Source: a virus
Length of the DNA stretch: 64,000 nt
IMG/VR virus record: IMGVR_UViG_3300032053_013883
Location: 1-64,000 of that record
Strand: one strand, 5' to 3'
The position numbers and the translations under genes are program-made. Below the pieces are notes generated by a model. It had not been told where the DNA came from, did no database searches, and saw only the letters and a list, made by a program, of their open reading frames with translations. Below, piece by piece: positions 1-64,000 of the stretch. How positions within the stretch are numbered: position 1 is the first letter of the stretch; each line of letters starts with the position of its first letter.

Positions 1-101
1 GATTCTGATATAGAATAATAATTAGCCATATTTTTTATGGTTTTTAATTCTTTATGCTTATTTTCTAATTCATTTATATCAAAATATGGTTTATTTTTCA
101 T
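1..101 (-). CDS. Partial unknown protein, N-terminal 33 residues only
   Basis: An ATG at 101-99 opens a reading frame that stays open to the left edge of the window. The visible part begins MKNKPYFDINELENKHKELK and continues as an amphipathic, Lys/Glu-rich helix that could begin a small helix-turn-helix domain, but too little is present to name it. There is no Shine-Dalgarno sequence. The expected position is filled by an ATTAG pentamer repeat. It lies just downstream of the phosphatase gene on the same strand. Confidence 0.55.
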   Translation of the reverse strand, partial: MKNKPYFDINELENKHKELKTIKNMANYYSISE

Positions 102-102
102 T

Positions 103-126
103 ATTAGATTAGATTAGATTAGATTA
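103..126. repeat. Pentanucleotide tandem repeat (ATTAG), 4.8 copies
   Basis: Four complete copies of ATTAG followed by ATTA fill the space between the stop codon of the phosphatase gene (129-131) and the ATG of the partial gene at 101. On the coding strand it reads as CTAAT repeats immediately before the start codon, where a ribosome binding site would normally sit. Copy-number change here would alter only leader spacing, not a coding frame. Confidence 0.9.
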
Positions 127-128
127 AT

Positions 129-887
129 TTACATGAACGCGCCTGAGTGTTCTGTCGGTCCAGAACCTTCAATACCAGCGGCATTATCATAAACGCCAAC
201 CATTACAGCATTACCAGTTCCACTATCAGAATGTGGAATTATTGGTTTATCATTAAAATTTTCCCTGGTTGGGTTAAAATCATCCAAAGGATTATATACC
301 GGATCATATGGAAATTGTCTTATTTGACTTAAATAAGGAGCAAAAGACATTTGCCTGCCTTCATCTAAATAAGAATCTCTTACATCTCCTCTATATTCTC
401 TTTCATTATCAACAATATTTAAATCATTAATATCAGATTTATCATTAAGACATGCTTTCTGAATTAATTTTTTAAAAGTATTTATAACAATTGGATCAAC
501 TCCAGCCCCAAATCCTAATGAATAAGCTTCTTTCATAGCATCTTCATAAGAGGCTCCAAGATATTTGCATTTAATAAAAGCTGAAACAAACCCTGTTCTA
601 TCTTTGCCAGCTTGACAATGTATTAAAGTTGGTCCGCCTTCTAAAAAAATTTTCTTAAAATTTTGATGCATTAAATTTAATAATGATTGTCTTGTTCCAT
701 CTAATGGTAACATAATATGTTTAATGCCAAGCATTTTACAAATTTTATCAATATGATGTCCAGTAATATAATCTAAACTTACAATTTTTTTAATACCTAA
801 CATTTTATGCATTTTAATTACATCTTTAACAGATGGTGCGCTACTACGATAAAGCCCGTCAGTTATTTCACGAAATCTAAGTAACAT
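129..887 (-). CDS. Dual-specificity/tyrosine phosphatase-like protein
   Basis: This 252-residue protein has the Cys-based phosphatase signature HCQAGKDRTG at about residues 90-99 (catalytic Cys91, P-loop Arg97). It also has the usual N-terminal lead-in of this family (GLYRSSAP near residue 11, then a strand IKKIVSLD). The fold belongs to the DSP/SIW14-like tyrosine phosphatase group. A catalytic aspartate candidate is the Asp63 loop. The last 100 residues are polar, Asp/Asn/Pro-rich and match nothing I recognise. The start ATG overlaps the stop of the upstream gene (TAATG) and has GAGG 8 bases upstream. It sits at the end of the virion-gene block, so it may be a virion-carried or late-expressed protein. 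Its substrate (protein, phosphoinositide or nucleotide) cannot be told. Confidence 0.85.
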   Translation of the reverse strand: MLLRFREITDGLYRSSAPSVKDVIKMHKMLGIKKIVSLDYITGHHIDKICKMLGIKHIMLPLDGTRQSLLNLMHQNFKKIFLEGGPTLIHCQAGKDRTGFVSAFIKCKYLGASYEDAMKEAYSLGFGAGVDPIVINTFKKLIQKACLNDKSDINDLNIVDNEREYRGDVRDSYLDEGRQMSFAPYLSQIRQFPYDPVYNPLDDFNPTRENFNDKPIIPHSDSGTGNAVMVGVYDNAAGIEGSGPTEHSGAFM

Positions 888-1636
888 TATAGGTTCCTCA
901 CAATGTTATTAATTACTTCACGAACATAAGATGGGTCATGATTGAAAAGGACGTGCTTAACAAAAGTAATAGATTGCCCCATAGATGCTGATGCTGGTAA
1001 TTTTTTATGAGCAATTTCCGCATCACTAAGAGTATATATTTTTTGTTTTACTTTCTGCATTGCCATTGGTCTTTTTTCTGGAGATATTCTAGTTAAAGTG
1101 AATCTAATAATATCAGCCAAATATTTGCCAACTCTTTTTGCATCTCCAAGTTCTTGCAAATTTGCATTTTTTACAAGATCAGAATTAATTTTTAGTTTAT
1201 TTATTTTATTAAATTCCGTTAAAGCTTCTGATAAAGCATATTTAGATGGATTTTCTATTTTTTTAATAACAGCTTTATCAAATAAATCTTTAAATATTCT
1301 TAAAAATGATTGTACTTGATCATGGTCTGCTTTTTTATTTAGCTCTCTCATAATAGATGATAAGCTAAAATCAACAATATTAGTTAAATCAATAGCGGCA
1401 TCTGATGCCTTTTTTTTTCTAAATTTGAATCTATTTCTAAATCTAAAAAATTCAATTTGTTTTAATCTTTTCTCTGCATCTTCTTTAGAATGATATGTTC
1501 CAAAATTTCTTCCTTTTTTAGAGACAACACGATACTCACCAGAAGGCAACTTTTGAATAAAAGCTACTTTCTTTATTTCAGAACAAGCATCATAATATTG
1601 TTCTGCTTTAATAAGTAAGGTTTCAGCATTAGTCAT
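887..1636 (-). CDS. Unknown protein with lysine-rich N-terminal module
   Basis: I do not recognise a function for this 249-residue protein. Residues about 24-64 form a small module (KLPSGEYRVVSKKGRNFGTY, then KEDAEKRLKQIEFF) of a type that recurs in phage proteins of unknown role. It is followed by a very basic patch (RFRNRFKFRKKK) and a mainly helical C-terminal part. The ATG overlaps the TGA of the upstream gene, so it is translationally coupled to it. Confidence 0.75.
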   Translation of the reverse strand: MTNAETLLIKAEQYYDACSEIKKVAFIQKLPSGEYRVVSKKGRNFGTYHSKEDAEKRLKQIEFFRFRNRFKFRKKKASDAAIDLTNIVDFSLSSIMRELNKKADHDQVQSFLRIFKDLFDKAVIKKIENPSKYALSEALTEFNKINKLKINSDLVKNANLQELGDAKRVGKYLADIIRFTLTRISPEKRPMAMQKVKQKIYTLSDAEIAHKKLPASASMGQSITFVKHVLFNHDPSYVREVINNIVRNL

Positions 1637-2022
1637 TTTTCAAAAATATCTTTTATTGTTAAAGTTTCTTTGCTTCTAAAGAACATATCTTCTATAGTTC
1701 CTTTACCATCTACTTCATTAAGAGCACGAATTGCTCTTTCACTAATAAACATAAAATTGCCTAATTTTGGAGTTTTTCTATCTCCTTTTTCAATATAGGC
1801 GGCGCTAATTATTAAACATTCTTTATAGGCTCCCACCACTTTACCGCAAAAAACTGCTGGATATTGTTGAGAAGTTTGTTCAAATTTAACTTCTTCGTAG
1901 GCATCTCCAACATAAACTTCAATAAATTTACCTTTAAATAGTTCAGCAATAAATTCAGCAAAAGAGCGTCCCTCTTTTTTTGAGCCTGGAATTAAATCAA
2001 GAATTTCTTTTTCTGTAACCAT
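1633..2022 (-). CDS. Unknown 129-residue protein
   Basis: This small, mixed alpha/beta protein has no motif I can name. The start ATG is preceded by GAGGAA at 9 bases, a good ribosome binding site. It lies between the transglycosylase and the Lys-rich protein, 10 bases after the former, in one transcription unit with the virion genes. Confidence 0.75.
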   Translation of the reverse strand: MVTEKEILDLIPGSKKEGRSFAEFIAELFKGKFIEVYVGDAYEEVKFEQTSQQYPAVFCGKVVGAYKECLIISAAYIEKGDRKTPKLGNFMFISERAIRALNEVDGKGTIEDMFFRSKETLTIKDIFEK

Positions 2023-2032
2023 TTAGGGTTCC

Positions 2033-3235
2033 TCATATAAATTTTAGTAAAAACTTTTTGTAATTTTTCTCTACAGCTTCAACAGTGATCGGATGCAAAT
2101 ATGACTTTTTATTCACAAAAACTTCCGTATCAATATAAATATTTCCAATTTTTTTAGTTGCAATTTTAAATAAATCTTCAACATGACCCATAGCATCACA
2201 TATTGCTAAAGATAATAGTGGGTCATTTGATTGGCATTCTATTTCAATTATTTTATTATCTGTATTAATATTTAATTTTACATTTAACTCTTCTTCTAAA
2301 GCTAAACTTAAAATATTCGCATACTCACAAGCATCTTCAAAATGTTTTGAGCTAATTTTAATAGTTAAATAATTATCTAATTTGCCGGCAGTAGTCAATG
2401 ACATTAATTCTTGAGAATCTTCATCTATTTCTTGTTGCGTATGCTGCGGCACAGATCGGTGAATTCCAAAATAATCATGTTTTTCTGGATCAATTTCAAT
2501 AGATGTCTCTTCTTCTTTTGATTGTGGCATTTGTTCACCAGGACCTTGTTGTCTGATTTTTTGCAATTCTGCAGATGCTTTTTGATATGATCCATTTCTT
2601 TTATTTTGCTCCACTTGTTTAATCATATCACCATATGTAATCGCTCCAGGAACACTTCTACTAAAAACTTTATTTGCTTTAAAAGCAGCAGATTCTGATG
2701 CCGCTCGAATCTTATAACCAACATTATAATATTTCTTACTTAATAATTCATCTGGGTTTTTAGGATTTGGTATTGTTTCAGGATTTTCTTCAACAAAAAC
2801 TGCATTAGAATCCCCCCTACGTATTCCTGGTAATTTCAAAGCTGCAGGATAAAATACAGATATATAAAATTGAGCCGCAGAAGTAAATGGTCCACCATTT
2901 GCCTGCATTCCGCCTTGAATAAATTTTTCAACTAAATCTAACTGCTGTTCGCCTGACATGTTTCTTAAATCTTCAGGAGTGCCTTGAAATTTCATACTTT
3001 TCAATGTACTAGGCATAAATTGAATTAATCCAGATGCTCCACCATTAGGATTAAGAGCCCCAGGATTTAAACCAGATTCTGATGTCATAACCAATAAAAT
3101 ATCATCTGGGCTCATTCCAACCCTATTTGACATTTCATTTAGTTTATTATAAAAATTTGATCCTAAATTAGCAGCTGGAGTTTTAGCCAAAGCCAAAACT
3201 TTTAAGATTAATTTTTCTCTATCTGCAAATGACAT
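2033..3235 (-). CDS. Virion lytic transglycosylase (SLT domain)
   Basis: Residues about 25-130 match the soluble lytic transglycosylase (goose-lysozyme-like) fold. The catalytic Glu53 lies in MTSESGLNP, followed by the family signature GLIQFMPST at 69-77. The enzyme cleaves the MurNAc-GlcNAc bond of peptidoglycan. In phages it usually acts as a tail-associated wall-opening enzyme during DNA entry. The remaining 270 residues are unrelated: a linker rich in Gln/Glu, then an alpha/beta domain (about 280-400) that I do not recognise. No signal peptide is visible, which fits a virion component rather than a secreted lysin. Only 2 bases separate it from the upstream gene. Confidence 0.85.
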   Translation of the reverse strand: MSFADREKLILKVLALAKTPAANLGSNFYNKLNEMSNRVGMSPDDILLVMTSESGLNPGALNPNGGASGLIQFMPSTLKSMKFQGTPEDLRNMSGEQQLDLVEKFIQGGMQANGGPFTSAAQFYISVFYPAALKLPGIRRGDSNAVFVEENPETIPNPKNPDELLSKKYYNVGYKIRAASESAAFKANKVFSRSVPGAITYGDMIKQVEQNKRNGSYQKASAELQKIRQQGPGEQMPQSKEEETSIEIDPEKHDYFGIHRSVPQHTQQEIDEDSQELMSLTTAGKLDNYLTIKISSKHFEDACEYANILSLALEEELNVKLNINTDNKIIEIECQSNDPLLSLAICDAMGHVEDLFKIATKKIGNIYIDTEVFVNKKSYLHPITVEAVEKNYKKFLLKFI

Positions 3236-3237
3236 AT

Positions 3238-4605
3238 TTATCCTACAATATTATCAACTATAATTGTTAATTGATAAGCTAATTTAGGATTTGTTTTTTG
3301 AATTCTAGTAGCATATTTAGCAATATGATTTGCTAAAACGACTGGGTTTTCATTGGATAATGTTTCTAATGATTCAATAAAATGTTTTGATGACATATTA
3401 CCAAATCCAGGAAGACCTTCAGGTGGTCCAGGCTTTTTAGGTTCTTCTTGAACTGCTGGTACTAATGCAGGAGCCTCAACTAATGCTGGTGGCGCTTTTG
3501 TTTTTGGAGCAACAACGCGCTTTTCTACTTCTCTTTTTTTAACTATTGGCGCTGGCATTATTGGTGTTATTGATGTTATTGGCGCTTTTGGTTTTGGCAA
3601 ATCTAAATCTGGAACTAATTTTACTTCTTCTTTAGCAATTTCATTAGTTGCTTCTGGATCAGTTGGTCTTTCATCACTTATTGTCCCGGCGGGTGCTAGT
3701 GATTTTCTAGGCGGCTGGTTTGATAAATCTAGTTCAATTGGCATATCTGAACCTCCACCCGCAGGCATTACACTAGATTTTGGTTGAGATACTGGCGCTT
3801 GTATTTTTGGAATATTTCTTTCATCAATAAACCCTTTAAAATGAGTATTATAAAATTTAGAAAAATTCGATGAAAATATTTGATATTGTTTTACAATCAC
3901 ATCTGCATTATATAAATATTCTGTAAGATTTCTTTTGGCACGAGCCGTTGCCATTGCTTTTAATCTTGTTAATGTTAATTTAAGTAAAACTTTAGCTTGC
4001 TCTAAAATTGCTTTTAATGCAATTTTTAATTCTTTAGTTTTGCCCGGAAATCTTTTTTGCCAATCTTTTAATGATTTTGCTCTTCCTAAAATTCCAGATA
4101 AAAATGAATGCAACGTTGATCCCCAAGTTGCATTTTTTATCATTTTTGTATTTACTGCTATAGCAGTTCTAGATTTCATATGTTCTAAATATTCTAATGT
4201 TTCAGGATCACTTTCTTCTTCAATACCTTTCCATAAAAATTCTTTATGAGCTTCATTTATATTTTTATCAAATTCCATCAAAATAGGAATTGCTTTACCC
4301 ATAACAGTATTAAATTTATCTAATTCAATAATACATTTTACATATTCAATTTCATTAAAATTAATATTAGCATGATCCATTATAGTTTTAATGCCTGGAT
4401 TCTGAAATGCAAAAGATCCAGGATCCGCATCACCAACAGTTTCACCACTTAAAATTGCACGAACAGGATCATCAGTTTGATCTCTTAACTGATTCATAAT
4501 TGATTCGAATTCGGGATTAATAAATTTTTCTAAAGATCTACCCCATAAATTACCTGTTTCGTGAATTTTATTAAGAAGTCCTCTTCTTTGAGCAAATTTA
4601 TCCAT
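3238..4605 (-). CDS. Unknown, probably virion protein with Pro/Lys-rich linker
   Basis: This 455-residue protein has three parts: a helical N-terminal region (1-265), a low-complexity linker rich in Pro, Ala, Lys and Val (about 270-395), and a short helical C-terminal domain of about 55 residues. It follows the portal gene by 73 bases and precedes the transglycosylase, so a virion or assembly role is likely. The opening MDKFAQ resembles the MDRFAE opening of the protein at 55745-57235, which has the same three-part layout. A distant relationship is possible but unproven. Confidence 0.7.
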   Translation of the reverse strand: MDKFAQRRGLLNKIHETGNLWGRSLEKFINPEFESIMNQLRDQTDDPVRAILSGETVGDADPGSFAFQNPGIKTIMDHANINFNEIEYVKCIIELDKFNTVMGKAIPILMEFDKNINEAHKEFLWKGIEEESDPETLEYLEHMKSRTAIAVNTKMIKNATWGSTLHSFLSGILGRAKSLKDWQKRFPGKTKELKIALKAILEQAKVLLKLTLTRLKAMATARAKRNLTEYLYNADVIVKQYQIFSSNFSKFYNTHFKGFIDERNIPKIQAPVSQPKSSVMPAGGGSDMPIELDLSNQPPRKSLAPAGTISDERPTDPEATNEIAKEEVKLVPDLDLPKPKAPITSITPIMPAPIVKKREVEKRVVAPKTKAPPALVEAPALVPAVQEEPKKPGPPEGLPGFGNMSSKHFIESLETLSNENPVVLANHIAKYATRIQKTNPKLAYQLTIIVDNIVG

Positions 4606-4677
4606 AATTATCCTCTATGATCTATATAATAGCAAAATAATACAAAATTATACACTAAATTATTTAAGGATTTTTAA

Positions 4678-7600
4678 TTATGGCGCTGGAGGTAATCCAC
4701 CTGGACCTGGTGGGGCTCCACCAGGAGGCTCTCCTCCACCTGGAGGTGGTCCACCTAATCCTGGCATTCCTGGTAATGGAGATTCTCCTGGCAATGGTTC
4801 AGCACCAGGAAGTCCGCCACCAGCACCAGCTTCTGTTTGTGGTTCTGGGATTTCATCATCTTCGCCTAATGCACGTAAACTATTAAGATCCATTGTTGTT
4901 AATGAAACTTTTTCTTTATCAGAAATCGCTTTTTGAATGGCTTCTTTGCGCATTTTACGCGTTTCATCTTGCCACTCTAATCCCATTGATCTATATAATG
5001 TATGTAAAGATGCTCTTTTAGAATTTTCATCGCCTTGAGTTAAAGTAACTAAATTATTAATATAGTCACCCGCATCAAATAATGACATATGATTCCAATC
5101 AACATCTGGAACAATTAATTGTTTCTCTCCTCCAGCATAATCATAAAATCCTTGAATCTTAGAAATTGGAGCAAAAATCTTTCTTTTAAGCCAAGAAGAT
5201 AACATATTTCTAAATTGCATATAACGTTGTCTTAATACATCAAGCGCAACTCCACCATTAGCATAAGTTGTGTCCGCGCCGCCGTCCATAAGAACAGATG
5301 GAACCATTAATCCAACATAAATTTCTTTAATTAATTGTGTAATATCTCCAGATATATCATAAATTCCTTGTCCATATCCAACTCTTTCAACAGTAACTCC
5401 TGGATGAGTAAAAATCTTAAAGTCTTTATCGTATTGAGCACTATTACCTTGAATTGTAATTTTGCCATTTCTTCTAGTAATAAATAATCCTGTTGGAACA
5501 GTAAGGCACCAAATTTTACCATTATATTTTTCAATATTTAATAAATTATTTTTTACTTTAGTTTTACTATTTCTTGAGGTTTTATATACGATAGGATTAT
5601 TGCCGTTAGTAGTTTCGGACCACAATAAAGTATATAATGGCAATCTTTTATGATCACCTCTATTTATATATTTTTCATCATCTCTAACAAATTGAGTTGG
5701 AACATATCCGCATTTATAAGCAATTTCATAAACATTATCAGCTAATTGTTTAGACGTAGTATAATAAGCAAATCTATTACTATTTTGTTTTGGATTTTTA
5801 TATGTAGAGCCGTCTCCAGCAACTAATGCATTTAATAATATTTTTAATAGTCTTGGAGAAAGATTTAAAATATCTCTAGAAATTTGTTTAAATGGAGCTT
5901 TTACATTACCATTTAAATCTCCAATATTTTCTTTAAAATGCAAATACAAATCTTTTCCACTAATAACACCATTCCAAATATCTGAATGATTTGGATTAAT
6001 ATGTTTTCTTTTATTTATTGTATTTGAATATGTTTTATCTAAATGTGACATGAAATTTTCAATACACAAAGACATATCTTTTTGATATTTATCAAAACTT
6101 TGAGTTATTCCTGTTGTATATTGGCTTTTATTATTTGTATATAAACAACCTTCACTTAATAAATACCCTAAAAATTCTAAATATGTTTCAACTGGAACGT
6201 TTTTGCCACAAACATTTATATATTTAACATCATCATTGCCTTCATAATTTATTTTTGATTGGAAACGCTTATAATCAGTTAATTTTAAATCTTTTGCTTT
6301 TATCTTTTTGTATGCGCCCCAACTAGATTTTCTTAAACTTCTATTCCCATTATATTCATATTCTTTTTCAGACACCCATAAATCATGATTTGGTGTCACT
6401 TTCATGTCTATTTTATCATTTTTATAATGATACATATCACCAGAATAATCATATAAATGAGCCTTAATGGCTTGATGATATTCTAATTTATTATTTTCTT
6501 GATTTAAACATGCTATTTTAATATTTTTATTAATTTTTGCATTTAATTTTTGTCCTAATGGATTTTTTAATAATACATCATCAGACGTCTCCATTACATC
6601 AGAATATTTTTTAAATCCTTGATTTGTAAGCACTTCTGTAATATCATCATGACACTCAAATACTTCTCTCCAAGCTTCTAAATCTGGATGAGTTGGATGC
6701 AATCCATCTACGCCTTCAGACCCAATTTTAATAAGTGTAAGAGGATTAATCATATTATCTGCTTGCGCAAACTTAGATTCCCTCAATTTGTCGAACAACA
6801 TTAATTGACGAAAAATACAAACAGGTAAACCAGTGCCTCTAATTTCATAAGGGCTAATTCTTCTAGCTAAATGAGATACGTGAAAATTATTAAGTGGGAT
6901 ATTATCGCCACGTTTAACTGAATCAATAATATGTTGATTTAATTGTTTTCTTTGTTCTATATCTGATGGTCTATTTGATCTGACAACTGTTTTTAAATTC
7001 TCATCAGGTTTTAACATAATGATTGGCTCACTAGCAACCACTGTTCTTTTAACAACCATATAATCTGGATTTTGAATTAATAATCTGCTCCACTTTCCTT
7101 TACTCTGATCTAATTCTGCATATACAAATGATTCTCCTAATAACCAATATTCTTGAGCAATTTGAACACAAATATTCATTAAATCAATTTCTTCAATCAT
7201 ATCGTTGAAGAATTTTTCAATATCTTTATTTGGACATTTAATATTTAATTTGCTTATAGGATAAGTTGAATGTAAACTAATAGCATTATGAACAAATGGA
7301 TTAAGTGCAAAAAAACTTCTACACCAAGCATTAATGGTTGCCCTATCTCTTGGTAAACTTAAATTGCTATTTAACCATAATGGAGAATATACTTCTGGGG
7401 TTTGTTTTGCGGTATCTCCTGGACCCCTAAAATTAAAAGACCCGCCGCCGCCGCCGCCGCCACCACTAATTACTTGAGAATGTTTTTTAAATCCGACAGA
7501 AGATGTTACTACGGAATTGGTGGTTAATCCTTCGTTTTTAATAGTTGGACCAGAACCATCTTTATAAATGCCTGCGTTTACTTCATCTGAGAGTACATTT

Positions 7601-7725
7601 TTTCTATATTCAGAAACATTTTGAACCATCAATGCGCTTACTGATGGTGCAGCGTTCCTTTTATCTAAATATGTTTCTGATTTAGCTGGACCCTCCCATA
7701 TTTTTGAAGTTTTATTAATAGACAT
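4678..7725 (-). CDS. Portal protein interrupted by an intein
   Basis: The reading frame encodes 1015 residues, of which 358-761 are an intein (listed separately). Joining the exteins gives a 611-residue portal-type protein. Supporting text lies in both halves: RDRATINAWCRSFFALNPFV near residue 125, and YDISGDITQLIKEIYVGLMV followed by a region typical of portals after the intein. The N-terminal region contains a run of eight Gly residues near 91, encoded by CCG repeats on the plus strand. The C-terminal 60 residues are an extreme Gly/Pro tail. It is directly downstream of the large terminase gene (51 bases), the usual order in tailed phages. The role is the dodecameric DNA channel at the capsid vertex. 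The portal assignment rests on context and pattern recognition rather than on a catalytic motif. Confidence 0.8.
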   Translation of the reverse strand: MSINKTSKIWEGPAKSETYLDKRNAAPSVSALMVQNVSEYRKNVLSDEVNAGIYKDGSGPTIKNEGLTTNSVVTSSVGFKKHSQVISGGGGGGGGSFNFRGPGDTAKQTPEVYSPLWLNSNLSLPRDRATINAWCRSFFALNPFVHNAISLHSTYPISKLNIKCPNKDIEKFFNDMIEEIDLMNICVQIAQEYWLLGESFVYAELDQSKGKWSRLLIQNPDYMVVKRTVVASEPIIMLKPDENLKTVVRSNRPSDIEQRKQLNQHIIDSVKRGDNIPLNNFHVSHLARRISPYEIRGTGLPVCIFRQLMLFDKLRESKFAQADNMINPLTLIKIGSEGVDGLHPTHPDLEAWREVFECHDDITEVLTNQGFKKYSDVMETSDDVLLKNPLGQKLNAKINKNIKIACLNQENNKLEYHQAIKAHLYDYSGDMYHYKNDKIDMKVTPNHDLWVSEKEYEYNGNRSLRKSSWGAYKKIKAKDLKLTDYKRFQSKINYEGNDDVKYINVCGKNVPVETYLEFLGYLLSEGCLYTNNKSQYTTGITQSFDKYQKDMSLCIENFMSHLDKTYSNTINKRKHINPNHSDIWNGVISGKDLYLHFKENIGDLNGNVKAPFKQISRDILNLSPRLLKILLNALVAGDGSTYKNPKQNSNRFAYYTTSKQLADNVYEIAYKCGYVPTQFVRDDEKYINRGDHKRLPLYTLLWSETTNGNNPIVYKTSRNSKTKVKNNLLNIEKYNGKIWCLTVPTGLFITRRNGKITIQGNSAQYDKDFKIFTHPGVTVERVGYGQGIYDISGDITQLIKEIYVGLMVPSVLMDGGADTTYANGGVALDVLRQRYMQFRNMLSSWLKRKIFAPISKIQGFYDYAGGEKQLIVPDVDWNHMSLFDAGDYINNLVTLTQGDENSKRASLHTLYRSMGLEWQDETRKMRKEAIQKAISDKEKVSLTTMDLNSLRALGEDDEIPEPQTEAGAGGGLPGAEPLPGESPLPGMPGLGGPPPGGGEPPGGAPPGPGGLPPAP
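5443..6654 (-). other. Intein with LAGLIDADG homing endonuclease, in the portal gene
   Basis: The insert spans Cys358 to Asn761 of the host reading frame (404 residues), with Ser762 as the +1 residue. Splicing blocks are visible. Block A starts at CHDDITEVLTNQGFKKYSD. Block B is VTPNHDLWV, with its conserved His. Two LAGLIDADG-type helices are LEFLGYLLSEG and LLNALVAGDGS. Block F/G ends in ITIQGN. The penultimate residue is Gly where most inteins have His, so Asn cyclisation must work without the usual His. Both endonuclease acidic positions (Glu of LLSEG, Asp of AGDG) are present, so homing is probably still active. Removal restores a continuous portal sequence. Confidence 0.92.
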
Positions 7726-7776
7726 TTATCCTCATTTATAATACCTATTAAATAATATATCAATGAAAACAAGATT

Positions 7777-9642
7777 TTAAAATTTCCTTGCAATATATCC
7801 AGTAACAGCAAGCGGCTTATTTTTATTATTTAAAGTTTGATTTTGAGTATTTGGATTATTACTAACAAACCCCTTTGTTATTATAAATTTATAAGCTATA
7901 TATGCGTTAAGTAGGGCACAAAATCCATCATTAGGAGTTGATCCTTTAACATAATGAATTGATGGGTCGCCACCTCTAGAAATTGATGGTTTTATTTCCA
8001 TACTACTACAATGATTAACAAGCCAACCTATTTTTTCATAATCTCCATATGGAAATCTAATATTTCCATTTTTCATTAATTCATATAATTCGCCAATATA
8101 ATAATCTCTTTCAAATACAATTTCTTTTGGAAATGCATCAGCAGAAAATTTTGTATGACCATTTACTTTACTATTTGCTCTTGAAACCATATAACGATCT
8201 CCATGAGCAGTATGCATCAATGCAGAGAAATCATTAGAATATCCAATATCTCCAATTGCTAAATTAACACTATATTGTCTCAATACTTGATCAATCAATG
8301 CCTTTTTGCTATCAATATCATTTCTTTTAAATTTTGTCGCAAATTCAATTGATAATAATTTAGGACCTAATACTGCTAATACAACTGCGGTACTATATGA
8401 CTGTCCAGCAGTTTTAGCCCTATCTAAATTTGCTAATTGTTCTAAATCTGCTCTAGCACCATAATCTATTCCCATAACAACAATAGGAAATTGATTTGGA
8501 TCTATTTTTGCTCTAAATTTTCTTCCGCGATCAGCACATTTTTCCATAATTTCTTCTGGAGTAATTGGGCTAGATTCACCTTGATAAAATTCACCTAAAA
8601 CTTCATTTTGATAAACTCTTTCAGTATTAATTGGATGTACCCCGGCTTTTTCTTTAATAATATCTTCTTTTTGAAATTTAGGCATATACAATTGATTAAT
8701 ATGAAATCCAATCATATGACAATCTGGATCTTCTGGATTTTTTAAACCAACCCACTTACCTCTTTCGGCGGCTTGTCTTTTATCTTGTTCAAACCCACAA
8801 TGAGTACATTTTACAATGTATCCATAAAGCCAAATTTTTTCCCATTCATCACTACCTGGAGTATAAAGAGGAAAATGCTTTTCGCATTTTTCACAGCCTA
8901 AATAAAAATATTGTTGAGAAGACGATGCCCACATTTTATGAAACCCGGAACTTTTTCCTCTTGGAGTTCCAAAATAAACTTGAACGCCTTGGCTTATTTT
9001 TCCATATTTTGCTGTTGTTAAAATTTTTAATACATTACCAATTGCATCTTCATTTGTATCTTGAACTTCATCCATAAATAAAATATCTCCGGTACGACCT
9101 CTAAGCCTATCTCCATTTATACCAGTAGATTCTATCCACAAATGATTACCGCCAACAAATTGTTTAAAGTGCAATGAATCATTTGTATCACTTGTTTGAT
9201 CTAATAATGATTGCATATAAGATTTATTTTTTGATTTGTTTGCATTTTCATCTTTACGAAGAGATGAAGCAATCATTGGATTTAATTTACTTTTAGAATA
9301 AGCTGCAGCAAGTTCTAATTGGGGGAATGTATGAATTATTCTAGCTGGTGATTTATCTTTATTTCCAAATAAACCGCTACCCATAAAATACATTTCAAGA
9401 GCCGCTGCCATTGTAGTTCCACCAACCTGACGACCTTTAACTAAAATAACTGGCTTTGCATCTGGCTCTAAAGCCTTAATTCCAATATAACGATAAATAT
9501 CGCTAAAAGGCTTGTACCCATTATTATGTAATCTAAATGGTTCACCATCTAAAGTTAAATAATTCTCTACGAACGCCACTGGATCTATATTTAATAATGA
9601 TTTTTTTAAATCTGAAAATAACTTATCGTCTGAACTTATCAT
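7777..9642 (-). CDS. Terminase large subunit (DNA packaging ATPase/nuclease)
   Basis: This 621-residue protein has a Walker A-like motif GRQVGGTT (70-77) and Walker B ILFMDE (187-192). A coupling-type motif FGTPRG follows near 225. A zinc-binding insertion uses Cys250, Cys253, Cys279 and Cys282. The C-terminal RNase-H-like nuclease domain starts at VVMGIDYG (Asp393), with a later acidic residue in IGDIGYSND. The enzyme translocates DNA into the prohead and cuts the concatemer. It lies directly upstream of the portal gene. The zinc insertion between ATPase and nuclease recalls GpA-type terminases. I saw no small terminase subunit with certainty; the two preceding genes are candidates by position only. 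Confidence 0.93.
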   Translation of the reverse strand: MISSDDKLFSDLKKSLLNIDPVAFVENYLTLDGEPFRLHNNGYKPFSDIYRYIGIKALEPDAKPVILVKGRQVGGTTMAAALEMYFMGSGLFGNKDKSPARIIHTFPQLELAAAYSKSKLNPMIASSLRKDENANKSKNKSYMQSLLDQTSDTNDSLHFKQFVGGNHLWIESTGINGDRLRGRTGDILFMDEVQDTNEDAIGNVLKILTTAKYGKISQGVQVYFGTPRGKSSGFHKMWASSSQQYFYLGCEKCEKHFPLYTPGSDEWEKIWLYGYIVKCTHCGFEQDKRQAAERGKWVGLKNPEDPDCHMIGFHINQLYMPKFQKEDIIKEKAGVHPINTERVYQNEVLGEFYQGESSPITPEEIMEKCADRGRKFRAKIDPNQFPIVVMGIDYGARADLEQLANLDRAKTAGQSYSTAVVLAVLGPKLLSIEFATKFKRNDIDSKKALIDQVLRQYSVNLAIGDIGYSNDFSALMHTAHGDRYMVSRANSKVNGHTKFSADAFPKEIVFERDYYIGELYELMKNGNIRFPYGDYEKIGWLVNHCSSMEIKPSISRGGDPSIHYVKGSTPNDGFCALLNAYIAYKFIITKGFVSNNPNTQNQTLNNKNKPLAVTGYIARKF

Positions 9643-9665
9643 TTAATTCTTTCTATTATTCTTTA

Positions 9666-10310
9666 TTATATTTTAGCTGGTTGTAATATGTTAAAAGCAT
9701 CAGAATTTGATGGATCAATGTCTGTATTATTACTATCATCAGCTAATCCTAAACTACTATAGTCTTTATTTGTAGGATGTTTTTGTCTTTCTGAAACATT
9801 CACTTGACTTATGAATTTTAATAAATTACTATCTTCCCAATCTGCATCCTGAACGTCTTCTTTATGAATGCTTTTAATATGCTCTAAAATAGCAGGAAGA
9901 GCCAAATTACCATTAGTACTTCTAATGTAATTTTCTATTGTTGTTTTAATTGATGGGCATTTTTTAATTGCAGAAGGAATAATAACTTTATCTATATTGC
10001 CTGGAACTTTTTTATCAAAAGTATCATTTACATCTTGCGCTACTTTTTTATTTGATAGAGATTCGGCTTTTGATAAATATGCGGCTAAACCACTGCGCTC
10101 TTTCATTTCTTTAACGGCATCATCTACAGATGAATATTTTGACTTTGCCCCATTCATTATAGAAGATATTTGATCAAATAGTGATTGGTCAACATTGCGA
10201 GATTGAACTGATTCTTTTTTTAAAGATTTTTCAAATTGCTTAAGCCAATGATCTTCTTCGATATTGGAATCAGAATTTCTTGATATAGTTAAGTTTCTAG
10301 ATCTAGACAT
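9666..10310 (-). CDS. Unknown protein upstream of terminase
   Basis: This 214-residue, polar and largely helical protein opens with a basic stretch (MSRSRNLTISRNSD). It contains a compact segment (about 100-175) with alternating helices. Position immediately upstream of the large terminase would suit a small terminase subunit, but no HTH is evident and I do not assign that role. It lies 2 bases after the previous gene. Confidence 0.7.
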   Translation of the reverse strand: MSRSRNLTISRNSDSNIEEDHWLKQFEKSLKKESVQSRNVDQSLFDQISSIMNGAKSKYSSVDDAVKEMKERSGLAAYLSKAESLSNKKVAQDVNDTFDKKVPGNIDKVIIPSAIKKCPSIKTTIENYIRSTNGNLALPAILEHIKSIHKEDVQDADWEDSNLLKFISQVNVSERQKHPTNKDYSSLGLADDSNNTDIDPSNSDAFNILQPAKI

Positions 10311-10312
10311 TA

Positions 10313-11290
10313 TTACCCCTTATAATTTGTCGCCCAGTCAAAGCCATCTGAAGATGAAGTATTTACATCTTCATCGGGCAAATATCCACGATCTTGACGA
10401 AGAGGATATCCCATATCTGAAAGTAATTGCATTACCATTGCTTGTTCACGATCATTTAGTTTATATTTTTTAACTTGTGAAGCATAAATTTTTTCAATAT
10501 CATGACCCGCAGAAACCATTCCATTAATACAAAGCCTTGCAATTCTAGAGGTTAATAAATCAACTGAAACATAAATACCTTTAACGCCTGTTATTTTTTG
10601 AGCCTCTTTAATTAATCCAGAATCATCTTCATCGTCTGCTTTTTTCTTTCTTTTCTTTTTTGTATTTTCTTTAATTTTATCAAGACGATCACTTAATTTA
10701 CTAATACCATCTTCAATTTTAACTCTAACTTCTTCAATTTTATTTGAATCTAATTCACCATCAACATCTAATCTCATTGCTTTTGAAATTTCCGAATCTA
10801 ATCTTTCTAAATAAGCACAAGCCCTTTCTAGCCCTGCAGAATCATATCCAGAATGTTTTGGAACTGCTTGGAAACGTTCTTGTACCCAAGTTAAAAATCC
10901 GGTTGGTCCTTTTGATGCCCAATCCCATTTTTCATTTTTTTTACCTTTACCCTTAGCATCATTATTGTCATCAGCATCTTTAGAATGTTCTTCTTCTGTA
11001 GATACATCATGAACTTCAATAATTGGTTCTGCCGGCTCCTTTACAGCCTCTTCTGGCGCTCCAGGAATTGGTGATAGAAAATCAATCTTAACATCAATAA
11101 TTTGAGGCTCTGAATCACTAACAATAATATCTGATCCTTCTGAACCATGTTCATGTTCATGTTCATGTTCTTCATGTTCATGATGACCATGTTCTTCAGG
11201 CATTTCAAACTGAATCACGGCGCCTTCTGGCATCATAATTGCGTTGTTATCCATTACTTCTAATACTTGTGCAGTAGCTTCTAATGACAT
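10313..11290 (-). CDS. Unknown protein with His/Glu-rich segment
   Basis: This 325-residue protein has a His/Glu low-complexity run at about residues 33-48 (HGHHEHEEHEHEHEHG), encoded by a CATGTT hexamer repeat on the plus strand. An acidic linker follows, then a folded region from about 120 starting KWDWASKGPTGFLTWVQERF. A Lys/Arg-rich patch sits near 210, and a helical C-terminal domain ends the protein. The His run is likely to bind divalent metal. Placed between packaging and virion genes, it may be a head or packaging accessory protein. The upstream spacer carries AGGGG as ribosome binding site and a TATAAAT element on the coding strand. Confidence 0.72.
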   Translation of the reverse strand: MSLEATAQVLEVMDNNAIMMPEGAVIQFEMPEEHGHHEHEEHEHEHEHGSEGSDIIVSDSEPQIIDVKIDFLSPIPGAPEEAVKEPAEPIIEVHDVSTEEEHSKDADDNNDAKGKGKKNEKWDWASKGPTGFLTWVQERFQAVPKHSGYDSAGLERACAYLERLDSEISKAMRLDVDGELDSNKIEEVRVKIEDGISKLSDRLDKIKENTKKKRKKKADDEDDSGLIKEAQKITGVKGIYVSVDLLTSRIARLCINGMVSAGHDIEKIYASQVKKYKLNDREQAMVMQLLSDMGYPLRQDRGYLPDEDVNTSSSDGFDWATNYKG

Positions 11291-11348
11291 TTAAGTACCC
11301 CTAAAATTTATATTGAATATGCATTATTATGTAGTAATAATCACTGGT

Positions 11349-11945
11349 TTAAAACCAAACACTATCATAAATATTTCTTCCTTCATTTGAAGTTCCAAAA
11401 TATTTATTTGTTCTATTGCGATTATTATCTTGATCTTCTATTGGTTTTTGACCGTCTGGCAATCCCATAATTGGAGATTCTCCAGGCTGTAAAGCCATTT
11501 GATTTATAGCTGCAGGTGCTTTTTTCATAACTAATTCATCTGAATCAGGAGACATAAGATCTTCTCCAACTGGAATTTCTGAAGTTTCCGGGTTTCTTTT
11601 ATCATAAAAATCTGATCTACCGCCAAATCCAGCATATGGAGTTCCATCTACATTTTCACCAGCAGAGCCTGGAGGAATTCCGGTAATAGAATCATCAATT
11701 GGAAAATCTATTGAATTATTATCTATTGCATTTTTTAAAATTACAGATAATAAGGCTAATTTTCTTTTCTTCATAAGTTTCTTTTTCTTTTTCCTGAAAT
11801 CAGAAACGCTTTTATATTTATCCATATTTTGATAAAACCCAGAACCTGGTCCTTGTTTAGGTGGACCATTTACGCCTTCTGTTTCATAAAGGTCATAATT
11901 TTTAAAAAATAACCCTCTTGATTGAACATGATCTGATTTTTTCAT
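11349..11945 (-). CDS. Unknown 198-residue virion-block protein
   Basis: This is a polar, Pro/Asp/Asn-rich protein with a basic cluster [13 protein letters not shown] near residue 50 and otherwise little predicted order. No motif is recognised. The ATG overlaps the stop of the nucleotidyltransferase-like gene, so the two are coupled. Confidence 0.7.
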
Positions 11946-12694
11946 TTTTTAGCCTTATTATAATATGGCATTAATTCATCAATAACTGGGATATAAGGCC
12001 ATAAATTCATTTCAGTTAACAATTTAGCAGTTTTATCAGCATTATATGTTGCTGATTTAGTTAGTTTTTCCATTAATGATTTTGGTGTAGCAAATTGAAT
12101 TGATACTGGATTATCACTAACCCATAAAGAAACTCTTGGGCTAATGTTAAAATCTAATTTAGTAGATAAATATATTAATCTAACAACTCTATTTCTATGA
12201 GACATTAATGTTATATGCGGATCCAAACAAGTATCTATTATTTTATTTTCAATATCTTTAATCCCCCTTTTCGTAGGATCTAATATTTCTTTTAAATCAA
12301 AAGAACATAATAAAGAATTACAAGTAAAATCTCTACTAAACATTTCTTTTTGTAATTCGGTAGGATTTTTAATTCCCATATTATTTAATATGCTATTAAT
12401 ATTTGGAGTGTTAAAATTTGAAGAAAAATCTACACTTAAATTTCCAAATGTCATTGTGCTATGACCATCTGATTTTGTTTCAAATGTTAAATTATATTTT
12501 TTTCCTAATTCATCAGCAACTACATTTGCTAATGTAAAAATAGATTTATCTCCGGTAGTAATATCTAGATCAGAAATTTGTTTTAATTTTCCAAGCAATT
12601 TATCACGAGGAGTCCCTCCGCATACAAAAACTGGAGAAGTTTCCCATTTTATATGTAATGCATTAATTTCATTTAACAAATCTCGTAGCTTCAT
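11942..12694 (-). CDS. CCA-adding/poly(A)-polymerase-like nucleotidyltransferase
   Basis: The 250-residue protein carries the head-domain hallmarks of class II CCA-adding enzymes and bacterial poly(A) polymerases. [10 protein letters not shown] lies near residue 27. SDLDIT follows near 42, with both metal-binding aspartates. SRDFTCNSL lies near 125 and matches the family RDFTxNAL motif. An RNA-binding-like helical part (about 160-250) is shorter than in full CCA enzymes, which usually exceed 380 residues. The reaction would be nucleotide addition to an RNA 3' end or to another acceptor. It is unexpectedly embedded among virion-type genes, overlapping both neighbours by 1-4 bases. The substrate cannot be inferred. 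Confidence 0.82.
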
Positions 12695-14592
12695 TATACT
12701 CTAGGTGCTGGAGGTGGTGCTGGAGCTACTGGCGCTGGCGCTGGTGGTAATGGCGCTGGCTCTTCCTCAATTTCTATTTCTGGAGTTTCTTTCATTTGAG
12801 TTTGTTCTTGTAAAGCTTGGTCTTCAAGATCTTTTCTCATTTGTTTTTTCATTTTATCTTGTTCATTAGCATTTTCAAGTTTTTTCTTAATTTGAGCGGC
12901 TTGTTCATTAGTTTGTGGCGCTTCACCTGGACCTAAATCAATATCTTTACTTTTCATAGTACCACGAAGCTTACTAACAATTTCTTCAAGACGCGTTAAA
13001 ATATAATTATTACTTTCTAAAGCTTTATTAGTAGCTTCACTTAATGAAGGAAATAATGAAGATAATCCTAATTTATCCAACATGATATCGGCAAATGATA
13101 ATCTTCTTGGAAGTTCTCTAGTTTGAAATATTTTCAATGAATCTTCTAAATAAGATACAACATCTTCTATAGTAACACTATCTAAAGCAGAATCAAATAC
13201 ATTATCAATATTTTTCTTTTCTGGTAAAGGAATTTCTCCAGAAATATTTTCATTTGTTGGTTTTGCCTTTGAAGGCGCAGCAACAGGTGGTACTGGTGCA
13301 ATATTTTCTGGGGATGTCATTGGTGCAGGCACATCTTGTGCAGCCGCAAATAAATCTGAATCATTAACCTCTAGCACATCATTATCAATTACTTCTAAAA
13401 CATCATCTGATTTTTGTTCATCAGTTACATTTGATGTTTCTAAATTATTCAAAAATTGTTTAATTGCCTCTGGTTTATTATCTTTTGTTGGCGCTACAGC
13501 TTTTGCTGGTGTTGGCGGGGTTCCAGGTGCTGGCAATGGTTCTGGCTTATTATCAGATGGTGGTGAAGATGGCGGCGCAGGAGGTGCTGGCGCTGGTGGT
13601 GGGGCTGGTTGAGTAGGAGATGGTGGTGGTGGATTTGTTGGAGTTTTATTTCCTGGTGGCACCATTCCAGGACCAGTTGAAGGCAATCCCCCAACATTAC
13701 CTGATCCTTGTGATGGTGGTGCGGGAGGAGGTGGTAATGGCATTGTTTGAGCAATCTTATGTAAAACAAATGCCGCTTTTAAATATCCATTTTTATCCAA
13801 AACATTAGCTTCACGAATAATCATATCTTGATATGTTTTCAAAGAGGATGATTTTTTATTTAATAAATTAACCTTTTTCTTTAAACTATAAATGGCATCA
13901 ATTAAATTTTCAAATTCTGTTCCTGCTAATAATTGTCCAGAATCTGAGCGCAATAATTTTTCAACAGAATCTAATCTGCTAATTAATTTAAATCTTTGTT
14001 TTTCTATAAGTGCTGACTTTTCGGCATTATCATTAATATTTGCAACAACTTGATCTCTAGAAAAATCAATACTTTTTTCAGATGGACGAATAGGATCTTT
14101 ATCAATAGGAAGAGTATATCCTGGCATAAAATCATTAACATAATAAGTTTGAGCGAATTTATATTTTACATAATCTCCGCTCTCATAAAATTTAAGCCAA
14201 TTAACAAAATCATATTTTTCAGGCTCATCCCAACCATTGGTAACTTGATTAATGGCATTATTTCTGCTTTGCCCTTGTTTTTCTTGTTGATATAAAGATT
14301 TAGCTGTATCAATCCATTTTTGAGTATCTCTTTGTCCTGGAACACGAATATAATCAATATTTGGATAAGCTATTCTTTGATCAAGAATTTCATCTTCGGG
14401 CGCTGGCAAGCCTTTTAATAATTCTTCTAGTCTACGAAATTTTTTCAAATCTATTTCTTGACCAGTTTCTTCTTGAAGCCTTTTAAGCTGCTCATCAGAA
14501 ATTGTTCTATTTTTAGGGTCACCATGCAATAATTCTTCAATACGTGGCGTCATAAATAAACTTTCTTTTTCATCAGATTTATGCTTGGTCAT
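12694..14592 (-). CDS. Unknown large protein with Pro/Ala-rich central linker
   Basis: This 632-residue protein has a structured N-terminal part (1-275). A long linker follows, dominated by Pro, Ala, Thr and Gly (about 278-470). A helical region (480-560) comes next, then a short coiled coil and a Pro/Ala tail. Such linkers are typical of extended virion or scaffolding-type proteins. It overlaps the next gene by 1 base and the previous by 4, which implies tight co-translation. No catalytic motif is visible. Confidence 0.75.
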   Translation of the reverse strand: MTKHKSDEKESLFMTPRIEELLHGDPKNRTISDEQLKRLQEETGQEIDLKKFRRLEELLKGLPAPEDEILDQRIAYPNIDYIRVPGQRDTQKWIDTAKSLYQQEKQGQSRNNAINQVTNGWDEPEKYDFVNWLKFYESGDYVKYKFAQTYYVNDFMPGYTLPIDKDPIRPSEKSIDFSRDQVVANINDNAEKSALIEKQRFKLISRLDSVEKLLRSDSGQLLAGTEFENLIDAIYSLKKKVNLLNKKSSSLKTYQDMIIREANVLDKNGYLKAAFVLHKIAQTMPLPPPPAPPSQGSGNVGGLPSTGPGMVPPGNKTPTNPPPPSPTQPAPPPAPAPPAPPSSPPSDNKPEPLPAPGTPPTPAKAVAPTKDNKPEAIKQFLNNLETSNVTDEQKSDDVLEVIDNDVLEVNDSDLFAAAQDVPAPMTSPENIAPVPPVAAPSKAKPTNENISGEIPLPEKKNIDNVFDSALDSVTIEDVVSYLEDSLKIFQTRELPRRLSFADIMLDKLGLSSLFPSLSEATNKALESNNYILTRLEEIVSKLRGTMKSKDIDLGPGEAPQTNEQAAQIKKKLENANEQDKMKKQMRKDLEDQALQEQTQMKETPEIEIEEEPAPLPPAPAPVAPAPPPAPRV

Positions 14593-15347
14593 GGCTCACC
14601 ATTTAATTTCTTGTTTATAGTTTCGTTTAATACTTTAGCTTCAGCTAATCTAGTTTCGGTATTTAAAGATTCTTCTTTTGGAGCCTTAAGCTTTGACATT
14701 TTTTCATTAAAAACATCCATAAAATATAAGGAGGTTTCAAGGTCCATTTTAGAAAGAATTTCTTTAATTGTCTCATAAAATACAGAAATATGCTGATCTA
14801 CAACCTGCAAAGTTACTTGGTGCTGAATTATTTGATCAGGGGGAGCAATAACCAATTTATGATATTTTTCAAGCATATTACCTAAAACATCAAACCATTC
14901 GATTAGAACCCTGTCTAATCTTGTATTAATATTTCTGGGGTCTTCTTGAATTGCATCGAAAACCTGACCCGCTCTGGTTTCAATGGCTACAACCATATTT
15001 GTAATCATTTTCTTTATATCAACTTCACTGCCCGCCAATTCAATCATTTTATCTTTATATGCCCTACTGTTTTTAACAGCTAGTGTGGCTTGTTCGTCTG
15101 GCGACAATGTAATATTTTGAGATGTTTTTAATACATCTTCTTTAATTTGAGTATAAAGATCTAAATAATTTTCTTGGAAATTTTTTAATGTTTTTTCTGA
15201 AATAACAAATTTAGACTCACTAACATTAGTATACTTAGCTTGAAGCCACTCATGTATATCTTTTGATGTTAAGCCTATAATTAGTTTGGCTATTAATTCA
15301 TCCTTGTCTGGATGATCTAAAATTTTTAAAAGAGAGTTCTTATTCAT
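14589..15347 (-). CDS. Unknown, mostly helical protein
   Basis: This 252-residue protein is predicted almost entirely alpha-helical, with no recognised motif. Its ATG lies at the edge of a 28-base spacer made of alternating A/T (15348-15374). Its stop overlaps the start of the Pro-rich protein. Context suggests a virion or assembly role. Confidence 0.72.
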   Translation of the reverse strand: MNKNSLLKILDHPDKDELIAKLIIGLTSKDIHEWLQAKYTNVSESKFVISEKTLKNFQENYLDLYTQIKEDVLKTSQNITLSPDEQATLAVKNSRAYKDKMIELAGSEVDIKKMITNMVVAIETRAGQVFDAIQEDPRNINTRLDRVLIEWFDVLGNMLEKYHKLVIAPPDQIIQHQVTLQVVDQHISVFYETIKEILSKMDLETSLYFMDVFNEKMSKLKAPKEESLNTETRLAEAKVLNETINKKLNGEP

Positions 15348-15374
15348 ACATAATATATATCTATATATTATATA

Positions 15375-16088
15375 TTATTGATTAAATCCCTGTAAACGTG
15401 ACTCCCTGGAATCAAAGATCGCATGAGATTCTTGTCTTTGAACTGCGCTTTGACCTTCAACACCACCGCCTGGAACTTTAGATCCATTATTCAATGTAAA
15501 TCCAGTATCATAATTATAAATCTTTTTATCTAAAGCACATTGCCAAGTATGTTCTCCAACTCTAGCAACTTGGGCGCCAGGATGATCTGGACATCCCCTT
15601 ATGCTTAATGGAGCTTCTAAAATTCTATATTCTTTTGACATTGGGCTATCTTTAATAGCCTTTTCTGAATCAGAAATTTTATTCATATCATCTAAAGCTT
15701 CTCTTGGATCTTGATATTTTCTTCTAAGATCTTCAAGTCTTGTATCTTCTGCATTTTTATCAGAATCACTTTTTGGAGGGGCAGCAATTGTTAATAATAA
15801 TTCATCGATTACTGATGCCATTTTTTGAAGTTTTTCGTCGCCAGATAAATCAAATGCACTAGCAACATTCCCTAATTCTTCAATAGAAGAATCTGTTAAA
15901 TTACTTGCATCTGGCGGTTCAATTACATCAACTTCATTTGCAGCTTTACGAAGAATGGCTGCAGCTTCTACACAAGAATTAGCAACAATATCAATACATT
16001 GATCATCATATTCAGATAATAATAAAGCTTCATTATCTGGACTTTCTAACCAGCTTGCTATTGCTGTAAGCATTTCTGAAATTCTCAT
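15375..16088 (-). CDS. Unknown protein with partial zinc-ribbon-like C-terminal motif
   Basis: This 237-residue protein has a helical N-terminal half and a C-terminal segment RGCPDHPG (about 165) followed by TWQCALDKK. The Cys, His and Cys spacing could hold one metal ion, although one ligand is missing for a classical ribbon. No function is recognised. It overlaps the upstream gene by 4 bases. Confidence 0.7.
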   Translation of the reverse strand: MRISEMLTAIASWLESPDNEALLLSEYDDQCIDIVANSCVEAAAILRKAANEVDVIEPPDASNLTDSSIEELGNVASAFDLSGDEKLQKMASVIDELLLTIAAPPKSDSDKNAEDTRLEDLRRKYQDPREALDDMNKISDSEKAIKDSPMSKEYRILEAPLSIRGCPDHPGAQVARVGEHTWQCALDKKIYNYDTGFTLNNGSKVPGGGVEGQSAVQRQESHAIFDSRESRLQGFNQ

Positions 16089-17539
16089 AGTTTATCTCCA
16101 TATCCTTCATATTTATGAGGATCTATCTCATGCTCTAATATTGATTGTGCTTCTAAAAGTCGTCCCAAGCGTTCAATTTCAGAATGTAATCTACTATTCT
16201 CTTTAATTAAAGTATTTTGATCATTAGTTATTTCATCTAATCTATTTTTATTTTTACCAAATACTTTTTTCATACTTTCAAATTTTTGAATCATTTCATC
16301 ATTTTTCTTAATCTTTTCATTTACTCTCAAAATATTTCTTCTAACTTCTTCATATTCTTCTTCCATTTTTGATTCTTGAAGTTTTGCAAGCTCTCTTCTT
16401 AATGTTTCATTTTTAATTTTATGAAGTTGTGCTGCCGAGTTTGGTCCAGGCAATCTTCCTCTAGTTAATTTAGAAAGTTGAGTCATATATTCGTGATAAG
16501 TTATTTCACGATTTTTCATTCTTCTACCTAATTCTTGGAGTTTGCCCTGTGGCTCAACTATTGGAAGCTCGCCAGTTTCTTCTGGAACTTCAATATCAGA
16601 ATGTTGTTTTTGAACTAACTCTTTATTATATTCTTTTCTAAGAAGCCTAGATACTTCACTTTTAAATGCTTTCTTTTCTGCATCACTAATATCATGTCCT
16701 CTATTATAGCGTGTAATAATAGATTCTAAAAATGGTCTCAATTCACTATTATTAATCATAGCAAAAGTTTTTTCATCATTAATCCCAAATTGTGAACCAT
16801 AATTATCAAGCCAAGCTTCTTTTGCGGCAACATCTATAATTTTATATCTTTGAGGTTTTATTTTTTTCCAATTAATTGATGGTAATAATAATGCTGCTCT
16901 TAATTTATTAATAACACTGTGCATTAACCCCAATACTTTTTCTGCATGTAGCATATATTTAGAATAAGCCTGTTGCTTAATTTGATCCATAGCTGTTGAT
17001 GTAGATTGTCTGCTCTTAAATCCAGTAGAGCCTTCAAGAGAACCACCGCCTCTTGTTTTAACTGTTGTGCCAAAATTTGCATTTAAATCTTCAATTGGAA
17101 GATTCATTGTAAATGAATAAGGATCAATATTTGGAGCCTCATCTTCTGTCATAGGTTCATCTTCAAGATCTGCTATAAATGCAGTATTTCCATTTCTAAT
17201 ATCTTGAACTAATTCCTTTTCAGCAGTTTCTAATAACTCTAATGGATCATTTAAATCTTCAGCTTCCCATTGATTTGCTGCTGCCCCAAGAGCTTTTACA
17301 ATAAATTTAGCTGGAGGATAATTATACATTTCAGCATATGTAAAAAATGTTACCCAAATTGTTTTAGATGGATCTATTTTTTTTAAACTCAAAAGGCTAT
17401 CTCTAGCATCTCTTTCTTGAGATGGATTACGCTCTTTAATATCTTTGCTTACTTGAGGATCAATTAAAGGATCTTCTTCAGCAGCAATTTTATATTTAAA
17501 AAATATAATATTAGCTAATCTTAGAATTCTGTTTGTCAT
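16085..17539 (-). CDS. Unknown coiled-coil protein of the virion block
   Basis: This 484-residue protein has a globular helical first part (to about 300). A long charged coiled coil occupies roughly 340-475, rich in Glu/Lys/Arg with heptad leucines and methionines. It ends shortly after. No enzymatic motif is visible. Two bases separate it from the upstream gene. Confidence 0.72.
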   Translation of the reverse strand: MTNRILRLANIIFFKYKIAAEEDPLIDPQVSKDIKERNPSQERDARDSLLSLKKIDPSKTIWVTFFTYAEMYNYPPAKFIVKALGAAANQWEAEDLNDPLELLETAEKELVQDIRNGNTAFIADLEDEPMTEDEAPNIDPYSFTMNLPIEDLNANFGTTVKTRGGGSLEGSTGFKSRQSTSTAMDQIKQQAYSKYMLHAEKVLGLMHSVINKLRAALLLPSINWKKIKPQRYKIIDVAAKEAWLDNYGSQFGINDEKTFAMINNSELRPFLESIITRYNRGHDISDAEKKAFKSEVSRLLRKEYNKELVQKQHSDIEVPEETGELPIVEPQGKLQELGRRMKNREITYHEYMTQLSKLTRGRLPGPNSAAQLHKIKNETLRRELAKLQESKMEEEYEEVRRNILRVNEKIKKNDEMIQKFESMKKVFGKNKNRLDEITNDQNTLIKENSRLHSEIERLGRLLEAQSILEHEIDPHKYEGYGDKL

Positions 17540-17541
17540 TA

Positions 17542-19155
17542 TTATCCAAGGATTTTAGCATTCATAAAATATGCACCTTGATAAGTCTCATCAATATCTC
17601 TTCTATAAAGTGGTCTACAATTTCCATCTTTATCTTGATAAACCTTATTAAGAGGTAAGTTTGTATGAGCACAAATTGGATGTTGACTATTTTTTGCATT
17701 CTTAATAATCATTGAGCATTTGCTTTCGGCTTCTTTAGTAAATTCACCGGATAAACATTCCTTATAAATATTAAAAGCATAAGCATAAATCTTAGCATCG
17801 CCCATTTGATGTAATACATTCAAAGCATCTTCTGCTAATGAATGATTTCCAGACGCCACTGCATTTCTAATATTTTGAATTAAATCTGCTGGTTTTAATC
17901 CAAATTGTGGAGAGGCAACTGCTGCAACTTTATAATCAGCTTGTTTTTCAGCATATAATTTATTAATTCCTGATTTATCAAAAGGAACAATAGATCCATT
18001 ACAAATTAATACAGCTGGTTTAACTAATTTACCATTAACTAATTTAAATGGAACTGTAAATGCAGTGGCTCCAGCATCTAATGAAATACCATAAAAAATA
18101 GTATTTTTATCACTATTAGTTACTGTTACTTGTGCATTTGTAAATCCAAATCCAACTAAATCTCTTACAATGGACTCTCTTGCTGCTGCCACTTTTTCTT
18201 TTCCAAAATTAAGATTTGCAACACCTGATGGTGATGAAAATTGTTTTTCAAATGTTTCAAACTCATCTGATTTAGCTAATTTAACATCACCTTTAGCAAC
18301 TTCATCAATTTTTTGTCCAGTTACTTGATTTGCAAAGAATTGTTCTTTATTTAATCTGGAGGCTTTTAAATTCGCTAATGCTAATTCTGCACCGCTAATT
18401 TCTGTATTTTCTGAAGCTGCCTTATTTAAAACACTAACAATTGCTTCCGCATTAACATTTAATTTATTTCCAGCAAAAGAAGAAACATATTTTTTAACTG
18501 TTTGATGGTTAATTTCTTGAGGACCAGCATTTCCCATAAAAAGTGATGGCTCTAATGCCTTATCATTTTTTGTTTCAACTGGAATATAAAAACTTGTTAT
18601 TCCTTTAGGAGTATCATAATCAGCTTTTATAACAATAAATTTATCAGATCCATTTGCAACACTAATTCCATTAGGCTTTAAATTAATTCCATCCAATATA
18701 GATAATACTAATTTTTGAGCTTTAGTCGCCAAATCTTTTGAATACAATTTAACTGGTAAATTTTTATCAAAAACGCTTTCCAGTGCATTTGCTAAGACGG
18801 CATCTCCAGTATTATTTGTTTCAACTTGAGAAGTATTAGGGTCTCTTTCATACAATTTTGGTGTTGATAATTGATCTGTTTGACCTAATTCTTCTTGAAA
18901 TAATTCTGCAAATTTTGTATTGCGAGAATGTAATCTTTTATATAAGTCTTGTAATTCTGCTTTTCTAATAAAAACATTATTATTTAAAGACATCTGCTCT
19001 ACAACTCTGTGCATGGTGCCAATAGTTTGGTCATGTGGATACATTTCCAAACATTTAGCCAGCTTAACCTTTAATAAAGGTATAGCTATTTTTTCTTGAG
19101 CATCCACCGTTTTTGATAGAGAACCTACTAATTTTTGTAATTGATCAAAACTCAT
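17542..19155 (-). CDS. Unknown protein with internally duplicated beta module; possible major virion protein
   Basis: This 537-residue protein contains two related segments. One near residue 180 reads ITSFYIPVETKND and then KALEPSLFMGN. One near 370 reads ATAFTVPFKLVNGKLVKPAVL and then ICNG. Each follows a stretch that also aligns (KFIVIKADYD and NTIFYGISLD). The C-terminus has CAHTNLPLNK and a Cys pair that may bind metal. It is the second gene downstream of the T4-like late promoter, a position suited to an abundant virion protein, but I cannot match it to a known capsid fold. Confidence 0.75.
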   Translation of the reverse strand: MSFDQLQKLVGSLSKTVDAQEKIAIPLLKVKLAKCLEMYPHDQTIGTMHRVVEQMSLNNNVFIRKAELQDLYKRLHSRNTKFAELFQEELGQTDQLSTPKLYERDPNTSQVETNNTGDAVLANALESVFDKNLPVKLYSKDLATKAQKLVLSILDGINLKPNGISVANGSDKFIVIKADYDTPKGITSFYIPVETKNDKALEPSLFMGNAGPQEINHQTVKKYVSSFAGNKLNVNAEAIVSVLNKAASENTEISGAELALANLKASRLNKEQFFANQVTGQKIDEVAKGDVKLAKSDEFETFEKQFSSPSGVANLNFGKEKVAAARESIVRDLVGFGFTNAQVTVTNSDKNTIFYGISLDAGATAFTVPFKLVNGKLVKPAVLICNGSIVPFDKSGINKLYAEKQADYKVAAVASPQFGLKPADLIQNIRNAVASGNHSLAEDALNVLHQMGDAKIYAYAFNIYKECLSGEFTKEAESKCSMIIKNAKNSQHPICAHTNLPLNKVYQDKDGNCRPLYRRDIDETYQGAYFMNAKILG

Positions 19156-19172
19156 ATAACACCTATATGTAT

Positions 19173-19631
19173 TTAAGCTAATTCAGGGTATTTGGTTAAA
19201 ACTTCTTTTTTGGATGGCAAGCTCAATTCTGACAATAAAGCTTTAACCAACTTTGAATTTTCTGCTAATTTACGAGGTAAGTAATCGCTAACCTTATCTA
19301 GTTCATTTTTTGGAATTCCTAATTTTTGAGATGCCAAATTTACAATTGGATCTCCTTTATAAGAAATTTGAATAGTGCTGGCGGTCTTATTAACCAAGAC
19401 TTCCCAAGCAATAGCTTCCTTTACATCTTCATTTTCATATAATGAAACAATGTAATCGCCATCATCGGCGCTTTGGACTTGCCATAACTCAGCACCCTTA
19501 TCACTATCTTTAAAGCGGACCACATCGAAGGCTACAGTCTCTAAAAGATGTTTAACATCATTTAAGCGATAAGCTTTTTTATAAATTTTATTATTTAAGT
19601 TTGAATAGTCAACTGAGAACTTTGGCATCAT
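19173..19631 (-). CDS. Unknown 152-residue protein, first gene after late promoter
   Basis: This small alpha/beta protein has a Tyr/Val-rich beta portion (about 40-105) and a helical C-terminus. The start ATGATG has GGAG 5-6 bases upstream. A TATAAATA element lies 64 bases upstream, so it should head the virion transcript running down to at least 129. No homologous family is recognised. Confidence 0.75.
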   Translation of the reverse strand: MMPKFSVDYSNLNNKIYKKAYRLNDVKHLLETVAFDVVRFKDSDKGAELWQVQSADDGDYIVSLYENEDVKEAIAWEVLVNKTASTIQISYKGDPIVNLASQKLGIPKNELDKVSDYLPRKLAENSKLVKALLSELSLPSKKEVLTKYPELA

Positions 19632-19694
19632 ATCTCCATTTTACGCAAATCACGCCTATATAGATAAACAAATATTGATACCTATTACGTTTTT

Positions 19695-19702
19695 TATTTA
19701 TA
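19695..19702 (-). promoter_or_regulatory. T4-type late promoter element TATAAATA
   Basis: On the minus strand the sequence TATAAATA, an exact match to the T4 late -10 consensus, lies between the terminator at 19730-19764 and the gene starting at 19631. Transcription would begin near 19684 and leave a leader of about 50 bases. In T4 this element is read by a gp55-type late sigma factor. No certain gp55 homologue is in the window. Confidence 0.6.
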
Positions 19703-19729
19703 TATAGAGATATTAATAAAATTAAAACA

Positions 19730-19764
19730 AAAAAGCCGGCTAAGATTTCTCTTGCCGGCTTTTT
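19730..19764 (-). terminator. Strong intrinsic terminator (bidirectional)
   Basis: The arms AAAAAGCCGGC and GCCGGCTTTTT form an 11-bp perfect stem with a 13-base loop. It is followed by T-rich sequence on the minus strand and, less strongly, on the plus strand. It lies 27 bases downstream of the stop codon of the HTH gene at 19791. It separates the replication block from the virion block and its late promoter. Confidence 0.9.
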
Positions 19765-19790
19765 ATTATTTTATACTTTTACCTTCCTAA

Positions 19791-20237
19791 TTAGTATTTT
19801 TCGCTTCTGATCTCTGCCATTTTTGCTAAAATTTCTTTTATCTTATCATCTTTCTCTGTAATTTTATTTAATTTCTTTTTCGCTCCACCGTAAATGCGCT
19901 TGCCATTTTTATAATCAACATTACCATTTAATGATTTAGTAATTGAGCTTTGATTTACATTAAGCATTTTAGCAATTTCCATTTGGGTATATCCGTCCGC
20001 ATATAATCTAATTACTTGTTTTTGTCTTGGGGTTAAAAGATTATCTACAATTCTCCAAAATTCTTTTTTAAGTTCATCTTCTAATTCTATTAGATTTTCA
20101 TCATAATGATATGGGTTAAGCCTATTATAAATACTGTCTGTATTAGAAAATGATTCTAATGTATCATTTGAACAAGACACTTCGAGCAAAAGATGCTGAT
20201 AAGAATCTGAGCGATTTTTTCTTTTTTCTCTTTCCAT
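19791..20237 (-). CDS. Sigma-region-4-like helix-turn-helix protein
   Basis: This 148-residue protein has a clear HTH at about residues 68-103. LTPRQKQVIRLYADGYTQME is followed by IAKMLNVNQSSITKSL. This is the pattern shared by sigma-70 region 4 and related regulators. There is no region 2, so it is not a complete sigma factor. The N-terminus is polar and acidic. It forms the end of the operon with the TOPRIM primase gene (17 bases upstream) and is followed by a strong terminator. Its role could be promoter recognition, anti-sigma action or replication control. The sequence does not decide. Confidence 0.8.
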   Translation of the reverse strand: MEREKRKNRSDSYQHLLLEVSCSNDTLESFSNTDSIYNRLNPYHYDENLIELEDELKKEFWRIVDNLLTPRQKQVIRLYADGYTQMEIAKMLNVNQSSITKSLNGNVDYKNGKRIYGGAKKKLNKITEKDDKIKEILAKMAEIRSEKY

Positions 20238-20254
20238 AAGATCTCCTTTGAATT

Positions 20255-21016
20255 TTATAATTTATCTCTTACTTCAAAAGATAAAGAATCATAACTATTT
20301 TGAGATAGGTATTCGTCTATATCCTTATAAGGATTTGGCAAATAGAAATTTCTTATGTTTGCATAATTTCCAAACACATTAATTATTTTTGCCCTCCCCT
20401 TTTCACCGGCTTCATCACCATCCAATAATAAAAATATATTATTGGTGTATCTGCTAATGAGGGAAAATTGATAGATTGTCATATTAGAATTGCCTAAAGC
20501 AACAATATTTTTAAATCCAGCCTCATGAGCCTTTATAACGTCAAACTGACCCTCAACAATATATACCGAATCTTGTTCCAAGATTGATTGTTTTGCAGCA
20601 TATAATCCAAATAAAAAATTACCTTTTTGAAAAACAGTATTTTTATATTTAGCAATATTTAATTTCTTTCTATCATCATCTGATAATAAGCTTCTTCCAA
20701 CTAAACCAACAATGTTGCCATATGTATCATGGTAAGGCATAATTAAAGGATAATTTTCAAAATACAATGAATTAATAGATCTTGGACCCCAAGAATCCTC
20801 AATTTCCTTATGAAATAATAATTTCAATTTTTCTAATTCATCGTTACCTATCAATGTTGTTAAAAGTGAAATATTATTAATTCCTGGAAAATATCCAAAA
20901 TTAAAATTTTTCTGACTATCTTTAGATAATCTATTATCCAAATACTCTTTACACACACTAGCACCAGGATAGTTATTTAATAAATAAGAACATGACTCTA
21001 CAATTTTATCAAACAT
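20255..21016 (-). CDS. DNA primase catalytic (TOPRIM) subunit without zinc finger
   Basis: This 253-residue protein matches the RNA-polymerase/TOPRIM core of DnaG-type primases. KYKNTVFQKGNFLFGLYAA precedes the TOPRIM strand VYIVEGQFDV (Glu155). LLLDGDEAGEKG follows, with Asp199 and Asp201. The N-terminal CHC2 zinc domain found in DnaG and most phage primases is absent. A separate CHC2 protein is encoded at 42572-43207. The enzyme would make RNA primers for lagging-strand synthesis by the phage DnaE polymerase. It overlaps the upstream zinc-ribbon gene by 8 bases. Confidence 0.9.
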   Translation of the reverse strand: MFDKIVESCSYLLNNYPGASVCKEYLDNRLSKDSQKNFNFGYFPGINNISLLTTLIGNDELEKLKLLFHKEIEDSWGPRSINSLYFENYPLIMPYHDTYGNIVGLVGRSLLSDDDRKKLNIAKYKNTVFQKGNFLFGLYAAKQSILEQDSVYIVEGQFDVIKAHEAGFKNIVALGNSNMTIYQFSLISRYTNNIFLLLDGDEAGEKGRAKIINVFGNYANIRNFYLPNPYKDIDEYLSQNSYDSLSFEVRDKL

Positions 21017-21353
21017 CTTTATCTACCGTTTTTAACTTTTCTTTTAACATTTCTTTAAAATGATCACTTACATTGTCTAATGGCTGTTTACAACTTCCAC
21101 ATATAACTTCTCCATTATTATGAAGCATTGGGCGCTTGGTCGCGTTACATTTATTACATTTAACAGAAAATGGAACCTTTTCTGGCTTTTTAAATTGTTT
21201 TGAGCTTTTCATTTGAGCTATTGCAAAACTACTTATATTAAGTATTTCTTTATCACATTCAGAACAATGTGGCTTATTTGTTGTAAGATCTAAATATGGC
21301 TCTTGAAATTTATAACATCCTTTATTTGTACAATTCGTTGTAAATGCCATCAT
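21009..21353 (-). CDS. Small double zinc-ribbon protein
   Basis: This 114-residue protein has two Cys4-type sites. The first combines NCTNKGC and CSEC. The second combines VKCNKCN and ICGSCKQ. No catalytic domain is visible. It is sandwiched between DnaJ and the primase core with overlaps of 1 and 8 bases. It could supply nucleic-acid or protein contacts for the replication machinery. Its function is unknown. Confidence 0.8.
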   Translation of the reverse strand: MMAFTTNCTNKGCYKFQEPYLDLTTNKPHCSECDKEILNISSFAIAQMKSSKQFKKPEKVPFSVKCNKCNATKRPMLHNNGEVICGSCKQPLDNVSDHFKEMLKEKLKTVDKDV

Positions 21354-22312
21354 TAATCCTTATTTTTTAGAAAATCAATTAGTTTATTAGTATCTTTAGG
21401 ATAATCAATATTCATAACCACATTATGTGGACCCTCTCTGCCTACTCCTAAATTAGGTATTGATACTATATCTTTGTTTTTAGAACTTGGTGGGACCTCT
21501 ATCATATGCTGACCATCCAATGTTATAATTTCTATAGAGCAACCAGTTAATGCATCTAATAAAGAAATATCACAATTAGTAACAATAGCATTTCCATCTA
21601 TTTTAAATCTTAAATCCTCAGCAACTATAAGATGTAAAAATGCATCAGTATATTGATCTATTAATTGGTTCGTAAATGGATTTTGCCCAGACCCAACATA
21701 TTCTCCCTTGCCAGCAATTCTAAGAATATTTCCATTTTTAACACCTCCAGGAATAGTTACAGTAATAGAAGTGTCAGCCTCTAAAACACATTTACCCACA
21801 CATTCAGTGCATTGTTTAATATTTTGTTTTCCTTTACAAACATTACAGGGTTGAAAAAATGATATAGGTCCTTGTCTAGAAAATATTCTGCCTGTACCGC
21901 CACAAGTGCCGCAGCCATTAGACTCTATAATTTGCCCTTGTCCTCCACAAGATTCGCATTTTACATTTCTTTTATATTGAATATCTTTTTTACAGCCAAA
22001 AACGCCTTCTTTAAATGTTAAAGTTATACTACTATGGATCTCCCTAATAACCCTGTGTTTTCTCATATGTTGATTTATAAAATCTTCTAAATCAATTCCA
22101 GAATTATTCTGGTTAAATTGTGGCTCATTATCTTTTCCAGATTGTATTACAGAATACGCTTCATTAATTTTTTTAAACTTATCATCTGCATTTGTGTCTT
22201 TATTAACATCAGGATGATATTTTTTAGTTAATTTTCTATATTGTTTTTTAATTTCTTCTGGAGTAGCATCAGAAGATAACTCAAGTATCAAGTAAGCTTC
22301 ACTTCTTCTCAT
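21353..22312 (-). CDS. dnaJ: DnaJ-family co-chaperone
   Basis: This 319-residue protein has an N-terminal J domain with the HPD tripeptide (KKYHPDVNK near residue 30) and an EAYSVI helix. A Cys-rich zinc domain follows, with four repeats (CESCGGQG, CGTCGGTG, CNVCKGKQ and CTECVG). A C-terminal substrate-binding region contains TVTIPGGVKNGNILRIAGKG. It lacks the long Gly/Phe linker of E. coli DnaJ (376 residues). It should stimulate host DnaK. In the phage lambda paradigm, DnaJ/DnaK remodel replication complexes, which fits its place beside the primase. A phage-encoded full-type DnaJ is uncommon. Confidence 0.92.
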   Translation of the reverse strand: MRRSEAYLILELSSDATPEEIKKQYRKLTKKYHPDVNKDTNADDKFKKINEAYSVIQSGKDNEPQFNQNNSGIDLEDFINQHMRKHRVIREIHSSITLTFKEGVFGCKKDIQYKRNVKCESCGGQGQIIESNGCGTCGGTGRIFSRQGPISFFQPCNVCKGKQNIKQCTECVGKCVLEADTSITVTIPGGVKNGNILRIAGKGEYVGSGQNPFTNQLIDQYTDAFLHLIVAEDLRFKIDGNAIVTNCDISLLDALTGCSIEIITLDGQHMIEVPPSSKNKDIVSIPNLGVGREGPHNVVMNIDYPKDTNKLIDFLKNKD

Positions 22313-22860
22313 TTCTTTTTTTCCTTAATTTTCCCAATCAAAATAAATGAATAATATAAAGCTACAGCAATTGCATCTGCTCGGTCAAAATTTTCAACTT
22401 TAAAATTTCCCTTTTTATTTTTCTCATATGGAAACTTAATTCCCAAATGATGTTCAACAAGCTCAGGCATTTCTTCTTTTTTAGGAAATATTTTATTTAA
22501 TTTTAACCCATGTCTTATTGACATTATGTTACATAATGTAGGGGATTTACTATTATAGTCATAAGCACATAAACCAATCATACGATTAAAAGTTGTTAAC
22601 ATAATAATAGTATTTGCCGTAGAAGATCCTGGCATAAATTTAACTATATCTTCTATAGCAATAAGATCTGGATTATATTTCGCAAAAATATCTAATACTT
22701 TATTTCTACTATCCAATAATTTTTCAAATATAGTTCCCTTTTTAAGTGGCTTAAAATAGCCGGAATCTATATATTCAATAGATTTTTTTTCTATATTAAC
22801 ATTTAATACTGCGAATCCTATTGTGGTACTAGAAACGTCAAACGAAAGAATGATTGCCAT
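22309..22860 (-). CDS. RuvC-like Holliday junction resolvase
   Basis: From the ATG at 22860 this is 183 residues with an RNase-H-like RuvC fold. The first acidic strand is MAIILSFDVSSTTIGFAV (Asp8), the second LIAIEDIV, and the last the helix NFDRADAIAVALYYS. The family cleaves four-way junctions, probably to resolve recombination intermediates before packaging. A TTG at 22902 is in frame but lies within the terminator hairpin of the upstream gene and is unlikely to be the start. The stop overlaps the DnaJ start by 4 bases. No clear Shine-Dalgarno precedes the ATG, so expression may be low. Confidence 0.8.
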   Translation of the reverse strand: MAIILSFDVSSTTIGFAVLNVNIEKKSIEYIDSGYFKPLKKGTIFEKLLDSRNKVLDIFAKYNPDLIAIEDIVKFMPGSSTANTIIMLTTFNRMIGLCAYDYNSKSPTLCNIMSIRHGLKLNKIFPKKEEMPELVEHHLGIKFPYEKNKKGNFKVENFDRADAIAVALYYSFILIGKIKEKKK

Positions 22861-22875
22861 ACAGTGGCATATAAC

Positions 22876-22910
22876 AAAAAAAAAGGACCTGACATTAATC
22901 AAGTCCTTTT
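22876..22910 (-). terminator. Intrinsic terminator after the ssDNA-binding protein gene
   Basis: On the minus strand AAAAGGACTTGA pairs with TCAGGTCCTTTT (12 bp, one G-T pair) around a 6-base loop, followed by further T residues. It begins about 22 bases past the stop of the single-strand binding protein gene and ends just before the RuvC-like gene. This probably limits read-through into the resolvase, DnaJ and primase genes. Confidence 0.9.
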
Positions 22911-22931
22911 AATTGGTTTTAATCCAAACAA

Positions 22932-23684
22932 TTAGCTTGCATTAGCATCATAAGCTGGAAAATCTGGGCTATCATCCTCATCATCGCTCATAGATACTTG
23001 GGCTGGCGTATTATTTGTAACTTTTGGTGCTGCCGTTTTGCCAGCATTACCAGCATTACCAGCATTACCAGCATTACCATTAGCTGGAGCTACCACACCA
23101 TTAAGATTTTCTAATCTACTAAGAACAAATTCAACAGTAGGTGGCGTACATCTACGTTTCAGATCAATTAAATCGAATTCATCTTTTTTCTTTTGATCTT
23201 CAGCGGATAATGGTTCTTTTGAACAAACTTGAACTGTGTAGTATCCTGTGGCACCTCCTTTAGGATCTACTACAATGTCAATGTCATATTTAGCTGGATC
23301 GCCCCACTTAGCATTTTTTGCCCATTTTCTTAGTTGTTGATATACAGCAAACCCAACATCTAAAATTTGAGTTTTGCCAGTATCACGATTTATTGCGCCA
23401 AAAAACCAACGAAGTTTGGCTGGAAATTTTGGTTTGTTAGTTTCAGGATCAATAATATCACAAACCGGACAAGACCCATGTGCTGCTGAGCACATTATTT
23501 TAGTTCCAAATCCTTTATCGCCTTCTGCCTTATATTTATGAACAATATATTGGTGCGGGACAGTAACCAATCTAAGCTCATTAGTACCTTCTTTTAAACG
23601 AAAATATAAATCTTTATTATTCACTGTTTTTTTATTATCACCATAAACATCATCATTATAAGATACTTCTCCAAATGTATTCAT
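22932..23684 (-). CDS. T4 gp32-like single-stranded DNA-binding protein
   Basis: This 250-residue protein has the gp32-type OB-fold with an embedded zinc site (Cys65, His69, Cys72 and Cys75, in IMCSAAHGSCPVCDI). It has aromatic-rich strands (RWFFGAINRD), an Asn-Ala-Gly repeat linker and an acidic C-terminal tail (SDDEDDSPDF) typical of SSB protein-protein contacts. It coats single-stranded DNA in replication and recombination with the UvsX/RecA-like protein and the gp46/gp47 pair. AGGAG precedes the ATG at a good distance. A private terminator follows, as expected for a highly expressed gene. Confidence 0.9.
   Translation of the reverse strand: MNTFGEVSYNDDVYGDNKKTVNNKDLYFRLKEGTNELRLVTVPHQYIVHKYKAEGDKGFGTKIMCSAAHGSCPVCDIIDPETNKPKFPAKLRWFFGAINRDTGKTQILDVGFAVYQQLRKWAKNAKWGDPAKYDIDIVVDPKGGATGYYTVQVCSKEPLSAEDQKKKDEFDLIDLKRRCTPPTVEFVLSRLENLNGVVAPANGNAGNAGNAGNAGKTAAPKVTNNTPAQVSMSDDEDDSPDFPAYDANAS
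23041..23076. repeat. Nine-base tandem repeat (CCAGCATTA), four copies
   Basis: Four perfect copies encode the Asn-Ala-Gly repeat in the linker between the OB core and the acidic tail of the ssDNA-binding protein. The unit is a multiple of three, so copy-number variation would lengthen or shorten the linker without a frameshift. Confidence 0.95.
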
Positions 23685-23781
23685 TTTAATCTCCTATTTG
23701 TACTTTCGTAACTATTTTTCTTTAAAAATCGTTATTTAACCTAAAGCATCAGTGCTGTACGGTTTTATTTTAACGAAAAAT

Positions 23782-24099
23782 TTATTTTGCCTTAAATACT
23801 AGGCTCCTTACGTAGCAAATTTTATGCCACGGAATCATCACATCAATGATAGATTCTTTTTTAATTGTTGTCAACATCGTTGAAAAAGAAGTAATTATTT
23901 CGTCTTCGCTAGCTTCACAAAAGAAACCTTTTGCGGAAATAAATCCATTTCCTTGTTCTGGTCTATCCAGAGTAATAAACCTTTTTATAACTTTAGTTTT
24001 ACCTGTAGAATCTTCTACGGTAACTAAATATAATGGCTTATTGCTTGTTGAACTAATAGCTGGTATACCTGCTGGACTTACTGCAATATCATGCGACAT
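23782..24099 (-). CDS. Unknown 105-residue protein
   Basis: This small beta-rich protein (LYLVTVEDSTGKTKVIKRFI) has no recognised motif. It overlaps the end of the recA/uvsX gene by 11 bases, so it is translated from the same message. Downstream there is a 97-base spacer before the ssDNA-binding gene, holding only a weak hairpin and an AGGAG ribosome binding site. Confidence 0.72.
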   Translation of the reverse strand: MSHDIAVSPAGIPAISSTSNKPLYLVTVEDSTGKTKVIKRFITLDRPEQGNGFISAKGFFCEASEDEIITSFSTMLTTIKKESIIDVMIPWHKICYVRSLVFKAK

Positions 24100-25291
24100 T
24101 TTTTACCTTCTTAATTTTTTTTGGTTTATCTTCAGAATCACTATCTAATTCATCACTAACTTTAGATAATAAAGATTTTGTTTTTAATGCCTCTTGCTCG
24201 GCTCTTTTATTATCTAATTTAGCCTCTCTTGCTTCATTAATTTTTAAAACTAATTCTTGTGCCAAGACATTATCTTCTTTAATTGCTGTACAAAATTTTG
24301 GAAAACCAACCCATGTTTTATCACCATAATCATGAGAAACGGTAGATGATTTTGTAACAACATTATAATCTAAAGCTAACTGAGCAATTTCTTCATGCTT
24401 ATCTATAACGCCTATTCCAAAATTAATTTTAAATTCACATTTGCGTGGCCAAGGACCAAACTTACTTTTCTCTATTGTTGCTCTTAATGGATGTCCAACT
24501 TTATTTTCTTTTTCATCAACAATCATTGCATCTTTTCTTTGCACTGCTTCAAAATAAATATTTGCACTTAAAAAGTGTGAATATGTATTTCCTCCAGAGA
24601 AAGTATGATCTGCTCCATATGGATCCATATTGTCTCTTTTATGATTAATAATGATAAAAGGAACTTTAGCTTTATTTAATTCAAGTGAAAGCTTTCTAAA
24701 TGTTGTTGTTAAAAATCTAGCTAACAATGCCATATTCATTTTACCAATAGCAGAAGTATCTTCGCCTGGCGGAATAATAGCCCCTAATGAGTCTAATACA
24801 ATTAGATTAATATTGAATTCTCCAGAATTAATTTTATCCAGTAAACCTTCTTTAGATTTGCCGGCAAACAAATGCGTTTTTTTATCTTCTTTAGGAACGC
24901 CTAAAAGCATTTCAAAACATTTTCGACCATTTACGGCGGTATCTTTTTCAACAAGAATAACCTTACTAGTATCTACTCCTAAGATTTCTGCCCAACCAGG
25001 ATCAAATGTGCCTTCAGCATCAATAAAAACTTGCTGAGCTTCTGGGTCATCTTTTTGTGCTTCCATCATAGCAATCATGGCTAATAATGTTTTGCCAGAA
25101 CCGGCAGCGCCATAATATTGAATTAATCTTCCTTTTGGAAGTCCTCCAGAAGATAATACGTCATCTAATGCTAAAGAGCCAGTTGAAATTACTGGCACCT
25201 TTTCACTTACAGTTTCGTGCGCCATTTTATAATCTAATTCGCCTTCTGAATCTGCAAAACTTTTAAAAAATGCATCTAATTTATTACTCAT
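24089..25291 (-). CDS. RecA/UvsX-type recombinase
   Basis: The 400-residue protein has Walker A GAAGSGKT (61-68), the RecA glutamate region VFIDAEGTFDP and Walker B NLIVLDSLGAI. A mobile-loop stretch ends PFIIINHKRDN. It continues through the DNA-binding core and ends in a charged Asp/Lys tail. It catalyses homologous strand exchange and recombination-dependent replication. It lies in a cluster with the ssDNA-binding protein and the RuvC-like nuclease. Length and layout sit between bacterial RecA (about 350) and T4 UvsX (about 390). Confidence 0.93.
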   Translation of the reverse strand: MSNKLDAFFKSFADSEGELDYKMAHETVSEKVPVISTGSLALDDVLSSGGLPKGRLIQYYGAAGSGKTLLAMIAMMEAQKDDPEAQQVFIDAEGTFDPGWAEILGVDTSKVILVEKDTAVNGRKCFEMLLGVPKEDKKTHLFAGKSKEGLLDKINSGEFNINLIVLDSLGAIIPPGEDTSAIGKMNMALLARFLTTTFRKLSLELNKAKVPFIIINHKRDNMDPYGADHTFSGGNTYSHFLSANIYFEAVQRKDAMIVDEKENKVGHPLRATIEKSKFGPWPRKCEFKINFGIGVIDKHEEIAQLALDYNVVTKSSTVSHDYGDKTWVGFPKFCTAIKEDNVLAQELVLKINEAREAKLDNKRAEQEALKTKSLLSKVSDELDSDSEDKPKKIKKVKNVA

Positions 25292-25303
25292 CTTTTCTCC
25301 TAT

Positions 25304-25816
25304 TTAATCCCAACCTTCGGGCATTTTTTCTTGAGATGTTGTTGTGTTATTATAACCTAGTACCGTTTTTCTTAAGCCCATCGCAATATCTTTGTAATGA
25401 TGATGGCTTTTTATTAAAATATCGTACTTTTTTTCTAAAACAGATTTACTGCCTTTTGCTCTGGCTAATTTGATTTGAATATCTTCTACTTCAGAAGAGG
25501 CTGAGCCTGCCCAAATTTTCATATCAGTTGTCGTTTTACTTCCGTCTGGAGCTTTATATTCCAGAGACACTTTATTTTTTAAAGTGTTTATTTTACCTTC
25601 TAAATAACTTACAGTTTTTACTATTTTACCAAGATACTCTGTCAAAACATCTGCGCCTCTTAATGCTTGCTGTTGTAAGAGTTCAGCATGAGATAAATCA
25701 ATCGCATCAGTATTTTGAAGCCTATCTAATACTAATTTGATTTCAGTTAAATCAAAACTTAAAAAATCATCCTCCAAATCATCACCTATATAATCTCTCA
25801 GAGTAGTCTTATTCAT
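25304..25816 (-). CDS. Unknown coiled-coil protein upstream of recA/uvsX
   Basis: This 170-residue protein is mostly helical with a charged coiled coil at about 60-140. It is encoded 12 bases before the recombinase gene. The position is where T4-type phages may place mediator proteins, but there is no sequence basis for such an assignment. Confidence 0.72.
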   Translation of the reverse strand: MNKTTLRDYIGDDLEDDFLSFDLTEIKLVLDRLQNTDAIDLSHAELLQQQALRGADVLTEYLGKIVKTVSYLEGKINTLKNKVSLEYKAPDGSKTTTDMKIWAGSASSEVEDIQIKLARAKGSKSVLEKKYDILIKSHHHYKDIAMGLRKTVLGYNNTTTSQEKMPEGWD

Positions 25817-25890
25817 CTTTCCTACACTCCTTTAATAATTAATAACGAACTTTTTCTCTACAAACTAATTAATATAAAATTAAAATTTAT

Positions 25891-25911
25891 TACTTATTAC
25901 TTATTACTTAT
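25891..25911. repeat. Heptamer tandem repeat (TACTTAT), three copies
   Basis: Three perfect copies overlap the stop codon of the gene at 25904-26230 and supply a second in-frame TAA directly after the first. The unit is not a multiple of three, so slippage could change the last residue or two of that protein. It sits in the 87-base spacer before the coiled-coil gene. Confidence 0.9.
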
Positions 25912-26230
25912 TTTCTGACAATTTTTGAATTTTAGCATCTAACTCTGCTAATTTATTCTTAATTTGCACTACGGCATCATCAATTTGATTATGCATTAAT
26001 CTCATATGTTGCTGCTCAAGCACAGCCATTAAAAATAAAAATACTTCAAAAGTTGTATGTTTTTTACTTGGCGGTTTAAGAAAAACTATAATTCCATTAT
26101 TATCAGATTCAAATAAATCATCAAATAAACCGGCGCCGCCATAAGCACTATATGATAAACATATTTTATTATATAATGTCCATTCATCATCTGTTAAGTC
26201 AACTTTACGACTTGCTATGATTCTAATCAT
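25904..26230 (-). CDS. Unknown 108-residue protein
   Basis: This protein has an alpha/beta N-terminal region (about 1-55) and a C-terminal helix with heptad character. It ends SENK at a heptamer repeat. No domain is recognised. The short spacers on both sides place it in the recombination operon. Confidence 0.7.
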   Translation of the reverse strand: MIRIIASRKVDLTDDEWTLYNKICLSYSAYGGAGLFDDLFESDNNGIIVFLKPPSKKHTTFEVFLFLMAVLEQQHMRLMHNQIDDAVVQIKNKLAELDAKIQKLSENK

Positions 26231-26258
26231 TAATTACCTTTAAATAGGTTAAAATAAA

Positions 26259-27020
26259 TTAGCTCCTAGAAAATGAGCCCTTACCACTTGCAGAATTTCT
26301 TCTTGCGGCTGAAGCTCCTGTTTGCAATTTTCTTAATGTTTCTAAATCTTTAGAACTTGCATTACTACCATTTCCTTTAAATTTATTTACCATGGCGGCA
26401 GCAACATTATCATGAACATCATCCTCGCCATCAGGTTCAGGCATTAATGCCGACGTTACATTATCACCAGATAACATTGATTGCATTTCGGCAACCGCTT
26501 CTGGGTCTGCATTCTCTAACATGTCAGCAGAGATTAATACGCCAGCTGCGCCACTTCCAGTTGCCATTGGGGCGCCCTTTCTTTTAATTTCTTTAACAAT
26601 ACCTTGTAAATGAGCAGTCTTATTTACTGCTTTACTAACTTCCGCTCTTTTTAAAAATTCATTTGTAATTTCTTGATCTTGTTGACCCAAGACAACAGAG
26701 CCGCCATCACCGTCTATATCGTCGCCATCTTCCTCGTTAATTTCTCTAATAACTTTTTTTGGCTTTATAATATTTTGTTTTGGAACATATGAGGCTAATT
26801 GTGGAGAATTTGTTTTAATATAATTAAAATTAGATAGCATCCAATCATCTAATTGTTCTGGAAAACTTTCACTAAAAATCTCCATTGTTCCTCTTAATGA
26901 AGATAATAAATTTTTTAATTCTTCAAGCATAATTGAGGAGCCGCAAGATGGGCATATATTATTTTCAATTGCATGCTTCCATTTTGGATTAATTTCTGCT
27001 TCGCATGACATACAGCGCAT
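26259..27020 (-). CDS. Unknown protein with N-terminal zinc ribbon
   Basis: Residues 1-30 hold a Cys4 ribbon (MRCMSCEAEIN and NICPSCGSSI). A helical domain runs to about 85, and then a long polar region with acidic (EEDGDDIDGDGGS) and Gly/Ser/Arg-rich low complexity (GKGSFSRS at the end). Such layout suits a nucleic-acid-associated adaptor. Function is unknown. Confidence 0.75.
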   Translation of the reverse strand: MRCMSCEAEINPKWKHAIENNICPSCGSSIMLEELKNLLSSLRGTMEIFSESFPEQLDDWMLSNFNYIKTNSPQLASYVPKQNIIKPKKVIREINEEDGDDIDGDGGSVVLGQQDQEITNEFLKRAEVSKAVNKTAHLQGIVKEIKRKGAPMATGSGAAGVLISADMLENADPEAVAEMQSMLSGDNVTSALMPEPDGEDDVHDNVAAAMVNKFKGNGSNASSKDLETLRKLQTGASAARRNSASGKGSFSRS

Positions 27021-27038
27021 TTAAACTCCTTTTCATTA

Positions 27039-27419
27039 TTAACTCACTCTTCTAAAAGAATTATCTTTAGCATTTCTTTGGGCAATTTTAATATTTTGAG
27101 TCGCCGCTTTAGCCTCAATATATTTTTTCATATTTTCATTTATTCTATTTATTGATTTTTTCATATTTGCAGGCATACTATCTATAACACTATTTACCTT
27201 TTCTTTTAACCTAAGATAAACTGTTGGATTAGTATACCCTTGATTATGATCAATATAAAAAAATCCCAATGAAGTTAATAATATATTATCTCTTTTTTCC
27301 ATTGCAAAATCGACTAATTTTTTAAGTCTAACTTCCCATGATTGTAATGGTTCATCATTTTCATGATTTTTATTAAGCTCAGAAATTTTACCTCTATCAG
27401 AATAAGATTTAACGACCAT
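27039..27419 (-). CDS. Unknown 126-residue helical protein
   Basis: This basic, Asn/Lys-rich, helical protein has a hydrophobic core (NILLTSLGFFYID). No motif is recognised. It lies 18 bases upstream of the zinc-ribbon protein gene on the same strand. Confidence 0.7.
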   Translation of the reverse strand: MVVKSYSDRGKISELNKNHENDEPLQSWEVRLKKLVDFAMEKRDNILLTSLGFFYIDHNQGYTNPTVYLRLKEKVNSVIDSMPANMKKSINRINENMKKYIEAKAATQNIKIAQRNAKDNSFRRVS

Positions 27420-27459
27420 TCTTTTTTCCTATTTTTTTAGATTTTGCACCGGTTTCTTT

Positions 27460-28311
27460 TTACTTACTGCTTTTTTTTGGAGCATTCTTTACTTTAGGAA
27501 AAATATTTTTATTATCTTTTTTCAGACGAGGCTTTAATAATAATCTCTTAAAAGCTAAAAACGTATCTCTATTCATTGTAAGAAATTCTTTTTCTTGAGC
27601 AACAATTGAATTAAGATCATCATTCAATAATTCAGCGTCAATCATTTGATCAACAACTTCACAAACTTCTTCTATTGAAGGATTATCAGAATATTTAGGG
27701 AATTTTGTTAAACAAGAAACATCATCAGCATCATCAACAAAAGAATCTGACAATTTATCATCAAGAGATTCCATATCTGTAACAATTTTATTTAATGATT
27801 CTTTTAATGATGAAGACGTAATCTCTTTATCAATTGCAAAAGTCCCACCAGTTGAGCCAGCTATAGTTAAACCTGTAACACCTATAGGTTTGGTTGCCCT
27901 GGGCGGGTCCATATTTTTAGAATTATGCGATACTAGTTTTTCAGCAGTACTTTCTAAGTAAGATTTAGAAGTTTTAACAGAATCATTATTAAACCCGCTT
28001 GATGTTACTGTTGATACCGATCTTTTAAAACCATGAACATCATTATAATATATTGTTTTAGGAATAAGCTTAGCTGCTTCTGGGCTAATATAATTATTAG
28101 AATTAAAAAGCGTTTCTAATTTATCTTTTAGTACATTATGATAATTATTTGAATCAATTCCTTGAATATCAATTAAATGCTTCATAAAATTTTTAAGTGG
28201 CTCAACATAGAATAACGCCATAGATGTGCCTATGCCAATATATTTAGGAAGCAACTCAGCTTTAACTTTTTTAAACGTTTCGGTTTCTTTTAATAATTGT
28301 AAGAATGACAT
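27460..28311 (-). CDS. Unknown 283-residue protein
   Basis: This Ser/Thr/Asp-rich protein has helical ends and a basic C-terminal tail (KKDNKNIFPKVKNAPKKSSK). It shows no recognised domain. The start ATG shares a base with the stop of the HTH protein gene, so the two are coupled and may act together. Confidence 0.7.
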   Translation of the reverse strand: MSFLQLLKETETFKKVKAELLPKYIGIGTSMALFYVEPLKNFMKHLIDIQGIDSNNYHNVLKDKLETLFNSNNYISPEAAKLIPKTIYYNDVHGFKRSVSTVTSSGFNNDSVKTSKSYLESTAEKLVSHNSKNMDPPRATKPIGVTGLTIAGSTGGTFAIDKEITSSSLKESLNKIVTDMESLDDKLSDSFVDDADDVSCLTKFPKYSDNPSIEEVCEVVDQMIDAELLNDDLNSIVAQEKEFLTMNRDTFLAFKRLLLKPRLKKDNKNIFPKVKNAPKKSSK

Positions 28312-29102
28312 TATTTCTTCCTCTTCACTTTATTGCCTCTAGATTTTAAATCCGATTGTTCTAATTCTTTTTGAGTTGGAACAAAACATCCCGTTGGACC
28401 AGATGGAAAAGATATAGTTGTTGGATTGGAAACTTGGAGACTACTGCTAGTAAAAGATTCAGATTCATTAAATGATAAATTAGACATTCTGGCATCAGAA
28501 ATAGCAGATAAATTAGTATCTATTTCAGTAATAAAAGATGCATTAGTACTCATTGAGGTTAGCGTGCTTTTATCATAAGGAACAACAGTTCCTAAATTAT
28601 TTGGATTTACAAAATTTGAAGACATAGAATCAAAAGTAGGATCATCATTTCTTTTAACTGTTAAATTTTCATCATTAAAAGTTGATAATTTATCAGCACT
28701 AACTAAGAACATGCTAGCCGCAGGTTTTTCTGCTTTTGCTAGAAAGCCATTAAAATGATTATTAATTTCCTCTTTAGACGGTTTATTTTTTGAATATTTT
28801 AAAGAATCATCTGCCGCATTTGAATTAATTTTCAAATTAAAATTTGAAAGTATATATGCAGCAAAATCTTCAACAGTAGAATTGTTTTTACTATATTCTA
28901 CTGTTTTCTTTAAAAAATGAGACATTACATTATTAGGATGAGATTGTGAATTATTATCCATTATAGCTTCCTCTTCTACTAAAATTGTTCCAGAAGACGA
29001 TTGTATAGCCCCAGGCAACTCTCCTGCCTTAAACCATCTATAGCCAGTTATGTAGGAAATTGAGTTTCTTTTGCAATATTCGCTTAATTTTATTTTTGAC
29101 AT
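28311..29102 (-). CDS. Protein with MerR/excisionase-type helix-turn-helix
   Basis: Residues 1-50 match the winged-helix HTH of MerR/Xis-like proteins. LSEYCKRNSISYITGYRWFK is followed by AGELPGAI and a beta turn TILVEEEA. The remaining 210 residues are Ser/Asn/Thr-rich and probably disordered, ending in a basic KSRGNKVKRKK. It is a candidate DNA-binding regulator upstream of the recombination genes. The target is unknown. Confidence 0.72.
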   Translation of the reverse strand: MSKIKLSEYCKRNSISYITGYRWFKAGELPGAIQSSSGTILVEEEAIMDNNSQSHPNNVMSHFLKKTVEYSKNNSTVEDFAAYILSNFNLKINSNAADDSLKYSKNKPSKEEINNHFNGFLAKAEKPAASMFLVSADKLSTFNDENLTVKRNDDPTFDSMSSNFVNPNNLGTVVPYDKSTLTSMSTNASFITEIDTNLSAISDARMSNLSFNESESFTSSSLQVSNPTTISFPSGPTGCFVPTQKELEQSDLKSRGNKVKRKK

Positions 29103-29191
29103 TTAAGTGCCTTCTTACTTTTTATATCTTCTTATTGATAGATTTAGATATTTTTGATAATATCTTGAAAGATTTGTGATAACAACAGGGT

Positions 29192-32100
29192 TTAATCTTC
29201 AATATCATTATTAAAATCGATTAATCCTTCATCATAAAGTTCATCTTCTAATTGTTGTTCCAAATCTTTTGGATTTGTAGGAAGTTTTTCTAATTCATCT
29301 GATTTTTTAACTTTTTTTAGAGATACCTTTTTAGACTTTAAGTCTTCTGGAACTGGAGGCGGGGGTGAAAAGTTATATAACTGGTCTAAAATGATTCCTA
29401 TATCATCTTCATAACTATTTGTATTTCCAGAAAAATGAAGAGCACACCCAATATCAAAAACATATTTCTTACGAATTTCTTTAATTCTATCTTGAATATA
29501 TTGCCATTTATCTGGAAAAATAGTTAATGTGCAGCTGTCGCCATTTTTATCTTCAAAAACAGCTTTAATCATTGATTGCCCATAATATTTACTACCTTCT
29601 TTTTTAACTTTGAATTCAAAATAATCTTTGATTATTCCTTTAATAGATTTAACATTTGTTTTATTTTTAAGCTTCTTACATTCTGCAATAGACGTATCTT
29701 CTCCATTTTTAAAGAAATTAGTATATGCTTCATGTGGCTTACATATAAATGAATCTCCTAAATAATAATTTTCTAAAGCAAATATTTCTGAAACATTCCA
29801 TTCCGGTTCATTTGTCCATGGATAAGTAAATACTTCTGTTTTGGGATCATGTTTCTTAAGCCACGTTTGCAATTTTTTTCTATAATCAGAACAATATAAA
29901 TACATTAATTTTCTAGAAATATTAAACGAATCTAAACAGCCACTTGCTGCCAAGGCTTGAATTGCGTTTGCTCTTAACGCTTTAGTTTCGCACCTCACCA
30001 TAAAATCAAAAAAATCAGTAAATGGTCTTTTTTCTAAAATTTCTTGAATAGCCTCTTCGCCAACAAATTTTAATGAATCTAATCCTGTTATTAATTTATT
30101 ATCTATAATATTATAATCTAACCCAGATTTATTTATATCTGGTGGAATAATTTTAATTTTATGCTTTTTTATTTCTCTCTTAATTTTTTCTATATTAGAT
30201 TTGGCATCGGGAGTATTAGAATTAACTTCAGCCATTAAATTAGCAAGAAGAAACTCAACGGGAAAATGAGCTTTTAAATATGCAGTTTCATATCCAATCA
30301 TAGAATATAAAACAGCATGACTTGCGTTGAAACCATATCCACTAAAAAGTTCAATAACTTCATCCCAAATTCTTTTAGCGATTTCTTCATTGATACCATT
30401 TTTTACAGCATCACTAATAAACTCAGATCTCCATTGAAGAGCCTTTTTTGGATTTTTACCCTTTTCTTTAGTTAATTTGCGCAAACGATCGGCAGAATGA
30501 AGGCTCCATCCAGCAATATCTTGAGCTAAATACATTAAACACTCTTCATATAAACCAAAACCATATGTACTATTAAATGCCCTCTCAAGCTTTGGATGAA
30601 GCAAAGACATTTTCTTTTTACCATCTCTAGTTAAAATAAAATCATTTCTCATATCTCTAGCTGATGGTCTTGCTAATGCATTAATGTTGGCAAGATCATT
30701 AATGCTTCCAGGTTTAATTCTTTTACACAAATCTACTGTTCCAGCACTTGTGCCTAATTGAAATACACAAAAGGTATCGCCACTAGTAATTAGATTATAA
30801 GCCGCCTTATCTTCATCATCATAATTCAATGGAATTGATGGAATTTCTTTTCCCTTTTCTTTTATAATTCTATAAGTATCGCCAATAATATCTAAAGTAG
30901 CTAATCCCAGCGTATCCATTTTTATTAAACCATTTTCCTCGGCTCTTTCTTTATCATATTCAAGGGCAAGTGCCCCATCTTTATCTTTTCTAAGGGGAAT
31001 GAGTCCAGTAAGTGGTCTCGCAGAAATAACAATGCCACCAGCATGAGTGGACCAAGCTCTATATTTTCCACAAATATCTGCAAACTTTGCAAACTCTGGA
31101 TACTTCTTTGCATATTCAGCGAACAAAGGAACTTTTTGCAAAGCATCATGAATAGAATGAATTTCAGCCGGGATGCACCCAGCAACATCATTTCCCAATT
31201 TAACGGCTGCTTCTCTAGAGCCTCCAAGCTCAAAAGATCTTGCAATATCTCTAACATATACTTTTGGCGTAATTGTATTAACATTGCTTACGTGAGCAAC
31301 ATGATCTTCACCATATTTGATTCGCAAATATTGTTGTACTTTAGCTCGCCCTGACGGCGCGAAATCGGTATCAATATCTGGAAAGCTTGATTTTTCTTTA
31401 TTATGAAATCTTGCAAAAATAAGATTATATTTAATTGGATCCGCCTCATGAATGCCTAATAAAAATGCAATCAAAGATCCTCCAACACTTCCACGACCAG
31501 GACCCACAGCAATATCATTTTTTCTTGCCCAATTAATATAATCTGCTACAATTAACATGTAACTTGAAAACCCATGATATTCTAATACGTCTAATTCTTC
31601 ATCAATTCTTGCATAATAATCTGGCAGTTTATCAGAAGATATATTTTTGATACGAACATCAAAATTTATAAAACATTGATATCTAAGATATCTTTTATCT
31701 TCATCTAATAATTGAATATTTACTAATTGTTTATTAGACCAATCTAAAAATTCTTTATAACATGGTTCATCTTTAACTGGAAAGATTGGCAATTCTTTTC
31801 CAGAAGGATTAGAAAATTTAGGATCAACCCAATCTGGCTGTTCACACATGTTTGCAATATGCAAAGTATTATCACAAAGTTCTTGTGCAAAATCTTCGCC
31901 ATAATTTCTTGTAAAGAAATTCTTTACCTCTTCACCAGTTTTTAGGTAAAAATCTACAACGGGATATCTCAATCTAAAATTAGAAAAAATATTTTGTTGA
32001 GATCCAATTGTAAGTAAAACATCATGAGTATCATGTTGAGATTTTTCAACATAATGTGTATTACATGTTGCAATAACTTTTACATTGTATTTTTTACCAA

Positions 32101-32707
32101 GATTAATTATCTGTCTATTAATAAAAGACTGCTCAATCTCATCATTATAAAATGATGAATTTCTTTTCATATTATTAGCTTGAACTTCAAGTGCTAAATT
32201 GGCGCCATATATTTCTATAAGTTTTTCTACAATTTTATTTGCCTCATCAAATTTCTTATTCATTAATGGTTGGGCAACAATACCATTTCCACAAGCAGTT
32301 AAACAAATAACTCCTTCGGCATATTTTTCTAATAAATTCCAATCAATAATTGAATAAACTCTTTTTCCAGAAAAGAATTTTTGGTCAAATCCTAATTTAT
32401 TGAGGGTTAAAATATTTTTATATCCTATAGCATTTTTTGCTATAAGAACAATGTGTCTAAATTTTTCATCTTTATTAGGTGTTTTATAATCATTAACAAA
32501 ATAAAATTCACATCCAACAATTAATTTAACACCAGATTCTTTGGACGCTTTTAAAGCGTCCCAAATTCCTGCGAATGTTCCATGATCAGTAATAGCTAGG
32601 GCTGTCTGACCAAGCTCTTTTGCTTTGGTAAATAATTCTTTTGGAGTTGAAAGTGCATCTAAAATAGAAAATTGTGTTTGATTATGCAAACTTACAAAAT
32701 CGGTCAT
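29192..32707 (-). CDS. dnaE: DNA polymerase III alpha subunit (DnaE-type replicase)
   Basis: The 1171-residue protein is a complete C-family replicative polymerase. It has an N-terminal PHP domain (VSLHNQTQFSILDALS, TDHGTFAG), a palm with PDIDTDF (two catalytic aspartates near 400) and the THAGGIVIS motif. A thumb/fingers part contains EECLMYLAQDIAGWS and GYGFNASHAVLYS. It ends in a helix-hairpin-helix region and an OB-fold near 1010-1100. In the PHP motif the second His of the usual HxH is replaced (LHNQ), so PHP exonuclease or pyrophosphatase activity may be lost. No separate proofreading exonuclease or clamp is seen in the window. A phage carrying its own bacterial-type replicase is typical of large-genome phages. 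Confidence 0.96.
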   Translation of the reverse strand: MTDFVSLHNQTQFSILDALSTPKELFTKAKELGQTALAITDHGTFAGIWDALKASKESGVKLIVGCEFYFVNDYKTPNKDEKFRHIVLIAKNAIGYKNILTLNKLGFDQKFFSGKRVYSIIDWNLLEKYAEGVICLTACGNGIVAQPLMNKKFDEANKIVEKLIEIYGANLALEVQANNMKRNSSFYNDEIEQSFINRQIINLGKKYNVKVIATCNTHYVEKSQHDTHDVLLTIGSQQNIFSNFRLRYPVVDFYLKTGEEVKNFFTRNYGEDFAQELCDNTLHIANMCEQPDWVDPKFSNPSGKELPIFPVKDEPCYKEFLDWSNKQLVNIQLLDEDKRYLRYQCFINFDVRIKNISSDKLPDYYARIDEELDVLEYHGFSSYMLIVADYINWARKNDIAVGPGRGSVGGSLIAFLLGIHEADPIKYNLIFARFHNKEKSSFPDIDTDFAPSGRAKVQQYLRIKYGEDHVAHVSNVNTITPKVYVRDIARSFELGGSREAAVKLGNDVAGCIPAEIHSIHDALQKVPLFAEYAKKYPEFAKFADICGKYRAWSTHAGGIVISARPLTGLIPLRKDKDGALALEYDKERAEENGLIKMDTLGLATLDIIGDTYRIIKEKGKEIPSIPLNYDDEDKAAYNLITSGDTFCVFQLGTSAGTVDLCKRIKPGSINDLANINALARPSARDMRNDFILTRDGKKKMSLLHPKLERAFNSTYGFGLYEECLMYLAQDIAGWSLHSADRLRKLTKEKGKNPKKALQWRSEFISDAVKNGINEEIAKRIWDEVIELFSGYGFNASHAVLYSMIGYETAYLKAHFPVEFLLANLMAEVNSNTPDAKSNIEKIKREIKKHKIKIIPPDINKSGLDYNIIDNKLITGLDSLKFVGEEAIQEILEKRPFTDFFDFMVRCETKALRANAIQALAASGCLDSFNISRKLMYLYCSDYRKKLQTWLKKHDPKTEVFTYPWTNEPEWNVSEIFALENYYLGDSFICKPHEAYTNFFKNGEDTSIAECKKLKNKTNVKSIKGIIKDYFEFKVKKEGSKYYGQSMIKAVFEDKNGDSCTLTIFPDKWQYIQDRIKEIRKKYVFDIGCALHFSGNTNSYEDDIGIILDQLYNFSPPPPVPEDLKSKKVSLKKVKKSDELEKLPTNPKDLEQQLEDELYDEGLIDFNNDIED

Positions 32708-32741
32708 GGCTTCCTTATTGTATTTTAATATAAATAACGAG

Positions 32742-32769
32742 CTTATAAGTTAAAGCTAGCTAAAGTTAA
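32742..32769 (-). promoter_or_regulatory. Candidate promoter and hairpin upstream of dnaE
   Basis: On the minus strand TTAACT (32769-32764) and TATAAG (32747-32742) are separated by 16 bases, a reasonable sigma70-like arrangement about 35 bases before the polymerase start. A 9-bp perfect inverted repeat (CTAAAGTTA/TAACTTTAG, 32760-32782) overlaps the -35 region and could be an operator or weak terminator. No T-run follows it. Confidence 0.4.
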
Positions 32770-32815
32770 CTTGTAACTTTAGGTTATTTTATCAGGGAAT
32801 ACGGCTAAATGTTAT

Positions 32816-33481
32816 TTACAATATAGGTATTATATATTTTTTGTCAATAGATCCAATATTATTATAAATATAATTAATATCTTTAAATTTATTTTTCCAA
32901 AATTCTTTATCTTCTGTCTTTTTAATTAAAATATTTTTAATATCATCAAAATAAATCTTTTTACGATCAAATAATGCATGTGCTATTACGGTCACTGCAT
33001 CCCAATGATTTTCCAATTCAAGAGATACTTCTCTAATTAGTTTCTTTTTAAATGAAGATCTTTTCTTTCCTGCTGGTGAAAGATCATGCTTTCTTATTAA
33101 ATAAGCCGCTGACAATGTATCATCAGAGGACCCGTCTCTTAAAATCATTGGAAATTTATTAGACCCTGAAATTTTTTTATAATGAATTTTTTCAGCAGCC
33201 AGCCCAGCATATTTTATAGCAACCTCATTTATATATAAATCATATAGAGTATTTGGTGAGTCTTCTTTTAAAGCAGACTCTCCCAATGAATTATAAAGTG
33301 TAAGTCCGCCGACTCTAGGTCCATCTACTATACATACTGATTCAACTCTCATTAAATGTAACAATCCATAAACGGCATGTCCTGCTTCATGAAAAGTCAC
33401 AGAGATTAATTCGTGGGTTTTTGATAGCTTTTTTCTAATACTATGAAGAGAATCATTACCATTCTTGTTGTCCATATTCAC
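32816..33481 (-). CDS. Stand-alone M41-like zinc metalloprotease (FtsH protease domain without AAA)
   Basis: The 221-residue protein carries HEAGH at 31-35, followed by YAGLAAEKIHY and GSSDDTLSA. These are the second helix and the third metal-ligand Asp region of the M41 (FtsH) peptidase domain. There is no AAA+ ATPase module and no membrane segment, whereas FtsH has both in one chain. It may act on already-unfolded substrates or pair with a host or phage ATPase, for example the AAA+ protein at 48961-50295. That pairing is inference only. Confidence 0.82.
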   Translation of the reverse strand: MNMDNKNGNDSLHSIRKKLSKTHELISVTFHEAGHAVYGLLHLMRVESVCIVDGPRVGGLTLYNSLGESALKEDSPNTLYDLYINEVAIKYAGLAAEKIHYKKISGSNKFPMILRDGSSDDTLSAAYLIRKHDLSPAGKKRSSFKKKLIREVSLELENHWDAVTVIAHALFDRKKIYFDDIKNILIKKTEDKEFWKNKFKDINYIYNNIGSIDKKYIIPIL

Positions 33482-33766
33482 CTACATCTGTGAAAGTAAA
33501 GCCTCGAAATTGCTAAGTTTTTCCTGACAGTTGGCTATTCTGCATTTAATTTGAATTCTATCTGCGCCAAACGGTCCTGTTACAATAAATTCTGGGTTTT
33601 CTACATATAAAATGCCAGATTTTGTAAAATGTTCTAACTCAGCAAATCCCATGCCTATTAGTGATGCCATAAAATCCTTAGATACTGATCTATCTAATTT
33701 ATAGATAGTGCTAATTTTTCCACCACAATCAGTACATCCTTTAACCTGAAATTTCTCAATTTTCAT
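33482..33766 (-). CDS. Unknown small Cys-containing protein
   Basis: This 94-residue protein has CTDCGG near residue 11 and CRIANC near 77. These could form one zinc site around a compact alpha/beta core. It is flanked without spacers by the M41-like protease and another small gene, so all three are one coupled unit. Function is unknown. Confidence 0.72.
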   Translation of the reverse strand: MKIEKFQVKGCTDCGGKISTIYKLDRSVSKDFMASLIGMGFAELEHFTKSGILYVENPEFIVTGPFGADRIQIKCRIANCQEKLSNFEALLSQM

Positions 33767-34071
33767 TATTTATCATCTAATGCATCTTTATTGTCAAGAT
33801 TTTCGCCTCTATTTTCCATTAACCATAGGCAATATTTAATTTTAGCTGTTTGGCAGCCCTTTGCTTCACGATAGGCTGACGCAAGCTCTTTTACGAGATC
33901 TTTAGCGGCATTAAGCTTATGATCGGCGTCAGAAGCTTTATCAATAGTATAAATATTTCCTTCTGACTCTACTATTACTTTTTTTAATTCTTTAGTATCT
34001 GCTGCGTCCATATTGTCAGCAAATCCTGTTGGTAACTTTTTTGAATATTTTTCTGGAAATTCGTTGCTCAT
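33766..34071 (-). CDS. Unknown 101-residue protein
   Basis: This is a charged, mostly helical protein (AKDLVKELASAYREAKG). It overlaps the next gene by 1 base and follows the trigger factor gene by 37 bases. No domain is recognised. Confidence 0.7.
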   Translation of the reverse strand: MSNEFPEKYSKKLPTGFADNMDAADTKELKKVIVESEGNIYTIDKASDADHKLNAAKDLVKELASAYREAKGCQTAKIKYCLWLMENRGENLDNKDALDDK

Positions 34072-34108
34072 AATAATTCTCCTTAAATTTAATAATTAAT
34101 TTACTAAT

Positions 34109-35359
34109 TCAATCTACAATTTTAGCATTTTTTGCTACATAATCGACAGTGTTTTCATCTTTAATTCTTGCTAATAATAATTGTAATTCTCCTGTCTTAT
34201 TCATATTATTAATAGCTTCTTCTAATGTCATATTTTTTATATTTTTGCTTAAAAAGCCTTTTACAATTTCTAAAGCTTCTTGATCTGATAATTGTGCCTC
34301 TGGTTCCGTATCTCTAATTCTATCAAGAATAAGAGACAATTTTACATTTTTATCAGCTAAAGTAATGAATTTTTCTTTATCTTCATCTTTTAGAAGATTC
34401 CAATCTAATTTAGAATGTGCAGCTAAATATCTTGCTTCTGAAGATGTAAGCCATTCTGGAACTTTAAAATCATTTAAAGAAGTTAAACTATTTGAAACTG
34501 CTTCTCTAATTAATTGTTGAATATTTTCTTGCACTTTAGCAATAGATAGGTTAGTGACATAATCTCTTAATTCTTGAAATGATTCTCTTCCAACTTTTTT
34601 AGCCAAACTATCATCTAAAGGACTTGGAGTATGTTTAGATCCCATACTAAGTTCACATTTAAAACGTATAGTTTTGCCAGATAATGATGGTAGCCCTCCT
34701 TCTGGAGCAACTAAATCAAACTCTCTAGATTCTCCTAACTTCATTCCTAGTAAATTAGTATCAAATTCTGCAAGTTCAGAAGAACCAATCTTTATTAATT
34801 CTCCTTGTTTTGTTGATAGGGCGTCAACCTTTTCACCATCAACAAATCCTTCATAAGAAACGATAACACTATCACTTTGTTGAACAAAATCATCTTCTCC
34901 AAATGGAACAGAGTCCCCAAACCTAACTCTTAGCTCTTGTAATGTTTTTTCAGCTTCTACTGAAGGATTCATAACATTATGTGGTTTTGGGATTTCTAAA
35001 TTTTTATATGGACCCAATTCAAAATCTGGTTTTTTATTCATTGAAAAATCACAAATGAATTTTCCATTAGTTAATAATAATGAATTGAAATTTGGAGAGC
35101 CAAGGGGCTTAATATTTTTTTCAAATAAAGTATTATGAAAAGCCTCTTCTGCAAGGGCGCGCTTTAAAGAATCATTGATTTGATTTTTATAATGATATTT
35201 AATCGCTTCCATATTTGCTTTACCTTTTCTAAAGCCTGGAACAGGGGCATTTTTAAATATTTTTAATACTTCATCTCGTTTTGATGCAATTTCATCAGCC
35301 AATGCTTCATAATGAACATTTAATTTGCAATACTCTACTTCATTAACTTGAATTTCCAT
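34109..35359 (-). CDS. tig: Trigger factor (ribosome-associated chaperone/prolyl isomerase)
   Basis: This 416-residue protein is close to the full length of bacterial trigger factor (about 430). The ribosome-binding N-domain contains the signature VPGFRKGKANMEAI (GFRKGK at 42-47), which docks at uL23 near the exit tunnel. An FKBP-like domain follows at about 155-240 (DSVIVSYEGFVDGEKVD, LLGMKLGESREFDLVAPEG). The C-terminal helical arms contain the typical LDDSLAKKVG and ESFQELRDYV stretch. It would bind nascent chains on host ribosomes. A complete phage-encoded trigger factor is rare. bS21, peptide deformylase and peptidyl-tRNA hydrolase in the same window suggest coordinated control of translation output. 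Confidence 0.93.
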   Translation of the reverse strand: MEIQVNEVEYCKLNVHYEALADEIASKRDEVLKIFKNAPVPGFRKGKANMEAIKYHYKNQINDSLKRALAEEAFHNTLFEKNIKPLGSPNFNSLLLTNGKFICDFSMNKKPDFELGPYKNLEIPKPHNVMNPSVEAEKTLQELRVRFGDSVPFGEDDFVQQSDSVIVSYEGFVDGEKVDALSTKQGELIKIGSSELAEFDTNLLGMKLGESREFDLVAPEGGLPSLSGKTIRFKCELSMGSKHTPSPLDDSLAKKVGRESFQELRDYVTNLSIAKVQENIQQLIREAVSNSLTSLNDFKVPEWLTSSEARYLAAHSKLDWNLLKDEDKEKFITLADKNVKLSLILDRIRDTEPEAQLSDQEALEIVKGFLSKNIKNMTLEEAINNMNKTGELQLLLARIKDENTVDYVAKNAKIVD

Positions 35360-35361
35360 TA

Positions 35362-35587
35362 TTATTTTCCTGTTCTCGTTCCAAATTTATCATCTGGTCC
35401 AGTGTAAGACGATCTCCAATATTTATTTATTTCATCAATAGGATATAATTTTTCTCCATCTAAATCTTTACCAATCCATGTTCCGTTTTCCGTTTTCATT
35501 ATTTATTGAAATAATTTTGGTTTCATCGCCAAAGCCCATAAACCAAATACTATTATTAATTTTAAACCAATCTGGAATTATTTTCAT
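35362..35587 (-). pseudogene. Small gene split by a 7-base tandem duplication (frameshift)
   Basis: Two overlapping frames lie between the HNH gene and trigger factor. The first (35587 to 35468, 39 residues, starts MKIIPDWFKINN) ends soon after NNENG. The second (35499 to 35362, 45 residues) starts MKTENGTWIGKDLDGEKLYP. Between them AAAACGG is repeated twice (35483-35496). Removing one copy joins the two into a single 72-residue frame reading through NNENGTWIGKDL. The likely explanation is a recent slippage mutation in a small, unrecognised gene. Alternatively the second half is translated by re-initiation. The first frame overlaps the end of the HNH gene by 26 bases. Confidence 0.6.
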
Positions 35588-36428
35588 TTTTAATATGCCT
35601 TATTCTATTAGTTCCTTCAATTAAATTGAGCTTTGCAGATAGTGGTCTTAAATTTTCTAGAGCCCAACATTTTTTAAAATTATCTTCATCCATACTTGTA
35701 TATGGAAAATCAGATTGCGGGATTATGTGGTCTAGCTGCCATTTCCAAGTAGACTGGTCATTATCATTCCAGGTTTTGACCATATATCTTCCTTTATTAT
35801 CCCAATTCATCCATGGTTCAAATTGTTTTTCAATATGAATTTTTAAATCAGCCATAGTATATGGTAACACATCTAAAATACTTTTTCTATTTTTTTTATT
35901 TCCATTTTTATTTAAAAAAATCCTAATTAAAGAAGAAATATTATTGCGCAATTTTACTTCTGGTATTTTTCTTCTTTTTTGTGTTTGTAAGGCATATTTA
36001 CGCTTAATTTCATTTCTTGACATATATTCTTTATTAGAAAGAAAAATTTTTTCTTTATTACTTTTACGATACTCTTTTTCCTTCTCTTTATGAGAATCGT
36101 GATAATTTTTATTATATGTTTTTAATTTTTCTGGATTATTTTCACGCCATTTCAGATTTTTTAAAAACTTTTCTTCTTTAGATTGTTTAATGGTTTGACG
36201 TGGTAGTTTTTTACCATATTTACTGCGCCTTCTAGCATTAATTTTTTCTTTATTTTTAGCATAATCGTCACGGGCATCCATACGATATTCGTTTGTTTTT
36301 CTTTTTTTACTTTCCTTTTCAACTACGCATTTTTTACAAATGCGCGCATAATAAGCTTTATTATTTAATATTTTACATCTAAATTCATTTAATTCTTTAT
36401 CTTCTAAGCAGTTTTTACATTTTACCAA
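35562..36428 (-). CDS. Free-standing HNH endonuclease
   Basis: This 288-residue, very Lys/Asn-rich protein has an N-terminal Cys4 zinc ribbon (VKCKNCLEDK and ICKKCVVEK). A repetitive basic middle part probably contacts DNA. The C-terminal HNH nuclease core contains WQLDHIIPQSDF and ALENLRPLSAKLN. The best start is TTG at 36428, with GGAG 7 bases upstream. It overlaps the upstream nuclease gene by 7 bases. Layout and isolation suggest a homing-type mobile endonuclease. It abuts a small gene broken by a frameshift. Confidence 0.85.
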   Translation of the reverse strand: MVKCKNCLEDKELNEFRCKILNNKAYYARICKKCVVEKESKKRKTNEYRMDARDDYAKNKEKINARRRSKYGKKLPRQTIKQSKEEKFLKNLKWRENNPEKLKTYNKNYHDSHKEKEKEYRKSNKEKIFLSNKEYMSRNEIKRKYALQTQKRRKIPEVKLRNNISSLIRIFLNKNGNKKNRKSILDVLPYTMADLKIHIEKQFEPWMNWDNKGRYMVKTWNDNDQSTWKWQLDHIIPQSDFPYTSMDEDNFKKCWALENLRPLSAKLNLIEGTNRIRHIKNENNSRLV

Positions 36429-37207
36429 GTTGTTTCTCCATATGTTAATTGAGGGTTTGCATATTTTTTTCCCTCCTCACATATGTCTAAATATTCGCAG
36501 TAACGACACTGCCAACTAGGATTTGGAGCATATTCTTTTTCATTTAAAATTTTACTTGCATAATCTATATATTTATCTTTGACTTGCAATATATCATCTA
36601 TATTAAATACTTTTGTAATATGCTCAAAGTTGTGTCGCAATAATACATATGACGCTCTTACTTTTGTTATTGATGGATCTTCTTGATGAAGAACATATGC
36701 GTATGTTAATAATTGAAACCAATCGTCTTTCAAATATTTTTTATTTTTTGTCGTCTTGTAGTCCGCAACGTGCAGTACATTATCACCATCAAGTTGGATG
36801 CGGTCAATCATGCCGTTCAAAATAATATTTTCCGCAATTGGTAATTCAAAATTTTTCTCGCAAGCAATAACATTTAATGGCAAATTATTATTTTTGTTTT
36901 TTGATACCATTTTTAAATATTCATTAACAATATCCCATCCTTCTTTTTTCATATCTGGAGTTAATTTTTCTTTATATTCTTCCACGGCAGTTTTAAATGC
37001 TTTAGACATAATTATATGATATGGTTCTTTACTTCCATCAACATATGCCATATGAAAATCTTCTAATATTTTATGAGCAAATTTTCCAAATGTATGATAT
37101 GAAAATTCTTTTCGTGGCAATTTTATTATATAAGAAAATTCAAACTTTTTTTTGCAATCAGAAAATGTTTTAGTTTTTGAAACGCTAAGTCTTAATTCAT
37201 TTGACAT
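36422..37207 (-). CDS. PD-(D/E)XK nuclease of the RecB/Cas4-like type, probable iron-sulphur protein
   Basis: This 261-residue protein shows the PDDEXK_1 core. LSVSKTKTFSDCKKKFEF carries Cys18. His45 follows, then GMIDRI (Asp135) and HVADYKT (Asp149 and Lys151). The C-terminal CRYCEYLDIC (Cys234, Cys237 and Cys243) completes four cysteines with Cys18, as in the 4Fe-4S clusters of Cas4 and AddB nucleases. Such enzymes process DNA ends for recombination. No cas1, cas2 or CRISPR array is nearby, so a recombination role alongside gp46/gp47 is preferred. Confidence 0.88.
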   Translation of the reverse strand: MSNELRLSVSKTKTFSDCKKKFEFSYIIKLPRKEFSYHTFGKFAHKILEDFHMAYVDGSKEPYHIIMSKAFKTAVEEYKEKLTPDMKKEGWDIVNEYLKMVSKNKNNNLPLNVIACEKNFELPIAENIILNGMIDRIQLDGDNVLHVADYKTTKNKKYLKDDWFQLLTYAYVLHQEDPSITKVRASYVLLRHNFEHITKVFNIDDILQVKDKYIDYASKILNEKEYAPNPSWQCRYCEYLDICEEGKKYANPQLTYGETTW

Positions 37208-37258
37208 TAATATTCTTTCTTTTTTAAATATGTAATACTTAATATAACTCAGCTTTAA

Positions 37259-38245
37259 TTAAAATAATACTCTTCTTGCACCTGGCTGCCAAGTAAATAC
37301 AAATCCGGCGCCCTTTTCTCTAGAAAGAGAAATATTATATAATTGTCCTTGTGTAGGATTTGTAGGTGTATATGGCGTTTTACTTATAATCCACTTATTA
37401 GCAATTGAATCATAATAATAATATGTAATGGTGTGGTCTCTTGGATTATAATGAGATCTTAAAAAAGATCCTGTAGTTGTTGGCGCATTTAATCCTTGAT
37501 TATAATAATTATTTCCATCTCTTATTTTATCTGGATTTTCTAATGAAAAGAACTGTTTATTAATTAAAGGAGGATCATTTGGATCTTCGGCGGCAACATC
37601 ATGAAAAATAACAAAAGCTCTCGGATCAAATAAAGCAGACCCAACTTCTGATTCAGTAGGAGGTGGCGGTTGAACTTGAATTGTTACTTGTGCCGGTAAA
37701 TTACCGACACCACGACCTGTTTTATGTTGATCATCTGTTTCAGAATATAAAACATCATAATTTTGTAAATCAAATGGTTTATTAGTAAACCCGCCTGGAT
37801 TACCAGAAGAATCAAAACCAGTTGACGCCGATGGAAGTGCAGGATTATTTACTGTTGTTCCAGCATCTCCTGGATTAAAAAAATGAGTATTGGGCTGAAT
37901 TGATCCATCTCCAAATGGATATAATGATGGCAAACTACTCTCTGCTGGTGCATCAGTAGATGATCTTGGTAGCCTAGTATTATTTAATACATTAGTTTCA
38001 TAAGATTCCACAACAATAGGCGAAGAATCAACACCATTGGTTGCAAAAATCTTTAAAATTACCTGACTGCTGTTTGTAGGCAATATAAGCGTACCAACAT
38101 AAATTGGCGAATTAACAGTAGGATCAGTTCCATTAAAAGTGTAAAATATTGTACTCGGGATATTAACAGTAATAGATACCTGTCTAGGTATTCCTGAGAC
38201 AATTTGATCTACTGATTGTGTTATCGATACTGATATAACTGCCAT
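37259..38245 (-). CDS. Probable virion protein with chitobiase C-terminal-type beta domain
   Basis: The 328-residue protein opens with an immunoglobulin-like segment (about 5-85) containing YTFNGTDPTVNSPIYVGTL. This resembles the CHB_HEX_C domain found in sugar-binding and surface proteins. The rest is Pro/Gly/Asn-rich with beta character and a C-terminal strand FVFTWQPGARRVLF. A structural or adsorption role is plausible. It lies apart from the main virion block, in front of the small unknown gene at 38247. Confidence 0.65.
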   Translation of the reverse strand: MAVISVSITQSVDQIVSGIPRQVSITVNIPSTIFYTFNGTDPTVNSPIYVGTLILPTNSSQVILKIFATNGVDSSPIVVESYETNVLNNTRLPRSSTDAPAESSLPSLYPFGDGSIQPNTHFFNPGDAGTTVNNPALPSASTGFDSSGNPGGFTNKPFDLQNYDVLYSETDDQHKTGRGVGNLPAQVTIQVQPPPPTESEVGSALFDPRAFVIFHDVAAEDPNDPPLINKQFFSLENPDKIRDGNNYYNQGLNAPTTTGSFLRSHYNPRDHTITYYYYDSIANKWIISKTPYTPTNPTQGQLYNISLSREKGAGFVFTWQPGARRVLF

Positions 38246-38246
38246 A

Positions 38247-38561
38247 TTAAGCCACGTTTAAAAATCTTGTATTTTTAGTTGTTAAGTTTTTTTTCAACAT
38301 TATTCTATATACTTTATTTGCTGCTTTTCTAAAAAGCTTAGCAATTTTCAAAAATTCCTCATTATCTTCTCTTCTATACAAAATAATGAACTGATCATAA
38401 TAATCCATAAGTTCAATATTTGGAGGAATTCCTTTAAATTGATTTTGCATAATAGAAACAATATTATGAAGAGAATACACTATTAATGAATTGTAAAACT
38501 TACATTCTCCTAATTTCTTATATTGTTGTAAAAACTGTTGTTTTAACGCATCTGCGTTCAT
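38247..38561 (-). CDS. Unknown 104-residue helical protein
   Basis: This helical protein is rich in Lys, Leu and aromatic residues (QQFLQQYKKLGECKFYNSL) and has a basic C-terminus. Only 1 base separates it from the probable virion protein, so they are likely co-translated. No domain is recognised. Confidence 0.7.
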   Translation of the reverse strand: MNADALKQQFLQQYKKLGECKFYNSLIVYSLHNIVSIMQNQFKGIPPNIELMDYYDQFIILYRREDNEEFLKIAKLFRKAANKVYRIMLKKNLTTKNTRFLNVA

Positions 38562-38591
38562 ACATAAATACTAAAATATAGAGAGCTATAA

Positions 38592-39203
38592 TTAGCCCTG
38601 CTTACTTTTTAAGAAACTTGCCAAGATTTCAACTTTTGACTCAAACGCCTCTAATGAGCCATTATTATAAATAACATAATCAAAATCTTTATTTGAAATA
38701 GCCTCTTGTTCTACCTCACTTTTATGATTTATTTTCGCAACATCATCTCTTATTATTCTAATATTAAAAAACCCATTGTCACGTAACATTTCGAATTCAT
38801 TTATATATCTTACATCTGTAACACAAAACCCCATTGTATCACATGTACAAAACCAAGTTGGAGCACGACTAATATTATCCTTAACAATATCAATCCAAAT
38901 ATTAGGATTATATTCTCTACCTCTAGATCCAATATCTATTAATGCTTGCCTATATGTTAATGGATTTCCTGCACTATCGAATGCGTCTGGAATAATATTA
39001 CTTCTAAGAAAAGATGGACCATATAAAGCTTCTCTATCTGCATTAGGAAACATTAGCATTATAATTTCTTTCATTGGATTAGCAAAAGCATCTTTAACAA
39101 CTCTATCTGCATCTACTCCGTAGCCAAATATATTATTAAATAATAATTTACTAAGAGTATTTTTGCCAGAGTTTGCCTTCCCAGAAATAGAAACTTTATA
39201 CAT
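38592..39203 (-). CDS. Deoxynucleoside monophosphate kinase-like protein
   Basis: This 203-residue P-loop kinase has the nucleotide-binding loop SGKANSGKNT (7-16). It also has a substrate-side region LTYRQALIDIGSRGREYNPN, then VTDVRYINEFEMLRDNG, followed by RIIRDD. This arrangement is shared by phage dNMP kinases. It would phosphorylate dNMPs from host DNA breakdown to dNDPs for phage replication. A dephospho-CoA-kinase-like annotation is possible from the same fold but less likely here. Confidence 0.78.
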   Translation of the reverse strand: MYKVSISGKANSGKNTLSKLLFNNIFGYGVDADRVVKDAFANPMKEIIMLMFPNADREALYGPSFLRSNIIPDAFDSAGNPLTYRQALIDIGSRGREYNPNIWIDIVKDNISRAPTWFCTCDTMGFCVTDVRYINEFEMLRDNGFFNIRIIRDDVAKINHKSEVEQEAISNKDFDYVIYNNGSLEAFESKVEILASFLKSKQG

Positions 39204-39213
39204 TATTAGCCTC

Positions 39214-41397
39214 TTATAATGATATTACTTTGGCTGTTGACACCATATTTGCATCTTGTTCTACCAATATAGCACTTGCAAATTTATTCTTTAAATAATC
39301 ATTATGAGTAATTACTAAAATTGTAAAATCTTTTTGAAAGAATTTTACAATATCAGCAAAGGCATCAACACCAGCTTTATCAAGTGACTCATCAATTTCA
39401 TCTAATAAAAGAAATTTAATATCTGTTCCCATCATTTTTTGTAATAAGGAAGATAGTCCTAATTTAAGACTAAATGTAGAAGATACTTTCATTGCCCCAG
39501 ATAATTGATTAAATTCTCTTTCTTTACCATTTATATAATATTTAATATCCAATGTATCATTCTGTGTTCCATCATCTTTAGTTTTTTCAACTATAAATCC
39601 AAGTTGCAATCCCGGCTTAATTTGATTAAGCATATTATTTGCTTCTATTTGCAAATCATCCAATACATTTTGAATTATTAAATTTGGAATTCCTGATGGA
39701 GAAAACGCAAGTAAAACATTGGAATATGTAGAATATTCACTTTCAAAATCTTTTAGTTCTTTAGACAGCTCTGTTTTTTTAACATTATCTAAATATTTTT
39801 GATCAATATTATGATTGATAACTGCTTTAATATTATTTAAATGGGTTAACTCTTTATTAAGAGTATGCTTTTTACCATTAAATAATTCTATGTTTTTATT
39901 GAAATCTTTTATTTCGTTTTCAATTTTTATTATATCTTTTTGTAATTCGGCAGCAGTTGTAAGCTTATCTGACAATTTTTGATTTGTTTCTAAATCATCA
40001 TTACAAATTTTTATATTATTTAGTATTTCATCATGAGTTGCTTTTTTTTCTATTAATTCTTTTTCTTTATGATCAAGAACTATAGTAAGACTATCAAGTT
40101 CTTTCTTTGCCGCAACAATATTATTGTATTGTTTTTTTAAAGTCATTAAAGATTCAGAATTTGAAGTTATTTCAATTTTGGCATTTTTTATTGCCTCTTG
40201 ACAATTTTTTAACTTTTCATTTATTTGAAATTGACAAATTTTTCTATGTTCTTCAGAAAGCGGCTGTCTACAATGATTACATTCACTTCCACTTGGAAGT
40301 GGCACATTTAACTCAGAATGAAGTGTTATATTATTTTGTATAGACACATTTAAAGTAACAATTTTATCATTTGTTTCATTAATTTTACCTTGTAAAATAT
40401 CAATATCATCAAAATTATATTCATTTATTTTTTGTAATTTTGTTTTGATTTCTTTAATATTATCAATTAATACCTTTGCAAGATTTACAATATTTGTTTT
40501 TTTAACAATTAAATCTTTTAAAGCTGTATCTAACCTGTCTTTTTCTGACCAAATTGCTTTATTTTTTAATGCAAGTAATTTAAAATCATTTGACAAATTA
40601 TTATGATCTACATTTAAATCTAATATTTTGATATTTATTTCATAAATATCAAAATCTACAATTAATAATTGTTTTTCCTTAATTGATATTTCTTTATCTG
40701 TTTCTAATAATTTTATTTTTAAATCATTAATATCTTTATCTATATTTACTAAAGATTCTAATAATAATCTATTTTTATCTATTTTTTTAGATAGTGATGA
40801 AACTTCTTCTTTTGCTATTTTTTCTAATTTTGAATAAAAAGATAGCCCAAGCATTTCCTTTAAAAGCGCTTTTCTTGGGGCGGCACCAACAGTTGTTAAT
40901 CCAGCAAGATCACGCTGCATAAAATAAACAGTACCTTTAAAAGCCTCATAATTAATTTTTATTAATTTAGAAAGATCTTTTTCTGTATCTGATGATCTTC
41001 TGCTGCTTATATTATTCCAAATATGATTTTGGCTTGGTAAAGATATAATATCCTTCTCATCAGCACTAACATCTGTCTTTTCCAACAAATTAAGATCAGT
41101 TACTCCTTTTCTAGTGCGAGAGCGAACCAATCTATATTCTTTACCATTAATTTCAAAATCTAAAGAAATAATACATTTATCAGTATCGTCTCTTATAATA
41201 CTTTCCAAATTAACATCTGCTTTATTGAAAAGCACATATTCAATAGCTTTAAATATAGTTGTTTTGCCGGCGCCATTAGACAATGAATCATTATCATTTA
41301 TTTTGCCAATAATAAGCGCTGATGAAAATTGAGAAAAATCAATATTGCAAGAACTATAGCATAAAAAATTTTCTATATAAATTCTATTTATTTTCAT
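39214..41397 (-). CDS. SbcC/Rad50-type ATPase subunit of recombination nuclease (T4 gp46-like)
   Basis: The 727-residue protein has an N-terminal half ATPase ending in the Walker A loop SNGAGKTT. Long coiled-coil arms flank a zinc hook (CNHC near residue 375). The C-terminal half carries the signature region FNQLSGAMKVS and Walker B KFLLLDEIDESLD. It forms a complex with the Mre11-type subunit encoded immediately upstream (4-base overlap). The complex resects DNA ends for recombination-dependent replication. It is shorter than SbcC (about 1050) and closer to phage gp46. Confidence 0.93.
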   Translation of the reverse strand: MKINRIYIENFLCYSSCNIDFSQFSSALIIGKINDNDSLSNGAGKTTIFKAIEYVLFNKADVNLESIIRDDTDKCIISLDFEINGKEYRLVRSRTRKGVTDLNLLEKTDVSADEKDIISLPSQNHIWNNISSRRSSDTEKDLSKLIKINYEAFKGTVYFMQRDLAGLTTVGAAPRKALLKEMLGLSFYSKLEKIAKEEVSSLSKKIDKNRLLLESLVNIDKDINDLKIKLLETDKEISIKEKQLLIVDFDIYEINIKILDLNVDHNNLSNDFKLLALKNKAIWSEKDRLDTALKDLIVKKTNIVNLAKVLIDNIKEIKTKLQKINEYNFDDIDILQGKINETNDKIVTLNVSIQNNITLHSELNVPLPSGSECNHCRQPLSEEHRKICQFQINEKLKNCQEAIKNAKIEITSNSESLMTLKKQYNNIVAAKKELDSLTIVLDHKEKELIEKKATHDEILNNIKICNDDLETNQKLSDKLTTAAELQKDIIKIENEIKDFNKNIELFNGKKHTLNKELTHLNNIKAVINHNIDQKYLDNVKKTELSKELKDFESEYSTYSNVLLAFSPSGIPNLIIQNVLDDLQIEANNMLNQIKPGLQLGFIVEKTKDDGTQNDTLDIKYYINGKEREFNQLSGAMKVSSTFSLKLGLSSLLQKMMGTDIKFLLLDEIDESLDKAGVDAFADIVKFFQKDFTILVITHNDYLKNKFASAILVEQDANMVSTAKVISL

Positions 41398-42584
41398 TCT
41401 TTAGACTCTGATTTTAATTTATTAAGCACTTTAAATGCATATTCTATAAATTTATCTTGTTGAGTGTCTTTAATTTGAGTTTTGGACCAAATTTTTATTG
41501 CCGATGGTACATCCAAACTTGTTGACATTTGTGAAGCTCCATCTTTTTTTGTGACAGAAATTTTCTTAGATTCTGAAATTACAGCAATATTAAAAACCCC
41601 TTTACTTAAAAGTTGTTTTTCAATAATTGATTTTTGAATGGCAGGCATATTTGCATCTGAAAATGATATATCTAATTTAACTATTGACTTATCAATATCA
41701 TTTTCTTTTTCTATACAAGTAAGAATATATTTAGTAGAATCTACTGTTCCTACTGGAATGGTTATTGAAATCTTTTTCAATTTTCTTGTTGGAATATTTT
41801 CTATAGTAAATGTTCCAGAGTCACAATCAAATATTACAATATGTTTTTTCTGATCACATTCTCCAAAATTAGAAATTTCCATACTGCCAATATGGGCAGC
41901 AAATGGCTTCTTACTCATTATTTGAGGCTTATGTACGTGTCCCATCCAAACATAATCATATCCATTAAACATATTTAATGGACAAAATAATTCATTAACC
42001 ATATCGTCTATTTCATCACCAACAGGAATAGCACCTTCAATAGCCAAATGTCCCACCATAACTTTATGGTAAGTTAAGGGAATGCTAGCTTGTTCATAAA
42101 CAAAATTATCTTTTAATAAAGATAAGGCTTCAGAATTAGTATTACAATTTAAAGATTTTCTATCTCTAAATGGGACTAAAGTAAATGACGTAGCGCCAAC
42201 TGATATAGTATTTATATCTTTATATATACGAATTCCATCCAATTCGCATTCACTAATAATGTCTAATGGGGAACTATAATAATTACCAGTTCTTAAAATA
42301 TCATGATTACCGATTATGATATGTACATTAACATTATATACTTGACATTTTTTTAACCAAGAAATAAATAGTGTAATTAAAAATGGTGGGGGTTTAGGTT
42401 CTTCAAAAATATCACCAGTAATTATAATATGTTCGACGTGCTTTTCTATTGCCTGATCTAAAGTCCAATCTAATAAATTTAATTGATCAACAATACGACT
42501 ATTTAAAGCCATTCCAATCCCGACTTTACCAATTTGAGTTGATTTGCCAAAATGTGGATCCCCAAGTATAATTAAATTTGACAT
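41394..42584 (-). CDS. SbcD/Mre11-type nuclease subunit (T4 gp47-like)
   Basis: This 396-residue metallophosphoesterase has the complete Mre11 motif set. It comprises ILGDPHFG (Asp9 and His11), ITGDIFEEP (Asp58), IIGNHD (Asn93 and His94), GHLAIEG and WMGHVHKP. Dimetal ligands are all present, so endo/exonuclease activity is expected. The gene is coupled to the gp46-like gene by a 4-base overlap and overlaps the primase zinc-domain gene by 13 bases. Confidence 0.94.
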   Translation of the reverse strand: MSNLIILGDPHFGKSTQIGKVGIGMALNSRIVDQLNLLDWTLDQAIEKHVEHIIITGDIFEEPKPPPFLITLFISWLKKCQVYNVNVHIIIGNHDILRTGNYYSSPLDIISECELDGIRIYKDINTISVGATSFTLVPFRDRKSLNCNTNSEALSLLKDNFVYEQASIPLTYHKVMVGHLAIEGAIPVGDEIDDMVNELFCPLNMFNGYDYVWMGHVHKPQIMSKKPFAAHIGSMEISNFGECDQKKHIVIFDCDSGTFTIENIPTRKLKKISITIPVGTVDSTKYILTCIEKENDIDKSIVKLDISFSDANMPAIQKSIIEKQLLSKGVFNIAVISESKKISVTKKDGASQMSTSLDVPSAIKIWSKTQIKDTQQDKFIEYAFKVLNKLKSESKE

Positions 42585-43207
42585 TTATGATTATTAATGA
42601 TCCATAGAATTTTATTAGTTAATTCTGATAAAGCTTTGTTATTACTTCCCAATGACAATTTAATATTGAGATTGTCATATGCCATACATAAATTTTCGAT
42701 AAAAATCAAATCTTCTTTATTATCATGAATTTTTATAAACTCTCTTACCACGCTTGAGAGTTTTAACATAATTTCTAATTTTTCAGAAGGATTGACATCC
42801 TCATTATTATGAAATGAGGAATCAAAATCATCAGATTTAAATAGTTTAAGTATTTTTTTTGCAGCGTCAAGCCTACTAATACCTTCATAAAGAGATATAA
42901 AATTTACACAATAATTGCCAGATTTACAACCATGACACCAAAATGTATTTGTTGCCGGATAATACTGAAATGATGGAGTAGATTCACGTCCATTTTTATG
43001 GAATTTAAAAGGACAAATTGCCTTTTTACTATACTCATCTATTCTCACATTGTAGAATAGTAATAATTTTTTAATATCTAAAGCGTTAGCTTTGTTAATT
43101 AATTCTTTATATTCGTTTTTGTCTGTAAAAGCATTTCCAAAACCTCCAGTTTCGATTGAGATTTTGCCATCACTATTGGATCTGGATTCGTTTTGTAAGT
43201 CGCGCAT
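42572..43207 (-). CDS. Primase zinc-finger (CHC2) subunit, separate from the catalytic core
   Basis: Residues about 30-110 of this 211-residue protein match the N-terminal CHC2 domain of DnaG. ICPFKFHKNGRESTPSF carries Cys65 and His70, and TFWCHGCKSG carries Cys91 and Cys94. They are set in the usual FYNVRI...FISLYEGI frame. There is no RNA-polymerase or TOPRIM core. That half is encoded at 20255-21016. Together the two genes reconstitute a DnaG-type primase, which implies assembly in trans. The first 30 residues are encoded in DNA that also encodes the end of the upstream small gene in another frame. Confidence 0.9.
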   Translation of the reverse strand: MRDLQNESRSNSDGKISIETGGFGNAFTDKNEYKELINKANALDIKKLLLFYNVRIDEYSKKAICPFKFHKNGRESTPSFQYYPATNTFWCHGCKSGNYCVNFISLYEGISRLDAAKKILKLFKSDDFDSSFHNNEDVNPSEKLEIMLKLSSVVREFIKIHDNKEDLIFIENLCMAYDNLNIKLSLGSNNKALSELTNKILWIINNHKCQI

Positions 43208-43278
43208 AATTGTGAATATTTACTAAATATTTCTTTTTCTTCAGAAATTAGTTGCATTAATAATTCGCGTGTAATCAT
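43099..43278 (-). CDS. Small helical protein overlapping the primase zinc-domain gene
   Basis: Starting at ATG 43278 (7 bases after the previous stop) this gives 59 residues beginning MITRELLMQLISEEKEIFSK. It is predicted helical. A TTG at 43311 is in frame but would overlap the previous gene. Its last 109 bases overlap the primase zinc-subunit gene in a different frame. GGAGG occurs inside this overlap, so internal initiation may occur. Function is unknown. Confidence 0.6.
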   Translation of the reverse strand: MITRELLMQLISEEKEIFSKYSQLCATYKTNPDPIVMAKSQSKLEVLEMLLQTKTNIKN

Positions 43279-43285
43279 AACTAAT

Positions 43286-43765
43286 TTAGTCACTAAAGTT
43301 TTTGAAGTCAAGTGTCGAATTTTTTAATGTTTTTTTTATTTCCGATAATTCATATTCTAAATAATTAACTTTATCTTTCATATTCAATGTTGTTTGTATT
43401 AATAATGCTATCCACCCTAATGATCCCATGCCTTCATGTTCATTGGCATCATCATTAATATCCATTGCTAATTGGATCATATCTTTTAATAATTCTGACT
43501 GTGCTTCTTTTTGAAAAATACTCTTATTTTGAGGGAGCGTTTTATCATTCATAATTTTTTGAAATTTTGAAGTTAAGGCTGCACCCCTATCTTTATAGAC
43601 ATATTTTTGTTCTTGCGCATTTTGAATTTTTTCTTTAAAATTAGGGTCTAATCTTCTTTTAGGCATAGAATCAAATATTGATGATTCACTGCTAACATTT
43701 TTTAGACCAATTTTTTTGGCATGTTCAGATGGATTATCATCTTGTTCTTCTTCATCAAATGGCAT
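43286..43765 (-). CDS. Unknown 159-residue protein
   Basis: This protein has a polar, acidic N-terminus, a basic stretch at 35-60 and a helical C-terminal half with a coiled-coil segment (DKVNYLEYELSEIKKTL). It shares stop/start junctions of 0-7 bases with its neighbours. No domain is recognised. Confidence 0.7.
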   Translation of the reverse strand: MPFDEEEQDDNPSEHAKKIGLKNVSSESSIFDSMPKRRLDPNFKEKIQNAQEQKYVYKDRGAALTSKFQKIMNDKTLPQNKSIFQKEAQSELLKDMIQLAMDINDDANEHEGMGSLGWIALLIQTTLNMKDKVNYLEYELSEIKKTLKNSTLDFKNFSD

Positions 43766-44032
43766 TTAAAATCCTAATTTTACTTTTCTAGTTACAATCA
43801 AATACTTATTAACCAATTCAACAGAATATTTATTTCCCAGTGCGGCTTCTAATGAAGGTAAAACAGATCCAGCAGTTGAAATAAGATACAATTTATCAGG
43901 ATCTGGATTTACTGGAAATGGTTTGCAGTAATTAGAAACTTTTTGATCTGGCAGTGCAAACATTTCAATTTGCAAATTCTCTATTTCTTCCCAAATTTTT
44001 TCTGCCTCAGTTGATGCTTTTTTCTTTTCCAT
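43766..44032 (-). CDS. Unknown 88-residue protein
   Basis: This small protein has an amphipathic N-terminal helix (EKIWEEIENLQIEMFALPD) followed by a beta-rich part. It abuts the next gene directly. No domain is recognised. Confidence 0.7.
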   Translation of the reverse strand: MEKKKASTEAEKIWEEIENLQIEMFALPDQKVSNYCKPFPVNPDPDKLYLISTAGSVLPSLEAALGNKYSVELVNKYLIVTRKVKLGF

Positions 44033-44047
44033 ATTAAACTCCTATAT

Positions 44048-44365
44048 TTAGGTCTCTGATGTACATATATCAGCAAAAACTTTCTTAAAAGCGCCAGTTA
44101 AAGCTAACCCATTAATTCTTGATATTTCTTTTTCTTTTTTTAGAATAACTATTGTTGGAATAGATGTTACATTATATATTTTACATAAATTTTTAAAATC
44201 ATCAGTATTAATAGCATAAAATTTTATATTATATAAAACTTCAACTTTATTAATCATAGTGATACATTTTTTATACATACTGGCATCCATCCACCTAGCA
44301 TAAAAATATATAGCGGTGATATTGTCGCCGCTATTAAATGATGGTTGTTCAACAATAAATTCCAT
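44048..44365 (-). CDS. Thioredoxin-fold protein lacking the CXXC active site
   Basis: This 105-residue protein follows the thioredoxin order: strand ITAIYFYARW, helix, strand IKFYAINTDD, helix NLCKIYNVTS, cis-Pro loop IPTIVILKK and final helix. In the active-site position it reads WMDASMYKK instead of WCGPCK, so both redox cysteines are missing. It is probably a binding or structural module rather than an oxidoreductase. One base overlaps the next gene. Confidence 0.78.
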   Translation of the reverse strand: MEFIVEQPSFNSGDNITAIYFYARWMDASMYKKCITMINKVEVLYNIKFYAINTDDFKNLCKIYNVTSIPTIVILKKEKEISRINGLALTGAFKKVFADICTSET

Positions 44366-44583
44366 TAATTTTCAGTATTTGTTTTTATCAGCTTCTCTAG
44401 AATTTCTTTTGCCTGTGGCACATTTGCCTTTTCAATAATCATTTTAGTCAATTCTTCAGCTATTTTATTATTTTGTAAAACAAGCTGTTCTTTTGTAATA
44501 AAATTATTATCAATTAATAACTTCTCTAAAGATGAGACTCTAACCATTAAATCTATTAAATGCATTTCGTCTTCTATTTTCAT
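44365..44583 (-). CDS. Unknown 72-residue helical protein
   Basis: This acidic, leucine-rich protein is fully helical and has coiled-coil character (HLIDLMVRVSSLEKLL). It is coupled to the deformylase gene upstream by a 4-base overlap and to the thioredoxin-fold gene downstream by 1 base. No domain is recognised. Confidence 0.7.
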   Translation of the reverse strand: MKIEDEMHLIDLMVRVSSLEKLLIDNNFITKEQLVLQNNKIAEELTKMIIEKANVPQAKEILEKLIKTNTEN

Positions 44584-45119
44584 AATTTATCCTTGCAACA
44601 TTTCTTAAACTTTTTATTTGAATTACATGGGCATGGATCATTTGGTCTAACCTTAGCTGATTTAATCATTTCTGATTTTTTAATAGCATGATCAAAAAAT
44701 AACTTCCCATTTAAATGGTCTATTTCGTGCTGGCATACAACAGATAAAAATCCAGTAGCAATAAAATTATATGGTTCAATTAAATTATTAATTACATGAA
44801 CTTCTTGAAACCTTGTAGTATCTTCAACTTTACCTGGGAAAGACAAACATCCCTCACTTCTAAACATAATTGGATCGTATTGATTTGTTATTTTACAATT
44901 AACCAAATTAATATCCAAATCTTTAGATTTGCCTAATCTTACAATTGCAATATTTTTATGTATACCTATTTGTGGGGCGGCTAAACCTATTCCACTAATT
45001 CCCAATCTATTTGAATTAGCTAGTTCGCGCTCAAGAACTTCAATTAATTCGCCAACTTCATTAAGATTAACGTCATCACATTTAACTCTTAATAAGTCTT
45101 CATTATTTGTTATAATCAT
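44580..45119 (-). CDS. def: Peptide deformylase fused to a C-terminal SEC-C zinc motif
   Basis: The 179-residue protein has all three deformylase motifs: GIGLAAPQIG (43-52), EGCLSFPG (89-96, metal ligand Cys91) and HEIDH (131-135, metal ligands plus catalytic Glu). The last 20 residues, RPNDPCPCNSNKKFKKCC, form a SEC-C metal-binding motif. SEC-C normally occurs at the end of SecA and links it to ribosomes and SecB. The enzyme removes the formyl group from nascent chains. The SEC-C tail may tether it to ribosomes, replacing the C-terminal helix used by E. coli deformylase. This tethering role is an inference. Confidence 0.94.
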   Translation of the reverse strand: MIITNNEDLLRVKCDDVNLNEVGELIEVLERELANSNRLGISGIGLAAPQIGIHKNIAIVRLGKSKDLDINLVNCKITNQYDPIMFRSEGCLSFPGKVEDTTRFQEVHVINNLIEPYNFIATGFLSVVCQHEIDHLNGKLFFDHAIKKSEMIKSAKVRPNDPCPCNSNKKFKKCCKDKL

Positions 45120-45137
45120 TTATAATACCTATATCAT

Positions 45138-45341
45138 TCATTTCCCACATGAACTACATCCCAAACTTTTGGGTTGCAAATTTTTGTTATACAATTTCTT
45201 TAAACATATAGAGCAAGCCTGTTCTGAATTAGAACATTTTTCACATAACACAGATAAATTATTATTTATATCAGACCTACATGTTATACAATTGCGCTTA
45301 ACAAATAACATAGCCAATTTAGAACAATTAGGACAAAACAT
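45138..45341 (-). CDS. Small multi-zinc-ribbon protein
   Basis: This 67-residue protein has five CxxC-type pairs: MFCPNCSK, NCITCRSD, LCEKCSN, CSICLKK and CSSCGK. They can bind two zinc ions, perhaps more with the extra Cys. There is no room for an enzymatic domain. No Shine-Dalgarno is evident before the ATG. It may be a protein or nucleic-acid adaptor. Its partner is unknown. Confidence 0.75.
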   Translation of the reverse strand: MFCPNCSKLAMLFVKRNCITCRSDINNNLSVLCEKCSNSEQACSICLKKLYNKNLQPKSLGCSSCGK

Positions 45342-45377
45342 TTTTATGAATAATTTTGTATATTATTGGAGGTAAGC

Positions 45378-45542
45378 TTGGATTTCTTTACATTCATAAA
45401 CGAAAAGAAAAAGAAAGAAAAGTTCGAACCACTACCACTATATATAGAGGTGGTTCCAGAATCACTCCCACTTCCTAGAAAAACGGAAGAAGAGGAAAAT
45501 AAAAGACAAGATTCGGGTATCATAATCATTCAGATGGTCTAA
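45378..45542 (+). CDS. Small plus-strand protein with strong ribosome binding site and TTG start
   Basis: GGAGG at 45368-45372 lies 5 bases before TTG at 45378, which opens a 54-residue frame. The product starts MDFFTFINEKKKKEKFEP if TTG is read as Met. It continues PLPLYIEVVPESLPLPRK and ends in an acidic stretch and a hydrophobic IIIIQMV. The composition is protein-like, whereas the opposite-strand frame here is low complexity (Ser/Phe/Gly). It is an isolated plus-strand gene among minus-strand ones and overlaps the tail of the gene at 45526 by 17 bases. Function is unknown. Confidence 0.6.
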   Translation: MDFFTFINEKKKKEKFEPLPLYIEVVPESLPLPRKTEEEENKRQDSGIIIIQMV

Positions 45543-45789
45543 TGTCTTTTATAGATAATAGAATATCTTTAACTTCGGAAAAGCAATTTTTTGCTTCTGC
45601 CGTAGATAAATATTGATTAATAATATCTTTAGCTTGTTTATAATCATCTGCCGGATCTGACATTTCTAGGCAATTTTGGCAAATTTTAAAATTAGTAAAA
45701 TTAATTTTAGATAAAACTACGTTCTGTAGTTCATCTGGATTAAACTCGTCTGCGCACACTATGCAATTAGTATTATCCTTTAAAAACAT
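45526..45789 (-). CDS. Unknown protein with zinc-finger-like Cys pairs
   Basis: This 87-residue protein has CIVCADEF near residue 9 and ICQNCLEM near 36, together one Cys4 site. A helical tail follows. It is convergent with the small plus-strand gene. The 109-base spacer upstream of it (45790-45898) holds an imperfect inverted repeat and no gene. Confidence 0.75.
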   Translation of the reverse strand: MFLKDNTNCIVCADEFNPDELQNVVLSKINFTNFKICQNCLEMSDPADDYKQAKDIINQYLSTAEAKNCFSEVKDILLSIKDIRPSE

Positions 45790-45898
45790 ATTAGCCCCAA
45801 TTCATGACATCAGAAATATTCGATATTATTGCCTGATGACACTATATATGCAAGGCTGCAAAACTTTATAAAGATAATACTAATTTGTCATTATTTAT

Positions 45899-46405
45899 TT
45901 ACATAAGATAATCGGACCAGTCTGGATGCCAATATTCTTGAGGATCTGCAACATAATAATTTGCAGAAAATGTTGGATGGGTTGGTCTTTTTAACAAAGA
46001 CATTTTTGCTTGTTCAGGCGTCTTGTCAGCTTTTTTAGAATTACAATCCTGACAAGAAACCACACAATTTATAAATGATGTAATTCCTCCCTGACATCTT
46101 GGAAGAACATGATCTATTGTAATTTGAGAAGCTGTCAATTTTCTAGTGCAATATTGGCAAGTGCTTTTATCTCTTTTAATTAAAGCTTTTCTGCTAAAAT
46201 TTGAATTAAAATAATTTCTTTTAACATGTTCTTTAAGCTTCAATATTGATGGGTGATTAATTTTTCCACTGCCCCAAGAAATAACTTCGTCCCAATTCGA
46301 AATGACATCTACCTTTTCTTTAAAAAGAAGCTTCCAAACTTTTCTCTCGGGTATGAAACTCAATACTTCATACGACGCATTAAGTAATAATGTTTTTTTG
46401 CTCAC
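45899..46405 (-). CDS. HNH endonuclease-family protein
   Basis: This 168-residue protein begins SKKTLLLNASYEVLSFIPER, the standard N-terminus of a widespread bacterial HNH family. It carries the nuclease core CQYCTRKL, TIDHVLPRCQGG and CQDCNSKKADKTPEQA, including the catalytic His of DHVLPR and the structural zinc cysteines. Full conservation suggests activity on DNA. Unlike the gene at 35562 it has no repetitive DNA-targeting region, so it may be a domesticated phage nuclease. It lies 15 bases after the MT-A70 gene. Confidence 0.9.
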   Translation of the reverse strand: MSKKTLLLNASYEVLSFIPERKVWKLLFKEKVDVISNWDEVISWGSGKINHPSILKLKEHVKRNYFNSNFSRKALIKRDKSTCQYCTRKLTASQITIDHVLPRCQGGITSFINCVVSCQDCNSKKADKTPEQAKMSLLKRPTHPTFSANYYVADPQEYWHPDWSDYLM

Positions 46406-46420
46406 GAGTACACCATAATC

Positions 46421-47161
46421 TTAAGTTAATTTTTTAATTGAATCAAAAATGTCCTCCCCAAAAGTTGTCGGGGACTGATTTCCGATTACATGCCAATTGC
46501 TTTTTAAACGTCTTCCAAATATTTCCAAATAATTTTGATTAGGAAACATTAATTCTAATGAATCTTGTAAATGGTCTGGCTTTGTTGAATGTTTTAAATT
46601 TTCTGCAAAACAAACTGATCTTTGTGATCTGTTTTGTAATTTTTTATAAATTTTATTATTACTAATTCCTATTAAACATATTTCATGTGTATTTCGAAAC
46701 AAACGCCCCATTCCAAAAGCCAATAAATCATTAAATGATGTCTCATTTAATATTTTCTGAAAATATTCTTTCCAAACTTTTTTAACATATGGTTCGCTAA
46801 AAAATACTCCAGGACGTTTTGAGGTGCGTTGTACCATATTAAATATATTTTTTAATAAAAAAGGCACTGTTATTTTAAGTGGTTCTTTTTTTGTTTTTAT
46901 CCAGATATATGTCTGTTTATGATTAAATTCCCAAGCTTTCATAGTATCTAGCCCCTCTTGCAATAAAGAGGATGGCACCCATAGCGCCAAGATAGCTCCA
47001 TCAGGGCTTATAAGGTCTTTTATTGGAAGCTGCTTAATCTGTGAAATTGACATTGTATCGTAATTAGCCTGCGCCCCACGAGCCACGTCTGACATTTTAA
47101 GATTGTCACTCCAACCTCCCCACGGAGGATCAGCTACAATTACTGTAAATTTTTTATTCAT
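46421..47161 (-). CDS. MT-A70-family adenine N6-methyltransferase
   Basis: The 246-residue protein has the catalytic motif ADPPWGG (Asp11 to Trp14) close to the N-terminus. It continues with YDTMSISQIKQLPIKDL, LALWVPSSLL and YIWIKTKK, all typical of MT-A70. The C-terminal part (HSTKPDHLQDSLELMFP and LEIFGRR) contains the family asparagine-less end motif. It would methylate adenine in DNA, perhaps shielding phage DNA from restriction. The adjacent HNH gene could form a protection/cutting pair, but no target specificity can be read. Confidence 0.92.
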   Translation of the reverse strand: MNKKFTVIVADPPWGGWSDNLKMSDVARGAQANYDTMSISQIKQLPIKDLISPDGAILALWVPSSLLQEGLDTMKAWEFNHKQTYIWIKTKKEPLKITVPFLLKNIFNMVQRTSKRPGVFFSEPYVKKVWKEYFQKILNETSFNDLLAFGMGRLFRNTHEICLIGISNNKIYKKLQNRSQRSVCFAENLKHSTKPDHLQDSLELMFPNQNYLEIFGRRLKSNWHVIGNQSPTTFGEDIFDSIKKLT

Positions 47162-47202
47162 TTTAACCCAAAATTTTTAACTGCTTTGCACTTATCAAAG
47201 CA

Positions 47203-47943
47203 TTATTTGATAATAAGCGTGGATAATTCCATAGGAGATTTAGTCCCATCAACAGTTATATCTTGAGTTACTTCAATTTTTTCTTTCGTTAAAGACTCTC
47301 TTTTTCTAATCGTTATTCTATAACGACCTAATGGTATATTAGCACTCCATTTTCCGGTGCCACTTGTTTTAAACATACCAAATAGAGCATTATTTTCTAA
47401 ATTATTTATTTCAACTTCGGCTAAAAATATAGATTTATTATTTCTATCAACTACACGTTGAATTACTGAGATCGCTGGTAAATTTGAGCTTTCACTATAA
47501 TTACCTGATACTAATTTTTGTTGTAGTTTTTCAATTTCTACTGGTCTAAACTCAAATTCTTCTTGCTGCGCTTCTAATTTTGGTTGTGGTGCCGGTACAT
47601 TTTGAAATGATTCTGGTCTAGAAGTCCTACGAAATCCAAGTGGAGCATTTTCAACAGACATATTACTTTCAGTTACTACATTTTTAATGTTATCAGCAAT
47701 AGACATGCCATTAGAATTAACAGCTTCCATAGTAATTTTTGGAACATTATTAGCCATATTAATATTTTGATTATCAATACTGGATAATAGTCTCATTGCT
47801 TGTTCAACTTTATCAAATAATGAAGATAATCTATTAGCAATTATCTTATTATTAAAATCCTGTGATTGCAAGCCTTTTAATACTGTTTCTAACTTAGACT
47901 CTATTGATAGAAGTACATCTGTAGCTTTTCTTGGGTCTGTCAC
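47203..47943 (-). CDS. Unknown protein with C-terminal carboxypeptidase-regulatory-type beta domain
   Basis: The 246-residue protein has a helical N-terminal region, a polar linker and a C-terminal beta sandwich (about 165-246). ISVIQRVVDRNNKSIFLAEV, then KWSANIPLGRYRITIRK, is a CarboxypepD_reg or fibronectin-like pattern common in virion surface proteins. It is probably structural. Its gene is coupled to the following one by a 7-base gap. Confidence 0.68.
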   Translation of the reverse strand: MTDPRKATDVLLSIESKLETVLKGLQSQDFNNKIIANRLSSLFDKVEQAMRLLSSIDNQNINMANNVPKITMEAVNSNGMSIADNIKNVVTESNMSVENAPLGFRRTSRPESFQNVPAPQPKLEAQQEEFEFRPVEIEKLQQKLVSGNYSESSNLPAISVIQRVVDRNNKSIFLAEVEINNLENNALFGMFKTSGTGKWSANIPLGRYRITIRKRESLTKEKIEVTQDITVDGTKSPMELSTLIIK

Positions 47944-47950
47944 AATTACC

Positions 47951-48595
47951 TCATTCTAGGAAAACGCCTATTTTAATTTTAACCCTCTTTAATACTTCTA
48001 TATCATCAACTGATAAATTATCAGCGCCAAATACTAATTTTCTTACTTCTTCTTGAACATCATTTAAAGATCCTTCAAATATAATTTTGCCTTTTAAAAA
48101 TAAAATATATTCACCAATATAATTGGAAACATAACTATTTGTATGATCTTTAGATGATAATGTTTTAGAGGGTTGTGATGGTGGTAATCCTAAAGCTTTA
48201 TCGGAAACGAATTCATTATTATCTATCATTTTATCATTTTCAGATAAAGATGAATTTTGCAAATCAGCATCATCCATTATAATATCGCCATCTACACTTG
48301 ACCAAGTGTGTTCCATATTATTCCCAACATTCAACATAGGGCTTTTGCCTGGACCCATTGGCGATGGCTGCTCTGTGGCATATGGCAATTGAGTGTTAAC
48401 TGCCCTTGAAATTCTAGGATTATTTAGGGCTTCCTGAATCTCTTGTTCAGATTTTGGTATTGGCACAGCCAGTGGTCTAGCAATACTATCTCCATTTTCT
48501 GGAGTTAAACCCATTAATTTATAATTAGGTATATATTTATTAGGCGGGGCTGAATTATCTCTCGCTGAATTTCTATATATTTTATCATTGCTCAT
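47951..48595 (-). CDS. Unknown 214-residue protein downstream of bS21
   Basis: The ATG at 48595, overlapping the end of the bS21 gene by 11 bases, is preferred over a frame extension to 48646. The product begins MSNDKIYRNSARD. It is polar, Pro/Asn/Ser-rich for 150 residues and ends in a compact alpha/beta segment (YVSNYIGEYILFLKGKIIFE). No domain is recognised. Confidence 0.68.
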   Translation of the reverse strand: MSNDKIYRNSARDNSAPPNKYIPNYKLMGLTPENGDSIARPLAVPIPKSEQEIQEALNNPRISRAVNTQLPYATEQPSPMGPGKSPMLNVGNNMEHTWSSVDGDIIMDDADLQNSSLSENDKMIDNNEFVSDKALGLPPSQPSKTLSSKDHTNSYVSNYIGEYILFLKGKIIFEGSLNDVQEEVRKLVFGADNLSVDDIEVLKRVKIKIGVFLE

Positions 48596-48959
48596 TATTT
48601 GAACCAATTGGATCTTTAGGATGTTTACGTAATTTCTTTTCACCAAACACTTTACCTTCTAATTCCATGATTTTTCTTTTCATTTCATTACGTTTACGTC
48701 TACGTTTTACAGAAGGCTTTTCATAAGACTGCTTCTCTTTATATATGGAGAGAATTCTTTCTTTTTGAACTAAAGCCCTAAAAGCCTTAATTGCCTTATC
48801 AAAATTATTATAAACTTTAACTTCTAAATTATGCGCAAGGACTGGTGGATCTGTTGCATATTTAGGTAAATTACGATTAATAACATCTTTTTCAACTAAA
48901 GGTTGAACTGGAACTGGAGGTGTAGTTTGTGCTGAGGTATTTTTAACTTTTTTATTCAT
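48585..48959 (-). CDS. rpsU: Ribosomal protein bS21 homologue with N-terminal extension
   Basis: Residues about 45-98 match bS21. LEVKVYNNFDKAIKAFRALV is followed by QKERILSIYKEKQSYEKPSV and the basic KRRRKRNEMKRK. Bacterial bS21 is about 70 residues. Here a Pro/Gln-rich N-terminal arm of 44 residues and a C-terminal tail are added. bS21 sits near the anti-Shine-Dalgarno end of 16S rRNA on the 30S platform and affects initiation. Phage copies are thought to exchange with the host protein to favour phage messages. It is encoded 1 base downstream of the AAA+ gene. Confidence 0.9.
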   Translation of the reverse strand: MNKKVKNTSAQTTPPVPVQPLVEKDVINRNLPKYATDPPVLAHNLEVKVYNNFDKAIKAFRALVQKERILSIYKEKQSYEKPSVKRRRKRNEMKRKIMELEGKVFGEKKLRKHPKDPIGSNNEQ

Positions 48960-48960
48960 T

Positions 48961-50295
48961 TTAATTGCTTTCAGTATATTTGTCTAAATTAATCGAACGA
49001 TTTCCACTTAATAAATTTTTATCTTTCATAAGAACATTTAATGTTTTAATAATATCTTTTTCTGTTGGAACTTTTCTATTATTAGAAAGTGCCTCAAACA
49101 TTGAAGAAATATATAATTCTTTCAAATACCCATAGGAAAATTTATATTTAACACATAAAATTGATAATTCTTTAATTTTTTGTATTGGAATTATATTTCC
49201 AAACCATTTTTTCAAATAAGAAAACGACATATCTTTATTTGGCAAAGAAATTTTAAATTTTCTATCAAACCTGGAAGGTCTATCTGTAATGTTTGATTGT
49301 AAAGCATTTACATTATTTGCCGTAGCAATTACAAATAATCCATTTTTAGCAGTAATGCCATCCATTAAATTCAAAAATGAAGAAATATCTATTTTCTGTA
49401 AAAGAGAATCTAAGTCTTCAAAATATAATAATGACGGGCTTTGTTCTTCTGCATATGAAAAAGCCTCCCTAATAGATTCATTACTGGCATCAGAAGATAT
49501 TGTTACGGGCTTAAAATTATAAGAAGAAATAATTGTTCTTATAATAGAAGTTTTACCATTTCCAGGATCTCCATATAATAAAACCCCCCTTTTCCAAGGT
49601 ATTTTATTATTCAAATAAAATTCTTTAGAAGATAAGAAATTTTCAACTATATTTCTAATATCTTTTTTTGTATCTTCTGGCAAGAACAAATCTTCCCAAG
49701 AAGATTCTTTTGTATATGGAATATCTTCACCTTCCATTACTTTTATATGAAGATTGCCACGATCTCTTTGCTGAATCCAATTATCAAATTCATTTCTTAA
49801 CTTAAGATAATTAAGATAATTTTTATCTGAAAGAATAATAAAAAAACTTATTTCATCTTCATATTGATTTCCTTTATGAAATAAAGCGGCATGAATAAAT
49901 TCAACATTATTACTTTTAACAAGAAAAACTCCTTGCCCAAAGAATTTTTCATAATTATTATGATCAGATTTCCATGAAACAATGGATTCTTTATCTAAAC
50001 ATGTTATTTTTATGTTTTTATCTTCGCAAAATTTCAAAAATTGACCATCAATCATAATTCTATTATGAATAAATGAGGTCAAATTATTTTTATCTTTTAA
50101 CGCTTTACTGTAATTAACAGTAACCCAATTCATCAATTCAACAAAATTAGATTTTGGTCTACCTTCATCTTTCAGATGATTAAATTCTGAATTTGAAGAA
50201 GAAATAATATTTAAACGATCTAATGTTAGATGTTCTTCTAACGAATAGTTTTCCGACAATGAAACATCTAATAAATTTTTATTTTTAGTGGACAT
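48961..50295 (-). CDS. BCS1-like AAA+ ATPase
   Basis: The 444-residue protein has a unique N-terminal half and an AAA+ domain from about 200. This contains WKRGVLLYGDPGNGKTS (Walker A 242-250), PSLLYFEDLDSLL (Walker B), the sensor-1 strand LFVIATANN and the arginine-finger stretch RPSRFDRKFKISLP. The pattern is closest to BCS1-type ATPases, which remodel or translocate folded proteins. No protease or membrane segment is fused. It could power the M41-like or ClpP-like phage proteases, though no docking motif is evident. Confidence 0.85.
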   Translation of the reverse strand: MSTKNKNLLDVSLSENYSLEEHLTLDRLNIISSSNSEFNHLKDEGRPKSNFVELMNWVTVNYSKALKDKNNLTSFIHNRIMIDGQFLKFCEDKNIKITCLDKESIVSWKSDHNNYEKFFGQGVFLVKSNNVEFIHAALFHKGNQYEDEISFFIILSDKNYLNYLKLRNEFDNWIQQRDRGNLHIKVMEGEDIPYTKESSWEDLFLPEDTKKDIRNIVENFLSSKEFYLNNKIPWKRGVLLYGDPGNGKTSIIRTIISSYNFKPVTISSDASNESIREAFSYAEEQSPSLLYFEDLDSLLQKIDISSFLNLMDGITAKNGLFVIATANNVNALQSNITDRPSRFDRKFKISLPNKDMSFSYLKKWFGNIIPIQKIKELSILCVKYKFSYGYLKELYISSMFEALSNNRKVPTEKDIIKTLNVLMKDKNLLSGNRSINLDKYTESN

Positions 50296-50317
50296 ATATA
50301 TAAATATATCTTTCTTT

Positions 50318-52144
50318 TTAAGAAAAAGAAGCTACTGATTTAACTTCTTTAATATCAATTGATTTTGCATTTCTACAAACAGGATAGGTTGAACAAGAAA
50401 GAAATGAAGATTTTCCATCTTTAGTTTTTCTAGTTGCCATAGGACTATTACATTTATTACAAAGACTTCCTCCAGAGCTAACATATGCTAAGTTTAGCTC
50501 CTTTTTAAAATCTGGATAAAATTTATTAAGCATATCTAAATAATTTAACTTACCACTTTCAACTAAATCTAATTGATTTTCAAGCGCAGCTGTATAATTA
50601 TAATCCATAAATCCAAAAAACTGTTTCAAAACGTCTGTAATTTTCTTCCCTAATTCTGTTGGATAAAATACATTATTTTTATTTTCCACATAATTCTTAG
50701 TAGTTAATTTGCTAAGAAGTTCTGCATATGTAGAAGGACGTCCGATATTTCTTTTATCTAAATCTTCAATAAGAGTATCTTCTGAAAATCTAGGCGCTGG
50801 CTTTGTCATCTTTTTTTCAAGAAGAACTGGATTTTTTCCAAATAATGCTAACTTATCTCCTTTAACAAGATTTGGAATATCAATTTTACTATCATCATCT
50901 ACGCCAAGAATGTCAAGGTAACCATTAGATTTTAATGCTTTTCCTGAAGCAATTACTTCGGCATTAGTGTTCCCTATAACATGAGCTTTTACTTTCAATG
51001 TATTATAAACTGCTGGCATCATTTGGCTTGCCACATAATATTTCCAAATAACTTCATATACTTGTTTTTCATCTGGCTCAATGAAACTTGTTAAGTTTTC
51101 TGGAATTAAATTAATATCTGATGGTCTTATACACTCGTGTGCGTCTTGTGCGGCTTCTTTATTTTTATATTCATAAGGTTTTTTAGGAAGAGTATGATTA
51201 CTGCCTTTTATATAATCCCTTAATTCTTTCATGGCATCATCACTGATTCTTGTTGAATCAGTTCTAATATATGAACAATATCCGCTTTCATATAAACTTT
51301 GTGCGGCTTTCATTGTACGGTCAGCAGTCATGCCATGCTTTTTTGACATTATACGTTGCAATGTAGATGTGATCATTGGAGGCAATGGATATTTATTTTC
51401 TTCTTTAGAAACAACACTACTTACAACATATTCTGCATCAATATTATTGCCACTTAAATTATCTTTTGTTTTATTTGCAGTTTTTTCGTCTAAAAGTTTT
51501 CCAGAAAATTTCGTTTTAAACCCAATTTTAGAATCTTTACTAAGATTTACTTGAATTGTCCAATATGGTTCTGGAATAAAAGCCTCTATTTCTCTTTCAC
51601 GATCAATAATCATTTCTGTAACAACAGACTGAACTCTTCCAGCAGAAAGTTTATTGCCCCAAAAATTCATAAGGAAAGGGGACGCCATAAACCCAACTAT
51701 CCTATCTAGGATACGACGGGCTTCCTGAGCATGAAAAAGATTCATATCAATGTCTCTAGCCTCTGCTATTCCTTTCAATAAGTCTTTCTTAGTTAGAAGG
51801 TGGAACGTAATTCTTTTCATTGGCTTGCCACAATCTTCTAATCTTTGCCATAGATGCCAAGCAATACTTTCACCCTCTCTATCAGGGTCGCTTGCTATAT
51901 AAATTTTATCACATTTTTTAGTAAGAGCCATAATTTCATTTAAAACTTGAACTTTATCATCCATTAAAACATATCTTGGTCTAAAGTTATTTTCTATATC
52001 TATACCTATTCCAAAGTTGCCGCCTTTACCTAAATCAGCAATATGCCCCCTACTAGCAACAACAATATAATCTTTGCCTAATATGTCTTGAATGCTACGA
52101 GCTTTTTTTGGTGATTCTACAATAACTAAACTTAAATTTGTCAT
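50318..52144 (-). CDS. topA: DNA topoisomerase I (type IA)
   Basis: This 608-residue enzyme has TOPRIM motifs LVIVESPKKA (Glu10) and ASDPDREGE (Asp86 and Asp88). Its catalytic tyrosine is Tyr292 in SYIRTDSTRIS. The GRPSTYAELLSKL motif and a single C-terminal zinc ribbon (LCNKCNSPM and LSCSTYPVC) follow. It relaxes negative supercoils through a covalent 5'-phosphotyrosine intermediate. It is shorter than E. coli TopA (865), which carries several zinc domains. T4-type phages use a type II enzyme, so this is an unusual choice in a phage replication set. Confidence 0.95.
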   Translation of the reverse strand: MTNLSLVIVESPKKARSIQDILGKDYIVVASRGHIADLGKGGNFGIGIDIENNFRPRYVLMDDKVQVLNEIMALTKKCDKIYIASDPDREGESIAWHLWQRLEDCGKPMKRITFHLLTKKDLLKGIAEARDIDMNLFHAQEARRILDRIVGFMASPFLMNFWGNKLSAGRVQSVVTEMIIDREREIEAFIPEPYWTIQVNLSKDSKIGFKTKFSGKLLDEKTANKTKDNLSGNNIDAEYVVSSVVSKEENKYPLPPMITSTLQRIMSKKHGMTADRTMKAAQSLYESGYCSYIRTDSTRISDDAMKELRDYIKGSNHTLPKKPYEYKNKEAAQDAHECIRPSDINLIPENLTSFIEPDEKQVYEVIWKYYVASQMMPAVYNTLKVKAHVIGNTNAEVIASGKALKSNGYLDILGVDDDSKIDIPNLVKGDKLALFGKNPVLLEKKMTKPAPRFSEDTLIEDLDKRNIGRPSTYAELLSKLTTKNYVENKNNVFYPTELGKKITDVLKQFFGFMDYNYTAALENQLDLVESGKLNYLDMLNKFYPDFKKELNLAYVSSGGSLCNKCNSPMATRKTKDGKSSFLSCSTYPVCRNAKSIDIKEVKSVASFS

Positions 52145-52165
52145 TTTATTTTACCATCTTATAAT
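52138..52165 (+). promoter_or_regulatory. Sigma70-like promoter for the plus-strand gene at 52184
   Basis: TTGTCA at 52138 (5 of 6 to consensus), a 16-base spacer and TATAAT at 52160 (6 of 6) predict a start near 52172, about 12 bases before the ATG. The -35 box lies inside the first codons of topA on the opposite strand. No Shine-Dalgarno is present in the short leader. Confidence 0.6.
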
Positions 52166-52183
52166 AATTTTGAATTATATTAC

Positions 52184-52603
52184 ATGAATATATCTATACA
52201 TTACCTAGATATAGATTTACGATACTCTACTATTGGTCAATATTTTGAAGTAGTGCTAAATGATTTAGCCTGTGGCGCTGATACCAAAGCATATATAATA
52301 AGTATATATGTAAAATATAAAAATGCCACACATGACCTATCCAAAGATAGCCTCACTTTACTCTACGCGCAAGCTAGAAATAAACAAGACTTTTCTATTT
52401 ATCAAAATGTAGCTGATTGGGCATTCTATAAAAATACTTTATTTCCAGAAGAATCATCTTTTAAAGATTATTATGATACATTAGGAAAGCTATCATATAA
52501 TTCATGTTATAAATTAATAAACAAACAATGGCCACTTTTTGAGGAACTTGCCGAAAATTTTGTTATTTTAGAACATCAAGCAAAAAAACTTTTAAGAACT
52601 TAA
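52184..52603 (+). CDS. Plus-strand protein resembling a bacterial hypothetical family
   Basis: This 139-residue protein is mainly helical. The order NVADWAFYKNTLFPEESSFK, then YYDTLGKLSYNSCYKLINKQ, then WPLFEELAENF recalls a family of bacterial proteins of unknown function, in which a similar sequence of motifs recurs. This is my impression, not a search result. It is divergent from topA and convergent with the gene at 52592 (12-base overlap). Its own promoter suggests host-polymerase expression, possibly early. Confidence 0.68.
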   Translation: MNISIHYLDIDLRYSTIGQYFEVVLNDLACGADTKAYIISIYVKYKNATHDLSKDSLTLLYAQARNKQDFSIYQNVADWAFYKNTLFPEESSFKDYYDTLGKLSYNSCYKLINKQWPLFEELAENFVILEHQAKKLLRT

Positions 52604-53017
52604 AATTTTATTAAGTTTACATTTTCTATTGTAGATATGTGGTTTGAAATTATTTTTATCTTCAAAAAGCCAAAAAGATTCTCCACACCCGCATGACGCA
52701 GCTTTAGTAATGTTCCAGTATCCATACTCTCTTTCTAAATTTGCATGAATTGCTAAGCTGCGAATATTAAATGTTAATGGTATTATATAATTTTTAATAT
52801 GATTAAAATCTATTGGATCCGAATAAATCCAATTTGCAGCAATTTTTCTTGATATAGATTTAATCATATTAGAGGCGCGTTTTGAAACTTTGTTTGAAAT
52901 AAATTTACTATTATATCTAAAACTATATAATGGTAAACCCCCGCAAAATTTACATCTACTACGATTTAAAAAAGATTTAGATAAAGAAATATCAAAATTA
53001 TTAGATAGTTTTTTCAT
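52592..53017 (-). CDS. Unknown Cys-rich protein, third gene of the FtsK cluster
   Basis: This 141-residue basic protein has SRCKFCGGLPL near residue 21, SCGCGESFW near 110 and a late Cys. This suggests one zinc site linking N- and C-terminal parts. It follows the 437-residue zinc-ribbon protein by 1 base. No family is recognised. Confidence 0.72.
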   Translation of the reverse strand: MKKLSNNFDISLSKSFLNRSRCKFCGGLPLYSFRYNSKFISNKVSKRASNMIKSISRKIAANWIYSDPIDFNHIKNYIIPLTFNIRSLAIHANLEREYGYWNITKAASCGCGESFWLFEDKNNFKPHIYNRKCKLNKILSS

Positions 53018-53018
53018 T

Positions 53019-54332
53019 TTAATCCTGTAAAATAGATAATGTTTTATCTACTATTTTTTTTCTTATTCTATTAATTTGCATCATAGATCCCATTTGATAA
53101 TGAGGAGGGATTCTTAAATGATCTACTATAACTTTAGTTCCAGGGTTTACATTTACAAGTTTAATTTTTGAAAAAGAATATTCTTTAACATTATCTAATA
53201 ATGATTTCTTTGTGTCAAAATCTAAAATAGATAATAATTTGCCTATATAAAAAGGCTCAACATATGAGCCCTTTCTGCTACCTATATAAATTTCTTTAGT
53301 GTTATTTTTAACTAAAAAATTTTCATTTACTATAGCATTAAATGATGATAATCCATCAAAAATATTAAGATTATCTGATAATAATGAATCTACTATATAG
53401 ATTTTATTTCCCTTTTTGTAAGTAAAAGGCATAGCCTTTTCTAATAAGAAAATATATTCTTGAAATATTTTTGACTGAAATCCACCACTCCTACTGGAAT
53501 GTAATAGATAATCAAGAGTATCTTGTGGATATTTTTCCAATATTTTTAAATAAGCGTCATATATTAAAGACTTATGAACTAATGTATATCCTGATCCGTT
53601 ATAATAAATGGCTCCAAGCTGAATATTTATTACATCTTTTAAAATTTTAATCTCATAATCTATGAGATTTTTATTTTCTATTGTTTCATTTAAATCTTTA
53701 TTATCTTGGATATCGAGATCCAATGATACGTTTGAAACTTTAGACATTGCTGTTGGATGATGCATCTTATTTTTAAATAAAGAAACATTGCCAACAAATA
53801 AACAATCAGAATAAGGACACTTTATAATAGAACCATTTTGTGGATGTGGTATAAATCTTTTACAATCAAAACATTTATATCCAGATTTGTTATGTAATCT
53901 AAAACATAAAAATAATTCTTGTAATTTTGGATCTTGAACCAAATTAGAGCGCTCATGACATTCACCACAAGATAAAATCTGCCAACCAAATAATACTGTT
54001 GTTTTTCCTAAAAACATACACCCAGGACAAATATATTCAATTTGCTTTTTAAATTCTGGTTTAAAATTCTTTTTACAAAAAGAATTAACTATATAAAACA
54101 AATAATCATTAATTCCCTCTGGATCATGATTATTATTTATGAATGAAACATATCCCGTTCTTAACTCACCCAATAATAATGAAACAAATGCTTTGAATTC
54201 AATTTCATTGAAATTTTTATTAAATGATTTATAAATCGTTCTAATACCGGTATTATATTTTTCTATAAAGAAATATATAGATTTATCTATATCTAGAAGA
54301 TTATCCATATTATGATGCTTTACGATCTCCAA
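53019..54332 (-). CDS. Unknown large zinc-ribbon protein coupled to FtsK-like ATPase
   Basis: The 437-residue protein has a helical N-terminal part and a cluster of Cys pairs between about 95 and 190. These are CPGCMFLG, SCGECHER, KCFDCKRF and CPYSDC, forming at least two zinc ribbons. An alpha/beta C-terminal half follows, containing VNPGTKVIVDHLRIPPHYQ. Its ATG lies 23 bases inside the end of the FtsK-like gene, which shows tight coupling. The zinc ribbons could bind DNA or recruit the ATPase. I do not recognise the protein. Confidence 0.75.
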   Translation of the reverse strand: MEIVKHHNMDNLLDIDKSIYFFIEKYNTGIRTIYKSFNKNFNEIEFKAFVSLLLGELRTGYVSFINNNHDPEGINDYLFYIVNSFCKKNFKPEFKKQIEYICPGCMFLGKTTVLFGWQILSCGECHERSNLVQDPKLQELFLCFRLHNKSGYKCFDCKRFIPHPQNGSIIKCPYSDCLFVGNVSLFKNKMHHPTAMSKVSNVSLDLDIQDNKDLNETIENKNLIDYEIKILKDVINIQLGAIYYNGSGYTLVHKSLIYDAYLKILEKYPQDTLDYLLHSSRSGGFQSKIFQEYIFLLEKAMPFTYKKGNKIYIVDSLLSDNLNIFDGLSSFNAIVNENFLVKNNTKEIYIGSRKGSYVEPFYIGKLLSILDFDTKKSLLDNVKEYSFSKIKLVNVNPGTKVIVDHLRIPPHYQMGSMMQINRIRKKIVDKTLSILQD

Positions 54333-55305
54333 AGTATTTAATTACCTCATCTGCATCAATATATGCAACTTGAAATCTTTCAAGACTTCTTGAATCATCT
54401 TTCAATATTGCATCTCCTCTGCCCATAAGATTTTCTGCTCCCGAAGAATCAAGAATTATTCTTGAATCAACAGAGCTAGACACTTTACAAGCAATTCTTG
54501 CTGGAAAATTAGCCTTTATATTTCCATCAACAATGCTCGCAGATGGTCTTTGCGTTGAAAGAATCAAATGAATTTTGGATGCCCTACATTTTTGGGCAAG
54601 CCTACAAAGTTTTGTATAAAACTCATCATTTTTATCTTGCATAATAAGATCTGCAAATTCATCAATAATAACTACATAATAAGGAAGTCTTGCTGGACTT
54701 AAACCATCTCTAATCATTTGATATCTAAGTTCCATAGTAGCTATTAGCTCATCCAGAAAATATACAGAGTCTGTATAATTATAGGAAATATTTTCTATAA
54801 TATTAGAATATTTAGAAAATTCAATATTTTTTGGATCCATTAAATATATTTTAGCGTCATTATAATTAAATAGATTTGCAATTATATTGTGTAGTAGCGT
54901 GCTTTTACCTGAACCAGTAGTGCCGGCAACTATCATGTGCGGATTTCTATCTAAATTCATCCACACAGGATGACCGTATAAATCTTGTCCTAGTAAACAA
55001 AGCAATTCTCCTTTTGGAAGAGAATTGTTAGTAAAACAATCGATTAGATTTAATTTTTCTTTTCTGGGCGAAACGAATTCAACCCTAACAAGTCCTTGTT
55101 CAGGCAACACTTTTATTAAAGGTTTAGCTCGTGCTTTTAAAGCAAGCCCAATTTCTTCACTAAATTTGTGTAATTCCCGAATTCTACCATCGGGATTCAA
55201 CTCAACATCATAAAATGAATAATTTTCAATGTTTTCGTAATTGACACAATCAGCTTTAATATGAAACGATTTAAGAATCTGATTAAATTTTTCTACGTTT
55301 TCCAT
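54310..55305 (-). CDS. FtsK/SpoIIIE-like DNA translocase ATPase
   Basis: This 331-residue protein contains the FtsK motor core. HPVWMNLDRNPHMIVAGTTG leads into GSGKSTLLHN (Walker A 128-136). YLMDPKN and VVIIDEFADLIM (Walker B) follow, then LILSTQRPSASIVDGNIKAN and IILDSSGAENLMGRGD. It lacks the four N-terminal membrane helices and the C-terminal gamma DNA-orientation domain. It is thus a soluble, minimal motor that could move or segregate phage DNA. AGGAGG is 12 bases upstream of the start. A 6-codon frame (MFKWKT) begins between them. Confidence 0.92.
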   Translation of the reverse strand: MENVEKFNQILKSFHIKADCVNYENIENYSFYDVELNPDGRIRELHKFSEEIGLALKARAKPLIKVLPEQGLVRVEFVSPRKEKLNLIDCFTNNSLPKGELLCLLGQDLYGHPVWMNLDRNPHMIVAGTTGSGKSTLLHNIIANLFNYNDAKIYLMDPKNIEFSKYSNIIENISYNYTDSVYFLDELIATMELRYQMIRDGLSPARLPYYVVIIDEFADLIMQDKNDEFYTKLCRLAQKCRASKIHLILSTQRPSASIVDGNIKANFPARIACKVSSSVDSRIILDSSGAENLMGRGDAILKDDSRSLERFQVAYIDADEVIKYFGDRKAS

Positions 55306-55376
55306 TTAAACATACCACCTCCTAACTACAACATAATTCTTATAATTTAGGAGCGCAAGGGGTGTATTTTTAGAAA

Positions 55377-55748
55377 TTATTTTTTAATAATTTCATCATC
55401 AGAATCTATTAAAATAATAGTGTCATTAGGTTTGAATCCGAATTTTTTTGCTGTTCCATGTGGAAATTCAACAATAAGATCTGTTACATCATTAACACCA
55501 ATTAGAGATGTAGAATATGGTTCACCTTTACGAATATCTACTATTTTACCTTCTTTACAAAAAATAATATCTAATGGGCTTGGAGTATTATGCATCCAAA
55601 AATTATTTACTTTTGGCTTACTATAAACAAATGACATTACTGGTGGTGGCCATGGCTGGTACATCAGCCCAGCCTCTTGTTCTTTAGGAGATACTGCTAA
55701 TAAAGTTGAAAAAACTTTTTCCGAGATACAGATATAACCTTTTTTCAT
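55377..55748 (-). CDS. DUF192-family protein
   Basis: This 123-residue protein carries the family core: GLMYQPWPPPVMSFVYSKPK, then NNFWMHNTPSPLDIIFCKEG, and VEFPHGTAKKFGFKPND. DUF192 proteins are small beta-barrel proteins in bacteria and archaea, usually with a signal peptide. Here there is none, which suggests a cytoplasmic or virion location. Its function is not known in any organism. It overlaps the previous gene by 4 bases. Confidence 0.87.
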   Translation of the reverse strand: MKKGYICISEKVFSTLLAVSPKEQEAGLMYQPWPPPVMSFVYSKPKVNNFWMHNTPSPLDIIFCKEGKIVDIRKGEPYSTSLIGVNDVTDLIVEFPHGTAKKFGFKPNDTIILIDSDDEIIKK

Positions 55749-57235
55749 TGTAAACTTTTAAATAATTGAAGTAAATCTGAAACTTTTTTACGTCTCATAT
55801 ATGAGGTTATGAGCTTCTTATCATTTTCATCTACATTTACTTTATGACCAAGAAATCTTCCATTTTCTAATAAGGCAATTACATCATTAGGATCTTCCAT
55901 GCCTCTCATTAATAATACTAATGGTTGCATTAGCTTTTTAATTTCAAATAATTTATTTTCTATCAAAGCAATTCCAGCAGCCACCTCTGGCTTATTAATA
56001 TCACTTTCTAATTTATCCATTAATTCATCAACTTCTTTACGACAAGCAACACTAGCATCATATATGTCTATTCTTGAGGCTACAGTTTGGTCTCCCCCTA
56101 ATATTTGAAGTTTCTTTTTTAGAAGCCATTTTTTTATTGAATTTGCTGCAAATTTTTGCAATTCATCAGCATTTTTAAAGCCTTGTTTTGTTTTTGAAAT
56201 TGCTTTTATAATATCTTCAAGATTATCTTCTGGGAAACGTCCAGCTAATTGTACAGCTTGTACGAAATTATTATATTCTCTTTGAATATCAGATATTGAG
56301 GCTTCATTTTTACGCTGTTTAGCTCGAACATTTTTAAGCTTATTAAGGCTATCAAATAATTTTGGATGTTGCGACCCCATAAGTTGGATAATGGCAGTTG
56401 CCATTGCCATATGATCTGATAAAGTATTGGGTGTAATTTTATTTTTATCTGAATTATTTACTGGCGGTATACGCACAGATGTTTGCGCTTCTGGCACCAC
56501 TGGTGCAGATTGGTTAGGCTGACTTACTGTTTCGTCTTTATCTTCAGTTATTGTCGTTGGCGCAGCGGCTACTGGTGGCTTATCGCCTTGTGTTAGTTCT
56601 GGCTTATCTCCAAAAAACATATCATAATTTGCATATAATTCTTTTAATGAACGAAATGAAGTAATAGCACTATTTAATAGTGCATGAGCTTTAAATATGC
56701 CAGATTTTGTTTCATCTTCATGACCAGAAGATTCTAAAATCTGAGACTCAAGGTCTTTAAGATTTTTTTCAATCTTAACAAGTGCAGAAAGCAAACTTCT
56801 TCTATGTGAGCGTTTGCGCCCAGCTTCACCAAAATATGGACCTTTAAGGGCGCTCCAAAATCTTGTTAAGCGATTTGATGCTTCGATAGATAGAAATTCA
56901 TCATCAAAATTTAACTCGCCCTTTTTATTAATTTTATCTTGCTTAATCTGTTTAAATTGTCTAGAATATTCTACTTGTCTATTAGATAATTCTAAGCTTT
57001 CATTAGCAAGCTGCTGAAATCTACCAGTTAGAACTGATAATATTTTGGCTGGATCAGAAGGAATTGGCTCCGTAATTTTTCCTTTTTGGGCAAAAAATTT
57101 AGATGGCGTGCCAACCATAAGTCTTTTAAAATTAGCAAGATCAGAAACAAACTCACCAAATTGTTTGTTCCACATCTTTTTATCCAATCTTAATTGTTTT
57201 TGAATTGGATCTTTAACTTCAGCAAATCTATCCAT
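55745..57235 (-). CDS. Unknown large helical protein with Pro/Thr-rich linker
   Basis: The 496-residue protein has a helical N-terminal domain (1-210), a polar Pro/Gln/Thr linker (about 225-275) and a helical C-terminal domain (280-496). Its architecture and opening MDRFAE resemble the protein at 3238-4605. Together with its place outside the virion block this makes a duplicated virion or assembly protein possible. No enzymatic motif is visible. Confidence 0.7.
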   Translation of the reverse strand: MDRFAEVKDPIQKQLRLDKKMWNKQFGEFVSDLANFKRLMVGTPSKFFAQKGKITEPIPSDPAKILSVLTGRFQQLANESLELSNRQVEYSRQFKQIKQDKINKKGELNFDDEFLSIEASNRLTRFWSALKGPYFGEAGRKRSHRRSLLSALVKIEKNLKDLESQILESSGHEDETKSGIFKAHALLNSAITSFRSLKELYANYDMFFGDKPELTQGDKPPVAAAPTTITEDKDETVSQPNQSAPVVPEAQTSVRIPPVNNSDKNKITPNTLSDHMAMATAIIQLMGSQHPKLFDSLNKLKNVRAKQRKNEASISDIQREYNNFVQAVQLAGRFPEDNLEDIIKAISKTKQGFKNADELQKFAANSIKKWLLKKKLQILGGDQTVASRIDIYDASVACRKEVDELMDKLESDINKPEVAAGIALIENKLFEIKKLMQPLVLLMRGMEDPNDVIALLENGRFLGHKVNVDENDKKLITSYMRRKKVSDLLQLFKSLQ

Positions 57236-57265
57236 ACCTTAAATAATGGAATATTGATATCTAAT

Positions 57266-57880
57266 TTATGGTAATATTTTATCAATAATGCCATATTTTA
57301 AAGCTTCAATAGCATCAAAATAATGATCTCTTTTACAAATATTTTTAATTTCTATTAATGAATGACCAGTATGCTTTGCCATTATTTTCATTAAAACATC
57401 ATTTCTGTCATTTAAAAAATCAAAAAAATTCTTAGAACCAGCATGATCAGAATCTCCCATTAATGGGAATGCACATTGAATTCCATGAATCATTATAGAT
57501 GAATGTTTAAATGCACAACGTTTACCCTTAGTTCCACAAGCAACCATAATTGCGGCAGCAGAATATGCTTGCCCTAAACAAATGGTTTGAATTGGCGCCC
57601 TAATCATTTGCATAACATCATAAATATTAAGAAATGCTGAAACATCGCCTCCATTTGAATTTATATGCAAATAAATATCATCTTCATGATTCAAATTATC
57701 ATAATATAAAAGTAATGCTGATAATGCGGAAGCCGTATCAGAAGTAATATCTTCATTTACAAAAATTAATCTATTTTTAGTTAGTTTTGTATATGGTCCT
57801 TCCGGCAAATTTTCGCCATATCTTCCTGGCATAGAAATTGAAACATTATTTTCATTATCTGAACTTTTAGTTTTTGCCAT
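57266..57880 (-). CDS. clpP: ClpP-family serine protease with intact catalytic triad
   Basis: This 204-residue protein has the ClpP fold and a complete triad. Ser107 lies in CLGQAYSAAA, His132 in SSIMIHG and Asp185 in KRDHYF. INSNGGDVSAFLNIYD and EALKYGIIDKI are the other family signatures. It should form ring-shaped tetradecamers, alone or with the inactive paralogue encoded 2 bases upstream. Its partner unfoldase (host ClpX/ClpA or a phage AAA+) is unknown. Head-maturation proteases in some phages share this fold, but those usually lie beside capsid genes. Confidence 0.9.
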   Translation of the reverse strand: MAKTKSSDNENNVSISMPGRYGENLPEGPYTKLTKNRLIFVNEDITSDTASALSALLLYYDNLNHEDDIYLHINSNGGDVSAFLNIYDVMQMIRAPIQTICLGQAYSAAAIMVACGTKGKRCAFKHSSIMIHGIQCAFPLMGDSDHAGSKNFFDFLNDRNDVLMKIMAKHTGHSLIEIKNICKRDHYFDAIEALKYGIIDKILP

Positions 57881-57882
57881 AA

Positions 57883-58473
57883 TTACCTTTTATTATGAGA
57901 GATTATTTTATCTATGAATCCATATTTTAATGCTTGCTGTGCTGTCATAAATTGTTTCTTTTCAAAATCCTTCATAACTTTAGATAAAGTATGTCCAGTA
58001 TGCTTTGCTAATATTTCCATTTTTCTTTTATTATCTTTTTTAATTTGATCTAAAACTGATTTGGCATCAGTTAAATCAGAGTAAGACATTTTATCGTGAA
58101 TAAGTTGACTTACACAAAATATAGAATTTTTCGTAGCAAATCTCATTCCCGGAGTTCCGGCACAAAGTATAATTATTGATTCAAATGCGGCTTGTCCTAT
58201 ACAAATAGTTTCAATTGGTGCCTGAATCATTTGCATCATATCATATAGCATAAAGACGCTTCTAATATCGCCGCCGCCAGAATTTATAATTAATGTAATT
58301 TTCTCTTCTGAATTTTCGAAATCTTTTAATATTAAAGACGCAACTAAATCTGTTGCAACTTTTTCATCTATAGGTTCATAGATGAAAAGCATTCTATTGC
58401 TTGCTAATTTTAGATAAATATCAATAATATATTCTTCGCCATTTTCTGATGTTTCAGTTACTAGTGTATTCAC
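57883..58473 (-). CDS. Inactive ClpP paralogue (ClpR-like), triad lost
   Basis: This 196-residue protein has the same fold markers as the next gene (INSGGGDIRSVFMLYDMMQM, CIGQAAFESI, ALKYGFIDKI). All three catalytic positions are replaced: Phe98 for Ser (GQAAF), Ser122 for His (FCVSQ) and Lys173 for Asp (EKKQF). It cannot be a serine protease by the ClpP mechanism. Known dead ClpP relatives (ClpR in cyanobacteria and plastids) form mixed rings with ClpP. The close coupling suggests the same here. Independent loss of all three positions argues for long-term conservation as a structural subunit. Confidence 0.88.
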   Translation of the reverse strand: MNTLVTETSENGEEYIIDIYLKLASNRMLFIYEPIDEKVATDLVASLILKDFENSEEKITLIINSGGGDIRSVFMLYDMMQMIQAPIETICIGQAAFESIIILCAGTPGMRFATKNSIFCVSQLIHDKMSYSDLTDAKSVLDQIKKDNKRKMEILAKHTGHTLSKVMKDFEKKQFMTAQQALKYGFIDKIISHNKR

Positions 58474-58477
58474 TTAT

Positions 58478-58831
58478 TTATGCCTTCTTTCGTTGACGAC
58501 TTTCAGTTTCTCTTTCTTCAGCACACGATATACATAATAACACTGACGGATTAAATTTTAATCTTTTTTCTGGGATTTCTCCAAGACAATCTTCACATTG
58601 TCCATAAGTAGATTCATCAATTTTTTGGAGAGCAACATTAATATTATATATTTTAGCGTTTGCCCTAGTACATAATTGACTATTTAATTCAATTAAAACA
58701 TTACCTTGAATTTCATCAGTTTCATCACCATCTATATCTATATCTGTTTGAGTGGTAGTTTGGCTTATAAGCTGTTGTTTTTCTTGTAACAATTTATCTT
58801 TCATATTTAAAACAAAATTCTTTGAATACAT
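58478..58831 (-). CDS. DksA/TraR-type zinc-finger protein
   Basis: The 117-residue protein ends in a TraR/DksA zinc finger (YGQCEDCLGEIPEKRLKF and LCISCAEE; Cys79, Cys82, Cys100 and Cys103). It is preceded by a helical hairpin (about 1-75). DksA-type proteins enter the secondary channel of RNA polymerase and change promoter selection. Phage TraR-like proteins can act without ppGpp. It likely tunes host RNA polymerase during infection. The ATG overlaps the stop of the previous gene by 1 base. Confidence 0.88.
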   Translation of the reverse strand: MYSKNFVLNMKDKLLQEKQQLISQTTTQTDIDIDGDETDEIQGNVLIELNSQLCTRANAKIYNINVALQKIDESTYGQCEDCLGEIPEKRLKFNPSVLLCISCAEERETESRQRKKA

Positions 58832-59208
58832 TATACGAACCTCAATTCGGAAATTGGAACCACAATAGTTCCTTTAGGGATAGATGCTTTACTATTATCA
58901 AGTTTTTTAATAAAAATTAAATATGCACAATCTTTTGGTTCTTGTAGTAAAAATGCATTAACAAGCCAATCATTATATTGCGCTGTTTTTGTTTGTTTTG
59001 AAAATTTCAAAGCTGTAGTAATTTCAAGTACCTGCGTACGTTTTTTATAAAAGGGACCAAATATAGTTTCTGGTTTTAATTTATATTTATCTAAAAATAA
59101 AGATTGAGCATCTTTTACTGTTGTTGATTCAATCATTTCAGAAATAAGCTTATTATCAATTATAGAACTACATACGAAAAAAATTGGTCTAGAGCCGCGC
59201 CTACTCAT
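58831..59208 (-). CDS. Unknown 125-residue protein
   Basis: This alpha/beta protein has a basic start (MSRRGSRPIFFVCSS) and alternating strands and helices, ending with PKGTIVVPISELRFV. It has no recognised domain. It sits between the HU-like gene and the DksA-type gene. Confidence 0.7.
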   Translation of the reverse strand: MSRRGSRPIFFVCSSIIDNKLISEMIESTTVKDAQSLFLDKYKLKPETIFGPFYKKRTQVLEITTALKFSKQTKTAQYNDWLVNAFLLQEPKDCAYLIFIKKLDNSKASIPKGTIVVPISELRFV

Positions 59209-59231
59209 TTTTGGTGTCCTTTATTTTATTG

Positions 59232-59534
59232 TCAAGGGCTATATTTTTTTAAAATTTTATCGTGTAATTTATCAGATATAAAAAATCTTAATACATAATT
59301 TCCTGGCATAGTAACTATTTCTTTAGTTGCAACATTCCAAAATCGTCTTTCCTTCATTTTTTTAAAAGTAAATGTACCAAAATTTATTATTTTAATATCT
59401 TTTTCCTTCAATAAATCAGCAATTAATTCATCAATTAATAAATTGATAATACTATAAACATGCGTGCTATGAATTCGACCGCGCAATTTAGCATTAACTT
59501 TATGCCATAAAACCCTTTTAGATATTAAACTCAT
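59232..59534 (-). CDS. HU/IHF-like DNA-binding protein (first copy)
   Basis: This 100-residue protein shows the HU layout: two N-terminal helices, then IKIINFGTFTFKKMKERRFW and NVATKEIVTMPGN. These give the beta-arm region with the family Gly-Phe-Gly-type turn and the arginine before the arm, followed by a C-terminal helix. It would bend DNA or compact it. Another HU-like protein is encoded at 61184-61519. Confidence 0.85.
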   Translation of the reverse strand: MSLISKRVLWHKVNAKLRGRIHSTHVYSIINLLIDELIADLLKEKDIKIINFGTFTFKKMKERRFWNVATKEIVTMPGNYVLRFFISDKLHDKILKKYSP

Positions 59535-59539
59535 ATATT

Positions 59540-59857
59540 TTAAACCGTTTTAATATCTAAACTAATTGGTTCTAAATTGGAAGACTTAAATAAACGTTTA
59601 TTTTTAATATTACTAATATATTTAGATTGTATTTCAATCTTACTAGTAAATTTATCATAATTATTGATCCAATAAAAACATTTTTGACATGTTATGCTGC
59701 ATGTATTTTGTGCAGCAACAATATTTTTGTATTTTATAAAAATACCACAAACACAAAGCGCAGAATTAATTTTCATTTTACTTACATATTTATAATCTAA
59801 AACATGTAAAATATTTTTATCATCATAAATACATATATTACTTTTTATTTTAATCAT
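59540..59857 (-). CDS. Unknown basic protein with Cys cluster
   Basis: This 105-residue protein has CVCGIFIKYKN and NTCSITCQKCFYW, a likely zinc site in a basic beta-rich chain. It overlaps the upstream gene by 8 bases. No family is recognised. Confidence 0.7.
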   Translation of the reverse strand: MIKIKSNICIYDDKNILHVLDYKYVSKMKINSALCVCGIFIKYKNIVAAQNTCSITCQKCFYWINNYDKFTSKIEIQSKYISNIKNKRLFKSSNLEPISLDIKTV

Positions 59858-60314
59858 TAAATTTTCTATTTAAATAGGAAAAATAATCATCATACAATGT
59901 ATCTACAACAAGATAATTGTCTGATTTTTTAAGAATATTATTTTCCAATAATTGTTTTACAGAGAAAAATATATCTTGCATAGGATATGCTTCAGTATTA
60001 AGTTTTTTTAAATCAATAGGTAATTTTTTTGAACAAATAAATCTGCAAATATCAGGATATTTAAATTGGGAAAATTTTAAAATATATTTATCTTTTTCAT
60101 TATTTTTATTGTCTTTTGAAGAAAAATAAATTAAAACATCTGATAATTTTGATCTATATTTTTTTAGTTCTTCAACTTTTTTAATTTGTTCATCTATTTC
60201 TAATACTCTTGATTTTGCTTCATTAACTATTTCTTCTGGCGTTTGCTTATTTATTTCTACACACTCTGTAATAAATTGAGTTAGAAACTCAGTATCAATC
60301 TTTCTTCCTCTCAT
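59850..60314 (-). CDS. Unknown protein with possible winged-helix C-terminus
   Basis: This 154-residue protein starts MRGRKIDTEFLTQFITEC. It has a coiled coil (about 30-60) and a C-terminal stretch LENNILKKSDNYLVVDTLYD reminiscent of a winged-helix wing. DNA-binding is possible but unproven. It lies 2 bases downstream of the upstream gene. Confidence 0.68.
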   Translation of the reverse strand: MRGRKIDTEFLTQFITECVEINKQTPEEIVNEAKSRVLEIDEQIKKVEELKKYRSKLSDVLIYFSSKDNKNNEKDKYILKFSQFKYPDICRFICSKKLPIDLKKLNTEAYPMQDIFFSVKQLLENNILKKSDNYLVVDTLYDDYFSYLNRKFND

Positions 60315-60316
60315 TT

Positions 60317-60853
60317 TTATTCTTCTTGCAAGGAGTAATAATCATTATAAAAATCCATAAAACTAATCATTAGATCATACAATGGTTTATATTCTTTATT
60401 TTTTATAGGTAATAAATTAAGATCTCTAATTTGTTCTATTCCAGACAAAAATGTTGCTTGCAAATATGTTGAGCATTCTACCCAATTTTTATCTGAAACA
60501 TTAAATGCAATCATGGGCTCAGAATCTTCATATGAATAATTATTTGGATTATTTGTCTCCCAATTAAGATAACAACCATATATTGGATTATCATTAAGTT
60601 GTAAAAACAAAAAATATTCTGATAGATCTTTATCTGCCGAAATATCTCCAACTAATATTTTTAATTTAGAATCTTCAATTTTAAATTGACATGACCACAT
60701 ATTTTTATGGGTCAATTTTCCATTCTGATCAAGCTGTAAAACATTGGGTATTAAATATTGATCATCTAAAATAGATTTAGAAACAAACCCTTTTATTATC
60801 CCAAAATTTTTATATATGTGTTTTAAAATTGTCTCTGTTAAAACTTTATTCAC
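60317..60853 (-). CDS. Unknown 178-residue protein
   Basis: This alpha/beta protein has aromatic-rich strands (LILVGDI-like and YGCYLNWETN). No domain is recognised. It overlaps its upstream neighbour by 4 bases in a run of small, tightly packed genes. Confidence 0.68.
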   Translation of the reverse strand: MNKVLTETILKHIYKNFGIIKGFVSKSILDDQYLIPNVLQLDQNGKLTHKNMWSCQFKIEDSKLKILVGDISADKDLSEYFLFLQLNDNPIYGCYLNWETNNPNNYSYEDSEPMIAFNVSDKNWVECSTYLQATFLSGIEQIRDLNLLPIKNKEYKPLYDLMISFMDFYNDYYSLQEE

Positions 60854-61197
60854 TTACCACCTGCTATGTTTCCATATTTTGCTAATACATCCATAAATGA
60901 TGGTAATGAGAAATCTAATGTTGGCAATGACTTAAATTGCTGCTCAATATATTCCTCAAATATAAAATCATCGCCCTTTTCTCTTCGTGACGCTAATTCA
61001 TGCATACATAACACTTGCATACTTGCATCTAATTTAAAATATCTACTTGAAACAATAATAGCACAAAGTTTTTTTGAAGTAAATGTTGGAATCATTTGTT
61101 TAAGTGATTCGCTAGAAAATCCTTCAGGATCAAATTCATCACCATCTTCTTCAGAATCGTTTTCTTTTAAAAGTTTTTCTATATCATCTCCGAACAT
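60850..61197 (-). CDS. Unknown 115-residue protein
   Basis: This protein has an acidic N-terminus, then a helical region TSKKLCAIIVSSRYFKLDAS and CMHELASRREKGDDFIFEEY, ending LPTLDFSLPSF. The pattern recalls hypothetical proteins common in large phages, but I have no function. It overlaps the HU-like gene by 14 bases. Confidence 0.7.
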   Translation of the reverse strand: MFGDDIEKLLKENDSEEDGDEFDPEGFSSESLKQMIPTFTSKKLCAIIVSSRYFKLDASMQVLCMHELASRREKGDDFIFEEYIEQQFKSLPTLDFSLPSFMDVLAKYGNIAGGK

Positions 61198-61519
61198 ATT
61201 TCCTCAATTTTGGTGAAGTGTTTATTTTTATCTTAAGTGCAGGTATTATATGTCCTTGACGACAATGTGTAAAATAATAAAATTTCATCGATTTAAAAAA
61301 ATTATTTACACTTATTTCATGATTTTTAATTAATAATTCTCTCATTGTTTCAAATATTGTTTTAACCACAATTGCAACATCAGATTTATCTAATAATGGA
61401 TATTTTTCATGAATTCTATTAACAATAACTTCTAATTTCTTTATGTTAATAGGAAGATCTTTATTAATATCTTCAATTAATTCTTTTTCAGGTATAACAA
61501 ATTTAGGATGTGGGCTCAT
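61184..61519 (-). CDS. HU/IHF-like DNA-binding protein (second copy)
   Basis: This 111-residue protein has two N-terminal helices followed by ISVNNFFKSMKFYYFTHCRQ and IIPALKIKINTSPKLRK, the beta-arm and C-terminal region of an HU-type fold with weak match. It differs from the copy at 59232 in length and sequence. AGGA lies near the start. A divergent spacer of 94 bases separates it from the plus-strand gene at 61632. Confidence 0.72.
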   Translation of the reverse strand: MSPHPKFVIPEKELIEDINKDLPINIKKLEVIVNRIHEKYPLLDKSDVAIVVKTIFETMRELLIKNHEISVNNFFKSMKFYYFTHCRQGHIIPALKIKINTSPKLRKYVRR

Positions 61520-61596
61520 GTTTTCCTACTACATATATAACTACTACCCCCTATTTCATAGATCCCCCATTAGTTTGTAGAGAAAAACTTCAAATA

Positions 61597-61625
61597 TTGA
61601 AAAAAATATATACTTGATATATTAT
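61597..61625 (+). promoter_or_regulatory. Sigma70-like promoter predicting a leaderless message
   Basis: TTGAAA at 61597-61602, a 17-base spacer and TATTAT at 61620-61625 place the expected transcription start 7 bases downstream at 61632. That is the A of the ATG of the following gene. No Shine-Dalgarno exists there, in keeping with a leaderless transcript. Confidence 0.6.
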
Positions 61626-61631
61626 TTTGTA

Positions 61632-62225
61632 ATGGCTTGCTTACAATTAAATATCAATTCTGGAAATATTTTAGTTTTAGGAGCAATTAATAATAATATT
61701 GATAAGTTATATGACCTAAATACTAGCCAATATAATTTAATTATAGTAAATGGAAATGCATTTAATCCCGAATTATCTCAAATTGAAATTCAAAAAAGAA
61801 TAAATATAATTAAAAGCATTCCAAAATTAGTTTATATTATCGGCAAATCTGATATCTTAACTATTCAATCTATGAATGAAAATAGTTTTATTAGTGAATT
61901 AAATTGGATATTATCTCAACCAACAGCCTTGCACCAAATATTTAAAAATGGATTTAGATTAACAGTAATGTCTGGAGGCGTACACCCAGATCATAAAACA
62001 ATAAAAGATTTAAATGACTTAAATGTTTCTATCATTGATAAAATCAACCATAAAAAATGGTGTAATTATTACAATGGTAGATTTGGAAGAATCATATGTA
62101 ATTCAAATTCAGAAGATGACGTGAAAATTCACGATTTTTGTTGCCATTTAGCAACAACTAATCAAAATAGTATTTATGCACAAGAAATAAGTGAAAAAGG
62201 ATTAGGTAACGTCTTATTGTTATAA
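61632..62225 (+). CDS. Degenerate metallophosphoesterase-like protein
   Basis: From ATG 61632 the product is 197 residues. Three strands align with calcineurin-type phosphoesterases: ILVLGAINNN (in place of GDxH), LIIVNGNAFN (in place of GDxxD) and VYIIGKSD (in place of GNHD). The metal-binding Asp/His are replaced, so the enzyme is likely inactive. It may be a regulator or binding protein. A TTG 18 bases upstream is in frame but would lie within the promoter -10 area. Confidence 0.68.
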   Translation: MACLQLNINSGNILVLGAINNNIDKLYDLNTSQYNLIIVNGNAFNPELSQIEIQKRINIIKSIPKLVYIIGKSDILTIQSMNENSFISELNWILSQPTALHQIFKNGFRLTVMSGGVHPDHKTIKDLNDLNVSIIDKINHKKWCNYYNGRFGRIICNSNSEDDVKIHDFCCHLATTNQNSIYAQEISEKGLGNVLLL

Positions 62226-62269
62226 TGGCATAAAGAGATATTTATTTGTAATTTTAAAATAGGTAAATC

Positions 62270-62719
62270 ATGGAAAAATGTGAGAAAGTAGCCGCGCTAT
62301 ATGTTGCAACCCTAAAAGCAGTTAGCTTAATACATCAACACGGACATTGGACAACAAATGGTGATAATTTTTATGGAAGCCATTTATTATTTGAAAGATT
62401 ATATAAAGCATCATTAGAAAGTTTAGATGGCGCCGCAGAAAAATTTATAGGAATATTAGGTCCAGCCTGCCTTGATTATAAATTACAAACAGAGTTACTC
62501 AACAAAATTTTAAATAAGTACAGCCGCCTTGAAGATTCAAGCGCCGAAATGTCCTTAGCTGCTGAAAAAGATTTTATAAAATTAGGCAGCGATGCTTATG
62601 AATGCTTTGAGGCAGAGGGACACATGACATTAGGATTAGATGATTTCTTAATGGCTACTTCTAGTAAAAGTGAAGAAGCTGTATATCTATTACAGCAAAC
62701 ATTAGAAGAAAATTCTTAA
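62270..62719 (+). CDS. Dps/ferritin-like protein
   Basis: The 149-residue four-helix protein has the Dps pattern HGHWTTNGDNFYGSHLLFERLY, followed by a helix SLDGAAEKFIG. His26, His38, Asp53 and Glu57 sit where ferroxidase ligands are expected. Dps proteins store iron and shield DNA from oxidative damage. Here it could protect phage DNA or act in the virion. It has AGG upstream at an acceptable distance and is convergent with the next gene (4-base overlap). Confidence 0.78.
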   Translation: MEKCEKVAALYVATLKAVSLIHQHGHWTTNGDNFYGSHLLFERLYKASLESLDGAAEKFIGILGPACLDYKLQTELLNKILNKYSRLEDSSAEMSLAAEKDFIKLGSDAYECFEAEGHMTLGLDDFLMATSSKSEEAVYLLQQTLEENS

Positions 62720-63009
62720 GTTACATTCAAGGCTTTAAATTGACGCAAAACGAGCGCAACATTTAAAGCCTCATAAGTATTAATGTTTTCTTTTAAAGAT
62801 AAAGCAGTTAAAGTAAATAAAATTTCACCAAATGTATGAGATTTTATTTTTCGTTTATCATCATCCAATAATTCTTGTTTTTCATCTATAGTTTTGTAGA
62901 AATTTAATTTTAAAACTAATTCATCTAATAAATTTGATACAGATAAAGACTCCCCGTCTTTATGATAATTTTCAGAATTAGTCCAAAGTTCTTCAAAATG
63001 TAAAGGCAT
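62716..63009 (-). CDS. MazG-like helical protein, probably degenerate
   Basis: This 97-residue helical protein contains TFGEILFTLTALSLKENINT followed by YEALNVAL. This resembles the MazG/all-alpha NTP pyrophosphatase helix (GDLLFxLxxLA, then EALxxA). However, the EExxE and ExxD metal residues are not fully conserved, so activity is doubtful. Family assignment is tentative. Confidence 0.55.
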   Translation of the reverse strand: MPLHFEELWTNSENYHKDGESLSVSNLLDELVLKLNFYKTIDEKQELLDDDKRKIKSHTFGEILFTLTALSLKENINTYEALNVALVLRQFKALNVT

Positions 63010-63209
63010 TAATCGTCCTTTAAATCATCTTTACTATTTAAAGGAGCCACCTGAATTTGCTCTTCCCCGGTGTCGCTTACAAAAACTAAAAACACAACGC
63101 CTTCTTTACAATCAATCACTCCTGGGAATTTCAATTTACCAACATAAAAAGTTCTTCCATCAACATCTGGTCTAGCTTTCAAATCTACAGTTAGATTCTT
63201 ATTTGACAT
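63009..63209 (-). CDS. Unknown 66-residue beta-rich protein
   Basis: This small protein (RPDVDGRTFYVGKLKFPGVI, then FLVFVSDTGEEQIQVAPL) is beta-rich and acidic at its end. The ATG of the next gene overlaps its stop by 1 base. Proteins of this shape recur in large phages, but I have no function. Confidence 0.72.
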   Translation of the reverse strand: MSNKNLTVDLKARPDVDGRTFYVGKLKFPGVIDCKEGVVFLVFVSDTGEEQIQVAPLNSKDDLKDD

Positions 63210-63237
63210 ACAATCTCCAATTTTAAGTAAAAATCAT

Positions 63238-63254
63238 TTAGCAAAAATTGCTAA
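63238..63254. terminator. Short perfect inverted repeat, weak terminator candidate
   Basis: TTAGCAA and TTGCTAA (7 bp) flank a 3-base loop in the spacer between the small genes at 63009 and 63280. On the minus strand the following bases are only moderately T-rich, so termination would be inefficient. Confidence 0.4.
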
Positions 63255-63279
63255 TCACAATATATTATATCGTTCATAA

Positions 63280-63453
63280 TTAAGATTTACTTAATTTATA
63301 AATCAAAGCAAATAATTTTATTTGTAAATCATCTGTGGATACAAATTTAGATCCAGTAGAATTTGCCTGTTTAGGCTTATCGTAAGTAAAACGATATTCT
63401 AATTCATCTCTAATTTTAGAGATTTCTGCACGTATATCTCCAGCTGATTTCAT
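63280..63453 (-). CDS. Small 57-residue protein
   Basis: An ATG at 63453 opens a frame of 57 residues (MKSAGDIRAEISKIRDELEY, then RFTYDKPKQANSTGSKFVST, ending YKLSKS) closed at 63280. It is charged, helical and has normal codon use, in the same orientation and tight spacing (20 bases) as its neighbours. It is short enough to be missed by length cut-offs. No domain is recognised. Confidence 0.72.
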   Translation of the reverse strand: MKSAGDIRAEISKIRDELEYRFTYDKPKQANSTGSKFVSTDDLQIKLFALIYKLSKS

Positions 63454-63473
63454 AATAGTATTTCAAATTATGC

Positions 63474-63767
63474 TTATTTTTCACTAAAAGCTAACTTTAT
63501 ATTACTAACAAGTTTTTTTGTTAAAATTCCAGGCTCCAAACATATCGCGGTTAAAACACTTCCTAGATCTTCCTCGAAAAATTTCGAATAATGTATATTA
63601 AGCTCATCGCTCTTTTTACATAATTCATTTAATTCTTTTTCAGAAGAAACTGCTAATAGACAAATATAATTAGAATTATTAAACCATAATTTATCTATCT
63701 CTGGATGATCATTTGAAAATTGCCTTAATGCATGGCACAATTGTGATGCTTGCTGCCCATAACTCAA
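63474..63767 (-). CDS. Type-2 peptidyl-tRNA hydrolase (PTH2)-like protein, start uncertain
   Basis: From TTG 63767 the product is 97 residues. The body matches PTH2: SYGQQASQLCHALRQF for the catalytic helix, a Ser/Glu-Lys-Glu-Leu helix NSNYICLLAVSSEKELNELC, and EEDLGSVLTAICLEPG for the last strand. The conserved first strand KLYVVTRKDL is encoded in frame upstream (63794 to 63765), but no ATG, GTG or TTG precedes it before a stop at 63810-63812. AGGGG at 63801-63797 sits 5 bases before an in-frame TTA. So the true start is either non-standard or altered. PTH2 recycles stalled peptidyl-tRNA. It normally occurs in archaea and eukaryotes and in some phages and bacteria. Confidence 0.78.
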   Translation of the reverse strand: MSYGQQASQLCHALRQFSNDHPEIDKLWFNNSNYICLLAVSSEKELNELCKKSDELNIHYSKFFEEDLGSVLTAICLEPGILTKKLVSNIKLAFSEK

Positions 63768-63804
63768 ATCTTTTCTTGTTACTACGTATAATTTATCCCC
63801 TAAT

Positions 63805-64000
63805 TTAACCTATTCCATTTTTATCTCCAAAAAGCTTCTTAACAACTGCGTTTCCCCTACGATTAATTTGATTCCACTTAATTTTAAATGATTGAGAATC
63901 ATATCCGCCAAATAATTCAGCATTGGAATGTATCTCTGCCAACCCAACAATAAGCAATGTAATTGCTTCCGGTTTTTTAATAAACTCATCAATATCTGCT
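63805..64000 (-). CDS. Partial unknown protein, C-terminal 64 residues
   Basis: The frame is open from the right edge to TAA at 63805 and reads ADIDEFIKKPEAITLLIVGL, then AEIHSNAELFGGYDSQSFKI, ending LFGDKNGIG. It is a well-balanced protein sequence, unlike the alternative frame over the same bases. It lies just upstream of the PTH2-like gene. No domain is recognised from this fragment. Confidence 0.7.
   Translation of the reverse strand, partial: ADIDEFIKKPEAITLLIVGLAEIHSNAELFGGYDSQSFKIKWNQINRRGNAVVKKLFGDKNGIG

What the first reader, a model, noticed from the sequence alone, without database searches (positions are those of the whole stretch)
57266..58473. Tandem ClpP and catalytically dead ClpP paralogue in a phage
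The downstream gene keeps Ser107/His132/Asp185. The upstream one has Phe98, Ser122 and Lys173 at the same positions. This is the ClpP/ClpR situation of plastids and cyanobacteria. A phage heteromeric Clp ring could change host proteolysis or make a structural chamber.
Basis: partly seen in the sequence, partly recalled or inferred. Interest (0 to 1): 0.82.

Follow-up and report, generated by a model that had tools for sequence, protein, structure and literature searches.

The report
Paired active and dead phage ClpPs
A lineage of uncultivated, mostly very large bacterial viruses carries two adjacent ClpP protease genes, one intact and one whose catalytic residues have been replaced but which is strictly conserved, and sequence evidence suggests that the two proteins build one lopsided protein-degrading barrel.

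Summary
Both ORFs are clear ClpP-family proteins: one has lost Ser, His and Asp of the triad, the other keeps them. One correction: the Phe is residue 97, not 98.

This is a fixed feature of a lineage. All 38 viral records that carry the pair (37 other contigs, 43-481 kb, plus the window) hold exactly two tandem ClpPs, dead first. There are 32 distinct pairs. None of the dead copies has Ser, His or Asp/Glu in the matching triad columns; all the active ones have Ser+His, with Asp (23) or Glu (9). Each type is one clade. Dead copies evolve under purifying selection, dN/dS about 0.04-0.22, with a new set of invariant residues. No dead-type copy was seen among the top-80 cellular hits or nine other phage ClpPs read.

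The two co-vary beyond shared ancestry (partial r 0.65, highest of 45 gene pairs), most strongly handle to handle, the ring-ring contact region. Dead copies keep the axial-loop N-terminus; active ones lost it.

I infer a hetero-oligomeric Clp core with a non-catalytic ring serving gating and docking, analogous to mycobacterial ClpP1P2 and to ClpP/ClpR. Assembly, unfoldase and substrate are untested.

The parts
57883..58473 (-). Catalytically dead ClpP paralogue (196 aa, GTG start): F97/S122/K173 at the triad positions. It starts at the equivalent of the mature ClpP N-terminus and keeps the axial-loop segment.
   Evidence: PF00574 E 1.4e-45; AF2 pLDDT 87, pTM 0.80, N-terminal hairpin E4-8/E14-18.
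57266..57880 (-). Active-type ClpP (204 aa): S107/H132/D185 intact. N-terminal ~32 residues low-confidence in the model and not axial-loop-like.
   Evidence: PF00574 E 7.1e-47; AF2 pLDDT 83, pTM 0.75.
58478..58831 (-). DksA/TraR zinc-finger protein immediately upstream in the same gene run; neighbour, not part of the proposed complex.
   Evidence: PF01258 2.1e-9; phrog_54; found 0.9 kb upstream in 23/23 relatives.
55745..57235 (-). Fast-evolving 496 aa protein of unknown function just downstream (30 nt gap), found in 22/23 relatives; possible substrate or partner, not shown.
   Evidence: 22-44% identity; its distances do not co-vary with the handles.
48961..50295 (-). AAA ATPase (PF00004), the only AAA unfoldase-like protein seen near the pair; conserved in 23/23 relatives. 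Candidate but unsupported partner.

Best explanation
The two genes encode the two subunit types of a hetero-oligomeric, phage-specific Clp peptidase core. The downstream subunit supplies all catalysis. The upstream subunit is a pseudo-enzyme that folds like ClpP, has refilled its active site with a new conserved set of residues, keeps the axial-loop N-terminus and the ring-contact Arg, and meets the active subunit across the equator through its handle. Most likely it forms a non-catalytic ring (or most of one) that gates the chamber and docks an AAA+ unfoldase, probably the host's ClpX/ClpA/ClpC, so that substrates enter on the dead side and are cut on the active side. Shown here: both folds (predicted), loss versus retention of the triad, invariant pairing, single origin of each clade, purifying selection, co-variation at the handles, and no recognisable phage-encoded Clp ATPase or ClpS. 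Inferred: physical assembly, stacked homoheptameric rings rather than mixed rings, host-unfoldase docking, and a role in remodelling host or phage protein turnover.
For: In 38 of 38 viral records exactly two tandem ClpPs in the same order, overlapping or at most 40 nt apart, giving 32 distinct pairs. Dead clade 100/98 and active clade 100/99 support, both on the phage side of a 100/100 branch from cellular and other phage ClpPs. Dead copies dN/dS about 0.04-0.22 (NG86) with invariant or near-invariant new residues R71 32/32, E98 31/32, T114 32/32, Q123 31/32, L124 32/32, while cellular ClpPs have T/S71, M98, P124. Dead copies keep E8, T10, G13, E/D14, D18 of the axial loop and R170; active copies do not keep the loop pattern and keep R170 in fewer than half. 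AF2 models: dead has an N-terminal hairpin, active has a low-confidence N-terminus. Foldseek best matches include M. tuberculosis ClpP1P2 chains, TM 0.91-0.92 for the dead model. Partial co-variation of dead and active 0.65, first of 45 gene pairs, stable in jackknife; handle-handle 0.71 versus 0.45 +/- 0.07 for rate-matched head columns, 0 of 300 as high. No ClpB_D2-small or ClpS hit in 17 records. Precedent: in M. tuberculosis, ClpP2 is the docking scaffold, its catalysis is dispensable, and a 'forced asymmetry' strain grows (PMC9067928).
Against: No oligomer was modelled or measured. The co-variation rests on 19 related loci and cannot distinguish stacked from mixed rings with certainty; with a different set of control genes and ranked distances the pair ranked second of 78. 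Both subunits lost the canonical Gly-rich handle strand, so the ring contact must be unusual. The hydrophobic docking clefts do not clearly differ between the subunits. All records are metagenomic; no host or unfoldase partner is known, and several records are fragments, so a missed divergent ATPase is possible.
Confidence: 0.6

Rival explanations
1. Mixed heptameric rings (dead and active subunits alternate within a ring), as in cyanobacterial ClpP3/R, with the dead subunit tuning the number of active sites or the pore rather than forming its own ring.
For: Same paired-gene logic; head-head co-variation is also above background (0.41; 0.27 after removing handles, p 0.005).
Against: The strongest signal is handle-handle (0.71; 0.61 after removing heads), the ring-ring rather than the side-by-side contact; complementary gain and loss of the axial loop suits whole-ring specialisation.
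Confidence: 0.2
2. The dead subunit is an anti-host factor that enters host ClpP rings and poisons or redirects them (dominant negative), while the active subunit works alone.
For: Inactive ClpP subunits can co-assemble in known systems; jumbo-phage ClpP has been proposed to act on host proteins (PMC7824862).
Against: Host-type handle motif lost in the dead copy, invariably paired with the active copy, and co-varies with it.
Confidence: 0.1
3. The pair is a virion-maturation protease or structural chamber, like the S14-type head maturation proteases of many phages.
For: PHROG best hits of both proteins are labelled head maturation protease (phrog_94), because those are ClpP-fold proteins.
Against: Portal (4678-7725) and terminase (7777-9642) lie about 48-53 kb away; neighbours are DksA, HU, FtsK, topoisomerase I, AAA. 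Both proteins are full-length ClpP-like.
Confidence: 0.05
4. The dead copy has an independent function (peptide binding, scaffold, regulator) as a homo-oligomer and merely sits in the same operon.
For: The refilled active site (E98/R71 nearly invariant) could be a new ligand site.
Against: Co-variation with the active copy is stronger than for any other gene of the block in the main analysis, including DksA, which lies 4 nt upstream of the dead gene in the window.
Confidence: 0.1
5. The upstream gene is a decaying duplicate.
For: Triad lost.
Against: 32 distinct intact copies, dN/dS about 0.04-0.22, new invariant residues.
Confidence: 0.01

Closest known systems
Mycobacterium tuberculosis / M. 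smegmatis ClpP1P2 (asymmetric two-ring Clp)
   Same: Two ClpP paralogues with functional asymmetry, one docking ring and one catalytic ring (PMC9067928); the dead model's best structural matches include these chains.
   Different: Mycobacterial ClpP2 still has its triad; the phage dead copy has lost all three residues and refilled the site. Phage-encoded; no own ClpX/ClpC found; both handles remodelled.
ClpP/ClpR of cyanobacteria, plastids and apicoplasts
   Same: Catalytic plus obligately non-catalytic paralogue; apicoplast ClpR, like the phage dead copy, has no prodomain (PMC7966870).
   Different: Not shown to be related by descent: no ClpR is named among the best 60 PDB sequence hits, and the phage pair arises on its own branch away from the cellular ClpPs sampled (no ClpR in that tree).
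Single ClpP genes in jumbo and Lak phages (Lak, SCTP-2, Phosso, Atu_ph07)
   Same: Phage-encoded ClpP of S14 type, previously noted as patchy (PMC7824862, PMC6102473).
   Different: The nine read here have an intact SHD triad and no dead tandem partner found in the fetched stretch; by annotation, Atu_ph07 carries its own ClpX, ClpA, ClpB and ClpS, which were not found here.
S14-type phage head maturation proteases (phrog_94, 1684, 2976, 133)
   Same: ClpP fold; best PHROG hits.
   Different: Not next to portal or terminase here; two copies, one dead.

Membership tests
ClpP family (PF00574, MEROPS S14) | ClpP fold and profile match over the full domain | tested here: met
   Both E < 1e-44 over profile positions 3-181 / 10-179; Foldseek TM 0.85-0.92 (dead) and 0.78-0.84 (active), normalised by query length.
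ClpP family (PF00574, MEROPS S14) | Ser-His-Asp triad in the downstream copy | tested here: met
   S107/H132/D185; 32/32 homologues S+H, D in 23 and E in 9.
ClpP family (PF00574, MEROPS S14) | Gly-rich handle strand GGxxGQ used for ring-ring contact | tested here: not met
   Absent in both phage copies, kept in nearly all sampled bacterial ClpPs.
ClpR-type non-catalytic subunit | ClpP paralogue lacking catalytic residues | tested here: met
   0/32 dead copies have S, H or D/E in the matching triad columns.
ClpR-type non-catalytic subunit | Common descent with cyanobacterial/plastid ClpR | tested here: inconclusive
   No ClpR sequences could be fetched for the tree; none is named among the best 60 PDB hits.
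ClpR-type non-catalytic subunit | Assembles with catalytic ClpP in one core | not testable with these tools
   Only indirect: tandem order, co-variation at handles.
Mycobacterial-type asymmetric ClpP1P2 | Two homoheptameric rings stacked, unfoldase docks on one ring only | not testable with these tools
   Handle-handle co-variation and axial loop only in the dead copy are consistent.
Phage S14 head maturation protease | Gene in the portal-protease-capsid module | tested here: not met
   Portal and terminase about 48-53 kb away; the conserved neighbours that could be annotated are nucleic-acid genes and a DUF192 protein.

The most novel reading that the evidence does not exclude
A lineage of largely jumbo phages built its own asymmetric Clp protease in which one whole ring is a dedicated pseudo-enzyme. 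Its active site has been converted into a new conserved (E98/R71-centred) feature, and it reprograms host unfoldases to feed substrates to a phage-only catalytic ring during infection.
Probability: 0.35. Interest if true: 0.82.

Novelty: new variant of a known kind. Interest (0 to 1): 0.66.

Why it matters
Obligately inactive ClpP subunits have been described in photosynthetic lineages and apicoplasts, where their role is still called poorly understood (PMC9067928), and functional asymmetry of ClpP cores is an open question in mycobacteria and beyond. A compact two-gene viral version with 32 natural variants offers a simple system to learn what a dead ring does. It would also be, as far as I could find, the first virus shown to carry a catalytic/non-catalytic ClpP pair, which points to deliberate control of proteolysis by jumbo phages. 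Such a core could be a tool or target for redirecting bacterial protein turnover.

Tried and rejected
Pseudogene decay: rejected by dN/dS and conservation. Displaced triad: rejected by alignment with no nearby gaps. Phage ClpX/ClpA partner: AAA_2 hits 30-45 kb upstream looked promising; the one scanned proved to be a 370 aa ATPase with AAA_5 as its best match (MoxR-like by my reading), and no ClpB_D2-small or ClpS was found. Salt-bridge replacement D97-R171: the two co-occur in 16 dead copies, but only 2-3 independent changes exist, so the association is not significant on the tree. Cellular dead-type homologues: none among the best 80 of at least 577 bacterial hits; those are ordinary SHD ClpPs apart from one SHN. 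Net charges of the two proteins are not complementary. Literature searches for a phage ClpP/dead-ClpP pair found nothing. No named isolate is close: the listed terminase and topoisomerase I hits are below 40% identity.

Full report
Observation. The window is 64 kb of a 65.3 kb linear virus record. It carries portal and large terminase genes, so it is a tailed phage. At 57883-58473(-) and 57266-57880(-) lie two full-length ClpP-family genes 2 nt apart, 39% identical to each other. Against E. coli ClpP (S97/H122/D171), the second gene keeps S107/H132/D185. Alignment shows replacement, not displacement.

Family. Scans of IMG/VR with the dead protein, the active protein and an alignment of dead copies brought in 37 further contigs (43-481 kb; many above 200 kb, so jumbo phages; several shorter ones are probably fragments). 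Every viral record with the pair carries exactly two ClpPs, in tandem, dead first, overlapping or separated by at most 40 nt (for records outside only the fetched stretch was read). After removing identical sequences there are 32 pairs. In dead copies the Ser column holds D19/N8/F2/K2/Y1, the His column S15/G7/T6/N3/D1 and the Asp column R16/K8/T2/I2/Q2/L2. Active copies have S 32, H 32 and D 23/E 9. The surrounding block (HU-like, DksA, ClpP-dead, ClpP-active, 496 aa protein, DUF192, FtsK, 437 aa protein, topoisomerase I, AAA) is largely syntenic in the 23 loci compared. Nine ClpPs of other phages, including Lak and the 634-642 kb uncultured phages, all have the SHD triad. Among bacterial genomes the best hits are about 38% identical, and the 80 fetched are ordinary ClpPs.

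Origin and selection. A 96-protein tree puts all dead copies in one clade (100/98) and all active copies in another (100/99), with cellular and other phage ClpPs across a 100/100 branch. With the cellular proteins as outgroup, this is one old duplication before the lineage radiated. Dead copies are under purifying selection (NG86 dN/dS about 0.04-0.22 in close pairs; synonymous sites are near saturation, so values are rough). They have acquired new near-invariant residues around the former active site and elsewhere (R71, E98, T114, Q123, L124 in E. coli numbering). R71 and E98 lie beside the substrate strand and oxyanion hole in ClpP (established knowledge), so I infer a closed, non-hydrolytic cleft; geometry was not measured.

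Division of labour. Dead copies begin at the mature ClpP N-terminus and keep much of the axial-loop pattern (E8, T10, G13, E/D14, D18) and the ring-contact R170 (29 of 32). Active copies have a divergent N-terminus and lost R170 in more than half. AlphaFold2 models agree: the dead copy has an N-terminal hairpin (pLDDT 87 overall), while residues 1-32 of the active copy are mostly below 50. Foldseek matches for both include M. tuberculosis ClpP1P2 chains. Both copies lost the canonical GGxxGQ handle strand.

Do they belong together? I compared pairwise distances for ten genes of the syntenic block in 19 loci, and for each pair of genes removed what the other eight explain. Dead-active had the largest residual correlation (0.65, 1st of 45, permutation p < 0.0002), larger than for either with its immediate non-ClpP neighbours. 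It stayed first in every jackknife and in most alternative gene sets (second of 78 in one ranked variant). By region, the largest value was handle against handle (0.71), against 0.45 +/- 0.07 for rate-matched head columns (0 of 300 as high), and it persisted after also removing both heads (0.61). Handles form the ring-ring contact in ClpP, so this points to dead and active subunits facing each other across the equator. The loci are related and few, so this is supportive, not decisive.

Unfoldase. No ClpX/A/B/C C-terminal domain and no ClpS was found in 17 records, most of them above 200 kb. The weak AAA_2 hit that was scanned is a 370 aa ATPase with AAA_5 as best match, MoxR-like by my reading. 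A host unfoldase is therefore the likelier motor; the conserved AAA at 48961-50295 is an untested alternative.

Comparison. In mycobacteria, ClpP2 supplies docking and its catalysis is dispensable, and a strain with docking only on ClpP2 and catalysis only on ClpP1 grows like controls (PMC9067928). The phage pair looks like the natural end-point of that asymmetry. ClpR of photosynthetic lineages and apicoplasts is also non-catalytic, and the apicoplast one lacks a prodomain (PMC7966870), but common descent was not testable. Phage ClpP has been reported as a gene of patchy distribution (PMC7824862), and no report of a phage dead/active pair was found. I therefore class it as a new variant of a known kind.

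Limits. Assembly, stoichiometry, motor, substrate, host and timing are unknown. All records are metagenomic.

Noticed in passing
L019, L025-L028, L031, L032, L036, L066 (active copies): In 9 of 32 active copies the triad Asp is Glu (Ser-His-Glu); all nine sit in one subclade of the tree. Unusual for ClpP and worth an activity test.
   Followed up: partly
window 55745-57235 (-): A 496 aa protein directly downstream of the ClpP pair, conserved in position but only 22-44% identical; the fastest-evolving of the ten block genes compared, and a possible Clp substrate or virion protein.
   Followed up: partly
window 48961-50295 (-): AAA ATPase with a long N-terminal part, conserved 41-66% in all 23 relatives, function unknown.
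   Followed up: partly
L037:766-1878 (-), L039:1405-2517 (+): A 370 aa ATPase (AAA_5 best match in the one scanned, MoxR-like by reading) about 30-35 kb upstream of the ClpP pair on the same strand in these two relatives; similar AAA_2 hits lie about 30-45 kb upstream in others.
   Followed up: partly
window 11942-12694 (-): Poly-A polymerase head domain (PF01743) next to the terminase/portal region.
   Followed up: no
window 129-887 (-): Tyrosine-phosphatase-like protein (PF13350) in the virion gene region.
   Followed up: no
window 52184-52603 (+) and 62270-62719 (+): Two ORFs on the opposite strand to almost everything else, conserved in most relatives (43-62% and 40-69% identity); the second matches a DNA-binding PHROG.
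   Followed up: no
L126 and L149 (bacterial contigs): Tandem ClpP pairs in a deltaproteobacterial MAG and in Nonomuraea, all four with the SHD triad; ordinary multi-ClpP systems, useful as controls.
   Followed up: no
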